Source: an uncultured Ureaplasma sp. (lineage in GTDB: Bacteria; Bacillota_I; Bacilli_A; Mycoplasmatales; Mycoplasmoidaceae). From it: 64,000 nucleotides of DNA. Positions 1-64,000 of this stretch are shown piece after piece. The translations under genes and the position numbers were made by a program. The notes below the pieces were generated by a model. The model made no database searches. It was not told the origin of the DNA and was given only the letters and a program-made list of their open reading frames with translations. The stretch is taken from NCBI GenBank assembly GCA_902800015.1, contig CADCCU010000005.1, positions 1 through 64,000 on the forward strand, written 5' to 3'. Numbering within the stretch: position 1 is the stretch's first letter; every line of letters starts with the position of its first letter.

Positions 1-1172
1 TAACCTATCTTTCCAGAGATGTAATCTCTTGTTTTTTTATTTTTTGGAGTAAAGAAAATGTTTCTTGTATCTCCATATTCAATTAAATTGCCTTTATAAA
101 AAAAGGCTGTATAATCACTAATTCGCTGAACTTGCGCCATTGAGTGAGTGACTAATATAATTGTATATTTTTTCTTTAATTCTAAAATTAAATTTTCAAT
201 TTTAGCTGTAGCAATTGGGTCTAATCCTGAAGTAGATTCATCCATTAATAATACTTCAGGTTTTAAAGCAATAGCACGAGCAATACATAGTCTTTGTTGT
301 TGTCCACCAGATAATGCACTAGCTGGAGCAAAAAGTTTATGGCTTACTTCATCCCATAAAGCTGCAGCAATTAAAGATTCTTTAACAATCTTATCTAAAA
401 TATCTTTTTGTAAAATTCCATGAGATCGAGGGCCAAACGCAACATTGTCATAGATGCTCATTGGAAAAACAGTTGCTTTTTGAAATACCATACCTACTTT
501 TGTTGTCAATACAGAAGAATTAAGTTTTTTTGAATATAAGTTTGTACCATCATTAAAATATATTGCCCCATCATGATGTGTATTTGGTATTTCATCATTC
601 ATTCGGTTAAAACATCTTAATAATGTTGATTTGCCACAACCACTAGGACCTATAAAAGTAGTTACTTTATTTCTTTTAATCTTAATGTTGATATTAAATA
701 ATGAATGCACATTACTATAGTAAAAATCAAAATTGCATACTTCGAAAATGTTTTTAGGATTAAAATTTGGATTTTTATTATTTAGTAAATCATTGTTTTT
801 CTTTACTAAATTGAGATAAATTTCTTTTTGATTTTTATTTAAAGAGATTTTTTTAAAAAATCTCATTATTTTATTGCAATCATAGATAGCTTTGGCTTTT
901 ATATAGTCAAATTGTTCTTGTTCAACACTAATAATATTTCTTACATTAATAGTTTTTATTGCATCTGTGTATCATTTTTTAATTTCAGCTTTTTTATTAG
1001 CATATTGTTTTTTGATTTTTAGTTTTTGAGATTTTGACTCAACTTTTTTTAAATCCTGCTTATAAATGTTTTTAACATCAAGGAGCTTATTATGATATTC
1101 AGTATTAACTAAAGCAATCTCTTGCTTTATTTTTTGCTTTTGTTTTACTCTAATCATTTTCTGTTTATCCAT
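1..1172 (-). CDS. pstB: Phosphate ABC transporter ATP-binding protein PstB
   Basis: ATPase of the high-affinity phosphate importer; it powers the PstC-PstA channel at the inner face of the membrane. The nucleotide-binding domain shows Walker A (GPSGCGKST, about bases 627-650) and the ABC signature LSGGQQQR (about 285-315). The protein ends in DYISGKIG, the usual PstB C-terminus, so the stop probably lies one base outside the window. About 150 Lys/Gln/Glu-rich residues, probably coiled coil, precede the ATPase domain; bacterial PstB normally lacks this. The start at 1172 is chosen because it overlaps the pstC-pstA stop by 8 bases (ATGGATAA), suggesting translational coupling. At least one Trp is encoded by TGA (972-974). 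Identity is secure; the role of the extension is unknown. Confidence 0.93.
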
Positions 1173-3282
1173 AATGTTTAACTATATTATTGTAAATAAT
1201 ATTTGATTGAACTCTGTAATAATAAGATTTTATTATTCTTAAAAATTTATTTAAATTTAATTTGTTTTTTAGTTGTTGTAGCTTTGTATTAGTTATTTTA
1301 TTACTTTCTTGCTGATTATTAATTCGTTTTAATGAATCGTAACGATCTTTTTCACGTTTAGCTTTATATTTGTAATATCATGGAATGATTACATGAACAA
1401 TCATAATAATACCTAATACAAGCATCATTGTAATAAATGCACATTCATACATAATAGAGTCAGCTTTGTCCATGTTTGTTTCATAAATTTGTGCATAAAT
1501 CCTTGTTGTTAATGTTTGCCCTTCGCCAATCAATGAAATTGATGAACTACTTGCTAATCCACTAGTTAAGTATAATGGTGCTGTTTCTGCTAAAATTCTA
1601 CCTATTGATAATACGATACTTGTCCTTACACCTTGTCTAGCAATTGGTAAGACTACTTTTCTAAATGTTTCTCATTTACCTGCACCAAGTGCATATGAAT
1701 TAGTTCTTAATTCATTTGGCACTGCTTGTAATGCTTGATGTATAGTACGAATAAATGCAGGTAAAATAACAATTAATATTGTTAATATACCAGCAATCAA
1801 ACTTTTTCCTGCATGTCCTTGACTTGTTCAACCTAAGGTCTGAATAAAGAAAATTAAACCAAACATACCAAATAAGATACTTGGTGTTGCTCCTAGTGAA
1901 TCAATAAAGAATAACAATGTTTTTTTCAATCTACTTTCTTTAGCAAATTCACTTAAATAAATTGCAATTAGTAAAGATATTGGAAATCCGATACCAATAG
2001 CAACTAAGATAACTAAAATTGTATTAACAAATGATTGGCCAGTTGTATCCTTCGAAAATGCTGTAGCACTTGCATATTGTGATGCTACTCCAATGCATCC
2101 ATTAACAAAAATATTTTCAAGAATTCAGAACAAAAAGGCTAAAGCAAGAATAATTGCAAATCATTCCCAAAATATTTTTCAGTAATCATAAACATGAGCA
2201 AACTTATTTTTAGTAATTCTTGTGCCAACATATTCAGGAACATCAGTTTTGCTAATTGTTGAATGGTATGTAATCTTCTCTCATAAAATTCCTAATTTAT
2301 TAGGAATAAAATAAAAGAAACTACCAATTACTTTAGTAAATCTTGTTCATTTATTGTTTTTAATTTTTGCATTCTTCTTGGTAATTTTCATTGCAATGGC
2401 ATTAAATATTAAAACCATAATAAACATAATGATACCGAAAGCAAATAATAAACCTTGTAATGCTGGTCCACCAGCTTCAGCAAACATATTAGCAGAAATT
2501 AATGCACCTAATGTTCTTAAACCACTAGTTATTATTTGCACAAAGCCATTATCAAATGTATTATTGTACATTTGAGATTGTAGAATCATACTTACAGCCA
2601 TAGTTTCACCAATTGCACGACTAATAGCCATTAGTATTCCTGTAGCGCTAGCATTCCGACATTCCTTTTTACAAACCTTATAAATCGCTCTTGTCTTAGT
2701 ATTGCCTAAAACCATAGCGCCCATTAATAAATCATGGCTTACACTATCAAGAGCATTTAAATTTAATGAAACTACTGTTGGTAGAATCATAAAACTTAAC
2801 ATAAATGAAGCAGTTAAAATGCTAAAGTTACTGCCTGTGTGAAATATAGCATTAGTAATGTTACCTAATGCTTGTATTGCAAATAAACCAAAAATAACAG
2901 AAGGAATATCTGCTAATAACTCTATTGCGATTCGTAATGGTTTTTGAATTTTAACTGGTATACGATATTTGATAAACACTGATGCTTTAATGCCTAATGG
3001 TCCAGCTATCAAAATTGCAATTGTTGTTGTTAACAAAGTAATTAAAGTAGGCAATCAAACACTAGCTTGATTTTTACTTAAATCAAATCGACCAGAGAAA
3101 AGAATATTAACAATTCCATAGAATTGAAATCCAGGAATTGATGCATAAATAATGAAAGCAATTAAAGCAACAAATATTAATGCAAATAACCAAGATAAAA
3201 TGGAAGTTATAATCTTTGCAGATTTATCTGCTTTAGCTTTTTTAAGGCCCAATGCTATATTTTTATTTGCAGAATGTTCCAT
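1165..3282 (-). CDS. pstA: Fused phosphate ABC permease PstC-PstA
   Basis: Membrane channel of the phosphate importer. One frame of 705 residues carries both permease halves, as in other mycoplasmas where pstC and pstA are a single gene. Each half has its own EAA-type coupling loop: [15 protein letters not shown]... followed by [11 protein letters not shown] in the first half (about 2560-2720), and [16 protein letters not shown] in the second (about 1650-1695). A short hydrophilic N-terminus precedes the first membrane segment. TGA codons at 3055 and 2347 are Trp, and reading them as stops would break the protein wrongly. The start at 3282 lies 2 bases downstream of the PstS stop, and the stop overlaps the pstB start. 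Confidence 0.92.
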
Positions 3283-3284
3283 AG

Positions 3285-4433
3285 CTATTCAACAGCTCCA
3301 AAGATGACTTCTTGTTTGTCTCAATTATCACCGCGTTCATTCATTAGTTCGCTATCACAAATTCATAATGAATCTTGTTTACACATTGACTTGTATTGAT
3401 CATCATTAATTCCTTGAGCACCAAACTTTAAAAATCCTCCAGTTGATGAGTATGATAAAATGTCTTCAATAAATTCTAAAGTTTGACTTGATGCATTAAC
3501 ACTTAATAATAAATTAAGTGGACGAAAGAAATTATAACCTTTGGCAATATTGTTATTTTTATATTTAATTTTGTTGTATGCTAAAATACCATATTTGTTA
3601 TTTTCAATTAATTTATAGTTTTGTTCAACAAAACTTGATGATAAATAAATCATCGATCCAGGAATATTATTGCTTGCAAATATAGATCAAGCTCGTGAGT
3701 TAGCTTCATCAGTGTCATATAATTTGAAGTCACTACCATAATTGCCATTTTCAAATGATGCAATTTGCTGATCAGTTAATTTAGTTTTATCATACTTATC
3801 AAAATGACAGCACTCAAAGAAACTAGCAGCCGTGCCACTAGTTAAACTACCTCCGCTACGTGCATAAGGAATTACTGTTTGGTTTGCAAATAATTCATGA
3901 TCTGCATCAGAAATATTTATATCGTTATTCAAAAATAATCCTAAATTAGGTTTATCATTTGGCAAACCATCATTAAAGCCTGAAAATGTGCGATATAAAT
4001 TCGTGATATTTTCCTCATCTAAATTTAATACTTGATTTAAATCAATGTTTTGACTTATACCCTTTGGAGGAATATAAATAATACAAATACCTTCTCAACC
4101 AATGGTTACAGTCTTAATCTTATTATTAATTCATTCTGATTTGTATGATTCTTTGATAGATGTGAAAGGGTTTTTACTTGCAGTGCCAATATTAGTGAAA
4201 TTATTAGCGACTTGGCTGATACCAAAGCCACTACCACCAGCATCAACATTAATATCAACATTTTTGTCTTTAAAATAACTTTTAGCATAATCTTCAACGA
4301 ATGGTTTCACACCACTAGACCCTACGCATGAAATTGTTTTAACATGGTTAAAAGGAACAATAAAAATACAAACAAATCCAATAAGGATTAAACCAGATAA
4401 AACATATAAAGAATATTTAACTCATTTTTTCAT
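3285..4433 (-). CDS. pstS: PstS-like phosphate-binding protein
   Basis: Extracytoplasmic phosphate receptor feeding the PstCAB importer; 382 residues. The N-terminus has a short basic stretch and one hydrophobic helix (about residues 8-28). The mature region then begins with ISCVGSSGVKPF, similar to the GSSTV-type phosphate loop of PstS. Further on, GGSGFGISQV and ARSGGSLTSGTAASFF match the glycine/serine phosphate-binding loops of the family. No clean lipobox is visible (GFVC is a poor match), so it may be held by an uncleaved signal anchor. It is the gene just upstream of pstC-pstA in the same operon. Several Trp codons are TGA. Confidence 0.85.
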
Positions 4434-4476
4434 ATGTTTTAGAAATTTATGTTCATGATGGTGTTATTAAATTTAG

Positions 4477-5292
4477 TTAGTCTTTTTGAGTTCAAAGATT
4501 CATTACACTATCAAAATATTCATCTGCTGAACCTTCTGATGAAAGTATTTGTTTGAATTGTTGAGGTACGCCTTCTTTTCAAACAAGACCATATGCCATG
4601 TCACTACTACCTTGACACTTAAATGCTTTCTCAGTTTCTGAAGATGTAGATGTAAACACAGATGTTAGATAACTTAGTAAATCACGCATTGTAGTTGCTG
4701 ATTTATCATTTCTTGCATATTCACCTTCAACAATTACTTTTTTATCATCAGTATTAATATCACGATCTTTAGCCTCTTTTACATCATCTGAATTTCATTT
4801 TTTATCAAATGAACGATATTCAACACTTGATGGATCTTCGCTTGGTCTTAATAAATCCTTTTTTGCTACTTCGACAGTTTCAATATCAATGTATAAAACT
4901 ATTCCAAAATCAATGCTTGCATTTAAATATGAATCTTTGTTTATTGCTTTATAAAATGAAGAATCTTCAAAAGCACCGTTTTCAGAATAGACAGAATGTG
5001 TCTTTTCATATCTAGGGTTATTAGAAAAAAGATAATTAGATTGTTCACTACATTCAGAACCTAAAATTATCATGTAATTACCTGAATGGAAGTTTTTAGT
5101 ACCACAAATTAAATCTTCAAAAGATATTTTTAATTTGTTACATTCCTGTAAACTTGTTGCTACCTTTGCATTAGCAAAAGACACTTCATATAAACAAGCG
5201 TTGTATGTAGGAGTACATGATGTAGTTGTAACAATTGGTGCAACAATTGCAGCTGAACTTAATGGTAATAAAAGTTTGTAAATCCGCTTCAT
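4477..5292 (-). CDS. Lipoprotein of unknown function, first gene of the pst operon
   Basis: A 271-residue secreted lipoprotein. A basic N-terminus (MKRIYK) and hydrophobic segment are followed by the lipobox-like TTSC near residue 26, so Cys26 is probably lipid-modified. I recognise no domain in the mature part. It lies 43 bases upstream of the PstS-like gene on the same strand and appears to be the first gene of the phosphate operon, with a promoter shared back-to-back with miaB. Its place suggests a role in phosphate capture or a phosphate-scavenging surface activity, but that is inference from position only. It ends WTQKD at 4477. Confidence 0.7.
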
Positions 5293-5330
5293 ATAATTTG
5301 ATTTTTAATATTATATATAATTTTATAGTA
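5293..5330. promoter_or_regulatory. Divergent promoter region, pst operon / miaB
   Basis: Only 38 bases separate the start codons of the pst-operon lipoprotein (minus) and miaB (plus). A TATAAT at 5316-5321 is placed for miaB, 9 bases before its ATG, so the miaB mRNA would be almost leaderless. A TATAAT on the minus strand (5310-5315) suits the pst operon, with about 17 bases to its start codon. The two -10 boxes are adjacent, so the promoters probably compete. Confidence 0.55.
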
Positions 5331-6770
5331 ATGAAAAAAATAAAGATCTATAGTGTTCCAAGTTTAAAATTTCAAGCAAAAAGGGACATAAACACTGAAA
5401 AAATTAAGAAAAATACTTTTAAGATTGATAAAAAATATAAATTGCCATTTTATAAAAACTTAAGTTTTTATATTAGAACTTATGGTTGTCAAGCAAATGT
5501 TATTGATTCACAAGTAATTTCTAAAATTTTACTTAATCTTGGTTTTAAACAATCTAATGATATTAATAAAGCTGATTTTGTTATTTTAAATACTTGCGCA
5601 ATTAGGGAAAATGCTGAAAATAAAGTTTACGGCGAAATAGGATTTTTATTTAATTTACGTAAAAAAAATCCAAATTTTCGAATTGCTCTTTCTGGTTGCA
5701 TGCCCCAACAAGAAACAACAATCAATAAATTGAAAAATGATGAAAAAGTTGACCTCATTTTCGGTGTTCATAATATAGATGAATTACCTAAATTTGTATA
5801 TGAAATATACAAAAATAAAACCAAAGTTATAAGTATTAAACATAAAAATGAAAATTACTACAAAATCATGCCAAGACAACATGAAACCAAATTTAAAGCT
5901 TTTGTTACTATCATGGATGGATGTGATAACTTTTGTACTTATTGTATTGTTCCTTATACAAGAGGCCAACAAATTAGTCGTAGTAAGCAAGACATCATTA
6001 ATGAAATCAAACAATTAATTAAAAATGGATGCCAAGAAGTAACATTAATTGGACAAAATGTTAATGCTTATGGTCTAGACTTTAAATCAAAACATTATTA
6101 CTTTAAAGATTTGTTAACAGACGTAGCAAAATTAAAAATACCAAGAATAAGATTTGCCACCAGCAATCCTTGAAATTTTGATCTAAAGATTGTAGACGTT
6201 ATGAAAAAATATAAAAACATCATGCCAGCTATTCATTTACCTGTGCAATCAGGTGATCAACAAATTCTTAAGAAAATGAATCGTTCTATGAAAATAGATG
6301 ATTACATTAAAATCATTAAGTATATTCATAAAAACATTAAAGACTGTGCAATTACTACTGATATTATTGTTGGTTTTCCTAACGAAACTGAACAACAATT
6401 CAAAAATACTTTAAAACTTTATAGAAAAATAAAGTTTGACAATGCTTTTACATTTATTTATTCAAAGCGCGAAGGAACTCCAGCAGCTAAAATGAAAGAT
6501 ACAATTGATGAACCAACTAAACAAAAAAGACTAGCACAACTAAATGAATTAGTACGTAAATATGCAAAATTTAATAATAATAAATATTTAAGAAAAACAA
6601 TTCCAGTTTTAGTTGATGGAATTAGTAAAACTAATAAAACAAGATTGATGGGTTATTCACCACAATTAAAAGTTGTTAATTTTACTGGAAATGCTAAACC
6701 AGGAGATATTGTCAATGTCAAAATTACTTCATCAAATCGTTTTTCATTAATTGGTAAACAAATTAACTAA
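5331..6770 (+). CDS. miaB: tRNA-2-methylthio-N6-dimethylallyladenosine synthase MiaB
   Basis: Radical-SAM methylthiotransferase that modifies A37 of tRNAs reading UNN codons; 479 residues. The N-terminal cluster-binding Cys residues are in YGCQANVID, NTCAIRENA and LSGCMPQ. The radical-SAM cluster is CDNFCTYCIVPYTRG. The C-terminal part carries SGDQQILKKMNR and IVGFPNETEQQF, and ends in a TRAM-like domain. The start at 5331 gives an N-terminal extension of about 40 basic residues before the first domain and sits 9 bases after a TATAAT. One Trp is TGA near 6171. The 3' end overlaps the end of the convergent ABC permease by 8 bases. Confidence 0.93.
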
Positions 6771-8721
6771 TATCATTTCTTCAATAATAAATTGTTGATC
6801 CAGCAAAGAAAACAAAGCTAGCCAAACATCAAAATATACTTGTACTTGCCCGAGTATAAAATTCATTAGTTGTGTATCGATATATAGAATTTATGCTATA
6901 TCCTTGCTGATTATATACAGTGATATATTGATTAGGGAACATAAAATAATATTTATCTTTTCTTCCTTCAGGAGTAACATCAATTAAATCATGGCCTTGT
7001 TCATCTATACCATATGAACTATAAGCAAATCGTTTTGTTGTTCAACTTGTAGTTGAAGAATCAATTTGACCTACACCAGAATATGATAAATAACATCTTA
7101 CAAATCGATCAACAGTAATATTTTCGTTTTCATCAAATTCAGGACCGCCATTATGAGGGTTTGTAATTGTTACTTCCTTATTAAAACTATTTTGAAATTC
7201 ATTATTTTTATTTGTTAAATAATCAATGGCACTATCTAATCCAGAATTATTAATTAATTGTTCAATAATTTGTGATCAATAAATCATACAAAATTGTTTC
7301 AACATGCTATATTGAATTTTTGCCATTGAATAATTAATGTTTGTTAAATCATTATTAGATAAAGCATATTTTTCTTTATTGTTAATGATAAAATTGTAAC
7401 ATAAGGTATCAAAACTTTTTTGAGCAGTTTTAGCATTTTCAACATGGGTTGTGCTATTGTCATTAAAAATATCATAATTATCATTGCTTAGAAGTTCAAA
7501 CATGATATTGTTATATACATCTGCGTCAAATTCTTCATTTTTTGCATTAACATCTAATAGATTAGATTCTGATATATATGTTGATGGAATAACATTGAAC
7601 TTAATATTTAAATTTGAAAGTCATATATCATGTGTAGTATTACCAAAATATTTTAGTCATGATGCAATATCGCTTTTTAGTCCTAATGAAAAAAAACCAA
7701 TTGATGAATAAGCTGACTTTGTTGCTGCTTCAGAATAAATGTCATTAGATATCGGCAAAACAAATGGGTAATAGTTTTGGTTTGATTTTTCATAAATAGT
7801 TACTAAATAATTAAGTAATGTGTCATCTTTACTTTCTATTTTTGTAGTAAACCTTGGAAATTGACCAAACGTTGAAGTCTCAAGTGTTGTATTAATATCA
7901 TCCAAGTTAAATAATTTATAAAAACTTGACAATTGATAGCTTATATTTAATGATTGATAAATAAAGTTTGATAGATCGCTAGTTTCATTATTTGCATTAT
8001 ATAAATCCATAGCAGGCGCAGTATTGTAATAAGCAAAATTATCTAAAGTTAGATCATTAGTTTTTATTGAAAATGATGTAATACTGCCACCTGTTTTGGA
8101 GATAATATTAGAAGTTTTAGATGACATAACAACAGAACCGATAATATCATAGATTGATATAACAATTGCTACAATTGTAACACTGACAAAAATTTTTAAT
8201 TTATTGGTAAAACTACCAATAAAAGCTGCAAGGCTTGAAAAAATCAAACCAACAATAAAAGAACCAATAATTAATGATGCAATTAGAGAAGGGATTTTAT
8301 CATATGGCATTCCATTTGGGTTATTTACTGCATCGTAGTTACCAAATGCCATAGTGAATAATGAAATTATGACATAACCTATACTAAACAAAATTGTTGC
8401 TAAAATTACTCATATTAATTTGGGTAATAAAATTTTTATTCTTTTTAATGGTTTAGAATAAATTATTAATTCTGAGCCATCTTCAATATCATTTTTAAAA
8501 GCATAGCCAACTAACAATGCACTTTTAATAGCTTCAATAGTAACAAATGTTGTTTGAATATTAATCATGTCAAAGTTTCACATTAATATTGGTGATGATT
8601 TTGTTAATGCTGGAATAATAATTAGAAAAGTAAGCTCAAACAAATAGCCAACAAATGCAACTGCTCATAGTGGTATTTTTGAAAATATTACTTTTGATAG
8701 GTAACGAAAATAGGCAAGCAT
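6763..8721 (-). CDS. ABC-2-like membrane permease with large external domain
   Basis: A 652-residue membrane protein. The first third has several hydrophobic segments with a basic cytoplasmic stretch (IYSKPLKRIKILLPK), typical of ABC-2/ABC-3 exporter permeases. Then comes a soluble region of roughly 400 residues, probably outside the cell, and one closing transmembrane segment near the C-terminus (LASFVFFAG). I followed the frame codon by codon across the whole span and found only TGA (Trp) interruptions. It is 1 base upstream of nothing similar: no ATPase partner lies next to it, and the neighbouring gene is udk. The family call rests on topology, not on a diagnostic motif. Confidence 0.6.
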
Positions 8722-8722
8722 T

Positions 8723-9370
8723 TTAATTATTTTTATATGGTTTTAATAATTCTCTAATTGATGCATTTAATGCTCTTATTGCTACTGAATTAAATTTATA
8801 TCATGGAATAACAATGTCTGCATTTGCCTTTTGTGGTGAAACAAATAAGTTATACATTGGACGAACAATTTCTCTTCATTGTTGGATAATATCATTAGTT
8901 TTACGCCCACGTTCATTAGTATCTCTTAATAATCTTCTGATAAATCTTTCATCAGATGGTGTGTCAACAAATATCTTAATATTAGCCTTTTTATTGATCT
9001 CGCTACTATATAAGGTTAAAATACCTTCAAAAATAATTACATCATAGTCTTTAAATATTTCATATTTATTTAAACGTTTAGATTTTTCATAATCATAGTA
9101 TGGAACTTTAGCAGATTTACGATTAATAAGATTATTAATAACTTTATTAATTAATACCCAGTCAAAAGATTTGGGATGGTCGAAATTAATATTATCATGT
9201 AGTTCATTAACTTTTACGTTATTTAAGCTGCTGTTGTAAAAACGATCTAAACATAGATGTAAAAGTTTAATATTTTTTGGAAATATTTTTTCGATTTCTT
9301 TAGTGACAGTTGTTTTACCACTGCCACTACCTCCACATACGCAAATCAAAACAACAGGTCTCTTACTCAT
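8723..9370 (-). CDS. udk: Uridine kinase
   Basis: Phosphorylates uridine and cytidine to UMP and CMP in pyrimidine salvage; 215 residues, the usual length. The N-terminus carries the P-loop GGSGSGKTT. Further on are the nucleoside-binding LDRFY, the NFDHPKSFDW segment, VPYYDYEKSKR, IFEGILTLYS and RRLLRDTNERGR, all characteristic of the Udk/phosphoribulokinase family. The stop at 8723 leaves one base before the ABC permease start, so the two are cotranscribed. It fits with Upp and the BmpA-type nucleoside importer elsewhere in the window. One Trp is TGA at 8876-8878. Confidence 0.93.
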
Positions 9371-9381
9371 ACTAATAAAAA

Positions 9382-10329
9382 TTATAAATTAATATTAATT
9401 AGTTTTTTATCTAAAACAAAAACTTTATTATCAAGGTATGCTAAATGGTTATTTTTGTTTTTAAAATTAAAAACAATTTTATAAGCGCATAGAGCTTGAT
9501 GATTAGATTTGTAACTTTTATCAATACCACTCTTTGTATATTTGATTTCACCAACTAATGGGTAACCAATATAATTGAAATGAGCACGAATTTGGTGTGT
9601 TCGTCCAGTTAATAAATTAATTTCAATTAAGCTGGTTTTATTATCATGACTAATCATTTTATATTCAGTAATTATTTTTTTTGAATTATCATTTATCGGT
9701 TTTTTAGTAATATTTACTAAATTATTGTTTCTACTTTTAGTTAAATAAGCCACCATTGTTGCCTGTTTTGGATCAACAATACCATGAACCCTGGCAATAT
9801 AGTATTTGCTAATCTCATGATTTTTCATTTTTTCATTTAACAAATCTAATGTTTTATGGTTTTTGGCTATCAAAACAATGCCAGCAGTATTGCGGTCTAA
9901 ACGATTCACTAAACTAGGAACAAAACTATTTTCTTGACTAGGATCATATTGATTAGTTTTAATTAAAAATTTAATGACCTGATTGATCAAAGTGTTATTG
10001 TTATTGGCAGTATCAGCGTGAACTAATAAACCTTTTGGTTTATATACAAGCATAACATTTACATCTTCATAAATAATTTTAAAATCTTGTTTGTTAACTG
10101 TATTAATTGTTGTTTTATCATTTGTTAGTAATGCATCTTTAAGATAAAGTTTAATTTCATCACCAAATTTAACACGATAATCAAACCTAACTTTTTTATT
10201 GTTTACTTTAACTTGATTATTTCTTATTGCTTTATAGATTGTAGGTTTTTTAAGACTGTTAAAAGTTTTAGATAAAAAATTATCTAATCTTATATTTTCA
10301 TCATTGTGGTTAATCTTTATTATTTTCAT
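9382..10329 (-). CDS. RluA-family pseudouridine synthase
   Basis: Isomerises uridine to pseudouridine in rRNA (RluD/RluC type); 315 residues. An N-terminal S4-like RNA-binding domain (about residues 1-65, RLDNFLSKTFNSLKKPTIYKAI) is followed by the catalytic domain. That domain holds VNRLDRNTAGIVL with the catalytic Asp, and the LLTGRTHQIRAHF motif. No TGA is used inside. The start codon overlaps the end of the upstream rRNA methyltransferase by 10 bases, so the pair is probably coupled. RluD and RluC subfamilies cannot be separated by eye. Confidence 0.9.
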   Translation of the reverse strand: MKIIKINHNDENIRLDNFLSKTFNSLKKPTIYKAIRNNQVKVNNKKVRFDYRVKFGDEIKLYLKDALLTNDKTTINTVNKQDFKIIYEDVNVMLVYKPKGLLVHADTANNNNTLINQVIKFLIKTNQYDPSQENSFVPSLVNRLDRNTAGIVLIAKNHKTLDLLNEKMKNHEISKYYIARVHGIVDPKQATMVAYLTKSRNNNLVNITKKPINDNSKKIITEYKMISHDNKTSLIEINLLTGRTHQIRAHFNYIGYPLVGEIKYTKSGIDKSYKSNHQALCAYKIVFNFKNKNNHLAYLDNKVFVLDKKLININL

Positions 10330-11093
10330 GATTTAATAAAGTATGTAATGATTGCTACCGCATTTGATAAATTTAATGAATCAACTTTTTTATTTATAGG
10401 AATATAAACTGTTTGGTCACACAAATTCATTTGATCAGTTTTTAAACCAGAGCCTTCATTACCAAATATAATGGCTATTTTATTGCGTTTAACATCTAAT
10501 TGTTGTAAGCTGACAGCTTTTTTATTAAAACCGGTAGCATAAACCTTATAACCTTTAGTTTGCAAATCTTTAATAATTTTTGATAAATTATTAGCATAAA
10601 TAATATTTTTATTTAATCCATATCCCATTGATGCTTGAATCACCTTAAAGTTATATGGATCTACTGAACCATTTGCTAAAATAATATTTTCAATGTTAAA
10701 TGCTGTACAAGTTCTTAATATTGCACCAAGATTATTTGGATTTTGGATATTATCAAAAACTAAAATACTATCACTATAATCTAAATTTTTATTTTTGTCT
10801 TTCTTGTTAAATACAGCTATTAAACCATCACCATTTTCTTGATGCGACATATATTCATAAACATGTTTTTTTACAACAAAAGCGTTGTCAAAATATTTAA
10901 ATTTTTCAAGATATTTTGAATTTTGGGAAATAATTATCTTGTCTAGTTTGAAATCTAAACTGATTAGAGTAGTAATAATCTTTTTGCCTTGACAAACAAA
11001 AAGATTTGACGTATCACGATATTTTTTATCATCAAATAACTTATTTATTAATTTGGTAATTTGATTACTTGTGGATGTGATAATATCATTCAT
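10320..11093 (-). CDS. rlmB: TrmH/SpoU-family rRNA 2'-O-methyltransferase
   Basis: SPOUT-class SAM-dependent methyltransferase acting on rRNA (RlmB/YsgA type); 257 residues from the chosen start. The N-terminal substrate-binding domain begins ITSTSNQITKLINKL and includes FVCQGKKII. The SPOUT domain has DNIQNPNNLGAILRT, IIFGNEGSGL and the C-terminal knot IPINKKVDSLNLSNAVAI. An in-frame ATG at 11123 lies inside the gpmI 3' end. I prefer 11093 because it matches the family N-terminus and starts 10 bases after the gpmI stop. The C-terminus ends SWK with TGA as Trp (10326-10328). Confidence 0.85.
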
Positions 11094-11103
11094 AAATTTA
11101 ATC

Positions 11104-12612
11104 TTATATAAGTGGTTTTTCATCCATTTCAGCGGGGATTTTTATACCCATATATTTAAGAATTGTTGGAGCAATATTAGATAATTTACCACCATCAGCA
11201 AGTTTGATGTTTTTATCAGTAATTATAAATCATACAGGGTTAGTTGTATGTTTTGTTACAGGATTATTATTTTCATCTAGCATGCATTCAGCATTGCCAT
11301 GATCGCCAGTAATAAATAGAGTAACATTTTCCTCTTGACATTTTTTGTAAATCTTGCCAATCATAGTATCCACTGTTTCAACAGCTTTAATTACTTCCGG
11401 TATTTTTCCAGTATGTCCAACCATATCTGGGTTAGCAAAATTTAAAACTGTTAAATCATATTTCCCAATTGTTGGCAATAGATTGTTTGTAATTTCATTA
11501 GCTGACATTTCTGGTTTCAAATCATATGTTTTCACCTTTGGTGAATTAATTAAAATTTTCTTTTCGTTTTTGTAATTTATTTCCTTACCACCATCGAAGA
11601 AAAAAGTAACATGAGCATATTTTTCTGTTTCAGCAATTCGTAGTTGTGACAAGCCGTTTTTGCTAATAACTTCACCTAAAGTATTGTTTAAAGTAACTTG
11701 ATCAAAAGCAACAGCGGATTCGTTCATTCCTTCGTATTTAGTCATAGTTACCATGTAAATATTCTCTACAAATGATTTTGGTTTAAAATCATAATATGAT
11801 GAGTGACAAATACAATGTGTCAATTCTCTTGCTCGATCTGCACGGAAATTAGCAAAAATTACAGCATCATCGTTAGTTAAGGCAATTTCATTAGTTGAGT
11901 AATTATCATTTATTGCAGGAACTATAAATTCATCGCTAACTTCATTAGCATATGAATCGTTTACATACTTAGCTAAATTTTTAAATTTATTATTGCCTTT
12001 CCCTAATATGTTTTCATATGCTAATTCTACACGATCTCAGCGTTTATCTCGATCCATAGCATAAAATCTTCCTGAAATTGTGGCAATCTTTGCATTATAA
12101 GTTGCACAGAATTTCTCAAAATCTTTTAAATCATTAATAAATGAATGTGGGTCAACATCACGACCATCAGTAAAAATATGAATAATAGGTTCAATTTTGT
12201 TTTTTACAGCTAATTTTATTAATTCAATAATGTGATTATAACTTGAATGAACTCCACCGTGTGATACAAGGCCCATAATATGTAATTTAGAATGTTGCTT
12301 TTTTACATAATCAAAAGCTTTAAGAAAAGCTAAATTTGATTCAAATTTATGGGTTTTAATTGCTTGGTCAATTAAACCTAAACCAGTGTAAACAATTCGT
12401 CCAGCACCAATATTCATGTGACCTACTTCACTATTTCCCATTTGATTGTCAGGTAAACCTACATATCTACCAGAAGCATTAATAAGCACATGAGGATATA
12501 AATTTAATAAATTATCTATATTTGGTTTTTTTGCCAAATATACCGCATTCCCTTTTGTTTTTTTTGAATAACCAAAACCATCTAATATTGCTAATAAAAC
12601 TTTTTTATTCAT
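11104..12612 (-). CDS. gpmI: 2,3-bisphosphoglycerate-independent phosphoglycerate mutase
   Basis: Interconverts 3- and 2-phosphoglycerate in glycolysis; 502 residues, close to the family length. It belongs to the alkaline phosphatase superfamily and uses two Mn ions. Visible motifs are [15 protein letters not shown] at the N-terminus, [16 protein letters not shown] with the catalytic Ser, [38 protein letters not shown] and [11 protein letters not shown] serves as Trp, for example at 11230-11232 and near 12037. The start codon follows a short A+T-rich gap after ffh on the same strand. Confidence 0.95.
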
Positions 12613-12656
12613 GATATTAGTTATTATATTAATCTAAAATTAATGAATAATAATTT

Positions 12657-13994
12657 TTAGTGAAAAAATTTAGCAAATGGATTTTTACCACGACGTAATT
12701 CTTTACCAATGTCTTCCATTTGTTTACGCATTTTTTCTCATTGGTTAATCAATTTGTTAAATTCATCAGGTTTTCTTCCAGAACCTTTAATAACTCTTTC
12801 TTTTCTTGATGGTTGTTTTTTGAATAAAATAGGATTTTTTCTTTCCTTTACTGTCATAGAATTCATTAGAATATCTCATATTCTAATTCTTTCTTCAGCA
12901 GTATCGATATCATCATCAGCAATATTCTGCATTGCTGGCATCATTTTTACAATCGAACCTAATGATCCAATCTTTTTTAATTGTTGCATTTGAATCATTA
13001 AATCTTCTAAATCCATTTTGCCGCTGAACATTTTAGTTAATGAACGTTTAGTTTGTGCTTCATCAATAACATCATTAGCTTTCTCAGCTAATGTCATAAT
13101 ATCACCTAATCCAATAATTCGATCAGCCATTCGTTCAGGGTAGAACATATCTAGTGAACCTAGCTTTTCTCCACTACCAGTTAATTTAACTGGGAGATTT
13201 AATAAATGGATAAGACTTAATGCCACACCAGCACGAGCATCTGAATCTAACTTTGTAATAATAAATCCAGTTAAGCTTAAAATATCATTAAATTCTTTAG
13301 CTACATTGATCATGTCTTGTCCAGCCATTGCATCAACAACTAAAAGAATTTCATCTGGATGAACTGCATTTTTAATATTTAGTAATTCATTCATTAATTG
13401 TTCATTTGTTTGTAATCTTCCGGCTGTATCAAAAATGATTACATCATTAGAATTATTTTCAGCAAAACGCATTGCTTCTTTTGCTGTTATAACAGGATTT
13501 TGATTTCCTTTTTGATAAAAATCAACATTAGTTTGTTCAGCTAATGTGTGTAATTGGTCAATAGCTGCTGGACGATATACATCAAGTGCTACTAGTAATG
13601 GTTTAGAACTATTTTTAGTTTTTGTGTAATTAGCTATCTTACCTGCAGTAGTAGTTTTACCGCTACCTTGAAGACCAACTAACATAATTTTTAATGGTTT
13701 TGTTTTAAAATTGATAGGTACATTTTTAGAACCTAAAATTTTCGTTAGTTCTTCTTTGATGATCGTTAGCATAAATTGCTGTGGATCCATACCTTTAGGA
13801 ACAATTTGTTCTACAGCTTGTGCTCGAATATTTTTAATAAAATCTTTTACAACTAGTAAATTAACATCAGCTTCTAGAAGAGAAATACGAATTTGCTTTA
13901 ATAATTCAGTGATATCTTCTTCTTTAATATACATGTCATTTAGTTTTTTTGACATGTGTTTAGCTACTATATTAGATATGAAAGACTTTAACAT
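12657..13994 (-). CDS. ffh: Signal recognition particle GTPase Ffh
   Basis: Protein subunit of SRP; with 4.5S RNA it delivers nascent membrane proteins to FtsY. It has 445 residues. The N domain (LLEADVNLLVV) is followed by the G domain with GLQGSGKTTTAGKIA, DVYRPAAIDQL, DTAGRLQ and TKLDSDARAG. The methionine-rich M domain follows (KMFSGKMDLEDLMIQMQQLKKIG) and ends KNPFAKFFH. Its ATG lies 2 bases from the tyrS stop, so the two are cotranscribed. TGA Trp codons occur in the M domain. Confidence 0.95.
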
Positions 13995-13996
13995 TT

Positions 13997-15238
13997 TTAT
14001 TGCCAGTTAATTAAAAAGTAATTCTTTTTACCTTTCTTAACATATGAGAATTTATTCTGAATAGCATCGGCTTTAGTTACATTGAAACTTATATTATCAA
14101 TAAGTTTATTGTTGATACTAATTGACTTGCCTTGAATTAATTGTCGAGCTTGTGTTTTTGATTCACAAACTTTTAAAGCTAATAAAATATCAATTACATT
14201 GTATCTTTCTTGTGTAGCATCAAATTTAGGCATGCCGTTTAAAACAACAAACAAGTCATCATCGCTTAATTTATTAATTTGACCGCTAAAAAATAAATCA
14301 GATAATTTAATACATTTTTCAGCTTCATCAACACCATGAATGTCACTAACAATTGTTTTAGCTAAAACTTTTTGTGCATATCTTAAACTCTTATCTTCAT
14401 TATGTTTATTCATTATTGTTTTAATTTCATCAATGTCGATAAATGTTAAAGTTAATAAAAGTTTTTCAACATCTGCATCAGTTTGGTTAATTAAGAATTG
14501 ATACATTAAATATGGTGAAGTAATTGCAGGATCTAGATAAATTGCTCCTGATTCTGATTTACCAAATTTTGTACCATCAGCTTTAGTTAATAAATTAACT
14601 GTCATACCAAATGCTTTGTTATTATCATCAGTTTTCTTTCTTATAAAATCAACACCATTTGTAATGTTGCCTCATTGGTCACTACCACCAATCTGTAAGG
14701 CAATGTTGTAATCAGTATATAACTTGTAAAAATCACATGATTGAATTAATGTGTATGAGAATTCAGCAAAGCTGATACCAACTTCTAAACGTTTAGAAAC
14801 AATTTCTTTTTCTAACATTGAATTGACATTAAAGTATTTACCTACTTCTCTTAAAAAATCAATGACATCTGTGTCTTTGTAAAATTGATAGTTATCAATA
14901 ACTTGAGCACCAACAATTTTATTAATTTGTTTTTTTATACATTCAACATTATCTTTAACAGTTTCTATGTTTAATAATTTACGTTCACTTTTTTTACCAG
15001 ATGGATCCCCGATTCTTCCCGTAGCCCCTCCAACAATCGCATAAGCAGTATATCCAGAATTAATAAACCTTTTTAATGTTACTAACATTAAATAGTTACC
15101 TAAATGTAAGGATTTAAAGCTGGGATCAAAGCCGCAATATAAACCCATTTTCTTTGAACTTACAAAATCTTTAGCTTTATCTTCATTTGTAATGTTGTTT
15201 AAGACTTTTCTTGCTATTAATTCGTCAAAGATATTCAT
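13997..15238 (-). CDS. tyrS: Tyrosyl-tRNA synthetase
   Basis: Class I aminoacyl-tRNA synthetase charging tRNA-Tyr; 413 residues from the chosen start. The Rossmann domain has CGFDPSFKSLHLGNY (HIGH-like HLGN), GGATGRIGDPSG, and GGSDQWGN with a TGA Trp. The KMSKS-like loop is KFGKSESG, and an S4 domain closes the protein (ALKVCESKTQARQLIQ...). An ATG exists at 15250, but it overlaps the TATAAT at 15249-15254 on the same strand. The ATG at 15238 matches family N-termini and lies 10 bases after that box, so I use it and infer a leaderless mRNA. Confidence 0.93.
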
Positions 15239-15248
15239 AATGTTATAC

Positions 15249-15254
15249 ATTATA
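15249..15254 (-). promoter_or_regulatory. -10 box of tyrS
   Basis: TATAAT on the minus strand, 10 bases before the preferred tyrS ATG. It covers part of the alternative upstream ATG at 15250, which argues against that start. Confidence 0.55.
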
Positions 15255-15338
15255 TATATGAGAGGCTTAATTTTAAAAACTTATTGTTCATGTGTGTAAA
15301 GTTTAACAATTATTAATCAACATATTTATTTAATAATT

Positions 15339-15344
15339 TATAAT
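15339..15344 (+). promoter_or_regulatory. -10 box of the DivIVA/GpsB-like gene
   Basis: TATAAT on the plus strand with 10 bases before the ATG at 15355. No Shine-Dalgarno is visible in the short space, so the transcript is probably leaderless. Confidence 0.55.
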
Positions 15345-15354
15345 TGTAAAAAGT

Positions 15355-15705
15355 ATGAATTATAATTTTGACAAAAAAATGGATGAAATTTTAAACAAAA
15401 AGTTTAAATCAAAAATTCATAGTGGTTATGACCCTGAAGATGTTGATAAATTTTTTGATGAAATAATTAATTACATTAAAGCCGTTAATGATTATCGTTT
15501 ATCTATTGATAACACTATTGATAATTATGAACATAAGATTGAACATTTATCTAATCAAATTAAAGAAAAAGATAAAATGATAAACACTCTACAAACTAAA
15601 GTTGATGAATTAAATAAAGAAGGATATTCATATGGACATATAATGAAACGTATGGATAGACTTGAAGATAAAATTCAAAAAAATGATTCTGACAATAGAA
15701 AATAA
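15355..15705 (+). CDS. DivIVA/GpsB-like cell-division protein
   Basis: A 116-residue coiled-coil protein. The N-terminal region has the DivIVA-family pattern ILNKKFKSKIHSGYDPEDVDKFFDEI, in which the membrane-sensing loop and first coil are recognisable. The rest is heptad-rich coiled coil (EHLSNQIKEKDKMINTLQTKVDEL) and a short charged tail. Such proteins mark curved membrane or division sites; GpsB is the closest in length. In a cell without peptidoglycan its partners must differ from those in Bacillus. It lies just upstream of tuf but tuf has its own promoter. Confidence 0.78.
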   Translation: MNYNFDKKMDEILNKKFKSKIHSGYDPEDVDKFFDEIINYIKAVNDYRLSIDNTIDNYEHKIEHLSNQIKEKDKMINTLQTKVDELNKEGYSYGHIMKRMDRLEDKIQKNDSDNRK

Positions 15706-15757
15706 AACTTAATTGAAGAAATTATCATATTTTTTCTAAATAAAAATGTTTAATATA

Positions 15758-15793
15758 TATAATTAATAACACGAGTTTAAAAAAATGAAAGGA
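15758..15793 (+). promoter_or_regulatory. tuf promoter and Shine-Dalgarno
   Basis: TATAAT at 15758-15763 and a good Shine-Dalgarno AAAGGA at 15788-15793, 5 bases before the tuf ATG. This is one of few genes in the window with a true leader of about 25-30 bases, as expected for a highly expressed gene. Confidence 0.65.
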
Positions 15794-15798
15794 AAATT

Positions 15799-16995
15799 AT
15801 GGCAGATAAAGTTAAATTCGATCGAAGCAAACCGCATGTTAACATTGGTACCATTGGACATATTGACCATGGTAAAACAACATTAACAGCTGCAATTTGT
15901 ACTTACTTATCAAAACACGCTGAAAAGGGAAGCGCAGAAGCAAGAGACTATTCATCAATTGATAGTGCTCCTGAAGAAAAAGCACGTGGTATTACTATTA
16001 ATACTGCACACGTTGAATATTCTACACAAAAAAGACACTATGCACACGTAGACTGTCCAGGACACGCTGACTACATTAAGAACATGATTACAGGTGCTGC
16101 ACAAATGGATGGAGCAATTCTAGTAGTTGCTGCAACAGATGGTGTAATGCCTCAAACACGTGAACACATTCTATTAGCTAAACAAGTTGGTGTTCCTCGT
16201 ATTGTTATTTTCATGAACAAATGTGATATGGCAAGTGACCCTGAAATTCAAGAATTAGTTGAAATGGAAATCCGTGACTTATTAAACAAGTACGATTTTG
16301 ATGGTGACAATTCTCCAGTTATTCGTGGTAGCGCATTAGGTGCACTTAAAGGTGAAGCTCAATGAGAAGAATCAATTGCTAAATTATTAGATGCTGTTGA
16401 TGAATGAATTCCAACACCAGTTCATGATTTAGATAAACCATTCTTGTTACCTATCGAAGATATTTTTACAATTTCAGGTCGTGGTACAGTTGTAACTGGT
16501 CGTGTAGAACGTGGTCAAATTAAACTAAATGATGAAGTTGAAATCGTTGGTTTAAAACCTACAACTAAATCTGTAGTTACAGGTCTAGAAATGTTCCACA
16601 AGATGTTAGATTATGCTGAAGCTGGTGATAATGCAGGTGTATTGTTACGTGGTGTAAACCGTGAGGATGTACAACGTGGACAAATTCTTGCAAAACCAGG
16701 TTCAATTAAACCTTACAAGAAATTTAAAGCACAAATCTATATCTTGAAAAAAGAAGAAGGTGGAAGACACACACCATTCTTGAACGGATACCGTCCACAA
16801 TTCTACTTCAGAACTACTGATGTAACTGGTTCAATTACATTGAAACAAGGTGTTGAAATGGTAATGCCAGGTGATAACACCGAAATTGCTGTTGAACTAA
16901 TTGCTCCAATTGCTATTGAAAAAGGTTCAAAATTCTCAGTACGTGAAGGTGGACACACTGTAGGTGCTGGTTCAGTAATTGAAATTATTGAATAA
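15799..16995 (+). CDS. tuf: Elongation factor Tu
   Basis: GTPase that delivers aminoacyl-tRNA to the ribosome; 398 residues. It shows [10 protein letters not shown] (P-loop), [12 protein letters not shown] (switch I), DCPGHADY (switch II), NKCD and the domain II/III sequence [13 protein letters not shown] and GGRHTPF. Two Trp codons are TGA (16363-16365 and near 16408), which proves code 4. Codon choice is less A+T extreme than in neighbours, with many CGT and GGT codons, consistent with high expression. A strong terminator follows 20 bases after the stop. Confidence 0.98.
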
Positions 16996-17014
16996 ATAAT
17001 TTTAGTTAAACTTA

Positions 17015-17046
17015 AAAAGTCATCCATTATTGGATGACTTTTTTTC
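17015..17046 (+). terminator. Rho-independent terminator of tuf
   Basis: A perfect 10-bp stem AAGTCATCCA / TGGATGACTT (17017-17026 and 17031-17040) with loop TTAT, followed by a T run to 17045. It is well placed after the tuf stop. The A run before the stem means it could also end transcription from the other strand. Confidence 0.9.
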
Positions 17047-17051
17047 TTTTA

Positions 17052-17129
17052 TGGTAACCCGTGCGGGAATCAAACCCAGCAAATCTACGCTTGAGAGGCG
17101 TATGTGTTTAGTCATTTCACCAACGGGCT
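17052..17129 (-). tRNA. tRNA-Glu (anticodon CUC), unusual
   Basis: A 78-base cloverleaf including CCA. Acceptor AGCCCGT pairs with ACGGGTT (one G-T). The D stem is GTG/CAC. The anticodon stem TACGC/GCGTA holds loop CTCTCAA, so the anticodon is CUC, reading GAG. Overall sequence resembles bacterial tRNA-Glu (GCCCGTTGGT...ACGGGT). Odd points: the T stem has a C-C mismatch at its base (CTGGG/CCCGC); the T loop is TTTGATT with U56 for C56; the D loop AAATGACTAAA lacks the GG pair and has A at the expected G19. The A19/U56 change would keep the tertiary pair. It is probably functional, but a decaying copy cannot be excluded. Confidence 0.78.
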
Positions 17130-17149
17130 ATAACTAAAGATTAATTATA

Positions 17150-18853
17150 TTAATTATATTTAACATGATTAATCTTTGCTGAATCTTTTACATGCTCTAA
17201 TGTTTTATATAAAGTATCAAACCCTTCTGTATATTTCTTGTCTTTATATAGTTTTTCAGCTTCTTGAATTGAAGCTTCAATCATCTTGTCTTCATGGCGA
17301 TATTTATTAGCAGAGAAGATTAAGCATCTTAAATAATATCGCATCATGTTGTCTAGTGAACAAGCATTGTAATATGAAATAACTAATTGTTTTAGTGTCT
17401 TAATTTCTTTAGTTACATATTCATAATTGTATGCGTAGTTTTTATTAATTAAAATAATTAATTCATTAATTTTATTTAAATTTTGATCAATGCTGTTAAT
17501 TGTGTCTTGATGCGATGGATTATCAATTGCATTTTTAAAACTTTTTAATTGAACGAAAGTTCATTGCAAGTCAAATAAATCATTTATCAAAATGATTGAT
17601 GATTGATATTTATCAGTGATATCTTTTCACAAATTGGTAATATTATTTTGTCATACGACAACTTCTTTATAAAAGTTAAGTATATCTTTTAAGAAATTAA
17701 TCCTATCATAGTAATTAGTTTTTTTTGATTGTTTAAACAAAAGATCAAATTTCATTTGCATCTTTTTATAATTTTCTGCTAATTTATCAACTTTCTTACC
17801 AATTTCATTGTCATTATACTCACTAAAATAATTACTAATATCTTTGAAATTATTCTTTAATGAAAAATAGTTATTTGTTCATAATTCAAACACTTGACCA
17901 ATAAATTGTATACTCATTTGAAGCGCTAAATTAATACGATCATTTTCTTTAAAAATATTAACTGTTGGCTCAACTTGTTGTGAAATAATTTTAATAAGTT
18001 CAAAAGAACGATCAAAGTCAAGATTATTAATACTTTCATTTAAATCTTGAAGATCAATTCTAGCATTTACAATAACTTTTTCAACATCATGGCATTCTTT
18101 TTCAAATAACATTTTGTCATTTTTTTTGAATAATTCTTCAAGTGTTTGTTTTGATTTTGTTAAATAAAAAAATGCTTGCAAGTATACATAGAGTGTTTTT
18201 ATCAATGCATAATAACTAACACATTTTTCATTAATTTGGTTAATTGATTCAATTGCTTTTTGGTTATTAATTTTAATTAAATTACTATTGCAATCCGTTA
18301 ATAAGGATTTAATTTCTTTAGATAATTGTGCAAGTATAGGCTTATCAAATTTAGAAAGAAGATTATTAATATAAAAATCATTAATAATATCGAAAACTAT
18401 CTTATATTTTGTTAATATTGCTCTTGTAGAATCAGTATAATCAGTTGTTGTATTGTATAAGCTATAAATATTATCATGTAGATAATGGCAATTTGCTAAA
18501 TCAACATTCAATTGTTTAATTAATTTACTTGAAACATAAAATTTAAATTTACGATTAAACTCAGTTAATTTAATAATTTTTGTTTTTAAGTTGTTGGCTT
18601 GGTGTTTATAAAATTTATTAGCTTCAATAATGTTAAAAACAATGCCTTCAAGTTGTTTATTATTCTTTGAAAGTGCTTCAAGGTAATTCAATCCACCAGA
18701 AATAGAAAAAACAGCAATTTCATTATATTCTTCTTTAATATGTTGTTCTTTTTTAATATAAAAGCGTTGCAAAATGAATAGCATAGTAAAAACAAAAAAT
18801 GCTAAGAGCAATAATGATAATAAGATAATTAATGCGATACTAAAGATACTCAT
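17150..18853 (-). CDS. ezrA: EzrA-like membrane-anchored coiled-coil protein
   Basis: A 567-residue protein with one N-terminal transmembrane helix (about residues 4-28, very Leu/Ile/Phe-rich) followed almost entirely by helical, coiled-coil-prone sequence. Length, topology and location near tyrS match EzrA, the FtsZ-ring regulator of Firmicutes (about 560 residues, one N-terminal anchor, spectrin-like repeats). I checked the middle of the frame and found only TGA interruptions. The homology call rests on architecture and position; no short signature is visible, and other coiled-coil cytoskeletal proteins of mycoplasmas have similar shape. A TATAAT lies 12 bases before the start. Confidence 0.6.
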
Positions 18854-18877
18854 TATAATAACTTTATTATATTTATA

Positions 18878-19504
18878 TTACCATTTGTTAGTTACAGAGA
18901 CTAAATTAATTGTTGGATAATGTTTAATAATTTTTAATTCAGAGAATTTTTCATTTAAAAATTCTTTAATTAAATTAATGAAATATTTTTCAAGTTCATG
19001 TCCTACATCAAGACCATTAATATTTAAATCATTTAAAAGAATTCAATCGTGCCACTTAATATCACCAGTTATAATTAATGCATTTTTATCAAAGTTAAGT
19101 AAATCCGGTTTTAAAAGGCTAAATCCTGCACCACAAGATAAAATTACAGTATCAATTTTTTGTGTCTTTTTTAGAAATTTAATACTATTAGTTTTAAATG
19201 TGTTATTTATTAAATCAATAGCATCATTAAATGCTAATGGTTTATTAAAACAACCTATATAACAATTAACACAATTATTGTTGTTTTTAATACATGAAAT
19301 TTTTTTTAATTTCAACATTTTAATTAAATAGTAATTTAATCCACATTCATTTGCATCAACACATGTATGAAGAGAAATTAAACTTATTTTGTTCTTCTTT
19401 AATCTATTTAAAATTGTCTTAGCATTACATTGTTCTTCAATTTCATTGGAATTAGTAAAAATAGGATGATGTGAAATAATTACATCACATGATGTTTTGT
19501 TAAT
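18878..19504 (-). pseudogene. nif3/YqfO-family protein, 5'-truncated
   Basis: Encodes most of a Nif3-family metal-binding protein. The metal motif DVIISHHPIF is near its N-terminus, followed by SLHTCVDANECGLNYY, SCGAGFSLL and the C-terminal TGDIKWHD...GLDVGHELEKY, so the end of the protein looks intact. About 50-60 residues that normally precede the HHP motif are missing. The frame is open only back to a TAG at 19508-19510, which is the trmK stop, and trmK is in the same frame. Between them there is no ATG, GTG or TTG; the only plausible start is ATT at 19502-19504. It may be a decayed gene, use ATT, or be made by readthrough of the trmK stop. Confidence 0.65.
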
Positions 19505-19507
19505 GCT

Positions 19508-20179
19508 CTATATAGTTCTTTTAAAGTAATCATTGATTAATTCCATTTCTTGTTTTATATTCTTATTGTATTTTATTGCTTGAGGGTTATTTTTAATAAA
19601 TTGCAAGCGGTGTTTTAACATTTTACTAAAATTCGCTGATTGGTGTTTTAAGTTATAAACGCCAAAATAATAATCATTTTTGTTTTTTGCAGCTAAGCAA
19701 TTTACTGTTTTATGCTTTGTAACATGGATTAATTGATAATAATATTTATGTTCCAAAATTGTTTGTTCATATTTAAAATACCAACCTTGTTTAGATAAAA
19801 ATTTTCTTAATAAAGTGTTCCCATTGTTTGGCACCAAAATAAGATTGTCAATCTTAATTTCTTTATCGATATTTTTAATGATATTAATAATGTTATTTCC
19901 ACCCATGCCTGAAATAACTACATAATCAAAATACTTATCATATTTCCATTTTCTTAATCCGTCATTTAAAACATTAATAACTTTTTTAGTTTTTGCATAC
20001 TGTTTAGTGTTATTAATAGAGGTGTTTAAAGGTTTTTTATTAATTTCAACGTTAAAGATCTTACCAATATTTTTGCTTTTTAATAATGATAAAGCAAGAA
20101 ATGCATGGTCGCTTCCAATATCAGCAACTATGCATTTCTTTCTTTTAATTCTTTTAACTATTGCATCAATTCTATTCAT
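19508..20179 (-). CDS. trmK: tRNA (adenine-N1)-methyltransferase TrmK
   Basis: Methylates A22 in the D loop of bacterial tRNAs; 223 residues. The SAM-binding motif is VADIGSDHAFLAL, followed by NVEINKKPLNTSI, DGLRKW and VVISGMGGNNI. The start at 20179 overlaps the sigA stop by 8 bases (ATGAATAG) and fits family N-termini; an ATG at 20194 would add five residues. As in Bacillus (sigA, yqfN, yqfO), it sits between sigA and a nif3-family gene. The stop is TAG and the following nif3-like frame continues in phase. Confidence 0.88.
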   Translation of the reverse strand: MNRIDAIVKRIKRKKCIVADIGSDHAFLALSLLKSKNIGKIFNVEINKKPLNTSINNTKQYAKTKKVINVLNDGLRKWKYDKYFDYVVISGMGGNNIINIIKNIDKEIKIDNLILVPNNGNTLLRKFLSKQGWYFKYEQTILEHKYYYQLIHVTKHKTVNCLAAKNKNDYYFGVYNLKHQSANFSKMLKHRLQFIKNNPQAIKYNKNIKQEMELINDYFKRTI

Positions 20180-21785
20180 GATTAGTGATATCAATGAAGT
20201 TGGCTAATTTAAAGCTCTTGCTTGGGTGTTTTATTTTACGCATAGCCTTTGCTTCAATTTGTCTAATTGTATCAGTTTCTTTTTTTAATTTTTCACTAAT
20301 TTCATTTAGACTCATCGGTGAATAATATGGTTTCAATCCGAAACGCATGCGAATAATTTCTTGCTCTTCTTCAGTCAATGCGGTTTTTAGCAAATCTTCA
20401 ATATGCTCAGAAACTAATTCACGATATGCATAAGCATCTGGCGAAGGAGAATTTTTCTCTCTTAAAAAATCAGTAAATTGTGAATCATTGTCATGTTCAA
20501 TAGGACGGTCAATAGATACAGAATCTACAGCAATCTTACGAATATCACTAATTTTTTTAGCAGAAAATCCTTCTTTTTCTCCGCCCATACCTTGAGTTAG
20601 CTCATCAATTGTAGGAGTTCTTCCTAATTTTTGAGTTAATTCTTTTTCTGTTTTAAATAGTTTATTAATTGTATCCATTAAGTGTACTGGTACACGAATA
20701 ACTCGTGTTTGATCACCAATAGCTCTTGTAATAGATTGTCTAATTCATCAAGTTGCATATGTTGAAAATTTATTACCTAAACGGTAATCATATTTAGAAA
20801 TTGCTTTCATTAAACCTACAATGCCTTCTTGAATAAGGTCTTCTAAATCAATACCACAATTTAAATATTTCTTAGCAATAGAAGTTACTAAACGTAAATT
20901 TGATGTAACAAATTGATTTTGAGCATATTGACGCATTTCAGGATCAGGGTCATCTAAAAGCTTTGCAAATTTTGTTTCCTCTTCGCTTGTTAAAATCCTT
21001 GAAGAACCTAAAATTGACAAGAATGCTTTAATTCCATCATCAATTTTTTCTTTAGTAGAAATTTTTAATATGCCAGTTACATCATTAATGTTACTATTCA
21101 AAAAATCTGAACTATATTCAGGATCATTTTCATTAACAATTATTTTCACATCATGTTTAGCTAAACCGTTTTCAAAGCGTGAATAAATATCATCTGGTAG
21201 TTTATAATTATTTAAACTCTTAGCAATCTTTTCCCATTCAATTGTATTTTTGTTGTGTTTACGTGTTTTTGCTTTCTTAGCAAAGCGTTCAATAAATTCA
21301 TTAATTTCAAAATCTGAAATTTCACGTAATCTTACATTTGCTTCAAGGATAGTTGATTTAACATAACCACCATACTTACCAGATGCAGTAGATTTGTTTA
21401 ATATCAACTTTCGAACTGTAGGTTTTCGTCCTCGCTTTTGAACTTTTTGATCAACCAAAATTTGATTTGATTTTTGTTTTTTAGAAATTATCTGTTTAGA
21501 CTTAAAAGGTGTATATGACTTATCTTCAACAGTAGACTTCTGAACAAAAACATGATCATTATTTTTTTTATTTACAGAATTCTTTAATAACTTTTTTACA
21601 GGTTTTTTAGTCGATTTCTTAGCTACTTTTTTTGTTGATTTTTTAGCAACTTTCTTTACATGTTTCTTTGTAGTTTTCTTAACTACTTTTTTTACAGGTT
21701 TCTTTGCTATTTTTTTTGTTGGTTTTTTTCCAATTTTTTTTGATTGTTTTTTTGATGATGCTGAATGGCTGGTTTTGGAACTCAT
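20172..21785 (-). CDS. rpoD: Primary RNA polymerase sigma factor SigA (RpoD)
   Basis: Housekeeping sigma factor, 537 residues. Region 1.2 ([18 protein letters not shown]), region 2 ([27 protein letters not shown], then FSTYATWW with TGA Trp codons), region 3 ([13 protein letters not shown]) and region 4 ([12 protein letters not shown] and the helix-turn-helix [21 protein letters not shown]) are present. Residues 1-75 are an extreme Lys-rich tract of KK(P/S/T)xKK repeats, like histone H1 tails. The usual acidic region 1.1 is absent. It follows the 81-residue peptide gene and is coupled to trmK. A TATAAT lies 9 bases before the start. Confidence 0.95.
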
Positions 21786-21794
21786 ATGAACTAA

Positions 21795-21824
21795 ATTATA
21801 ATAATATTCTTGTTAATTAACAAG
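21795..21824 (-). promoter_or_regulatory. sigA promoter with 16-bp palindrome
   Basis: TATAAT on the minus strand at 21795-21800, 9 bases before the sigA ATG. A perfect palindrome CTTGTTAATTAACAAG at 21809-21824 lies where the -35 box would be. It may be an operator, or the weak end of the upstream peptide transcript. Confidence 0.5.
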
Positions 21825-21831
21825 TAAAATA

Positions 21832-22077
21832 TTAAACATAGAAATTTATTGCACTTCTTGATGGAAATGCAGACATTCTTATCATCGAACTTCTACGTGA
21901 CGAATAATTGTAAGTTGATTTAGTTTGACTGTTTGAAGTTACTGCTTGTAGCACTGAAGTAGAAATACCAGAAATACAAGACATAATTAAACCAATTCCC
22001 ATAATTGCTACTCATGCAGTCATAGCTGCACTACCTGCAATTGTTGATTTTTTTTCATTAATCGATAATTTTCTCAT
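21832..22077 (-). CDS. Small membrane peptide with bacteriocin-like leader
   Basis: An 81-residue protein preceded by an exceptional Shine-Dalgarno, GGGAGGAGG (22082-22090), 4-5 bases before ATG. One Trp is TGA. The N-terminus MRKLSINEKKSTIAGS resembles the LSxxELxxIxGG leader of double-glycine peptides, with one extra residue and a GS site. A hydrophobic Gly/Ile/Met segment with GxxxG-like spacing follows (MTAWVAIMGIGLIMSC...). The tail is Ser/Arg-rich (SSRRSSMIRMS). I recognise no family. It sits between mnmA and sigA on the same strand. It could be a secreted peptide, a bacteriocin-like product, or a small membrane protein. Confidence 0.7.
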
Positions 22078-22131
22078 TTTTCCTCCTCCCATATATATAA
22101 AATGGAAAAAAATCAAAAAATATCGAAAATT

Positions 22132-23299
<1,168 letters not shown>

Positions 23300-24622
23300 A
23301 TGTCAAACTGATGAAGTAAAACTACAAAAATTTCATTTGCAAGATCTGGTGAATATGCATATACAAGTGCAAAATTTTCAACAAAGATTGTTAAACTTTC
23401 AAATTTTTATTCTGTAACAAGTAACTGAAAAAAATATTTAATTGCTTGTATTGTTGGTATGTTCATTGGTGTAGGCACATTATTTTTTGTCGAAGTTACT
23501 GGTCTTTATGCTGGTGGTACTGCAGCGTTTTTTCAAGGAATAGCACGTTTAATTAATGTAGCAATTCAAAAAAAATTTGGTGAACAAGATTGAATAGACA
23601 TTGTATATAACTCCCTATTCTGAGGAATGTACTTTACAATGAATTTAATAATCTTTACATTACTTTATAAAAAATTAAATCGTCAATGTATTATTATTTC
23701 ATTCATTTATTTAGTATCTACACAACTTACTGGTTTTTTATTATCAATGATCCCGAACATAGACAATATCACTATTTTTGGAAATACATCAACTGTTAAT
23801 GAAAATCTAAAAAAATTTGGTGTTCAATGTATTATCTACAATCCAAATATTTGACCAACTACTACATATGATGTAGCTTGAGGTCGATATAATTGAGATA
23901 TTCTAATTACAGATCCTAATTCACTAAATTTACCTGAACCTACTGTATATTATGTTTTTTCAGCAAACATTGTTAAATCTTTCTTATTAATAGTATATGC
24001 ATTTGCCTACTCATTAATCTCATCTGTTGGTAATGCTATTCTTTATATTATTGGTGGTAGTTCAGCTGGAAGTGAAATGGTTGCCTTATATTTATCTGAA
24101 GAAAAAAATAAAGATGTTACTTATTCTTTAAAAATATCCCAATCAGTGAACCTATTCCTTGGAGCTCTTCTTGGATCATATGCTTCTGGAATTATCGTTA
24201 ATTCCCAATATTATTCTGGCTGGCAATATGTTATCAATGCTAATATGATTGGTAGTTTTATATGAGTTCTTGTTAATTCTTATTTCTTAAGTAAATTGTT
24301 CCCTTCACAAAAAGTTGTGAAAATTGAGACATTTACACAATACTCTAATGAAATTATCAAAAAATTGAAGGAATATAATTACTCTAATCCAACTACTGTT
24401 ATAAACTCAACTGGAGGATATAGTGGTATGAAAAATAATATCATAACTACTATAGTTCCATTATTAGAAGTTTCTTCATTTGTCAAAGTTGTACGACTAA
24501 TTGACCAAAAATGTTTGATTACAGTAATTGCAGTTGATGATTGTGATGGAAATGTAACATTGCAAAAACACAAGAGTGTTGAAAAAATAAGAAAAAAACA
24601 TGAGCGCAAAAATAAACAATAA
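23300..24622 (+). CDS. YitT-family membrane protein (DUF161 + DUF2179)
   Basis: A 440-residue protein with a membrane part of about five or six hydrophobic segments and a cytoplasmic C-terminal domain. That domain carries TTVINSTGGYSG and later VSSFVKVVRLID, the DUF2179 pattern of YitT-like proteins. The membrane part includes GVGTLFFVEVTGLYAGGTAAFFQG, similar to the G-rich start of DUF161 repeats. Function of the family is unknown; transport or sensing has been proposed. Compared with usual YitT (about 280 residues) it has longer external loops near residues 150-220. Many Trp codons are TGA, including two in a row at the N-terminus. Confidence 0.8.
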
Positions 24623-25472
24623 CTCATTTAAAGCAAAACAATGAGCAATTAGTTTAATTCATGAACATTTGCATGTTGACAAGCGAAACATCAAATCGAT
24701 TATTTTACAAACAAATGGTTGAACAAACAAAATATTTTTATTTAAGCTAGTAAATAATCAAAAATACATTGTGCGCATTGCTGCTAATGATAAATTAATA
24801 GATCGTCAATGTGAAATTCAAATTTTAAAATTATTAAAGAAATTTAATAATTATGATTTTGTCTTCATTGACAATAAAACAGGTAATTATATCAAGAAGT
24901 ACATCGAAGGTCGTGTAGTAAATAAATCGGATTCTAAAAATCCCGATTTTTTAAAACTATTAGCAAAAAAAATAAAGAAATTACATTCAATAAAAATTAA
25001 TAAAAATTATCATATAAAAGTGAATGATAATCATCAATATGATGATTATAAAAATCATATTGATACAAAATATCAAGATATGTATAACCACTTACTAAAT
25101 AAACATGAAAATCTAAAACATTGCATTTGCCACCATGATTTAACTCCATGAAACATTATTTATAATCCCAAAAAACATCAATTATCATTGATCGACTTTG
25201 AATGATCTAGAGTTAATTCTCCCTACTTTGATTTAGCTAATTTTATTCGTGAATCAAAAATTCATAATACCAAATATGAAAAAATTTTCTTATCTGCTTA
25301 TGATAAAAAAATTCAAGAAACTATTATCACTGATTATTTGTATATATGTTCTTACTTTTCTTTCTTATGAACATACTCAATAAAAGCTTACAAAAACATT
25401 TTACTTTATCGAACAAAAAACTTACAATTAGTTAAAAAATATTATCAAGAAATAAAGCAAAGAAATAAATAA
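24600..25472 (+). CDS. Choline/ethanolamine kinase-like phosphotransferase
   Basis: A 290-residue kinase of the aminoglycoside-phosphotransferase/LicA fold. Visible motifs are LQTNGWTNKIFLFK (glycine loop region), YIVRIAA (nucleotide Lys region is Arg-rich here), the catalytic Brenner motif CHHDLTPWNII, and the metal-binding LIDFEWS. Members of this group in mycoplasmas phosphorylate choline or other small alcohols for lipid headgroups, but substrate cannot be told here. The start overlaps the preceding YitT-like gene by 23 bases, so translation is likely coupled. The stop abuts the convergent rnhB stop with no gap. Confidence 0.82.
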
Positions 25473-26078
25473 TTATTTCTTATTGATTTCTTTTATTGGT
25501 CTATAACTAAAACGATGAAAGTTTTTAATTGCCCCATATTTTTTTAAAGCTTTTAAATGTTTAATTGTGCCATATCCTTTATTAAGATCAAAATCATATT
25601 CAGGGAATTTATATGCAATACTAGTCATGTAACGATCTCTTGCTACTTTAGCAAGAATACTTGCTGCTGCAATTGAAATTGATTTAGCATCGCCTTTAAT
25701 AATAGATTCTGTTTTTACTTTAATATTTGGTAATTTTTCAGCATCAATTAAAACAACATCAGGAATAGGTTTAATACTATTAAAAACATCATACATTCCA
25801 TTGATTGATGCTTGCTTAGGATTAAATTTATCAACATCAACTGCAGAAATAAATTTAATATTATAAGCAACTGCTGATTTAATTATTTCGTCAAATAATC
25901 GTTCCCTTTTTTTTGCAGATAGTTTTTTTGAATCATTGATCTCATCATTTTTATAACCTTGAGGTAATATGCAACCTGCAACAACTAATGGTCCAGCTCA
26001 ACAACCACGACCTGCTTCATCTAAACCCAAAATATATTTTTTATTTTGTAATCAATACTTTTCTTCATATTGATACAT
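25473..26078 (-). CDS. rnhB: Ribonuclease HII
   Basis: Endonuclease that nicks RNA in RNA-DNA hybrids and removes single ribonucleotides from DNA; 201 residues. The active-site signature LGLDEAGRGCWAGPLV (Trp from TGA) is near the N-terminus, followed by DSKKLS, VVLIDAEKLP, KGDAKSISIAAASILAKVARDRYM and GYGT..H. All acidic residues expected for metal binding are present. It is in a tight minus-strand cluster, one base downstream of rbgA, an association also known from Firmicutes (ylqF-rnhB). Confidence 0.95.
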
Positions 26079-26079
26079 G

Positions 26080-26892
26080 TTATTTTTTTTCATAGTCTAC
26101 CTTGCAAATTTTATTGCTTACAAAAATATTAAAAAGATAGTTATATGCTTTTGTGTAATCATAACTATTTTGTTTGCCAATAAATTTATATTTATTAACA
26201 ATATAATCTAAAAATTCTTGATATTTTAATTCATTATTAAATCCAAAATATTTTTTAAATTCATTAAAATAATGCTTTGTATAAAAATCAAATCCAAATT
26301 TAACTACATCCTCAATTGGCAATACTTTCTTATTAATTGAACCTATTAATCCCAAGATATAACCGTCAGTTAATGTTGTGATATTTTTAACAAGAATTCC
26401 AGGTGTGTCATAAATAGAACAATATTTATTAATTTTAACAAGATTAATAGTTTTAGTTACTCCGGGACGATTTTGCACAATAACTTTATTCTTCTTAGCA
26501 AAAGCATTAATAAATGATGATTTGCCAATATTTGGTAAACCAACAACAATACAATAAAAATATGGATTAATTAATCCTTTAGCTTTTAATTTAGTAATTT
26601 TATTAGTCAATTTATTTTCAATAATTTTTTGAACGATGTTAACAAAGTTTTTTTGTTTAATATCTAAATAATAAACATCATTATTTTTATTTTTTAAATC
26701 AGCTAAATCTGATTTTAAAGCAATATTAATAATTGGTTTATTTTTAAAAATAGCCAACAATTCTTGATTACTACTAATATTAATGCAACGTGCATCTAAA
26801 ATTTGAATAATCAAATCAATTTTATCAATCTGTTGTTTTATTTGCAAAACAGATTTGGCCATATGACCAACGTATCAATTTATTTTTTCCAT
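26080..26892 (-). CDS. rbgA: Ribosome biogenesis GTPase RbgA (YlqF)
   Basis: Circularly permuted GTPase needed for late 50S subunit assembly; 270 residues. The start at 26892 gives MEKINWYVGHMAKS, the diagnostic N-terminus of the family (W..GHMAK), with Trp from TGA. The G4 motif comes first (NIALKSDLAD), then P-loop GLPNIGKSSFINAF, PGVTKTIN and DTPGIL, the permuted order. The C-terminal RNA-binding helices are short. Its ATG follows the stop of the ABC exporter gene with no spacer, and its stop is one base from rnhB. Confidence 0.95.
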
Positions 26893-28743
26893 TTATATAC
26901 TTTCGTGTTTTTTGAACTGAGCATTATATAGCTTAGCATAAAAACCATTTTTCTTAATTAATTTGTTGTGAGTTCCATGTTCAATAATTTCACCACTCTT
27001 CATAACAAGAATGTTATCAGCGTTTCTAATAGTTGATAATCGGTGAGCAATAATAATTGATGTCTTATTTGACATTAATAATTTTAATGAATTTTGGATG
27101 TCATTTTCAGTTTTTGTATCAATTGATGAAGTTGCTTCATCTAAAATCAAAATCTTAGCCTCTCTTAAAAATGCTCGAGCAATAACAATTGATTGTCTTT
27201 GTCCTTGTGATAAGTTTGTACCATTATCTTCAATCATTGTCTCATAACCATATAGCATATTCATGATAAAGTCATGGGCTTTAGCAAATTTTGCAGCAAC
27301 TTCAATTTCCTCATCACTAGCATCCAATTTACCATAACGAATGTTTTCCCTAATAGTTGTATTAAATAAGAATGTATCTTGTAAAACAATGGTTATATTT
27401 TCATGTAGTGAAGATCTTGAAATATCTTGAATCCGAACACCATCAATTAGTAAATCACCACTTGTAACTTCATAAAATCTTGATAATAAGCTTGCTAATG
27501 TAGTCTTACCACAACCTGTAGGTCCAACAAGAGCTATAGTCTTGCCAGGTTCACATTTAAAGTTAATATTTTTTAATATTTGTTTACCTTTTTTGTCGTA
27601 AGCAAAACATAAATTTTTAGCTTCAATATAACCTTTCGCATTTTTAAGTTCAACTGGTTTTTTTGCATTAGGTTCCTCATCTTGACTTAAAATATCAAAT
27701 ACACGATTAGCTGAAACCAACATCAAAGTAATTGGGCCTATTGAGGTAATAATTTGGTTAATAGGATTAGCTATATTTCTTGCAAAAATAGTAAAAACAA
27801 CCAATAGACTTTCAATACCAAAATTACCAATAACACTTCAAGAAGTTTTAATATATCCTAAACAAGTTAAACTAATTCCTAATGCTACTAATATAACAAA
27901 TGCTAAATTAGTAAACAACATATTCAATGGTGGTAAGATGTTGGCAAAACCATTAGCAATAACAGAATTTTTTGATAAATCATCATTTAACTTCTTAAAT
28001 TCTTGTAAGTTTAAATCTTGTTTTTCATATAATGAAACAATCTTATTTCCACTAATTCTTTCTTCAACAAATGAATTTAAATCAGAAGTACATTCTTGTT
28101 GCTTTTTGTAATAAGGTCTTATTAGATTCATTGCTTTAGAGGTAATGAAAATCATTAATGGAAAAATAAATAAAGTTATTAAACATAATGCTCAGTTTAA
28201 TAAAGCCATCAAAATGATAATTACAACAACATTGAATAATAAAGGAATATCACGAACTATTTGTCATGTAAATGTTGTGGAAATATTATCAATATCATTA
28301 GATGTTTTAGTAATTAGTTCACCAGAAGCATTTTGATCTAAGTAATATATTGATAATCTTTGAATTTTGTTAAAAATGTCTTGGCGCATCTTATAACATA
28401 CTTTATATTCAACAATTTTTGAAAAAATGATAGTTACTAAAAAATCGAATAAAGCCGTTAAAATGTTAGTTAACATCAAAACAATACATATATAACTAAA
28501 AGCAATAATTGGGAAAGGATCAGGTTCAGGCGATGTTAAAAAATTATTGTAAATATAACCAGAAATATATATTGCCCCTCCAGCGCATGCCGCAGAAAAT
28601 ATACCTATTACTATTGTTAAGATTACAAATTTCTTAGAACTCTTAAAGTATGTTCATAATTTACTTAATGTGATATTATCTTTAAATTTTTGTTTTCCAG
28701 GTTGTGTCAATGACGATAATCTGCTGTGCTTGTTCTTAGTCAT
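26893..28743 (-). CDS. ABC exporter subunit B (heterodimer, canonical ATPase)
   Basis: A 616-residue half-transporter: six membrane helices in the first 330 residues, then an ATPase domain with Walker A GPTGCGKTT, Walker B ILILDEATSSID with catalytic Glu, and IIAHRLST. Its signature is LSQGQRQS rather than LSGGQ, the altered form found in one partner of heterodimeric exporters such as BmrCD. A Shine-Dalgarno (AGGAGA) lies just upstream of ATG, right after the partner's stop. Substrate is unknown; drug or lipid export is typical of the family. TGA Trp codons occur in the membrane part. Confidence 0.88.
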
Positions 28744-28752
28744 GCATTTCTC

Positions 28753-30570
28753 CTATAAATTTCCTAATTGCAACTTAGCAATCAATTTATAAACTTCATT
28801 ATTCCTTAATAATTCATGATGAGTGCCAATTCCTGAAATTTTACCTTTATCTAAAACAATGATTCTATCAGCATTAAGAATTGATGAAATCCTCTGGCTA
28901 ACAATAATCTTTGTAGAATTTGGTAAATAACTTTGAATATTTTTTTGAACTGTCTTTTCAGTAATAACATCTAATGCACTTGTTGTGTCATCTAAAATTA
29001 AAATTTTAGGTTTACGAATCAAAGTTCGTGCTAGACAAATTCTTTGCTTTTGTCCACCTGAAAAATTTCTACCACGTTGTTCAACAGGAGAAAATATTTG
29101 TTTTTCATACTTAGAAATAAATTCTCATGCACAAGATAATTTGCATGCTTCTTGCATCTCTTTTTCGGTAGCATCAGATTTACCATAACGAAGATTGTAA
29201 GCGATATCTCCAGAAAATAAAGTTTGATCTTGCAATGAAATACCAATATTTTGTCTTAATTGATGCAAATCAATGTTTTTAACGTTTTTGCCTCCAATTG
29301 TAACTGATCCAGTTGTTGGGTCATATAATCGTGGAATTAAATCAACTAATGTGGTTTTCCCACTACCAGTAACACCAATGATGCCAATTGTTTCGCCTGT
29401 TTTTATTGTTAGGTTAATATTTTTAATAATTTCTGATTTGGCATTAGAGTTGTATTTATAACTTACATTCTTAAAAACAATATCATAATTATTATGATTA
29501 AATTTTAATCCTCGTTTTGGATTAATAATTGATGGAATAATTTGTAATAAATTATAAATACGATTAGCAGATGGTTTAGATCTAATTACTGTTGAAATTG
29601 CTATTATAAACATAACAAATGACATTAATTGTATCATCATTGTATTAACAATTTGATAAATTGTTGGTGTAGTTAATGTTGTTGTATCAGAACTAATTAT
29701 GAATCCAGAAATTAAATAAATAATTGCAATGCCGCCAAATATAATAAATTCAATAACAACTGAAATTGAACCTATTCAAATTTCAACTTTCAAACTTAAA
29801 TTTCTCAACTTACTACTATAAAGTGACATTTTTTCATTTTCATGTTGTTGTAAATTAAATGATCTTACAACTCTCGCACCTAAAGAATTTTCACGAATTA
29901 CAGTAGAAGTTTCATCAATTGCTCTTTGAGCATGGCCAAATAAAGGAATCATAATTCTTGCTATCAAGCCCACCATTAGAATAATCATTGACATGAATCC
30001 TAATGATAAACAACCAAAACATATGTTAGTTGTTAGGTTATTTGTTGCAGTAAAAATTAAAACACTAGTTCCAATTAGTGTAATTGGAGCTTGAATTAAT
30101 AATGAAAAAGTCATTTGTAATGACTGTTGAATTTTTTGGGCATCATTTGTTAATCTTGTAATTAATGATGGAGGAGTAACTACATTAAACTCTTGAAATG
30201 AATAAGTTAAAATTTTTTCATATACATTGTTTCTCAAATTACATGTACATCTCAATGATGCTTTAGCACTTAAAAAGTAACCAAATACACCAAAACCAAA
30301 TGATAAGATCGTTGAAACAAACATAACTAACAATACCATTCAGAATGCAAATCAAGCCTTATCATATGGAATTTGGAAGACAATAAAACTAATAATTTTA
30401 ATTGGTTCACCAGCAGCAGCTGGATTATTTATTGCACCAACAATAGAAATACACCAGTTAACAAATATTGGTTGAATAATATGAAACAAACTTGATAAAA
30501 AAATTAAAAAGACTGCACTAGCTAACACCCCAAATGTTTTACCCTTAAAATATTTAAATAATTTGAACAT
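28753..30570 (-). CDS. ABC exporter subunit A (heterodimer, degenerate ATPase site)
   Basis: A 605-residue half-transporter and partner of the next gene, 9 bases upstream. Six membrane helices are followed by an ATPase domain with GVTGSGKTTLVD (Walker A), FSGGQKQR (signature) and ILILDDTTSALD (Walker B). The residue after Walker B is Asp instead of catalytic Glu, and the switch is VSQRISS instead of His. Together with the altered signature of the partner, this makes one inactive and one active ATP site, as in other heterodimeric exporters. It begins MFKLFKYFKGK and is preceded by a 23-base gap after dnaX. Confidence 0.88.
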
Positions 30571-30593
30571 AATACATTATTTTACTTTTATTA

Positions 30594-32330
30594 TTATTTG
30601 ATTTCTTCGTCATTAATATATCCAAAAACTTCGTAAGCAATAGTGCCTAATTCATTTGAATCCTTTAATTTTTGACGAATCTTGCTAAGGTCAGGCTCTG
30701 ATTTTAATTTTTTATCTTTAGTGTTAGAAGCAATTTCTTTCATTTTTAAAATCTGTGATTTAGTTCCACTGATAATATACATTGGTTGGCTAGCAATTTT
30801 AATGATTGCTGTCTGAATTTCACGATTAAAAAAATTCTTATTTAACAAATCTGCATCTAATTCATCATTAAAAAATAAAATGATACCATTTTGTGAAGCT
30901 GTAACTAATTTAAATGGTGAACTGAAATACATAAAATTTTGTGATGTTTCTGATAAAACTTGTAGATGCTTAATTATTTTCTTAGCATTGTTTTTATGTT
31001 CATTAGAGCAATTAGCAATAATTTGAACACCTATTTCATTAATATCAAATGATGGTTTATTTGTAGATTCTATTTGTTGTTTTGGTTCAGACTTATTTGC
31101 AAATTTAACTTCTTTTACAACGCAAATATCATCAATATTAATGTTAATTTGTTTAACATCATGACATTCAACTTTTTTTGAAATTTTAGGTTGTTGTTTT
31201 TCAATATCATGTCGTTTTTCAAGTGTTGTTTGATTAATAGATGTATTTGTGTTTTGAATAATATTCATCATTGAAAAAACAAAAATTTCAAAAGCAAATT
31301 TTACATCTTCGTTATTCTTCACATTATTAAAATTCTTTTGAGTCAAATTAATCAAACTAAGTAATTTGTCGCTTGTAATATGTAACATATTAATGTTTGC
31401 TAAACTTAATATTGATAAAAGATTAATTGATTTAGTTTGATCATATATCAATAAATCTAGAAAGATATTTCCAATATCAAGAATTAATCGAGAAAAATTT
31501 ATTCCTTTTTCTTCATATTCATTTATTTTTTTAATTACTTCATTAACTTTGTTATTACACATTAATGAAATGAAATTAATTTTTTCATTAATATTTAATA
31601 AACCAAATAACTTATAAATAGCAGACTCATTAATATCATTATTTGTAAATAATGATAATTGCTCAAGAATTGAAAGGGCATCACGAGCAGAACCTTCAGA
31701 TAAATTAATAATTGTTTTAATTGCTTCTGGTGAAATCTTAATTTTTTCTTCCTTAGCAACCCGATTTAATAGATTTTCAAGTTGTTTAGTATTTAATCTA
31801 GCAAATTCAAAACATTGGCACCTAGATAAAATGGTAGTTGGAATTTTATAAACTTCTGTAGTAGCAAAAATAAAAACAACATTTGCAGGTGGTTCTTCAA
31901 GAGTTTTTAAGAATGCATTCCAAGCATTGTTAGAAAGCATGTGTGCTTCATCAATGATATAGACTTTATATTTTAAATTAGCAGGTAGAAATTTAGAATT
32001 TTCAAGAATATTTCTGATATTATCGACACCACTATTACTTGCAGCATCTAATTCCAAAATATCTGTTGTATTATTATCATTGATTAACTTACAATTTTGA
32101 CAGTCATTACAAATATCTTCCTGAAAATTTTCACAGTTTATAGCTTTTGAAAAAATCTTAGCAATAGTTGTTTTACCAATACCTTTAGGACCACCAAATA
32201 CATAAACATGGCCAATTCTATTAAGTTTAATAGAATTTACTAATGTCTTTACAATGTAGTCTTGACCTATAATCTCTTTAAAAGATTTTGGACGATATTT
32301 TTGGTATAGTGATGTAGTGTTATTTGCCAT
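30594..32330 (-). CDS. dnaX: DNA polymerase III subunit gamma/tau
   Basis: Clamp-loader ATPase of the replisome; 578 residues. It begins MANNTTSLYQKYRPKSFKEIIGQDY. The AAA+ core has GPKGIGKTTIAKIF, a zinc-binding set CENFQEDICNDCQNC, DIIELDAASNSG-like sequence (DILELDAASNSG), IIDEAHMLS, LEEPP and the SRC arginine-finger motif. The C-terminal third is Lys/Asn-rich and poorly conserved. An ATG at 32345 would overlap the upstream gene; 32330 begins 1 base after its stop and matches the family N-terminus. No TGA is present. Confidence 0.94.
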   Translation of the reverse strand: MANNTTSLYQKYRPKSFKEIIGQDYIVKTLVNSIKLNRIGHVYVFGGPKGIGKTTIAKIFSKAINCENFQEDICNDCQNCKLINDNNTTDILELDAASNSGVDNIRNILENSKFLPANLKYKVYIIDEAHMLSNNAWNAFLKTLEEPPANVVFIFATTEVYKIPTTILSRCQCFEFARLNTKQLENLLNRVAKEEKIKISPEAIKTIINLSEGSARDALSILEQLSLFTNNDINESAIYKLFGLLNINEKINFISLMCNNKVNEVIKKINEYEEKGINFSRLILDIGNIFLDLLIYDQTKSINLLSILSLANINMLHITSDKLLSLINLTQKNFNNVKNNEDVKFAFEIFVFSMMNIIQNTNTSINQTTLEKRHDIEKQQPKISKKVECHDVKQININIDDICVVKEVKFANKSEPKQQIESTNKPSFDINEIGVQIIANCSNEHKNNAKKIIKHLQVLSETSQNFMYFSSPFKLVTASQNGIILFFNDELDADLLNKNFFNREIQTAIIKIASQPMYIISGTKSQILKMKEIASNTKDKKLKSEPDLSKIRQKLKDSNELGTIAYEVFGYINDEEIK

Positions 32331-32331
32331 A

Positions 32332-33045
32332 TTAATTTTCTTCAAAATTAGTTACTACTCATTGGATGTCATCATCATTTTCACAAGCTTCGATGAAGTC
32401 AAAAAGTTTTTGTTTTGTTTTGTCATCCAATTCAGTAACTTGTTGATTTGGAAAGAATTTTGTTTCTGATGAGAAGACTTCAACATTGTTATTTTTTAAA
32501 TTATCAACTGTTTTATAAATGTCTAATGGTTCTACATAAATTTCAAAACAGTCTTCTTGTTCAAAAATATCTAAAATTTTGTTTTCCATAGTTAATTCTA
32601 ATAAGCTATCAACAGAAATACCTGGTTTTTTAGGAATAATAATGTATCCTTTTTCTTCAAAGAATGATTTAACGCTATTTGGTTTAGCTAAATTAGCATT
32701 AAATTTATTCAAATATCCACGAATGTTTCCTGCGGTTCTATTAGGATTATCAGTTAGTGCACAAATAATAATTTGAATTCCATTAGGACCATATGCTTCG
32801 TATTCTAATGTTTCCAATTTTTCATTATCTTTGTTACCACCATTAATATTTTTATTAATAGAGTCTCTTGATAAGTTATTTTGTAGAGCTTTATTAATGG
32901 CAGATTTTAATCTTGGATTAGCTTCAGGATTAGGACCACCGACTTTGACAGCAGCGCGAATTTCACGAGCTAATTTTTGTCATGTTTTAGCTTGTGCTTG
33001 TTGTTTTTTATTAGTTTGACTAGCAATTAAATGTTTACGTGGCAT
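32332..33045 (-). CDS. YebC/PmpR-family transcription or translation factor
   Basis: A 237-residue protein of the YebC family, implicated in transcription control and, in recent work, in resolving ribosome stalls at prolines. Family features are the basic N-terminus ([22 protein letters not shown]), the [22 protein letters not shown] segment, GYGPNG-like [13 protein letters not shown], and [14 protein letters not shown]. It ends WVVTNFEEN with TGA as Trp (32359-32361). It lies 18 bases downstream of tRNA-Leu on the same strand and 1 base before dnaX. Confidence 0.92.
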
Positions 33046-33063
33046 ATCTATATCTCTTAATTA

Positions 33064-33149
33064 TGGTGCCGAAGGAGGGACTCGAACCCTCATGAAGTCA
33101 CCTTCAATGGATTTTGAGTCCATCGCGTCTGCCATTCCACCACTTCGGC
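33064..33149 (-). tRNA. tRNA-Leu (anticodon CAA)
   Basis: An 86-base cloverleaf with CCA. Acceptor GCCGAAG/CTTCGGC is perfect. The anticodon stem ATGGA/TCCAT encloses CTCAAAA, giving CAA. The long variable arm GAAGGTGACTTC marks a class II tRNA, and the T arm is GAGGG TTCGAGT CCCTC. Standard in all respects, unlike the tRNA-Glu at 17052. Confidence 0.97.
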
Positions 33150-33199
33150 TTTTAAAGTTATTTATAAGTATAAATAGTATACAATATAAAAAAATAACA

Positions 33200-33205
33200 T
33201 ATAAT
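33200..33205 (+). promoter_or_regulatory. -10 box of the glycyl-radical cassette
   Basis: TATAAT on the plus strand, 9 bases before the ATG of the GrcA-like gene. No Shine-Dalgarno fits in the space, so the mRNA is probably leaderless. Confidence 0.55.
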
Positions 33206-33214
33206 AAACTCAAT

Positions 33215-33481
33215 ATGAAAAAAACAACATCAAAAACAAATAAAAACTTATCTACTTCAACTGATAACCTAGTATCATTAATGGATGGATATTTTAACAA
33301 AGGAGCATATCATTTAAACGTTAATGTTTTAAACCGAGAAACTTTATTAGATGCTCAAAAACATCCAGAAAAATATCCACAACTAACTATTCGTGTTAGT
33401 GGGTATGCTGTTAATTTTATTAAATTAACAAAAAAACAACAAGATGATGTTATCAACCGTACATTTCATAAAAAAATGTAA
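33215..33481 (+). CDS. grcA: Stand-alone glycyl-radical protein (GrcA-like)
   Basis: An 88-residue protein that is essentially the glycyl-radical domain of pyruvate formate-lyase. Residues 32-88 contain [35 protein letters not shown] and DDVINRTF, almost identical in pattern to the C-terminus of PFL and to GrcA/YfiD. The radical Gly is Gly63 in RVSGYAV. The first 28 residues are Lys/Thr/Ser-rich and unrelated. GrcA replaces the damaged radical domain of oxygen-cleaved PFL. The full PFL is not in this window: upstream is tRNA-Leu on the other strand. It may repair a PFL encoded elsewhere or be one half of a split enzyme. pflA follows 8 bases later. Confidence 0.93.
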
Positions 33482-33489
33482 TTTTTTAA

Positions 33490-34221
33490 ATGAGTAAATC
33501 ATCTATACCATATTTTCAATATGAATCTTTTGGAGCAGTAGATGGTCCAGGAATAAGATTAGTTATCTTTGTTCAAGGATGCTACTATAGATGTTTATAT
33601 TGCCACAACCCTGAAAGTTGAGACGTTAATAAAAAAAATAAAACGATCTCTGTTGATAAAATAATCAGCTTATATTTAAGCAATAAAGAATTTTACAGAA
33701 ATGGTGGTATAACTATTTCTGGTGGTGATCCAACACTTTATTTAGATTTTCTAAAATCTTTAGCTAAAAAATGTAAAGAATTAGATATTTCATTGGCAAT
33801 AGATACGGCTGGTGTTAATTTTATTGAAACTAATAAACAAAAATTTAAGCAAATATTTAAATATAAGCCCTTATGAATTGTTGATATTAAACATATCAAC
33901 CCTAAAAAACATAAACAAATAACTTGCATTGCAGAACAAAGAGAAATTAAATTAATTAAATTTTTAGATAAAAATAATCAAAAATTTTGAGTTCGTCAAG
34001 TTTTAGTTCCAGGACTAACTGATAATAAAAATGATCTAATCAAATTAGGCAAATTCATCAAAATATTAAAAAATATGGAACGTTTTGAAATCCTTCCATA
34101 CCATCGTTTAGCTATTGATAAATATAGAAAATTAAAAATAAAATATCCTTTAACTAAAGTTAAAGAACCAAGCAAAAAACAAATTAGTAATGCAATGAAG
34201 TATATAATCAATAAGAAATAA
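33490..34221 (+). CDS. pflA: Pyruvate formate-lyase activating enzyme
   Basis: Radical-SAM activase that installs the glycyl radical on PFL or GrcA; 243 residues. The cluster motif is [14 protein letters not shown] (CxxxCxxC), preceded by [18 protein letters not shown]. Later motifs are [20 protein letters not shown] and [12 protein letters not shown], all standard for PflA. Trp codons are TGA. It is 8 bases downstream of the GrcA-like gene and 2 bases before the NagB-like gene. The pairing with its substrate domain strongly supports the function. Confidence 0.95.
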
Positions 34222-34223
34222 TT

Positions 34224-34982
34224 ATGAAATTAATAAAAAAAATAAAAAATGTTTATCTTTTTCTTTGTAATTCTAAAAAAGAACTTGATGAATGTATTGT
34301 CCAACAATTTATTGAAGAGATGCAATTAAGCAATCATACAACACTTGGCTTAACCGCTTCTAATGATGTTTCAAACATATATACAAGGTTAATTGATGAG
34401 TCCAAAACTAAAAATATAAATTTTAAAAAAGTATGTTCTTATAATTTAGAAGAATTTGTCGAATTTAAAAAAGATAAAAATTGCTTTACATATCATAACT
34501 GAATGGATAAACATTTTTTTAATTTTATTAACATCAAAAAAAAGCATATTCACTTTCCTAGTGATTTTGGTCTTATTGAAATTTGTCGATATGATAGACA
34601 AATGTGAAAAGTCGGGGGTGTAGATTTGCTTTTGTTATCATTAAATCATAACGAAGACATTAGAAAAAACGATTTAGCAAAAGAAGATTATAATGATCTT
34701 ACACATATAGTAAAACTTACTAAAGAAATGAAAAATGTTATTATCAATGAATATTCTATTAATAAAGAAATAGATGTTGCTGATTATTTAATTACAATCG
34801 GAATTAGAACAATTTTGAATGCAAAACGTATTATCATTTGTGCAAAAGGTAAAGAATGTGCTAAAAAAATAAAATATTTAGCTAAAGGTGTATTTGATAA
34901 AAAGATCCCAATAACATCTCTGCTTACACACCGTGATGTAAGAATTTATATGGACAAAGATGCAGCAGAGTTAATCATATAA
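34224..34982 (+). CDS. NagB-like protein lacking usual catalytic residues
   Basis: A 252-residue protein with the overall pattern of glucosamine-6-phosphate deaminase: MKLIKKIKNVYLF at the start, VGGVDLLLLSL in the middle and AKRIIICAKGKECAKKI plus DVRIYMDKDAAELII at the end. Key segments are changed. The phosphate loop (usually GLATGSTP) reads GLTASNDV. The FNMDEY motif with the catalytic Asp reads YNLEEF. The GNDGHIAFNEP loop with catalytic Asp and His reads NHNEDIRKND. It is therefore unlikely to be an ordinary deaminase. It might bind a sugar phosphate or act on another substrate. It is in the grcA-pflA operon. Confidence 0.75.
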
Positions 34983-34987
34983 GTTAA

Positions 34988-35467
34988 TTATTTTTTAATT
35001 TTAGCAATTGTTGTATCACGCTTAACTTTATCTATATATTGCAATTTATATAATCATTTTATTTCTTTTAAACTGTATTTTGTCAAATCGCTTTCCATAT
35101 ATTTCATCCGTGTTTTTTCATATTTTTTAGTTTTGAAATATAAGGAACGTGATTCATTAAAAACAGCAACTATGTGACAACCTAATACAATTAAAAGAAC
35201 TACCCCTACAAAAAATAAAACTAAACCACTAATAAATAATGGTTTATTTGTTGGTCATATGTATTCTGGTGTTGTCTCTTGAAATTTTAAACCAGCAAGT
35301 GTAAAACATAATGCAGCGCCTATAAAAAATAAGAAAATAACAAAGTAAATAACAAAACATGCTCATCTTCATTTTAAGTGATTCTTTTTAGAATAATGAA
35401 TATGGATATATTTTTCAGCTAATTTATTTACTAGACTTTGCTTTTTACTTTGACTTTTAGATTTCAT
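34988..35467 (-). CDS. Hypothetical membrane protein, two transmembrane segments
   Basis: A 159-residue protein. A basic N-terminus (SKSQSKKQSLVNK) precedes a transmembrane segment at about residues 35-58 (CFVIYFVIFLFFIGAAL). A short external loop and a second segment follow at about 77-100 (ISGLVLFFVGVVLLIVLG). The C-terminal 55 residues are charged and cytoplasmic. No family recognised. It is convergent with the NagB-like gene (6 bases between stops) and lies 2 bases downstream of proS, so it is likely in that operon. Four Trp codons are TGA. Confidence 0.75.
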
Positions 35468-35469
35468 AA

Positions 35470-36894
35470 TTAGTATGCTCTTGCAAAATAAACAATATAT
35501 TTAGCTTTTTTCTTAGTAAAAAAACATTTCATTTTTGTGTCAGTTGGAAGTTCTTGTTTAATACATCTTGGTGTAGCACCAAATAATTTTTTAATTTCTT
35601 TTTCATCAAGTTCACTTCCTGCTCAAGGAGCGACAACCAATTTCTTTTGATCAATAGCTTTTTTGAAATCATCAAGATTATCAATTTCAACAGTTCTTGC
35701 TTTTAAATTTTGGTTTGCAGAATTATAAAGATTCTTTTTAAAGTTTGGAATTAAATTCTTAATTCGATCAACTACATCATTAATAGCGCATACTTCCTTT
35801 GTTAATGTATCTCTTCTTAATATCGTAACATTGTCTTGTTTTAAATCATTTGGACCGATAATAATACTAAAAGGAATGCCAGTTGTTTCGGCCCAAGCAG
35901 CTTTAAAACCTAAACCTTTTTCTGACATATCAATTTTAACACGGTATTCTTTTAATAATTTCGCAATTTTATCAGCTATTTTTTGAATTTTTGGTTCTTT
36001 ATTTGCAAATATACCAAGAATTGCAATTTGAATAGGTGCAATGCTAAAAGGTAATTTTAAACCATGATCGTCAGAATGTGACATGATAATTGCGCCTATT
36101 AATCTTGTACTTGCTCCAGTAGATGTTTGATATACATACTCTAATTTATTATCTTTGTTAGTAAATGTAATACCATAAGTTTTAGCAAAGTTTTGACCTA
36201 AATAATGTGATGTTCCGCATTGAAGAGCTTGACCGTCTTGCATTAATGCTTCAATTGTATAAGTATTATCAGCACCTGCAAATCTTTCCCCAATAGTTTT
36301 TTCACCTTGTAAGCAAGGAATTAATAATTCATTAGTTACAAAATCATAATATTCATCAGCCATATTTTTAGCTTGTGCAACAGCTTCAGCTTTTGAAGAA
36401 TGAATTGTATGAATTTCATGTCAAAAAAATTCAGTTGTTCTTAAAAAAGGTCTTGTGTTTTTTTCAGCGCGGAAAACATTACATCATTGATTTACTTTAA
36501 TTGGCAAGTCATTGTATGAAGTTATTATTTTTTTAAAGTATTCGCAGAATAATACCTCACTTGTTGGACGCACTACATAAGGTTCAGTTAATTCTTCTTG
36601 ACCTTTTTTAGTTACTAAAAAAACTTCTGGAGCAAAACCTTCAACATGTTCCTTTTCCCGCATAAACTCAGAATATTTAATAAATGTAGGCAAAGCAACA
36701 TTAACAATGTCGTATTTTTTAAATCTCTTGTCTAATTCTTGTTGAATCATTGATCAAATTGCTCAACCATTAGGCATAAAAATCATTTCGCCTTTAATTG
36801 ATGAATATTCAACAAGTTTTGCAGCTTTAACTACATCTGTATATCATTGCGCAAAATCTACATCTCTTGGAGTTATCTTTTCTAGTTTGCTCAT
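35470..36894 (-). CDS. proS: Prolyl-tRNA synthetase
   Basis: Class II synthetase charging tRNA-Pro; 474 residues, the short eukaryote/archaea-like type without the editing insertion. Motif 2 region is VVRPTSEVLFCEYF and [38 protein letters not shown] and STGASTRLIGAIIMSHSDDHGL match motif 3. The anticodon domain (VRIDMSEKGLGFKAAWAE) and a C-terminal domain ending VYFARAY follow. The start gives MSKLEKITPRDVDFAQWYTDVV, the usual N-terminus. Many Trp codons are TGA. Confidence 0.95.
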
Positions 36895-36904
36895 AATACA
36901 TATA

Positions 36905-37822
36905 TTATATTTTTTTAATATAACTAACTAAAGCAGTTAATTTTCCTGATAAAGTAAAGTAATCTATTTTACTTGCAATAATGAATGAATCACCAACATT
37001 AATCTCTTTTTGATTATTTAAAATTCCTTTGCCACTTATAATTGATACTTGCAACCATTGAGCATCATTAAATGTATATTTTTTAGTTGATACATTATCT
37101 ATTTTAACAAGCTTAAAAAACTTGCTATCAGTCAAAACATTTGATTTTTTATTGACTTTAAAATCTTTATGAGGTACAGTGATAACATCTAATGATTCTT
37201 TAATATGTAGAGGTCTTGGTTTGCCATTTGATAAACGATTATAGTCATACAATCTGAATGTTAAATCCGATGATTGTTGTAATTCATAAATCATAATATT
37301 TGCATTAATGGCATGAATGGTTCCAGCGGGAACAAAAACAAAATCGCCTTTTTTAACCTTTTTAATTCTTAAAAGTTTTTTTCATTCATTTTGATTAACT
37401 CAATCGACTAATTGTTTTTTAGTCTTTGCATTATGACCATAAATAATTGATGCATCTTTCTTAGCACCAAGAATATATCAACATTCATTCTTGCCTAATT
37501 GTGAATAGTTTTTACGAGCATATTGATCATCTGGATGAACTTGAACACTTAATTTATCATTACAATCTAAAATTTTTGTTAACAATGGATATTCTTTAAG
37601 GTTCGAATTATTAAAAATTTCAGGTTTATTTTTAAACAATCATTCTAAAGTTTTGTTTTTATATTTACCATTGGTAATTGTTGAAGATTTACCATGATAT
37701 CCACTAATAATTCATGCTTCACCAACATGATTGTTTTTAATTTTTAAATTAAATTTTTTTAAATTAGAACTACCTCAAATTTTATTTTCAAAATAAGGTT
37801 TCAAAAAGTATATATCTTTCAT
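36905..37822 (-). CDS. manA: Mannose-6-phosphate isomerase, type I
   Basis: Interconverts mannose 6-phosphate and fructose 6-phosphate; 305 residues. It begins [17 protein letters not shown]. Zinc ligands are visible in [11 protein letters not shown] (Gln and His), GKNECWYIL (Glu) and PAGTIHAIN (His). The substrate region [22 protein letters not shown] is canonical. It is transcribed divergently from the fructose-type PTS gene, 49 bases apart, which suggests that PTS-imported mannose enters glycolysis through it. Confidence 0.93.
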
Positions 37823-37857
37823 AATTTCAAATTTGTATTTTCTTTAGTTATAGTATA

Positions 37858-37863
37858 TATAAT
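37858..37863 (+). promoter_or_regulatory. -10 box of fruA
   Basis: TATAAT, 8 bases before the fruA ATG, implying a leaderless mRNA. It lies in the 49-base gap shared with manA. Confidence 0.5.
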
Positions 37864-37871
37864 AAACATAT

Positions 37872-39998
37872 ATGAATATTTTTAGTAAAAACCATATTCT
37901 GTTTGACATCAATGTTAAAAATCAACTTGATGCATTTAAACAGATAGCCAAATTGGCAAAAAAATTAGAAATAATTGATAATGAAAAAAATCTTATTGAT
38001 GGTTTAGTTCGTCGTGAAAAAGTTTCTACAACTGGAATGAAAGATTCATTCGCTATTCCTCATGCAATGTCATCTAAAATTAACAAACCTGCAATTATTG
38101 TGGCAAGATTTAAAAATGGAATTGATTGGAAAGCAATTGATGATAAACCAGTTAAATTTGCAATTGCAATATTAATTCCTGAAAAAGATCTTGGTGATCT
38201 TCATATGGAATATCTTGCAAGAATTTCTACAGGTTTAATGAATGAAGATCTTTGCAAGAAATTATTGACAACAAAAAACGTAAACAATGTTTATGATTTA
38301 ATTGCAAAAACAATTAATGTTGAAGATACTGAAATAAAAGTTATTAAAGAATCTAGCAAAAAGCAACCAAAGAAAATTGATAAATCAAAACCATTAATTA
38401 TTGGTGTAAGTGCTTGTGCAACAGGAATTGTTCACACTTTTATGACACGAGAAGCGCTTGAAGGTGTTGCGGATGAAATGAATGTTAATGTACACATTGA
38501 AACTGAAGGACAAAATGGTCGTGAACATACACTAACACATGAATTAATTGAAAAAGCTGATTATGTAATTATTGCATCTGATATTAATGTTGACACAGAT
38601 CGATTCTTTGGCAAAAAAATATTTTTCTGTGGAACAAATGAAGCTATTGATAATCCACAAAAAGTTATTGAAACTGCAATGAAAGAATCTAAGGTTTGAA
38701 ATGAAGGTGGTAGAATAACAACTAGAGCCACTTCATTAGGTGGAAAGAAACAAAATCCATTTATGAAACACTTCTTATCTGGTGTTTCACATATGATACC
38801 AGTATTGGTATTCTCTGGAATTGTATATGCATTGTTAAATGCTATTTGTATGGGTATTTACCATGATAATTCAGCTCCCGAAGGCACTGCAATGTGATAT
38901 GCATTACAAGTTGCTAATGTAGGATTTACTTTCTTCGTAGCAATAATGGGTGCATACATCGGTGAATCTGTTGGTGGCCGAAGTGCCTTTGCGCCTGCAT
39001 TAATTGCTTCGTTTGTGGCAGGATCGCCTAATTTGTATTATTACTATCCTGGAATTCCTAAAGTTGTAATAGGAACATTATTCAATGGTGGTGCTGTAGA
39101 AATTAGTGGTATTAGTTTAGGTATTCTTGCTGCATTAATGATGGGTTTTGCAGCTGGTTTAATTGTTAAATGGATTAACACATGAAAAGTAAAACAATCA
39201 ATTCGTCCTGTTGTTTCAATTATCTTTGTACCTGTTGTTGTAACTTCAGTATTAGTATTCCCATTTGTATTTGCATTAAGCGGAATATTAGGTTGCATGA
39301 TGAACTACATTGCATATGGTATTGCTTATGCTGGTTCAATTAATGGTGTAAACTTCTTAATTGGATTCTTATTAGGTGCAATGATTGGATTTGATATGGG
39401 TGGCCCAGTCAACAAGATTGCTGTTTCAACTGCTACTTGTTTAATTACAGTTGACCCAAGATTTATGGGCGCATGTGCTGCAGCTATCCCTGTTGCACCT
39501 TTAGGTTGTGGATTATCAATCTTAATTTTCAAAAAATTATTCCCAGATGAAGATGACCAAAGAAATGGTGTTACAGCTCTTGGTCTAGGATTCATGGGTA
39601 TTAGTGAAGGTGCTATTCCTATCTTTGCAAAACGTCCAAAACAAACATTAATTGCCAATGTAGCAGCATCAGCAATTGCCGGGGGACTAGCATTTATGTT
39701 CTTCGTTGGTGGACATGTTGCAATGTGAGGTGGACCATTGATTGCATTCTGTTTAGGTGTTTATGCTGATCCAGGTGCAATTGGTACAAGCATACCAGCA
39801 ATGTTTGGTGGACCTGGTGATACTGTTATGAAATACATCAGTATTTTATGATACTTCGTTGCAATTATCGGTGCAACTGTAATTCATATGTTTGTTTATG
39901 CTGCGCTTGTAAAAGCTAGTTCAAAAAAAGATGTAGATAAACGATTAAACAAAAAATTGACAAAAAAAGAAAAAGCTAGTCAAGTTCGTGCTGCTTAA
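37872..39998 (+). CDS. fruA: PTS fructose-type EIIABC component
   Basis: Sugar-specific phosphotransferase permease, 708 residues, with three fused parts. EIIA (about 1-145) carries the phospho-His in FAIPHAMS. EIIB (about 170-270) has VSACATGIVHTFM, where the active Cys is followed by Ala rather than the usual Pro. EIIC (about 295-690) is a multi-span permease with FMKHFLSGVSHMIPVL, GGRSAFAPA, GFDMGGPVNK and GLGFMGISEGAIPI. Sugar could be fructose or mannose; neighbouring manA favours mannose or both. The 3' end overlaps trmL on the other strand by 23 bases. Confidence 0.93.
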
Positions 39999-40485
39999 AA
40001 GGTTCTTCTTCAGCTAAACCATTAAACTTATCTTGTTTAACATATTCATAAGCTAACATTGCAACACAATTTGAGAGGTTTAGTGCTCTAACTTGTTTTG
40101 TTGTAGGAATACGGATTGTTTTAGATAAATTATTTTTTAAAATTGTTTTATCAATTCCTGTAGACTCTTTACCAAACACTAAATATGATTCCTTCTTGGA
40201 ATCATATTTTATTTTATCTGATGTTTTCTTACCATATCTTGAAATATAGTAAATATTAGTTTCTTCATTAATATAATTTTTATCTATAAAATCTTGAAAA
40301 CAATCATATTCAAATAATTGCAATTTATCTCAATATGTTACAGAGCTTCGCTTTAAATTTTTGTTAGTTAAAAAGAATCCATATGGTCTAATTAAATGCA
40401 ATTTAGCATTGAATGCAACACATGTTCTGGCAATATTACCGGTATTCTCAGGAATTTCAGGTTCAAATAAAACTATATTCAACAT
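39976..40485 (-). CDS. trmL: tRNA (cytidine/uridine-34 2'-O)-methyltransferase TrmL
   Basis: SPOUT methyltransferase acting on the wobble base of tRNA-Leu; 169 residues. It begins [22 protein letters not shown], the diagnostic N-terminus. [33 protein letters not shown] and [20 protein letters not shown] follow. The stop (TAG at 39976-39978) lies inside the 3' end of fruA, giving a 23-base convergent overlap. Its start is 2 bases from the polC stop. Two Trp codons are TGA. The tRNA-Leu(CAA) in this window is a possible substrate. Confidence 0.93.
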
Positions 40486-40487
40486 AT

Positions 40488-43400
40488 TTAAAAATCAAAA
40501 ATACTCATTTGGTCAGATTCACACAACTCATCAATAATACCGAGATTGTTCATTGTTTCAAACACCGTAGAATTAATTGATGTCCTTTTTAATAAATCTT
40601 CTTTAGAATTAAATGGCTTCTGTTCACGTGCAATTACAATAGTTTTAGCTGTAGTATTACCTAAGCCAGGAATAACATTAAATGGAGGAATAATGCAATT
40701 ATTCTCAATTTGGAAATCAGTAGCTTTAGATTTTGAAAGACTTACATTTTTAAACTTAATCCCTCTAGCAAACATTTCTAACATTACTTCATAAATAGGA
40801 ATAGCTTCAATTTCTTTTGGCTTTAATTCATTTTTTAGGGCTTTGTTATTCGCTTTTTTTCTTAATATCAATAATTTTTCCTTAACAGATTCAGGACCTT
40901 TTAAGGCTGTTTCTAAATCAAATGCATCAGGTTTTATGGAGTATAAACTAGCATAGAATGCAGCAGGATAGTACATTTTAAATCATGCTACTCTCCATGC
41001 TGAAATTACATATGCTGTTGCATGTGCTTTTGGGAACAAATAAGAAATCTTTAAGCATGAATCAATATACCACTTAGGGACTTTACACTCATTAATAACT
41101 TGTAAGTCTTTATCTTTAATTCCTTTGCCTTTACGTACAGTTTCCATAATGCTGAAGGCAGTTTCAGATGGTACACCTAATTTCATTAAATTAGTCATAA
41201 TACCATCACGACAAGTTACAACTTCACTTAATGTTAGATGAGTTTTATTAATTAATTCTCGTGCATTACCAAGCCATACATTAGTACCATGACTTAGTCC
41301 AGAAATAGAAATTAAATCATCAAATGATTTTGGTTTAGTTTCTTTTAAAATAGTTCTAACGAATTCTGTACCAAATTCAGGCAAACCAATAGCTCCTGTT
41401 GTTTCTCCTAGAATGTCTTCGGATTTAATACCAAGTTGTTCATTGGTAGTAAACATAGATAGTACTTTTTCATCATGGAAAGGAATTGATCGTGGTTTTA
41501 TTCCTGTCATTTGTTCAAGAAGTTTTAGTTTAGTTGGATCATCATGACCAAGAATATCAAGTTTTAGTAAATTATCATGTAAACTAGTAAATGTGAAATG
41601 AGTGGTATATCAAGTTAATGATTTATCATCAGCAGAATATTGATATGGAGTAAAATCAAATACACTCATATCCTTAGGAACAATGATAATGCCACCTGGG
41701 TGTTGTCCTGTTGTCCTTTTAACGTCAACACATTTAGAAGAAATCCAATCTATATATGCAGAACTAACAACTTGATCAGGTTGTGTTCTTTCAAAATATG
41801 CTTTAACATAACCAAAAGCAGTTTTATCAGCAACAGTAGCAATAGTTCCTGCACGATATGTATGTTCATGACCAAATAAGTCACGAATAAATTCATGAGC
41901 TGTTGATTGATATAAACCTGAAAAGTTTAAATCAATATCTGGTGTTTTTTCACCTCTAAAACCTAAGAATGTTTCAAAAGGAATATTATGGCCATCACCT
42001 ATTAATTTAGCACCACAATGTGGACATGTTTTTTCAACCAAATCAAAACCATCAGGCAAATCAACATTAAAATCTGTGTAATGACATTTTGGACAACGGT
42101 AATGTGCTGGTAATGGATTAACTTCAGTAATATTTAATAAATAAGCAAGAAATGATGAACCAACTGATCCTCTTGATCCAACAATAAAACCATCACTAAG
42201 TGATTTTTCTACTAATAAGTGAGCGATCCAATAAATAATTGAAAACTTATTAATTAAAATGGAATCTAATTCCTTTTTTACGCGTTTTTGAATCAATTCA
42301 TCGGGTTTATCACCATAAATTTCAGCAAGTTTCTGTTTAGCAAAATTTAATAATTTTTCTTCAACATTTTCAATTTTTGGTGGATATAGTTTTAATTTAA
42401 TTGGCTCAAGATTATTTCCAATTTGTTTTGCAAATTCAACACTATTGGTAATAACAATTTGGTTAATTAATTCTTTATCTTTTAAAAAGCTAAATTCATC
42501 TAACATTTCTTTTGTTGTTCTTAAATGGTTATCAGGAATAATACTGTTATCTTCTCCATAACGATATAGACGGTGAGCCTTACCACCAAGCAATTTAGAA
42601 TTAATGTAAACTCTTCGGCCAATTTGATCTTGTTCATCTAGATAATAAGCATCACTAACAGCAATAACTTTTTTATTTAATTTGTTAGCTGTATTAATAA
42701 TTTTCTTAATTATAGATTGAATTTGTTCCAAAGTAAAATCATGACCATTAATTTTATGCAATAAGTTATTTGGTGAAGCAACAAAAACGAAATCTAAATA
42801 ATTAATTGCATCAATTAATTCTTGTTCAGTACCATTAATAGCAGTATCAAATAATAGGCTTTCAGTTGGAGCATTAGCAATAATAAAATTATCTCTTATT
42901 GCATTTAATTCATTGTAAAACACTCGTGGATATGTATATAAATGTTCAGTATTAGAATTAGAAATCAATTTATAAAGTTTTTTAAATGATTGATTATTTT
43001 TACAATAAACGTCTAAATAGTTATCTGCAAATTGACGGTTATAATAGTTATCATTAACAAGATTATTTAATTGGTTAAGATTTTTGATATTTCTTGATTC
43101 TAAAAAATTAACCATGCGAATCCATACTTTTGTTAATACTTCAGCATCGAAATCTGCACGATGTGCAATATCATCATTATATTCTAGATGGTATAGATGT
43201 GAAACAGCACCTAAATTATGTTGGGCAGCTTTATTATTAATATATCTAGATAGCTGCATGGTATCAATAATTGGATTAGTAATTAATGGTAAATTATTTT
43301 GTTGTAATTTCTTATTCAAGAAACGGTAATCAAAATTAATACCATTGTGAGCAATCAATGTAGCATTACCGATTCATTCTTTAATTTTATTTAACCCAGT

Positions 43401-44840
43401 AATTAAATCAATACCTTGTTGTTCCAAAATTTCATTAGTAATGTGAGTTTTTGATGAAATGTATGATGAAATTGGTTTTATAGGTTTAATAAAAAAATCA
43501 ATCCGGTCAACAATTTTTAAATCTTTAATTTTTACAGCACCAAATTCAATTAAATCATTAAATTCATTATTTAATCCAGAAGTCTCAATGTCAAATACAA
43601 CCATTTCTGATTTAACTAAGTCTTCATCACGCGGATTTAATACATGAACTGCTGATTCATTTAAAACATTCAATTCTACACCATAGATAACTTTTTGACC
43701 AAGTTTTTTAGCAATGTTATATGCATCAGGGAATGATTGAACATTAAAACGATCGATAATGCTTATGGCATTCCAGCCAAACTGTTTACTACGTTCAATC
43801 ACTTCTTGTGTAGAGCAAATCCCATCAAAAGCTGACATTTTAGTATGAACTAATAATTCAACTCTTTTATTTTTAGCATCATCTTCACGGATAAATTCCT
43901 TAGGAGTTTTTATCTTAATAATTTTGCGAACTAAACCAGTCAATTCGTTTGAATTATATTTATCGATATTAAATGAACACTCCACATTAATTCAATCATT
44001 AACATGGAATTCATCAAGATATGATGAAGGTAAATTATTTCATGATTTATTTATATTCAAATGATTATCTGTTGCGAAACATTTAATTTTTATGGCATTT
44101 TTAAAATCAGTTACCCAAAAAGTGTAAATAGTGGAACCATTTTTTGTTTTAGTCTTATCAGTCTTAAAGATTTGGCATTGTAATACACCATAATTTACGT
44201 TATTATCAACTTCATTAATTTGAATAATTTTTTTTGTATTAATTTTATTATTCCTTAATATTTGTGCATTAGTTTCATTAATTGAGCGAATATTTTTAAA
44301 TGATTGATTAATTTCATTCATTTTTTGCATATTGTATAACTCAAGGGACTGCTTATCTTTGCTAAAAGCAAATTTTAAACTATTAATCTTAAATCCTGCG
44401 GCTTTAAATGACAATATAAAATATGTTTGTAATTCATTTAATATTTTTTCTTCAAAATCATGAAAATAAGAAAAAGTTAAATTACCATTTTCTATTTTTA
44501 TATCAGTAATATTTAATAGATTTTTAGTTTCTGATTTATCTAATGACAATTTATTAACAAAATAAACAAAATAATCTTTTACTTCTTTTTCACTAAAAAA
44601 CTCAGTTTCACCTTTTAATTCTATTTCAAAAGAATCATGACAAAAATTCTTTATGGCATTTACGATTTTAGTATAAATGTTTATTGGCAATACTTTATTT
44701 TTTAAAGTTATAACAATTCTTGAATTATTAGTAGCTTTATTCTTGTTAAAAACAAAAGAAACAACATTAACAATTTGATCAAATTCTTCACCTGTTAAAA
44801 TTTTTGAACGCTCAAAAAATTCTCGAAATTTGTTGTTCAT
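40488..44840 (-). CDS. polC: DNA polymerase III alpha subunit PolC
   Basis: Replicative polymerase of low-GC Gram-positives and mollicutes; 1450 residues. Order: N-terminal domain and OB fold (residues 1-270), PHP part ([17 protein letters not shown]), inserted 3'-5' exonuclease ([38 protein letters not shown]), PHP remainder ([10 protein letters not shown]), polymerase core. The core shows [18 protein letters not shown], zinc knuckle CPKCHY...[17 protein letters not shown], and [15 protein letters not shown]-terminal helix-hairpin-helix [18 protein letters not shown]. Trp codons are mostly TGA. A minus-strand TATACT (44848-44853) is 7 bases before the start. Confidence 0.97.
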
Positions 44841-44887
44841 ATACGATAGTATATATATACCAATTAATGTTGTAAAAAAATAATATT

Positions 44888-44895
44888 TGTATAAT
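44888..44895 (+). promoter_or_regulatory. Extended -10 promoter of the repeat RNA
   Basis: TG directly followed by TATAAT (TATAAT at 44890-44895) on the plus strand. Transcription would begin at about 44901, the first base of the 44-base repeat. A TTGTAA at 44870-44875 is a weak -35 with short spacing, but an extended -10 can work without it. Confidence 0.6.
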
Positions 44896-44900
44896 AATTT

Positions 44901-44988
44901 AAAGGTTAGGGAACGGATGCTGCCCTCAACAACAGTCCAAGTATAAAGGTTAGGGAACGGATGCTGCCCTCAACAACAGTCCAAGTAT
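44901..44988 (+). repeat. Perfect tandem repeat, 2 x 44 bases
   Basis: Two identical 44-base copies with no spacer, starting AAAGGTTAGGGAACGG and ending CAGTCCAAGTAT. Identity is complete, so the duplication is recent, is held by selection, or could be an assembly artefact. An AAAG after the second copy is the start of a would-be third. Confidence 0.97.
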
Positions 44989-44994
44989 AAAGTG

Positions 44995-45025
44995 AAATGT
45001 TTCTCAACAATGGGAAACATTTTTT
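44995..45025 (+). terminator. Rho-independent terminator of the repeat RNA
   Basis: A perfect 9-bp stem AAATGTTTC/GAAACATTT (44995-45003, 45014-45022) is followed by a T run to 45025. Two more inner pairs are possible, leaving AACAAT as loop. The T run is on the plus strand, fixing the direction of transcription. The loop region contains CTCAACAA, the same octamer found in each 44-base repeat. Confidence 0.88.
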
Positions 45026-45053
45026 ATTTATAGCCATAAAATAAATAAAAAAA

Positions 45054-45977
45054 TTATTTATTTACTACTTTGTAAATGTTTTTTAATTTAATGACAAAAT
45101 GGTTAATTCCAGAACGGGTTATTTTAATTTTATATGTTTGTTGGTATAAATTAGCCAATTCACTAATACTTGCAGTTGGATAATTTAGACGTAATTGACA
45201 ATACTTTTTAAATTTATCGTTTTGATCTTTATATAATTGGGCGTTTATTATTGCTTTAATCATAGTTGTTTGTATGTCGCTTGCCTTTGCAGATTTAGAT
45301 ATATTTGATATATCTAAATTGTTTAATCGGTGTAACTGATTATTAAAATCTCTTGAAATTATGGTATCTTCTAATAAAGACATATTTTCAATTGCGTTAA
45401 TATGTTTCAAAAAATCAGAAACTTCGGTTGAACGCTTAATATAAAGTACAGTACTATATTTTCGCTTCAATAAAATTGGTGAAAGTCTTCAACTAATAAG
45501 AATTTGTTGAATTAATCTTAGGTATTTACCATTAGTACTTCTGATTTCTAAATGATAAAATGGTTTAGAGATATCGCTGATACTTCCGCCACTTAAAAAA
45601 GCTCCGATAACATAAGCACTTTTTTCTTTTTCAGTTTTAGTAAATTTTATATCTTTATCATCTAAAACTTTTAACTCGTTGAGAAGCTGTTCAAACTTTA
45701 CTTGATTAATAGTTAACCGATAAAGTCGTTTTTTATTAAAATTATTAATTTCACTGTATGACAAATGGTGATCAGTCTTAACTATCTTATCTAAACATTC
45801 AGTAATAAATCTTATCACAAATGAGAAATTAGATTCAACATAATATTCAATTTTTGATTGTGATAAAGAAATCTTCATACGATTTGTTAAAAATGATGAT
45901 AAAATCCTTTTTATTGATTCAGTATCGTAATCATTATTGCAAATTTCTTGTTTAATTGAAACACTAAATGTTGGCAT
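45054..45977 (-). CDS. whiA: WhiA-family DNA-binding protein
   Basis: A 307-residue homolog of sporulation and division regulator WhiA. The N-terminal part starts MPTFSVSIKQEICNND and has degenerate LAGLIDADG homing-endonuclease motifs, for example SAYVIGAFLSGGSISD. The C-terminal part ends in a helix-turn-helix region (LRLNYPTASISELANLYQ...ITRSGINHFVIKLKNIY). In Firmicutes WhiA influences cell division and chromosome segregation. The start is the ATG that overlaps the trxB stop (TAATG), and trxB-whiA proximity is conserved in Bacillus. One Trp is TGA at 45489-45491. Confidence 0.9.
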
Positions 45978-46933
45978 TATTTCCAAGACTTTAAATATTG
46001 TATGATATTCAATCCAGCAACTGAACCATCATTAACAGCTGTTGGTATTTGTTTAAATTGATTATTACATACATCACCTATAGCATAAATACCTGGGATA
46101 CTTGTTTCCATCTTTTGGTTATGAATAATAAAATGTTTATCATCAAGTAATTTAGTATTTTTAATAAAATCTGTCGCTGGATTTAAACCAGTGAAATTGA
46201 AAATGCAAAAACAATTAATTTTTTTTTGTTCATTTGTATTCACATCTTTAATTATTGCGCCGGTTATTTTGTTTCCATCACCAAGTACAGTATCAATGGT
46301 TGAATTATAAATGATTTCAATATTATTTGCTTGTTTTAATACATTCATATCTGAATGTTGTAAATTTAATTTGTCATATTTAACAACAAGGTAAATATGT
46401 TTACAAATTTTAGATAAGTAGATTGCATTATCTAAAGCAGAATCACCGTTACCAAAAACAATAACATCTTTATCTTTTGCTAAGCTACCATCACACATTG
46501 CACAATAACTAATACCTTTATTTTCATACTTATCAGCATCTTTCGCAATTAGTTTGTTTTCATTCATACCAGTAGCTATAATTAATGCCTTAGCATATCG
46601 TGTAGCACCATCAGTTGTATATACAACATGATAATTTAAATATTGATCAATTTGCGAAACTTCACCAAACAATGAAATAGCACCTGATTGTTGTGCTTGT
46701 TCATACATTTGTAATGCTAAGTCAGGACCTGAAATTGATTTAAAACCTGGATAATTAGTTATATTATGTACTATATTAACCAATTTACCACCTGGAACAT
46801 TTTTTTCAATATAAGCCACTTTATATCCAGCGGCAGCAATATAAATAGATGCAGATAAAGAACTTGGTCCCCCACCTATAATGACGACATCAAATGTGTT
46901 AGAATCACACATCATTTTATGTTGTAATGGCAT
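45977..46933 (-). CDS. trxB: Thioredoxin reductase
   Basis: NADPH-dependent flavoprotein that reduces thioredoxin; 318 residues. FAD motif DVVIIGGGPSSLSASIY is near the N-terminus, PGGKLVNI follows, then redox disulfide CAMCDGSL, NADPH motif VFGNGDSALDNAIYL and the C-terminal FAD motif GIYAIGDVCN. A good Shine-Dalgarno (AGGAG) lies 6 bases before ATG at 46933, which supports that start over the in-frame ATG seven codons on. In a glutathione-poor mycoplasma it is the main thiol defence. Its stop overlaps the whiA start. Confidence 0.95.
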   Translation of the reverse strand: MPLQHKMMCDSNTFDVVIIGGGPSSLSASIYIAAAGYKVAYIEKNVPGGKLVNIVHNITNYPGFKSISGPDLALQMYEQAQQSGAISLFGEVSQIDQYLNYHVVYTTDGATRYAKALIIATGMNENKLIAKDADKYENKGISYCAMCDGSLAKDKDVIVFGNGDSALDNAIYLSKICKHIYLVVKYDKLNLQHSDMNVLKQANNIEIIYNSTIDTVLGDGNKITGAIIKDVNTNEQKKINCFCIFNFTGLNPATDFIKNTKLLDDKHFIIHNQKMETSIPGIYAIGDVCNNQFKQIPTAVNDGSVAGLNIIQYLKSWK

Positions 46934-46961
46934 ATCTACTCCTATTTAAGAACAAAAATAT

Positions 46962-47858
46962 TTATTTATTTTTATTTTTAATAATGTTTTTAGATTCAAT
47001 GTATTCGGGTGCAAATTGAATAATTTTATAGAAATCTTTTGGATTTAAAGATACTCTTCCTAATAGAAAACCGTCAACACTACGAATCTTTAAAATTTCA
47101 GCAGCATTATTAACATCAACACCACCGCCGTATAAAACGTGAATATCTTTAGCAACAGTTTGATCATACATATTTGCAATAATAGAACGAATTAATGCTA
47201 TATTTGTTTTAATTTCTTCAATTGTTGCTGGTTCTTTGCCAATAGCTCAAATTGGTTCATACGCAATAATCACTTTTTTTACTTCTACATCACTAACATC
47301 TTTTAAGAAATTTAGAAGTTGTTTTGTAAGCGATTTTTGTGTTTCGTTGGCAGTTTTCTCTTCAATGGTTTCACCAATGCAAAGAATTGGTATCATTTTG
47401 TTTGCTAATAAAACCTTAATTGTTTCATTTACATCTGAACTGCTCCAATTAAAATATGTTCTTTTTTCACTATGAGCCACAATTGCATAATTTATTCCAT
47501 ACTCATGAACTTGAGCGTATGAAACAAGTCCAGTATATGAACCTTCTTCTTTATAATGAACATCTTGGGCAACAGTAACTATACCATGTTTAGCCATACC
47601 ACAAACCGGTAATAAACCAATTGCTGTAGGAGCAACTCCTATAACAACATTTTTCATAGTTTTTAAAACTTTATCTTTGCCGATTAATTTATTAAAAATT
47701 TTGAAATATGACTTAATATCTGCAAATTTAAAATTCATTTTTCAGTTGGCAATAAATACTTTGTTGTTTGATTCAACAACAAGTTTTTTAACTAATTGTT
47801 TTTTGCTTGGTTTCTTTTCTTTTTCGTTAATTGTTTTTTGAGATTGTACGTTTTCCAT
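46962..47858 (-). CDS. tpiA: Triosephosphate isomerase with N-terminal extension
   Basis: Glycolytic enzyme interconverting DHAP and glyceraldehyde 3-phosphate; 298 residues, longer than the usual 250. The catalytic set is present: Lys in FIANWKMNF, His in VAHSEKRTYF, Glu in AYEPIWAIGKEPAT (Trp from TGA) and phosphate loop LYGGGVDVNNA. About 33 residues rich in Lys, Glu and Gln precede the normal start (MENVQSQKTINEKEKKPSKK). A later ATG would lose the active-site Lys, so the extension is probably real. The C-terminal about 15 residues are also additional. Confidence 0.93.
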
Positions 47859-47891
47859 AATATTTTTATAATTATACTTTATATTTTTTTA

Positions 47892-48029
47892 TTATTTTTT
47901 GCAATAAATGAATGTGAGAATCATTCCAACTATACAGCAAATTGTAAAAATCGACAAAATAATAGTAAAAACAATTCTTTTTTTAATCAATTTTTTATCT
48001 AAAATAACAGGCTTATTTTTCTTTTCCAT
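47892..48029 (-). CDS. Small single-span membrane protein
   Basis: A 45-residue protein: basic N-terminus (MEKKNKPVILDKKLIKKR), one hydrophobic segment with two adjacent Cys (VFTIILSIFTICCIVGMIL) and a short tail. GGAAAA lies 6-9 bases before its ATG. It overlaps the pepA 3' end by 17 bases in another frame, so it would be translated by coupling. Basic-hydrophobic composition and the placement between pepA and tpiA suggest a real gene. Without comparison to relatives this remains moderate. Confidence 0.5.
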   Translation of the reverse strand: MEKKNKPVILDKKLIKKRIVFTIILSIFTICCIVGMILTFIYCKK

Positions 48030-49374
48030 TGAAGTTTTCCTTTACAAATGCAAATAATGTATCTAATAATACAGGAACTGGATATGATTTGCCTCTAGCT
48101 TTAAATTCACTTGTTCCTGCAATATCCAAATGAATAAAATCAACATCTTTAGCAAATTCTTTTAAAAAGCTTGCAGCTGAGATAGAAGAACCAAATGGTT
48201 TTTCGACACAGTTAATTAAATCAGCCAATAAAGAAGATTTTAATGCTGTCGAAAAGTATGGATGAAAAGGCATGTTTCATACATATTCGCCAACTGATCT
48301 TGCAGTTTTATCAAATAAAACAATGTTTGATTCATTTGTTGATCAAAATCCGGTATATAAATCACCAAAAGCTACAACAATTGCTCCAGTTAATGTTGCG
48401 ATTGTAGCTACTGATTTAACACCTAAATCCTTTATTGCATAAGTGATTCCATCAGCAAGAATTAATCGACCTTCAGCATCTGTATTTGTAATCTCAACTG
48501 TTTTTTTAGAATATGAAGTAATTACATCACCAACTTTTGTACAGTTGCTACCAATTTCATTAACAGCTAAAGGCATAACAACTGCAAAATTAGGTTTTAT
48601 TTTGTTTAAGCAAAATGCATACATAACTCCAGCAGCAATGGCTGCACCTGACATGTCATATTGCATGCCTGTTAAATGACCACTTGGTTTTAAATTTATA
48701 CCACCTGTATCAAAAGTTATGCCTTTACCAATAAGAGCAAATTTTGGTTTTGAATTTTTGAATTTGATTGAAATTAACTTTGGCTCATTTGCTTTGGTTG
48801 AAGCATTACCAACAGCTAATATCAGACCCATTTGTTTTTTAATCAAATCTGATTTATTTAAAATTTTGATTTCTATTTGGTTGCTGAACGGTTCAAAAGT
48901 TTTTTTAATCATATCAGCAAATGTTGTAGGATTCATATAATTGTTTGGCATCAATTGCATTTGTCTTGCAAAATTATTTGCTTGCGACATTAATTTTGCC
49001 TTGTCTACTAATTTTTGATATTTTTTATCATAGATAAAATTATTAATAATCCTATCATTAGTAGTTGTTTTTAAATTAAATGGTAAATGGTTAAAATATT
49101 CACTACTATTTAACATACAAGTTATCACAGCTTGATGCTTTTCATTAGGAATCATTGATAAAAAACTATTTAAATCAATATCAAAATCTTTATTAAATTT
49201 ACCAAATGTTTCACGAATCATTCAATTAAATTGTCGAAAACAAAAATATTTTTTATCAAGAACAAAATTAATCTTATGATTTTCTAAAAAATATGAATAT
49301 GGTTTATGAGTCGCATTTGATGCAATAGCAACTAAAATCATTTTGTTTTTTTTCTTATCATTTAATAGATACAT
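48013..49374 (-). CDS. pepA: Leucyl aminopeptidase (M17 family)
   Basis: Cytosolic two-metal aminopeptidase that frees amino acids from imported peptides; 453 residues. Catalytic motifs are KGITFDTGGINLKPS, DMSGAAIAAGVM, NEIGSNCTKVGDVI and the signature NTDAEGRLILADGI. The C-terminal FIHLDIAGTSEF also fits. The N-terminal domain is short and poorly conserved, typical of mycoplasmas. An alternative start at 49341 would remove 11 residues. TGA Trp codons occur in the N-terminal part and near 48280. Confidence 0.93.
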
Positions 49375-49437
49375 AATATAAATATTTTATATTTATATAT
49401 TGCAAAAAATAAATTAACAAAAGAATATTGTGTGTAA

Positions 49438-49899
49438 TTACTGCAAATTTTCAGTTTTTATTTGTTTCTTATTGTTGATATAGTTATATACAACAATAGA
49501 CAAAACACTTGCAATTGGATATATTAAAGCGCAACTAAATAGAGCATAAATATTGAATACATCAACTTTAGTAGATGCGTTAATAATTAAACCAATAATC
49601 ATACCTAACAATAAGATGATGTAGCGGATACTATATAAGAAAATAGCAATAATTGTTATTCGTGATTTATGATTACCGTTAAAAATTCACCGATTACTAA
49701 TATATCCAAAAAATAAGCACAAATAAATAAAAGGAATGTTAATTAAACATCCATATAAGATACAGTAATTTTTATAAACTACACTTAAACTGATACAAAT
49801 AATAAAAGCAATTAATACAAACAATGAATTAAACAATAAAAAACAAATGTTTATTTTTTTATCAAACAAATTATTTTTATTTTGTTGTTTATTATCCAT
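49438..49899 (-). CDS. Membrane protein, four predicted transmembrane segments
   Basis: A 153-residue protein. After a polar N-terminus (MDNKQQNKNNLFDKK) four hydrophobic segments lie at about 17-38, 47-66, 82-105 and 112-135, and the C-terminus is Lys/Asn-rich. Its ATG overlaps the upp stop (TAATG), so the two are coupled. In several mycoplasmas an AtpI-like four-helix protein follows upp and precedes the ATP synthase genes. Here pepA follows instead, so an AtpI relationship is only a guess from place and topology. One Trp is TGA at 49687-49689. Confidence 0.7.
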
Positions 49900-50519
49900 T
49901 ATTTAGTGCCGAATATACGGTCACCAGCATCTCCTAATCCTGGAATAATATAAGAATTCTTATTTAATTTCTTATCTACAGCACAAGTATATACTGGAAT
50001 TTTATTATCATATTTTTCTAATGTTTTTAAACCTTCAGGTGCAGCAAGTACACAAGCAAAACGAATTGATTTAGGTTTAAACTTCTTAACCATTTGGATT
50101 GCTTTAACAATAGAGTGACCAGTAGCAAGCATTGGGTCAAGAATAATAACATCAGATTCTTTAATTCTCGCTGGCATCTTACAATAATATTCAATTGGTT
50201 TTTTTGTTTTTTCATCACGATAAAGACCTATATGGCCAATAGCAGCTTGTGGCATCATTAATTTAAAACCATCAACCATGCCTAATCCAGCTCGTAAAAT
50301 TGGCACAAGAATTACTGGTGTGATTAATTTATAACCTAAAGCCTTAGACAAAGGTGTTTCAATTTCATAACTAACTACTTTTAAATCCTTAGTTACTTCA
50401 TAAGTCATTAATTGTGATAATTCTTGTAAGTATGCTCGAAAATCACGTGAATTTGTATTTTTATCACGCATACGTGATAATTTCATCTTAATTAATGGAT
50501 GATTAATAATTTTATACAT
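49899..50519 (-). CDS. upp: Uracil phosphoribosyltransferase
   Basis: Converts uracil and PRPP to UMP; 206 residues, the normal length. It begins MYKIINHPLIKMKLSRMRD. RAGLGMVDGFKLMMPQA, GHIGLYRDEKT, PRPP motif VIILDPMLATGHSIVKAI and the uracil-binding end PGLGDAGDRIFGT are all present. It lies just downstream of the nucleoside transporter permease (2 bases between stop and start), so uptake and salvage genes are probably one transcript. Confidence 0.96.
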   Translation of the reverse strand: MYKIINHPLIKMKLSRMRDKNTNSRDFRAYLQELSQLMTYEVTKDLKVVSYEIETPLSKALGYKLITPVILVPILRAGLGMVDGFKLMMPQAAIGHIGLYRDEKTKKPIEYYCKMPARIKESDVIILDPMLATGHSIVKAIQMVKKFKPKSIRFACVLAAPEGLKTLEKYDNKIPVYTCAVDKKLNKNSYIIPGLGDAGDRIFGTK

Positions 50520-50521
50520 AT

Positions 50522-51442
50522 CTACCGCATCTCTCTATTAAATGGTATACCGTCAAATTCTGGCGCTTTTACTCACTTAGCAAAAAATATCAATGTTAAG
50601 AAAGTAATAATATATGGCAATGCATATGCTAAGTCTTTGGCAAGTCCGATATTTGTTAATACGCTTGACATACATAGTGAAATTAATAATGAAAAGATAA
50701 ATGAAGTTACAGCAATTCATTCAATTTTTCACGCACCAACAATCATAATTGCTAAAGCTAAAAAGCCTAAACCTTGAACATTTCCCTGAGATTGTTTAAT
50801 GTTAAATAAATATATAGCACCTGCTAATCCGGCAATTGCACTTGAAGATAAAACTGCAATTCATTGATATTTATTTACACTAATTGATTGAGCATCAACA
50901 GCAAATGGGTTTTCACCAACTGCAATATATCTTAAACCAATTTTTGTTTTATTAACAACTAATCAAATAATACCCACAATAACTAGGGCAAGTATAAACA
51001 TTATTAATGATGAGCCATATACACTGCCACCAATATATAAAAAGTCATCAAAACCAGTTGCAAGTTTAGATGCACCATTATAGAAAACAGCACCTAATTT
51101 ACTGTTAACAAAAGTACATAGAGCAACACCAATTAAATTAATGGCTGTACCACTAATAACATGATTTGCTTTTAGGTTAATACATGCAAATGCATGCAAA
51201 CCTCCTGTAATCATTGTGGCAATCATAGTCAATAAAAAGGCAAAGATAATTCCGGAACTTCCCATTGTTGTAAAGCCAAATAATGGTGAAGAGAAAATAC
51301 CGAAGAAAATAACTCCAAAACACATCATACCATCTATACCAATATTTACAATTCCAGCACGTTCAGATAGATATCCCGAAATCGCGCCTAATAATAATAC
51401 AGCACCATATAAAAATGCATAATTTATTATCATTCCACTCAT
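50522..51442 (-). CDS. Nucleoside ABC transporter permease 2 (NupQ-like)
   Basis: A 306-residue permease of the BmpA-type nucleoside importer. The N-terminal part has GAISGYLSERAGIVNIGIDGMMCFG, the signature of this branched-chain-like permease family, followed by about eight hydrophobic segments. The C-terminus is EFDGIPFNREMR. It starts at the TAATG junction with the upstream permease, with AGGAGGT 7-8 bases before its ATG. It pairs with the larger permease to form the channel, and ends 2 bases before upp. Confidence 0.88.
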
Positions 51443-53718
51443 TATCTATTACCTCCTATAGCCGTTTTTTTATCTATCTTAATTTGTTTATTTAATGCCG
51501 AAGTAATATACTCATCTCTAATCTCATTTTTAACTAACTTATATGCAGTTTTTGTCTTATAATGAATAATTTCCTTTATTTGGTCTTCATATAAACTATA
51601 AGATTCACCTAAAACGATTTGCTTTTCAATTATTTCTTGAGCAAATTTATCGATTTTAGATATTTTGCACTCATAAAAAGGTGTGATCATTACATCATAA
51701 CCATATTTTGGTTTCTTGATAGATTCCTTAAGCACTTTTGTGTATGCATCATATGCATATTTTTCGTAATTATGAAAACTGCTGAACACTTCGTTCTCAT
51801 CTTTGTTATTTGTTTTAGACATTTTTTTCTTAGATTTAATTTCAAATTTCAATTCTTTAATTGCTAAACGATACACCTTGTTTAATTCTTTAATCTTTAC
51901 TTTTCTTGTTGTAGGTGATTTATTATTCATAATTTCAGCTTTTTGATTATCATAATCTTTATTAGCTTCAGCTAATTTATCCTTATAAAATCTGTTTAAT
52001 CGTTTATAAATCATATGAAGATTGAAATTATTTTCTTTATTTAAAATAATTTGTTTTTCAAAATTATTGCTAATTTGTTTTGAACGAATTAATGCTACAA
52101 CAAGCAAGTTGTATACACATCTATTTATATATGCTGCATCTTTCAATAGTTTAGGTTCAATGTTGTTATATTTTAAAACTTCAATTGTATTTTTTGATAA
52201 ATAGAATTCAGTTCTTTCTTCATATAAATCAATAAGATTATCTAGTAATTTTTTTAGTCTTTTATTTTTCGTAGATGATGGTAATTTGCCAACATATTGT
52301 TGTTTTAAATTTTTAATCTGATCGCTAAAATTATCGTGGTGAATATCTAAATCAGGATTCTTATTAACTAAAGCAATTAACTTAATTACCTTTTGTCTAA
52401 TAGCATTAATGTCTTCACCAATTTTGTGATAATGTTTAAGTGTATAAATTGTTGAAATAACATTATCAATATTATCGCCTTGATCATGAACAAATTTATT
52501 ATAGCTAGTCTCATTCCTTTTTCCATCAAATATCTTTCTAATCCAAATTCATGGTTTAAAGTAATACATTAATGAAATTATTGCTGCACCATAAACGATA
52601 ATACCAAACATTAGATCTGTAATAACTGGGTCAACTAGTAATTCTGTTTGAATAGTTGATTTAGCATTTTGCACCATAGCAAAAAATAATGAAATAGGCA
52701 ATACAGCTAATGGGTTATTCATAGAAATTAATCCTACTGAAATTCCATTGAATCCCTCAACTGGAATAGCCTTAGCAGTTGTTGTTACAAATATTTGGTT
52801 ATTGTTGCCACAATAAATCATTGCGCCTAGTAATCCAGCAAGTATTCCAGAAATTAACATTGCTATGATACGTTTTGATTTAACATTAATTCCTGCATAT
52901 GTTGAAGCTGTTAGACTTAAACCAGTAGTAGAAATTTTTCTGCCAAATGTTGAATAATTAAGAATAACAATAGAAACAGGAATAACAATTGCAATAATAA
53001 TAGTTAACGGTAATCATGCACCATTTAATGTACTTGTTCAATTGGTAATGTTTAATGATACATCACTTGGAAGTTCTTCAGTATACAAACCAGTTGAATT
53101 TATTATTCCCATATTATTAGCAACTGTTCTTACAAATAAAGTTCCTAAAAAGAATATTGTTCAGTTAAATAAAATGGAAGTAATAACCTCATTAACATTC
53201 AGATATGTTTTTAATAAACCAATAATTACAGCAATTACTGCACCAGCTAACATAGCTACTAAGACAACTAGCACTTGTCCTAATCCTGGCATAATCCCTG
53301 CATTATGTAATGCAAAACCAGTAATAACACCAAATTGACCGCCAAACATCATTTGACCTGAAATACCGATATTAAATAATCCGGCTTTTTGAGCAAAGAT
53401 GAAAGACAATGCTGCCACAGCAAATATTGAAATTGAAGAAATTGTAGACTTAGCATTGCCTGTTTCAAATGAGCCATTGAATGGAGCAACAAAAATATAT
53501 TTAAAGATACCACTAAACAATGATCCGTTGCCATAGATCATAATTACTAATAGCACAGCGAATAATAATGAGATAATGATTGATAATAGGGAAGCAAAAA
53601 TATTCTTTGTTGTTTTTTTACGTTTATCACTATAAAGGAATTGTAATCATTTAAATCTTATTTTAATTTTTGTATCTGTACAAAATTTTTGTATCTTTAA
53701 ATTATGTTTTGCTTCCAT
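51442..53718 (-). CDS. Nucleoside ABC transporter permease 1 (NupP-like) with long C-terminal domain
   Basis: A 758-residue protein. Residues 1-385 are the permease: FAQKAGLFNIGISGQMMFGG is the family signature, with eight or more membrane segments, ending near IVYGAAIISLMYYF. About 370 further residues are soluble, highly charged (Lys/Glu/Asn) and probably coiled coil (EANKDYDNQKAEIMNN, KRLNRFYKDKLAE). Related permeases normally lack this domain. The frame is continuous with only TGA inside. The start at 53718 lies 2 bases after the ATPase stop, with AGGAGGT close upstream. The extension must be cytoplasmic or external depending on helix count, which I cannot fix. Confidence 0.85.
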
Positions 53719-53720
53719 AA

Positions 53721-55394
53721 TTAATTACCTCCTGAAATAGTTGTACGCTCAATTTGATGACTATCTATCTTGTTTGAAACATCAGTATTTGATAAATACT
53801 TACCAATTTCAGAACGTTTAGCTTTATGTCCTAAAGTTTCATAAACAATCTTACCATCGTTAATGACCACAATTCTTGATGAAATAGACAAAATTTCATC
53901 TAATTCATAAGAAATTAATAAGATAGCTGTTCCTTTCTTAGCATCCTCAAGTATTTTTTGATGAATATAGTTAATTGCACCTAAGTCAAGTCCACGAGTC
54001 GGTTGAACAATGATTGCAATATTATGTTTTCTTGATAATTCACGACCAATAACTAATTTTTGTTGATTACCACCAGATAATGCTCGTGCTAAAGCTTTAC
54101 CATTATCTGCGCCACGAACATCTCACAAACTAATAATTGATTTTGCATATTTACTTATTTGATGATTGTCTGTAAAACCAAACTTTGTAAATGGATAACG
54201 ATCAATTTCAGGAAGGACAGTATTAATAGCGGTTGTTTCATCAAGAACTAAACCATATTTTAATCTATCTTCAGGAACATGACATAAACCATTTTTGTAT
54301 AGTTTCGATACACTTGTATCAAGAACATTAATTTTTTGATTAGTTTCTGTATTGTAAATATAAACTTCACCAGTAACCTTTTGTTTTAATAGCCCGCCAA
54401 GAATTAATGATAACTCAGTTTGACCATTACCCTCAATACCAGCAAGACCAACAATTTCACCTTGATGAATTGTTAAACTAAAATCATTTAAAGCATTAAT
54501 TTTAGGCTGTGATATTTTAGGAACAGTTAGGTTCTTTATTTCGCAGGCAATTGGACGTTTTTTGTAATAAAGATCTTTGCTTTTATTCTTAGTTCGTACT
54601 AATTTATGACCTACCATATCATTTGCAATTTTTGTTTCATTTGTGTCAGTCTTCTTTACTGTTTTAACTAAACAACCCTTACGAATAATTGTGATATTAT
54701 CAGCAACCTCCATAACTTCATTAAGTTTATGAGTAATTAAAATGATAGTTTTACCTTGTTTTTTAAATTCAAGTAACATTTTTAAAAAACCTTCAATTTC
54801 TTGATCAGAAAGCACAGCTGTAGGTTCATCAAAAATTAAAATATCAGTATCACGATATAACAACTTTAAAATTTCTGTTCTTTGTTGTTGACCAACAGAA
54901 GCATTGATAGACTTAACATCTAAATTAACATCTAGTTTATATAGACGCGCTAATTTTTCAATTTTTGCGCGCGCGGATTTACGATCAATAAAACCGTGTT
55001 TTGTCATTTCACAACCTAAGATAATGTTGTCAAGTAATGTATAAACATTAACTAATTTAAAGTGTTGGTGAACCATCCCGATACCATTAGCTTTTATTGT
55101 TTCAGCAGTTATGCTATCTAATTTGTTACCATTTACAATGATTTTACCAGAATCACATGGATATATGCCAAATAAAATTGACATTAATGTTGTCTTACCT
55201 GCACCATTTTCACCAACAATAGCATGAATCTCATTTTTTTCAACTTTTAAAGTTAAATTATTATTTGCAATTAGTTTTCCACCATTGAATGTTTTGGTGA
55301 TATTTAACATTTCAACTGCATATTTAGTTTCATTAGCTTCATACAAGCTAGTAGTTTTTTCTTGAATATTCTTTTTTCTCTTTTTAAATAACAT
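53721..55394 (-). CDS. Nucleoside ABC transporter, double ATP-binding protein (NupO-like)
   Basis: A 557-residue ATPase with two fused ABC domains, as in RbsA/NupO. Domain 1 has VGENGAGKTTLMSI, GMVHQHFKLV, the altered signature SVGQQQR and LIFDEPTAVLS. Domain 2 has GIEGNGQTELSLIL (no Walker A Lys, normal for this family), PEDRLKYGLV, LSGGNQQK and VQPTRGLD. An N-terminal extension of about 25 basic residues precedes domain 1. It lies between the binding protein and the permease in the operon. One Trp is TGA near 54123. Confidence 0.92.
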
Positions 55395-55397
55395 AAC

Positions 55398-57224
55398 TTA
55401 CTCGTAAATAAAATACTTATTTTCATCTAGGAATTGGAATACATCCATCTGTTCAGTTCCATCTTCATTATTAACAAACTTTTTTTGTAACAAAAAGCTA
55501 ATAATGTCATCATAACTGTTCCACTGTTCTGGGTGGTCCTCTACTGACGTAAGTAATTCAATAGCATCATACAATGATTCTCAACCTGTTCCTTGAAATA
55601 ATGGATTATCAGAATAATGTTCATTATCAGTCAATACATTGCTTGCACCTTGTGAAAGTGTAGAACATTTATTGTAAACACTACCAACAGTTACATAACC
55701 ACTATTACCTATAAATGAACGTCTAACTTCATCCGATTGAGATGCTAATGCCATTCCATCATAACCCAAATAATTACATTGAATTTCATTAGTAGCATTT
55801 TGACTAAAGTAATAACCTCTAATAGCTTTAGCTTTTGCTTGGAAAATAATAGAACTAACTCCAGCTAAATCCTTTTGTGCAGAGAATTGAATAATTTTAT
55901 CCCCATAGTTTAAATGGCTCTTGCTAGTGTATACACTCATATCACCATTTTCTTGATCAGTATCTACACCAATAGCAATTGCTGGTGATCCTTGGTTTCT
56001 AATTTCATTAACAACGTCCATAGTTTGTGGTCCAGATACAGGTAAGATAGCATCAGCCCCCTGCATTAATAGTTGTTGAACTAAAAGTCTACTTTCACCA
56101 GTTACAAATGAGTTTGAATAAAATGAATCAGACTTACCTATAGAAATTAAACCAACTGTTCTTTTTTCTCTTGTAGTCTCGTCTCATTGTTCTTTTTCAG
56201 CAAGCTTTGGAAGAATGTAATTATTGTAAATATAAACACCTCATTGAAATCCACCCATGTATGCTGTAACTGTTGGAATTGGTAAACCGCCATATGTTCC
56301 AACTGCAAGTTTACCATTGTTAACTTTTGAATAAACAGTATCATATCGATCTTGCAAATATTGACATGCAGCAAGTGCACTTAAAAAAGCTGATTGGTCA
56401 GATTTATAGAATACAGATGCACAACGTCTAGATCTGTATGAACCATCTAATAATGTATAAGTTGCAGATTCATATAAATCATTATAACGTGTCTCAAAAC
56501 TTGCTAAAGGTGTCTCATGCAAATATCCTGCTAATAAAAGTGACCCTTTTTGACGACTAGAATTTTTAATCTTATTAACCTCAGCACGATAAACATCAGT
56601 AAAACCATTGTTATCATCGGCAGCAGGCTTTGAAATTCTTGCATAATATTTACCTTCTTGATATTCATTTTGAAGAGGCTCTATTAATTGATTAATAGGA
56701 ATGCGAACAGGGTCACCAACTTTTCATTGGCTGCTACCTAATGTTGAATCTTTTTGATGCACTCAATTAACAAGACCTCAATATATACTTTGGTTAAAGG
56801 ATTTATCTAATGCTACATGGGTACTACCGTCAATGATTGATACACCATATGCATATAGGTCAGAATTACTGATATTAGGATCTATAGTAAAAGAGTCAGT
56901 TGAAGTGTCAATTTGTGATGTATTTATATACACATCACGATATACCTTGTTACTATTATTATTTGTTACAGGTTCCTCATCATCACAATTTCAATATGAT
57001 TCATCAGGTAATGAACGATAATCTGCAGCTACAGTAGGGCTTATTGAATCTTCATTTTTGAAAAGTCAAGGTCTTATATTAATAAAATTTTGTCGATTTG
57101 AAAGTGATGCAGTTAATCCAAAGACTATTCCACTAGAACCTCCTAACAAAATAACAGCAGCGCCAATTTTTAATAATTTTGAAAGATTTGCTGATTGTAG
57201 TTTGTGATGTTTTAGCTTTTGCAT
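55398..57224 (-). CDS. BmpA/PnrA-like nucleoside-binding protein
   Basis: Extracellular substrate receptor of the nucleoside importer; 608 residues, much longer than usual BMP proteins (about 350). The family core is in the second half: VGTYGGLPIPTVTAYMGGFQWG, QGADAILPVSGPQT, AIAIGVDTDQENGD and NYGDKIIQ. The N-terminus has a hydrophobic segment (IGAAVILLGGSSGIVFGL) but no Cys, so it is an anchored rather than lipid-modified protein. A 200-residue N-terminal insert (YRSLPDESYWNCDDE...) is unique. It is first in the operon and carries many TGA Trp codons. Confidence 0.85.
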
Positions 57225-57251
57225 ATTTAAGAAGTTGTCCCAGAGAATTAC

Positions 57252-57275
57252 ACTATATTATGTAAATAATATAGT
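57252..57275. promoter_or_regulatory. Inverted repeat upstream of the nucleoside operon
   Basis: A perfect 10-bp inverted repeat ACTATATTAT-GTAA-ATAATATAGT. It lies 28 bases before the start codon of the binding protein, where its promoter should be, and about 75 bases before metG. It could be an operator; A+T composition makes chance more likely than in other genomes. Confidence 0.45.
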
Positions 57276-57336
57276 ATATTTTTTTGTTTTCATAAAATAT
57301 ATTTGCATTTTTAAATAAACTTTAGTTACTTTAACA

Positions 57337-57342
57337 TATAAT
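57337..57342 (+). promoter_or_regulatory. -10 box of metG
   Basis: TATAAT, 9 bases before the metG ATG, again implying a leaderless transcript. Confidence 0.55.
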
Positions 57343-57351
57343 AAAAACCAA

Positions 57352-58905
57352 ATGGCGAAAAAATATTTGGTTACTACACCTATTTACTATGGTTCTGGCA
57401 AGCCCCATATTGGGCATGCTTTTACCACTATTATGGGAGATACTTTTGTAAGTTTTAAGAAACTTTTAGGTTATGATGCAATTTTATTATCTGGAATGGA
57501 TGAACATGGTCAAAAAATTGCTGAAAAAGCTGCCAAAGAAAATAAACAACCGCAAGAATATGTTGATAGTATTTATCAAGATTTTAAGCATTTATGAGAA
57601 CTATTAAGCATTAATTTTGGTGCTTTTATTCGTACAACAAATCCAGAACATTGTAATGCAGTACAAAAAGTATTTAGCCAATTGTACAAAGACAAATTAA
57701 TTTATTTGGATAATTGAAAAGGTTTGTATTGTGTTCAATGTGAAGAAAACTACACTAAATCTTCAGCAGTCGAACATGATGATCATCAATTATATTGCAA
57801 GGTCGGCCATAAACTAGTAGAAAAATCTGAATCTTCATATTTTTTACAAATTTCTAAGTTTGAGGATTGACTAATTAGTTTTTATGAAGTTCATCCTAAT
57901 TTCATTATTCCAACTGAAAGAATTAATGAAATTATGAAAAATTTCATTCTTCCTGGTTTAGAGGATTTATCAATTACAAGAACTACTTTTGATTGGGGAG
58001 TTCCAACTATTGAAAATAAAGATCACATTCTATATGTTTGAATTGATGCATTAATGTCATATTTAACAGGTTTAGGCTATCTAAGTAAAGATGATCATTT
58101 ATACAAAGAATTTTGAGACAATGATGAAGCTATTAAGATCCATCTTGTTGGTAAAGAAATCACTAGATTCCATGGTATTTATTGACCAATACTATTAAAG
58201 TCTTTAAAACTAAGACAACCAACCAAAATAATTTCTCATGGATGAATTATTACTAAAGAAGGTAAGATGTCAAAGTCTTTAGGCAATGTTGTCGATCCAG
58301 TTGAATATATTAATGAATATGGTGCTGATGCTTTAAGATATTATTTATTGAAAAATATTCCCATTACAAGCGATGGAGTTTTCTCTAAAGATTTATTTAT
58401 CAATACTTATAACTCTGATCTTGCTAATAACTTTGGTAACTTATTCTCAAGATCTTTAGGAATGATTAATAAATATAATCAAGGTATTATTCCAAAAATC
58501 AATCTAAAATGTTTAGATGATAATGATTTAACTTTAATAAATAAAGTTAAAGAATTACAAGCTCAAGCTAATCAATACATTGATAATTTTGAATTTAATA
58601 CATTAATTAATGAACTAATCAATTTAAGTTCTCTAGCTAATAAATATGTTGAAGACACTAAACCATGAGAATTAAATAAACAAGGTAAAAAAGATAAATT
58701 ATTTAATTTTTTAAATATTATTGCTAATGTTGCTAGAAACTTAATATTTTATTTATCACCAATTCTAAAATCAGGAACTGAATTAGCAAAAAAACAATTC
58801 AAATTAACTTCTTCGGATTTACAAATAGCAACATTGTCATCATTTGAAAAACTAGATAATCGTCAAGTTGATAATTCACAACCAATATACAATCGAATTA
58901 AATAG
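57352..58905 (+). CDS. metG: Methionyl-tRNA synthetase
   Basis: Charges tRNA-Met; 517 residues. It begins [24 protein letters not shown] with the HIGH motif, then [43 protein letters not shown] and the KMSKS loop [14 protein letters not shown]. The anticodon domain follows ([21 protein letters not shown]) and there is no C-terminal dimerisation domain. At least ten Trp codons are TGA, including one at 57595-57597. It is divergent from the nucleoside operon and ends 14 bases before the convergent truA stop. Confidence 0.96.
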
Positions 58906-58919
58906 TTTTATTTGCTTAT

Positions 58920-59645
58920 CTAATAAATAACTTCATATAAATATAAACCGCAAGGGCTAGCTAAAGTTATAGCTAATCCTTTTTTAGGATTATCAATTAA
59001 TCTTTTAATATCAGCAATTGATTTCTTATGATCATTTAAATCAATAAGACTACCAATGATCATTCGTACCATATTTCTTAAAAAGCCATTACCAGTAATA
59101 TAGACTTTGATAATATCTTTAGACTTAATAATTTTGATATCATTAATTGTCCTATTTGTATTTGATAACTCAGACTTACTAAATGATAAAAAATTATGAT
59201 TGCCAATAAATAACTTAATAGCTTTTTTTCATAAAACTAAATCAATAGGTTTGTTGTAATTTAATAAATATCTATTTTTAAAAATATTAAACTTGCCGAT
59301 GTTAATTACATATAGATATGTTTTACTTTTAGCATCATATCGAGCATTAAAACTATTATCTATAGTTTTAATCTTATTTATTCTAATATCGTAAGGAAGT
59401 TGTGAATTTAATGCCTTTATTAATTTGACAGGTGTTAAATTGACTTTATTTTCACAAAAACTAAAATATTGATGAATTGCATGGACACCAGTATCAGTTC
59501 TTCCACTACCAATAATGTTAATCTTTTGCTGGTAAATACGACTTAAGCAGTTTTCAATAGTTTGTTGAACTGATTCATTATTCTTTTGTTTAGCTCATCC
59601 ATGGTAATTACAACCATCATAACTAATATCAACCAAATAATTCAT
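58920..59645 (-). CDS. truA: tRNA pseudouridine synthase A
   Basis: Forms pseudouridine at positions 38-40 in the anticodon arm; 241 residues. It begins MNYLVDISYDGCNYHGWAKQ. The catalytic Asp is in IIGSGRTDTGVHAIHQ, and later motifs are FNARYDAKSKTYLYVI, FLSFSKSE and GNGFLRNMVRMIIGSL. It lies 3 bases downstream of ecfT, the gene order (ecfA1-ecfA2-ecfT-truA) known from Bacillus. One or two Trp codons are TGA. Confidence 0.95.
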
Positions 59646-59648
59646 AAA

Positions 59649-60707
59649 CTATACGATTAAAAATTCAACCCAATTGAATGGCCCAAAAACCATGTGGTGA
59701 ACAGTAAATGAAATAAAGAAAACAAAGAAAATACCACCAAGAATTAAAGCAATAAAATCCCTAATACTTATATTGTAATTACGATATCTAGTACGAATTT
59801 TTCGTGGATCATAACCTCGTGCTTCCATAGCATTTGATAAATCATCAGCTTTATGAAATGCCAATGAAAACATTGGAATAATTAATGAAATTAATGATTT
59901 GACTTTATCTTTAATGTTTCCATTTTTAAAATCTACACCTCTTGATGCTTGAGCACGTAAAATGTTTTGTGATTCAGATAATAACGAAGGAACAAAACGA
60001 ATCGCAATAGCAAATGTCATAGCCCATTCATTAATTGGTATTCTAAAATATTTTAATGGATATAACATATCCTCGATACCATTAGTTAATTCAGAATAGC
60101 TTGTTGTTGATAATAATAAAGTGATAATACTAATCATTAATATGATCTTAAATGAAACAAATGTGGTATTAAATATTACTTTTGTTGATAATGAATATCA
60201 ATGAGAGATATATCAAAGATATAATGTTTGACCACTTGCAATTTTAACAGATTCATACTTATATCCTAAAAAATCATCTGGTCGATTATAATATATTCCT
60301 TTAATTTCTCCGCCTCAAATGTTACCTACTATTGACATATGACTTTGATCTTGGGTTCAAATAATGTGATTAGTATCAAAATTAATTACATTACCAAAAA
60401 TAACTTTCATTGGTGAATTCAACACATCAGCACTAAAACCAGGAGATTTATAGGCTATCCAGTTAATAACTCCTAACAAAACAAACATAACTATCCAAGT
60501 AATAAAAATGGACTTAAACAACTTTAATGGTAATCTTGCTAGTATCCAAATTAAAACAATTAAACTTGTAGCAACTAATAAACCAAAGAAACCAATTGGT
60601 AAAAAGACAATCGTAATTAAAAAAATAGTAACTAAAATTTTAACTGTTGGATTAGTTGCATGTCAGAATGATTTTTTATTAATGTATTGTTCCAATGAAT
60701 TTTGCAT
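59649..60707 (-). CDS. ecfT: ECF transporter transmembrane subunit EcfT
   Basis: Membrane coupling subunit of an energy-coupling factor transporter that serves several substrate-binding S proteins; 352 residues, longer than the usual 265. The coupling helices carry the two Ala-Arg-Gly type motifs, QASRGVD and MEARGYDP, which contact the ATPases. About six hydrophobic segments are seen. An insert of about 100 residues between early helices (SPGFSADVLNSPMKVIFGN...) explains the extra length. It starts 4 bases after the ecfA2 stop, and several Trp codons are TGA. Confidence 0.9.
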
Positions 60708-60710
60708 TAA

Positions 60711-61676
60711 TTATTTCCTCTTTTTGATAATTTTGTCAATACATATTGATAATTCTTCAACCGTTTTAGGTTGCATTTCATATAAAGCCTCAAAAGCTTT
60801 GTTTTTAGATATTAATAAATCAATCATTTGAATTACCATTGGTTTAATAATAGACGTAGAGTTTAATAATTCGTTATTTCTAAAAATATTATAAGGTGTA
60901 TCAAAGTATTTAACTTTCTTATCAGCTAAAACAATTACTTTATCAGCCATTCTTAATACTTGGTTCATATCATGCGTAATAATAATAATTGTTTGTTTTT
61001 GTTGTTTTAAATTTTGAATAAAATTTAATATTGAAGTTGTTCCTGCAGGATCTAATCCAGCAGTTGGCTCGTCAAATACTAAAATATTAGGTTGAATAGC
61101 TAATATACCTGCAAGAGCCACTCGTCGTTTTTGACCACCAGAAAGTTCAAAAGGTGAATGTGAGAATAAATATTCAGGAATGCCCATTTGTTTTAAATAT
61201 TCAATAGCTAATTTTTCAGCTTCTGGTTTTTTAACACCAAGATTAACAGGACCAAACATAACATCTTTAACGATGTTATCCTTGAATAATTGATATTCAG
61301 GAAATTGGAAAACCATACCAACAGTTTTTCTTAATTTCTTAAATTTTGGTATACGTTTTTTCTTACCATATACTTTACAACCATTTAACAAAAAAATGTT
61401 ACCATACTTTGATTTTAATAAACCATTAAAATGCGTAATCAAAGTGGTTTTGCCACATCCAGAATCACCAATAATAAAATAAATTTTTTCTTTCTCCAAA
61501 GAAAGTTTTGTTGACTCTAAAACAACTTTTTCATTAGCAGTATTACTATCAAATACGATTTTCAAATTGTCTAAAAAAATAGCTAAATTATTATCAAGAT
61601 TAAATTCTTTAGCTTCTTTGATAGTCATTTCTCTATTTAAACTTTCGCTGCTTATTTGTTTTGTTATTTCTTGCAT
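60711..61676 (-). CDS. ecfA2: ECF transporter ATPase EcfA2
   Basis: One of two ATPases of the ECF module; 321 residues. Walker A GDSGCGKTTLI, Q-loop MVFQFPEYQLF, signature LSGGQKRR, Walker B ILVFDEPTAGLDP and ITHDMN are intact. A 35-residue N-terminal extension precedes the ABC domain. The sequence FQFPEYQLF is typical of the A2 subunit. Its start overlaps the end of ecfA1 by 13 bases. Substrate is set by S components not seen in this window. Confidence 0.94.
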   Translation of the reverse strand: MQEITKQISSESLNREMTIKEAKEFNLDNNLAIFLDNLKIVFDSNTANEKVVLESTKLSLEKEKIYFIIGDSGCGKTTLITHFNGLLKSKYGNIFLLNGCKVYGKKKRIPKFKKLRKTVGMVFQFPEYQLFKDNIVKDVMFGPVNLGVKKPEAEKLAIEYLKQMGIPEYLFSHSPFELSGGQKRRVALAGILAIQPNILVFDEPTAGLDPAGTTSILNFIQNLKQQKQTIIIITHDMNQVLRMADKVIVLADKKVKYFDTPYNIFRNNELLNSTSIIKPMVIQMIDLLISKNKAFEALYEMQPKTVEELSICIDKIIKKRK

Positions 61677-62509
61677 AATTTAGCTACCTCAGTTGCCAAT
61701 TTATCACTATCTAATGTCAAAGACAAATCATGATATTTATCCTTTAATAATTTTGATAAATTAAGTGCAAAAGGAAAATCTAGACTATTATTTTTTAAAA
61801 ATTCTTCATCTTCAAAAACAACATTAGGCTTATCGAATCTTTGCAATTCTCCTTGCTTAATTACCATTACACGGTCTGCTTTGATAATCTCTTCCATATC
61901 ATGAGTAATAGAAATAACAGTCTTATGATATTTATGACGTAATAAAAGCATTAATTCTTTTATTTCTTGCTTAGCAGTTGGATCTAGCATTGATGTTGAT
62001 TCATCAAAGATAATAATACTTGGATTCATTGCTAACACTGAAGCAATTGCCACTCTTTGTTTTTGACCACCAGATAATTTTCCTGCATCTAAGCCTAATA
62101 GATGTTGAACACTAACAATACTTGATGCTTGTTGGATAATATCATTCATATTTAAAGAATTAACTAAACGATTTTCTAAACCAAAAGCAATATCATCTTC
62201 AGCAGTTAAACCTATAAATTGATTATCGGGATTTTGAAAAACAATGCCAATTTTATTGCGAATACTTTTTAATGTCAAATTCGTCATCAAAGTACCATAA
62301 ACATAAACATTACCGCTTCATGGTTTTAATAGACCAAAAATAATTTTTGAAATTGTAGATTTACCAGATCCATTACTACCAACAATACAAATATATTCGT
62401 CATCATAAATATCAAAAGATAAATTTTTGATAACTCTGTTGTTAGTTTTATGGTCGTAGCCAAATTCTACATTAGATAATTTGACTGCTATTTTTTTATC
62501 TATTTCCAT
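61664..62509 (-). CDS. ecfA1: ECF transporter ATPase EcfA1
   Basis: The second ECF ATPase, 281 residues. Walker A is VGSNGSGKSTISKII, the Q-loop FQNPDNQFIG is diagnostic of the A1 type, the signature is LSGGQKQR and Walker B IIIFDESTSMLDP has Ser after Glu in place of Pro. One Trp is TGA at 62318-62320. It is the first gene of the ecf operon and overlaps ecfA2 by 13 bases. A 37-base gap separates it from the metal ATPase upstream. Confidence 0.94.
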
Positions 62510-62546
62510 TGCGTATAAATTGTAAGTTATTATATAAATATAAACA

Positions 62547-64000
62547 TTAAACTACTTGTAGTTTTTTCATTATGCGTCCTGAAAACAATGAAAAAGAAAT
62601 AATTGTGGTAATTAAAGTTAATCCCACATCTGCAAGTATACCTAACAACAAGATAATTGTTGTTTGATCAATAATAGCATGATAATACACTAATACAGAT
62701 AATGCAACAATTGTAAAAAATGCTAATAATTTGAAAATAATAATAATTCAAGTATTCAATTTCACAATTCTATATGTTTTTTTAGCAACACTGATTAAAT
62801 AACTTAATAATTTAAATTCATTTTTCATGTAGATTAAATTATTTGTAAGAATGACAATATCAGCTGTTTGCTTTACTACATCATACCCTTGGTCAATTGC
62901 AATACCAACATCAGATAATTTAAGCACCGGAGCATCATTAATGCCATCACCAATAAAAATAACATGCTTTTTTTGCTTTTTAATTTGTTTAAAAATTTTT
63001 ACTTTATCTTCTGAAAGAAGATTGCCATAGGCATTATTAATGTTTAATTCTTTAGCAACAAAATCAACACTATTTTGTGTATCACCTGATAAAATATAGA
63101 AATCTTTTATCCCCATATTTTTCAAGTTATCAATGGTTTGTTTTGCATCATACTTTATATCGTCTTTAAAATTAATGACACCAATAAATTTCTTATCAAT
63201 AGCTAAATAAATGCAAGTATCATTCTGGATAAAATTTTTATCAATATTAATCTTGTTTTCATCCATTAACCGTTTATTGCCTACAATAATTTGTTTGTTG
63301 TTAAACAAACCAACTATGCCCCTGCCAGATAAACTCTTGGCATTAATAATTTTCTTAGTATTTTTCATTTCACTTATTACTGGTTTAGCTAAAACATGCG
63401 ATGAATGTAATTCACATGAACTAATCAAATCTATAATGTCTTGTTCACTATATTTTTTATCAAAAACCTTAACGGTATTGATTTTAAATTCACCTGTAGT
63501 TAATGTACCTGTTTTATCTAAAACAATAGTATCACATTTAGCTAAATTGTCAATATATCTTTGCTCTTTAACTAAAATATTATTTTTAGTTAATATGGTT
63601 GTTGATGCAAAGTAAGCAACAGGAATTGAAATCAAAAAAGCACAAGGGCAAGAAGCTAATAATATAGATAAACCAACATTTAATCACAATCCTCAAGTAT
63701 CATGATCAATGCTAATAGGAATAATCGTAATTAATATTGCAGCAAAAATAACAATTGGTGTGTAAATCTTTGCAAAATTTGTAATAAATTTCTCGGAACT
63801 TGATTTATGTTTAGAAGCATCTTTAATTAACTCAAAATAATAACTTGTATGTGAATTAACTACAGTTTTTTTAACTAAACAAGTTAAATCACCATCAATG
63901 TTAATAGCACCAGAATATAAATACGAACCTTTAGCAACATCACAATATTTACTTTCACCATTTAATGAGCTAAGATCAATATTAGCAATTCCATTAATAA
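62547..64000 (-). CDS. P1B-type heavy-metal ATPase (N-terminus beyond window)
   Basis: Metal-exporting P-type ATPase; about 484 residues are visible and the N-terminus is outside the window. The actuator domain shows SLNGESKYCDVAKGS. The metal site is SCPCAFLIS (CPC), the phosphorylation site DKTGTLTTGE, and GDGINDAPVL and GDTQNS close the ATP domains. The P1B His-Pro motif reads SSHVLAKP, with Val for Pro. The two C-terminal helices (WIIIIFKLLAFFTIV and TTIILLLGILADVG) are present. The ISIPVAYF context resembles Zn/Cd pumps, but Cu cannot be excluded. It is transcribed toward ecfA1. Confidence 0.88.

What the first reader, a model, noticed from the sequence alone, without database searches (positions are those of the whole stretch)
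44888..45027. Stand-alone RNA gene made of two identical 44-base pseudoknot units
A GC-rich island (about half G+C) sits in strongly A+T-rich DNA between polC and whiA. It starts right after an extended -10 (TGTATAAT), contains two perfect 44-base copies and ends at a strong terminator. Each copy can form an H-type pseudoknot: AGGG pairs with CCCT, and GGA-CTG pairs with CAG-TCC inside its loop, with an A-rich third loop that could lie in the minor groove. No gene follows on the strand, so it looks like a free regulatory RNA with tandem ligand- or protein-binding modules. I recognise no known riboswitch or sRNA class.
Basis: partly seen in the sequence, partly recalled or inferred. Interest (0 to 1): 0.88.

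Follow-up and report, generated by a model that had tools for sequence, protein, structure and literature searches.

The report
Orphan ToxI-type RNA antitoxin, toxin missing

Summary
In detail: between polC and whiA lie a -10 box (TGTATAAT), two perfect 44-nt tandem units and a strong terminator, with no gene following on that strand. The claim that no known class fits does not hold. The same RNA (two 43-nt units plus terminator) sits directly upstream of a ToxN/AbiQ endoribonuclease gene (PF13958, E=1.5e-28) in another genus of the family (G047). G104, in that genus, has one unit, a terminator and a frame-broken toxN. That is the type III toxin-antitoxin (toxIN) layout, so the window RNA is a ToxI-type antitoxin. 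Here it is an orphan: no toxN lies beside it, and none was found in the 94%-complete assembly or in three close relatives. A second orphan copy, 97% identical with one unit, lies at another locus in G015, while four-fold sites of the two genomes agree only 42-54%. G017 keeps a remnant with the core deleted. The whiA-polC gap is short and empty in G017 and G034, so the RNA is an insertion. Most likely it binds ToxN in trans as a cleavable tandem pseudoknot; whether it is a shield or a young relic is open. Rfam has no match, but also misses ordinary toxI loci.

The parts
44888..44895 (+). -10 box TGTATAAT (TATAAT at 44890-44895); a -35 is not clear
   Evidence: Read from sequence. The same TGTATAAT precedes the G015 copy, and TATAAT precedes the G047 and G104 copies.
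44900..44943 (+). Antitoxin unit 1 (44 nt). Proposed S1: 44908-44911 with 44923-44926; S2: 44915-44918 with 44935-44938
   Evidence: Repeat; model R1 match 69.6 bits; same topology found independently in the G047 units.
44944..44987 (+). Antitoxin unit 2, identical. S1: 44952-44955 with 44967-44970; S2: 44959-44962 with 44979-44982
   Evidence: Repeat; model R1 match.
44988..44992 (+). Third copy of the unit-edge TAAAG; with 44900 and 44944 it flanks both units, as expected of ToxN processing sites (inferred)
   Evidence: Sequence; repeat boundaries.
44994..45027 (+). Rho-independent terminator. In toxIN operons it separates antitoxin from toxin; here nothing follows
   Evidence: 13-pair stem and T-rich tail. 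The stem is kept with changed base pairs in G017 and G047.

Best explanation
The 44888-45027 element is a toxI-type antitoxin gene (promoter, two pseudoknot units, terminator) of a type III toxin-antitoxin lineage of the ToxN/AbiQ family that has lost its toxin gene. The RNA would work as known ToxI RNAs do: a ToxN endoribonuclease cuts the tandem transcript at the A-rich junctions, and each 44-nt H-type pseudoknot bridges toxin molecules and blocks their active sites. With no toxN found in this genome the RNA can act only in trans, most plausibly by neutralising ToxN brought in by a plasmid, phage or other mobile element (anti-addiction). Shown: homology to a toxN-linked RNA, operon layout in relatives, absence of toxN from the assembly, near-identity of a second orphan copy at another locus. 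Inferred: transcription, folding, binding, and the protective role rather than a silent relic. Confidence is for identity as an orphan ToxI-type antitoxin; a protective role in the present cell is about 0.45.
For: G047: two units and a terminator directly before a toxN, PF13958 at 1.5e-28, AbiQ in PADLOC, solved ToxN 4ATO at 1.2e-16. G104: one unit, terminator, broken toxN. 30 positions of the unit are invariant in all six units. An RNA model finds only G000, G015, G047 and G104 convincingly among 95 family genomes and no further genome among 395 of the class. No ToxN in G000, G015, G007 or G017. Copies in G000 and G015 are 97% identical while four-fold sites agree 42-54%. The whiA-polC gap lacks the RNA in G017 and G034. 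Layout equals the published definition of type III loci (PMC5086642).
Against: Only four genomes carry the unit, so covariation is thin: one S1 pair changes on both sides and S2 does not vary. The pseudoknot alone is within chance. Units (44 nt) are longer than the 34-36 nt of known ToxIN RNAs. G015 has a mismatch in S1 and one unit, and G017 is a remnant, which looks like decay. The assembly is 94% complete, so an unlinked toxN could be missing.
Confidence: 0.9

Rival explanations
1. Young relic: the toxin was lost, and the antitoxin is still transcribed or even silent but no longer does anything and is decaying.
For: G015 has a single unit with an S1 mismatch. G017 keeps only a unit end and the terminator. 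G104 shows a toxin already broken.
Against: Promoter, two perfect units and terminator are intact in G000, and 97% identity to G015 contrasts with near-saturated four-fold sites, unless transfer was recent.
Confidence: 0.4
2. The RNA has a partner toxin elsewhere: in the missing 6% of the genome, on a plasmid, or too diverged to be seen.
For: The assembly has 14 contigs and 94.36% completeness; G015, G007 and G017 are 78-85% complete.
Against: toxN is downstream of its RNA in known loci, in G047 and in G104. No PF13958 or G047-ToxN match in four genomes.
Confidence: 0.13
3. An unrelated regulatory RNA or riboswitch with tandem pseudoknots.
For: Free-standing position, no match to Rfam.
Against: Close homologues with identical layout are directly upstream of toxN. 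Rfam also misses the toxI loci of Listeria, Staphylococcus and Haemophilus plasmids and a Clostridioides phage.
Confidence: 0.05
4. The second unit is an assembly duplication of a single-unit element.
For: The two copies are letter-identical, and G015 and G104 have one unit.
Against: G047 has two non-identical tandem units with nearly the same spacing. Near-identical tandem units are normal for toxI arrays.
Confidence: 0.04

Closest known systems
Type III toxin-antitoxin ToxIN/AbiQ family (ToxIN_Bt, antiQ-AbiQ, ToxIN_Pa)
   Same: Tandem short repeats, H-type pseudoknot potential, terminator behind the repeats; in the homologues G047 and G104 a ToxN-family toxin follows. The G047 toxin is nearest to ToxN_Bt (4ATO) among solved structures.
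   Different: No toxin here. Units of 44 nt instead of 34-36; no sequence similarity to those antitoxins.
CptIN of Eubacterium rectale
   Same: 45-nt units, about two repeats, A-rich second loop (PMC4627078).
   Different: L1 here is 3 nt instead of 1; the linked toxin in G047 matches ToxN, and CptN is not among its solved-structure hits.
Pseudo-ToxI repeats of phage PhiTE
   Same: ToxI-like repeats outside a toxIN operon that can neutralise ToxN in trans (PMC3475682).
   Different: A phage escape locus, against a chromosomal gene with its own promoter and terminator.
Chromosomal anti-addiction modules and orphan protein antitoxins
   Same: Proposed logic: neutralise the toxin of an incoming element (PMC12548467).
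   Different: Those described are mainly protein antitoxins of other types; here it is an RNA.

Membership tests
Type III toxin-antitoxin system (complete toxIN locus) | Tandem array of short nucleotide repeats | tested here: met
   2 x 44 nt, perfect.
Type III toxin-antitoxin system (complete toxIN locus) | Rho-independent terminator after the repeats | tested here: met
   13-pair stem plus T-rich tail at 44994-45027.
Type III toxin-antitoxin system (complete toxIN locus) | ToxN-family toxin gene directly downstream | tested here: not met
   whiA ends convergently at 45054; no ToxN in the assembly. Hence not a complete system.
ToxI-type antitoxin RNA (antitoxin half only) | Homology to an RNA encoded directly upstream of toxN | tested here: met
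   G047 (E 2.6e-16, 75%) and G104.
ToxI-type antitoxin RNA (antitoxin half only) | H-type pseudoknot in each unit | tested here: inconclusive
   Same topology in G000, G047a and G047b, but 9-21% of shuffles reach the score; one S1 pair changes on both sides; G015 S1 has a mismatch.
ToxI-type antitoxin RNA (antitoxin half only) | Processed and bound by ToxN, suppresses its toxicity | not testable with these tools
   Needs a bench assay.
Any Rfam 15 family | Match to a covariance model | tested here: not met
   None at gathering score, and only one irrelevant sub-threshold hit (nos_TCE, upstream of the element) at E up to 10. Four known-type toxI loci also give none, so the test says little.

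The most novel reading that the evidence does not exclude
The toxin-free antitoxin (promoter, units, terminator, about 140 bp) has become a gene in its own right that spreads between loci and species of this genus and protects its bearer against ToxN carried by other elements: a stand-alone chromosomal immunity RNA against type III toxins.
Probability: 0.3. Interest if true: 0.72.

Novelty: new variant of a known kind. Interest (0 to 1): 0.55.

Why it matters
Chromosomal toxin-antitoxin modules and orphan antitoxins are discussed as anti-addiction or anti-defence factors, and phages can carry ToxI mimics. In the papers searched I found no report of a chromosomal toxin-free type III RNA antitoxin with its own promoter and terminator, and none of type III systems in Mollicutes; only a limited open-access library was searched. 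If it works, a cell could be immune to toxIN addiction or abortive infection at the price of about 140 bp. The species series (intact pair, broken toxin, orphan, core-deleted remnant) also lets decay or domestication of a toxin-antitoxin pair be followed step by step.

Tried and rejected
Rfam at gathering and relaxed thresholds: nothing relevant. Viral contigs with a rigid and a gapped pattern, and the G047 ToxN against viral contigs: nothing. Plasmids by distant DNA search: none; phages: one 26-nt chance match. A rigid pattern over the family missed G047 because of a 1-nt indel, so a model was used. Weak model hits in G034, G035 and G008 were read and judged chance. A riboswitch or trans-acting sRNA unrelated to a toxin was rejected because of the toxN linkage. 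MAFFT does not align the G006 leader usefully, so its AGGG/CCCU-type pseudoknot is kept as suggestive only. A first reading of the upstream sides of minus-strand ToxN hits was on the wrong side and was redone.

Full report
Observation. The two units at 44900-44987 are perfect copies in tandem. They lie behind a TGTATAAT -10 box and in front of a 13-pair terminator, between polC and whiA, which are both on the minus strand (whiA confirmed by Pfam). The RNA is divergent from polC and convergent with whiA, so it has no downstream gene. The genome is a 568-kb mollicute assembly, 94% complete. The same genus contains the assembly RUG12784, labelled uncultured Ureaplasma sp.: the G007 contig and the public contig CACZNK010000025.1 have the same length (11,358) and the same ORFs.

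Relatives. BLAST of the element over 99 related genomes gave two clear further copies and one fragment. G047, another genus of the family, has two units of 43 nt, a similar leader and a terminator. The ORF whose ATG follows the terminator T-run is a ToxN: PF13958 at 1.5e-28, AbiQ in PADLOC, solved ToxN 4ATO at 1.2e-16. Its PLTSK stretch lies where the active-site residues Thr52, Ser53 and Lys55 are reported for ToxN_Pa (PMC5086642); this is read by eye and not tested. G104, same genus as G047, has one unit, a terminator and a toxN whose frame is broken after 106 residues; it was left as it is. [quoted passage not shown]

Orphan status. No PF13958 match exists in G000 nor in its close relatives G015, G017 and G007. 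The G047 toxin finds only a 28-residue hit at E 0.04 in G000. G015 carries an orphan copy with one unit near upp, at another locus. G017 carries only the last bases of a unit and the terminator, near tuf, with the unit core missing. The whiA-polC gap is about 40-55 bp and lacks the RNA in G017 and G034. It holds another small gene in G015, and other genes follow whiA in G007. The window copy is therefore an insertion into a variable gap. The G000 and G015 copies are 97% identical, though four-fold degenerate sites of polC, whiA and upp agree at only 42-54%. Either selection is strong or transfer was recent; the present data do not separate the two. Both orphan copies begin to match at the -10 box and stop matching right after the terminator. 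That would fit a cassette that moved without toxin, but these are also the functional boundaries.

Distribution. A model of the unit finds G000, G015, G047 and G104 in 95 family genomes, with all other hits at chance level, and only G000 among 395 genomes of the class. Plasmid, phage and viral collections gave nothing.

Structure. An unguided search for the best H-type pseudoknot returns the same topology for G000 (AGGG/CCCU; GGAU/GUCC), G047b (GGGG/CCUC; GGAU/GUCC) and G047a, with L1 3, L2 4 and L3 6-8 nt, but 9-21% of shuffles do as well. One S1 pair shows a change on both sides. S2 is invariant among the true homologues. The more distant ToxN loci G006 and G020, in the window's own genus, start with a similar GUUAGGGG leader. 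G006 offers AUUCC/GGAAU as S2, which would be a full replacement of S2, but homology is not established and its 3' strand overlaps the terminator stem.

Mechanism. By analogy with ToxI and CptI (PMC5086642, PMC4627078), ToxN would cleave at the A-rich junctions and be held by single units. Two units are close to the minimum reported for ToxI_Pa and antiQ (2.5 and 1.8 repeats), and one CptI unit suffices. Without toxN in the genome the RNA can act only on incoming toxin. Phage PhiTE shows that ToxI-like repeats outside the operon can neutralise ToxN (PMC3475682), and chromosomal anti-addiction modules are described (PMC12548467). Against a function stand the single, S1-mismatched unit of G015 and the remnant of G017.

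Verdict. This is an orphan ToxI-type antitoxin of a type III lineage so far seen only in this mollicute family. Identity is well supported (about 0.9). Given that identity, present function is open between protective RNA (about 0.45), young relic (about 0.4) and partner of an unseen toxin (about 0.13).

Side finding. Six other ToxN-family genes of the window's genus carry a different leader: a single pseudoknot of constant geometry with a hairpin in its third loop, directly before the toxN ATG and without a terminator. All three helices pair fully in all six loci, and S2 partners exchanged between loci pair only 57% (the elements were chosen by eye, so this is not a blind test). It deserves its own study.

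Noticed in passing
L061, L062, L063, L064, L066, L070 (about 60-75 nt before the toxN ATG; L061 and L063 on the reverse complement): Second, single-copy antitoxin-like RNA before ToxN-family genes: H-type pseudoknot S1 UGGU/ACCA (AGGU/ACCU, UGGC/GCCA), S2 CCCAA/UUGGG, CCGAG/CUCGG, CGUAU/AUACG or CCGG/CCGG, no junction base, an extra covarying hairpin in loop 3, and no Rho-independent terminator. It could be a new type III antitoxin architecture.
   Followed up: partly
L058 and L060 (G006, G020), leader of toxN: Single-unit leaders starting GUUAGGGG followed by a terminator-like hairpin; possibly distant relatives of the window unit.
   Followed up: partly
window 44839-45053 and the same gap in L077, L081, L025, L030: The whiA-polC gap is a variable site: antitoxin RNA in G000, a small HHVVPN-motif gene in G015, a helicase-like gene cluster beside whiA in G007, empty in G017 and G034.
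   Followed up: partly
L078 924-1399: In G017 the antitoxin remnant lies beside a relative of the small HHVVPN-motif gene that occupies the whiA-polC gap of G015; the two may travel together.
   Followed up: no
L004 1697-2968 (minus strand): Directly upstream of the complete toxIN pair of G047 lies a 423-aa AAA ATPase resembling AbiEii/AriA-type defence ATPases, so the pair may sit in a small defence island.
   Followed up: no
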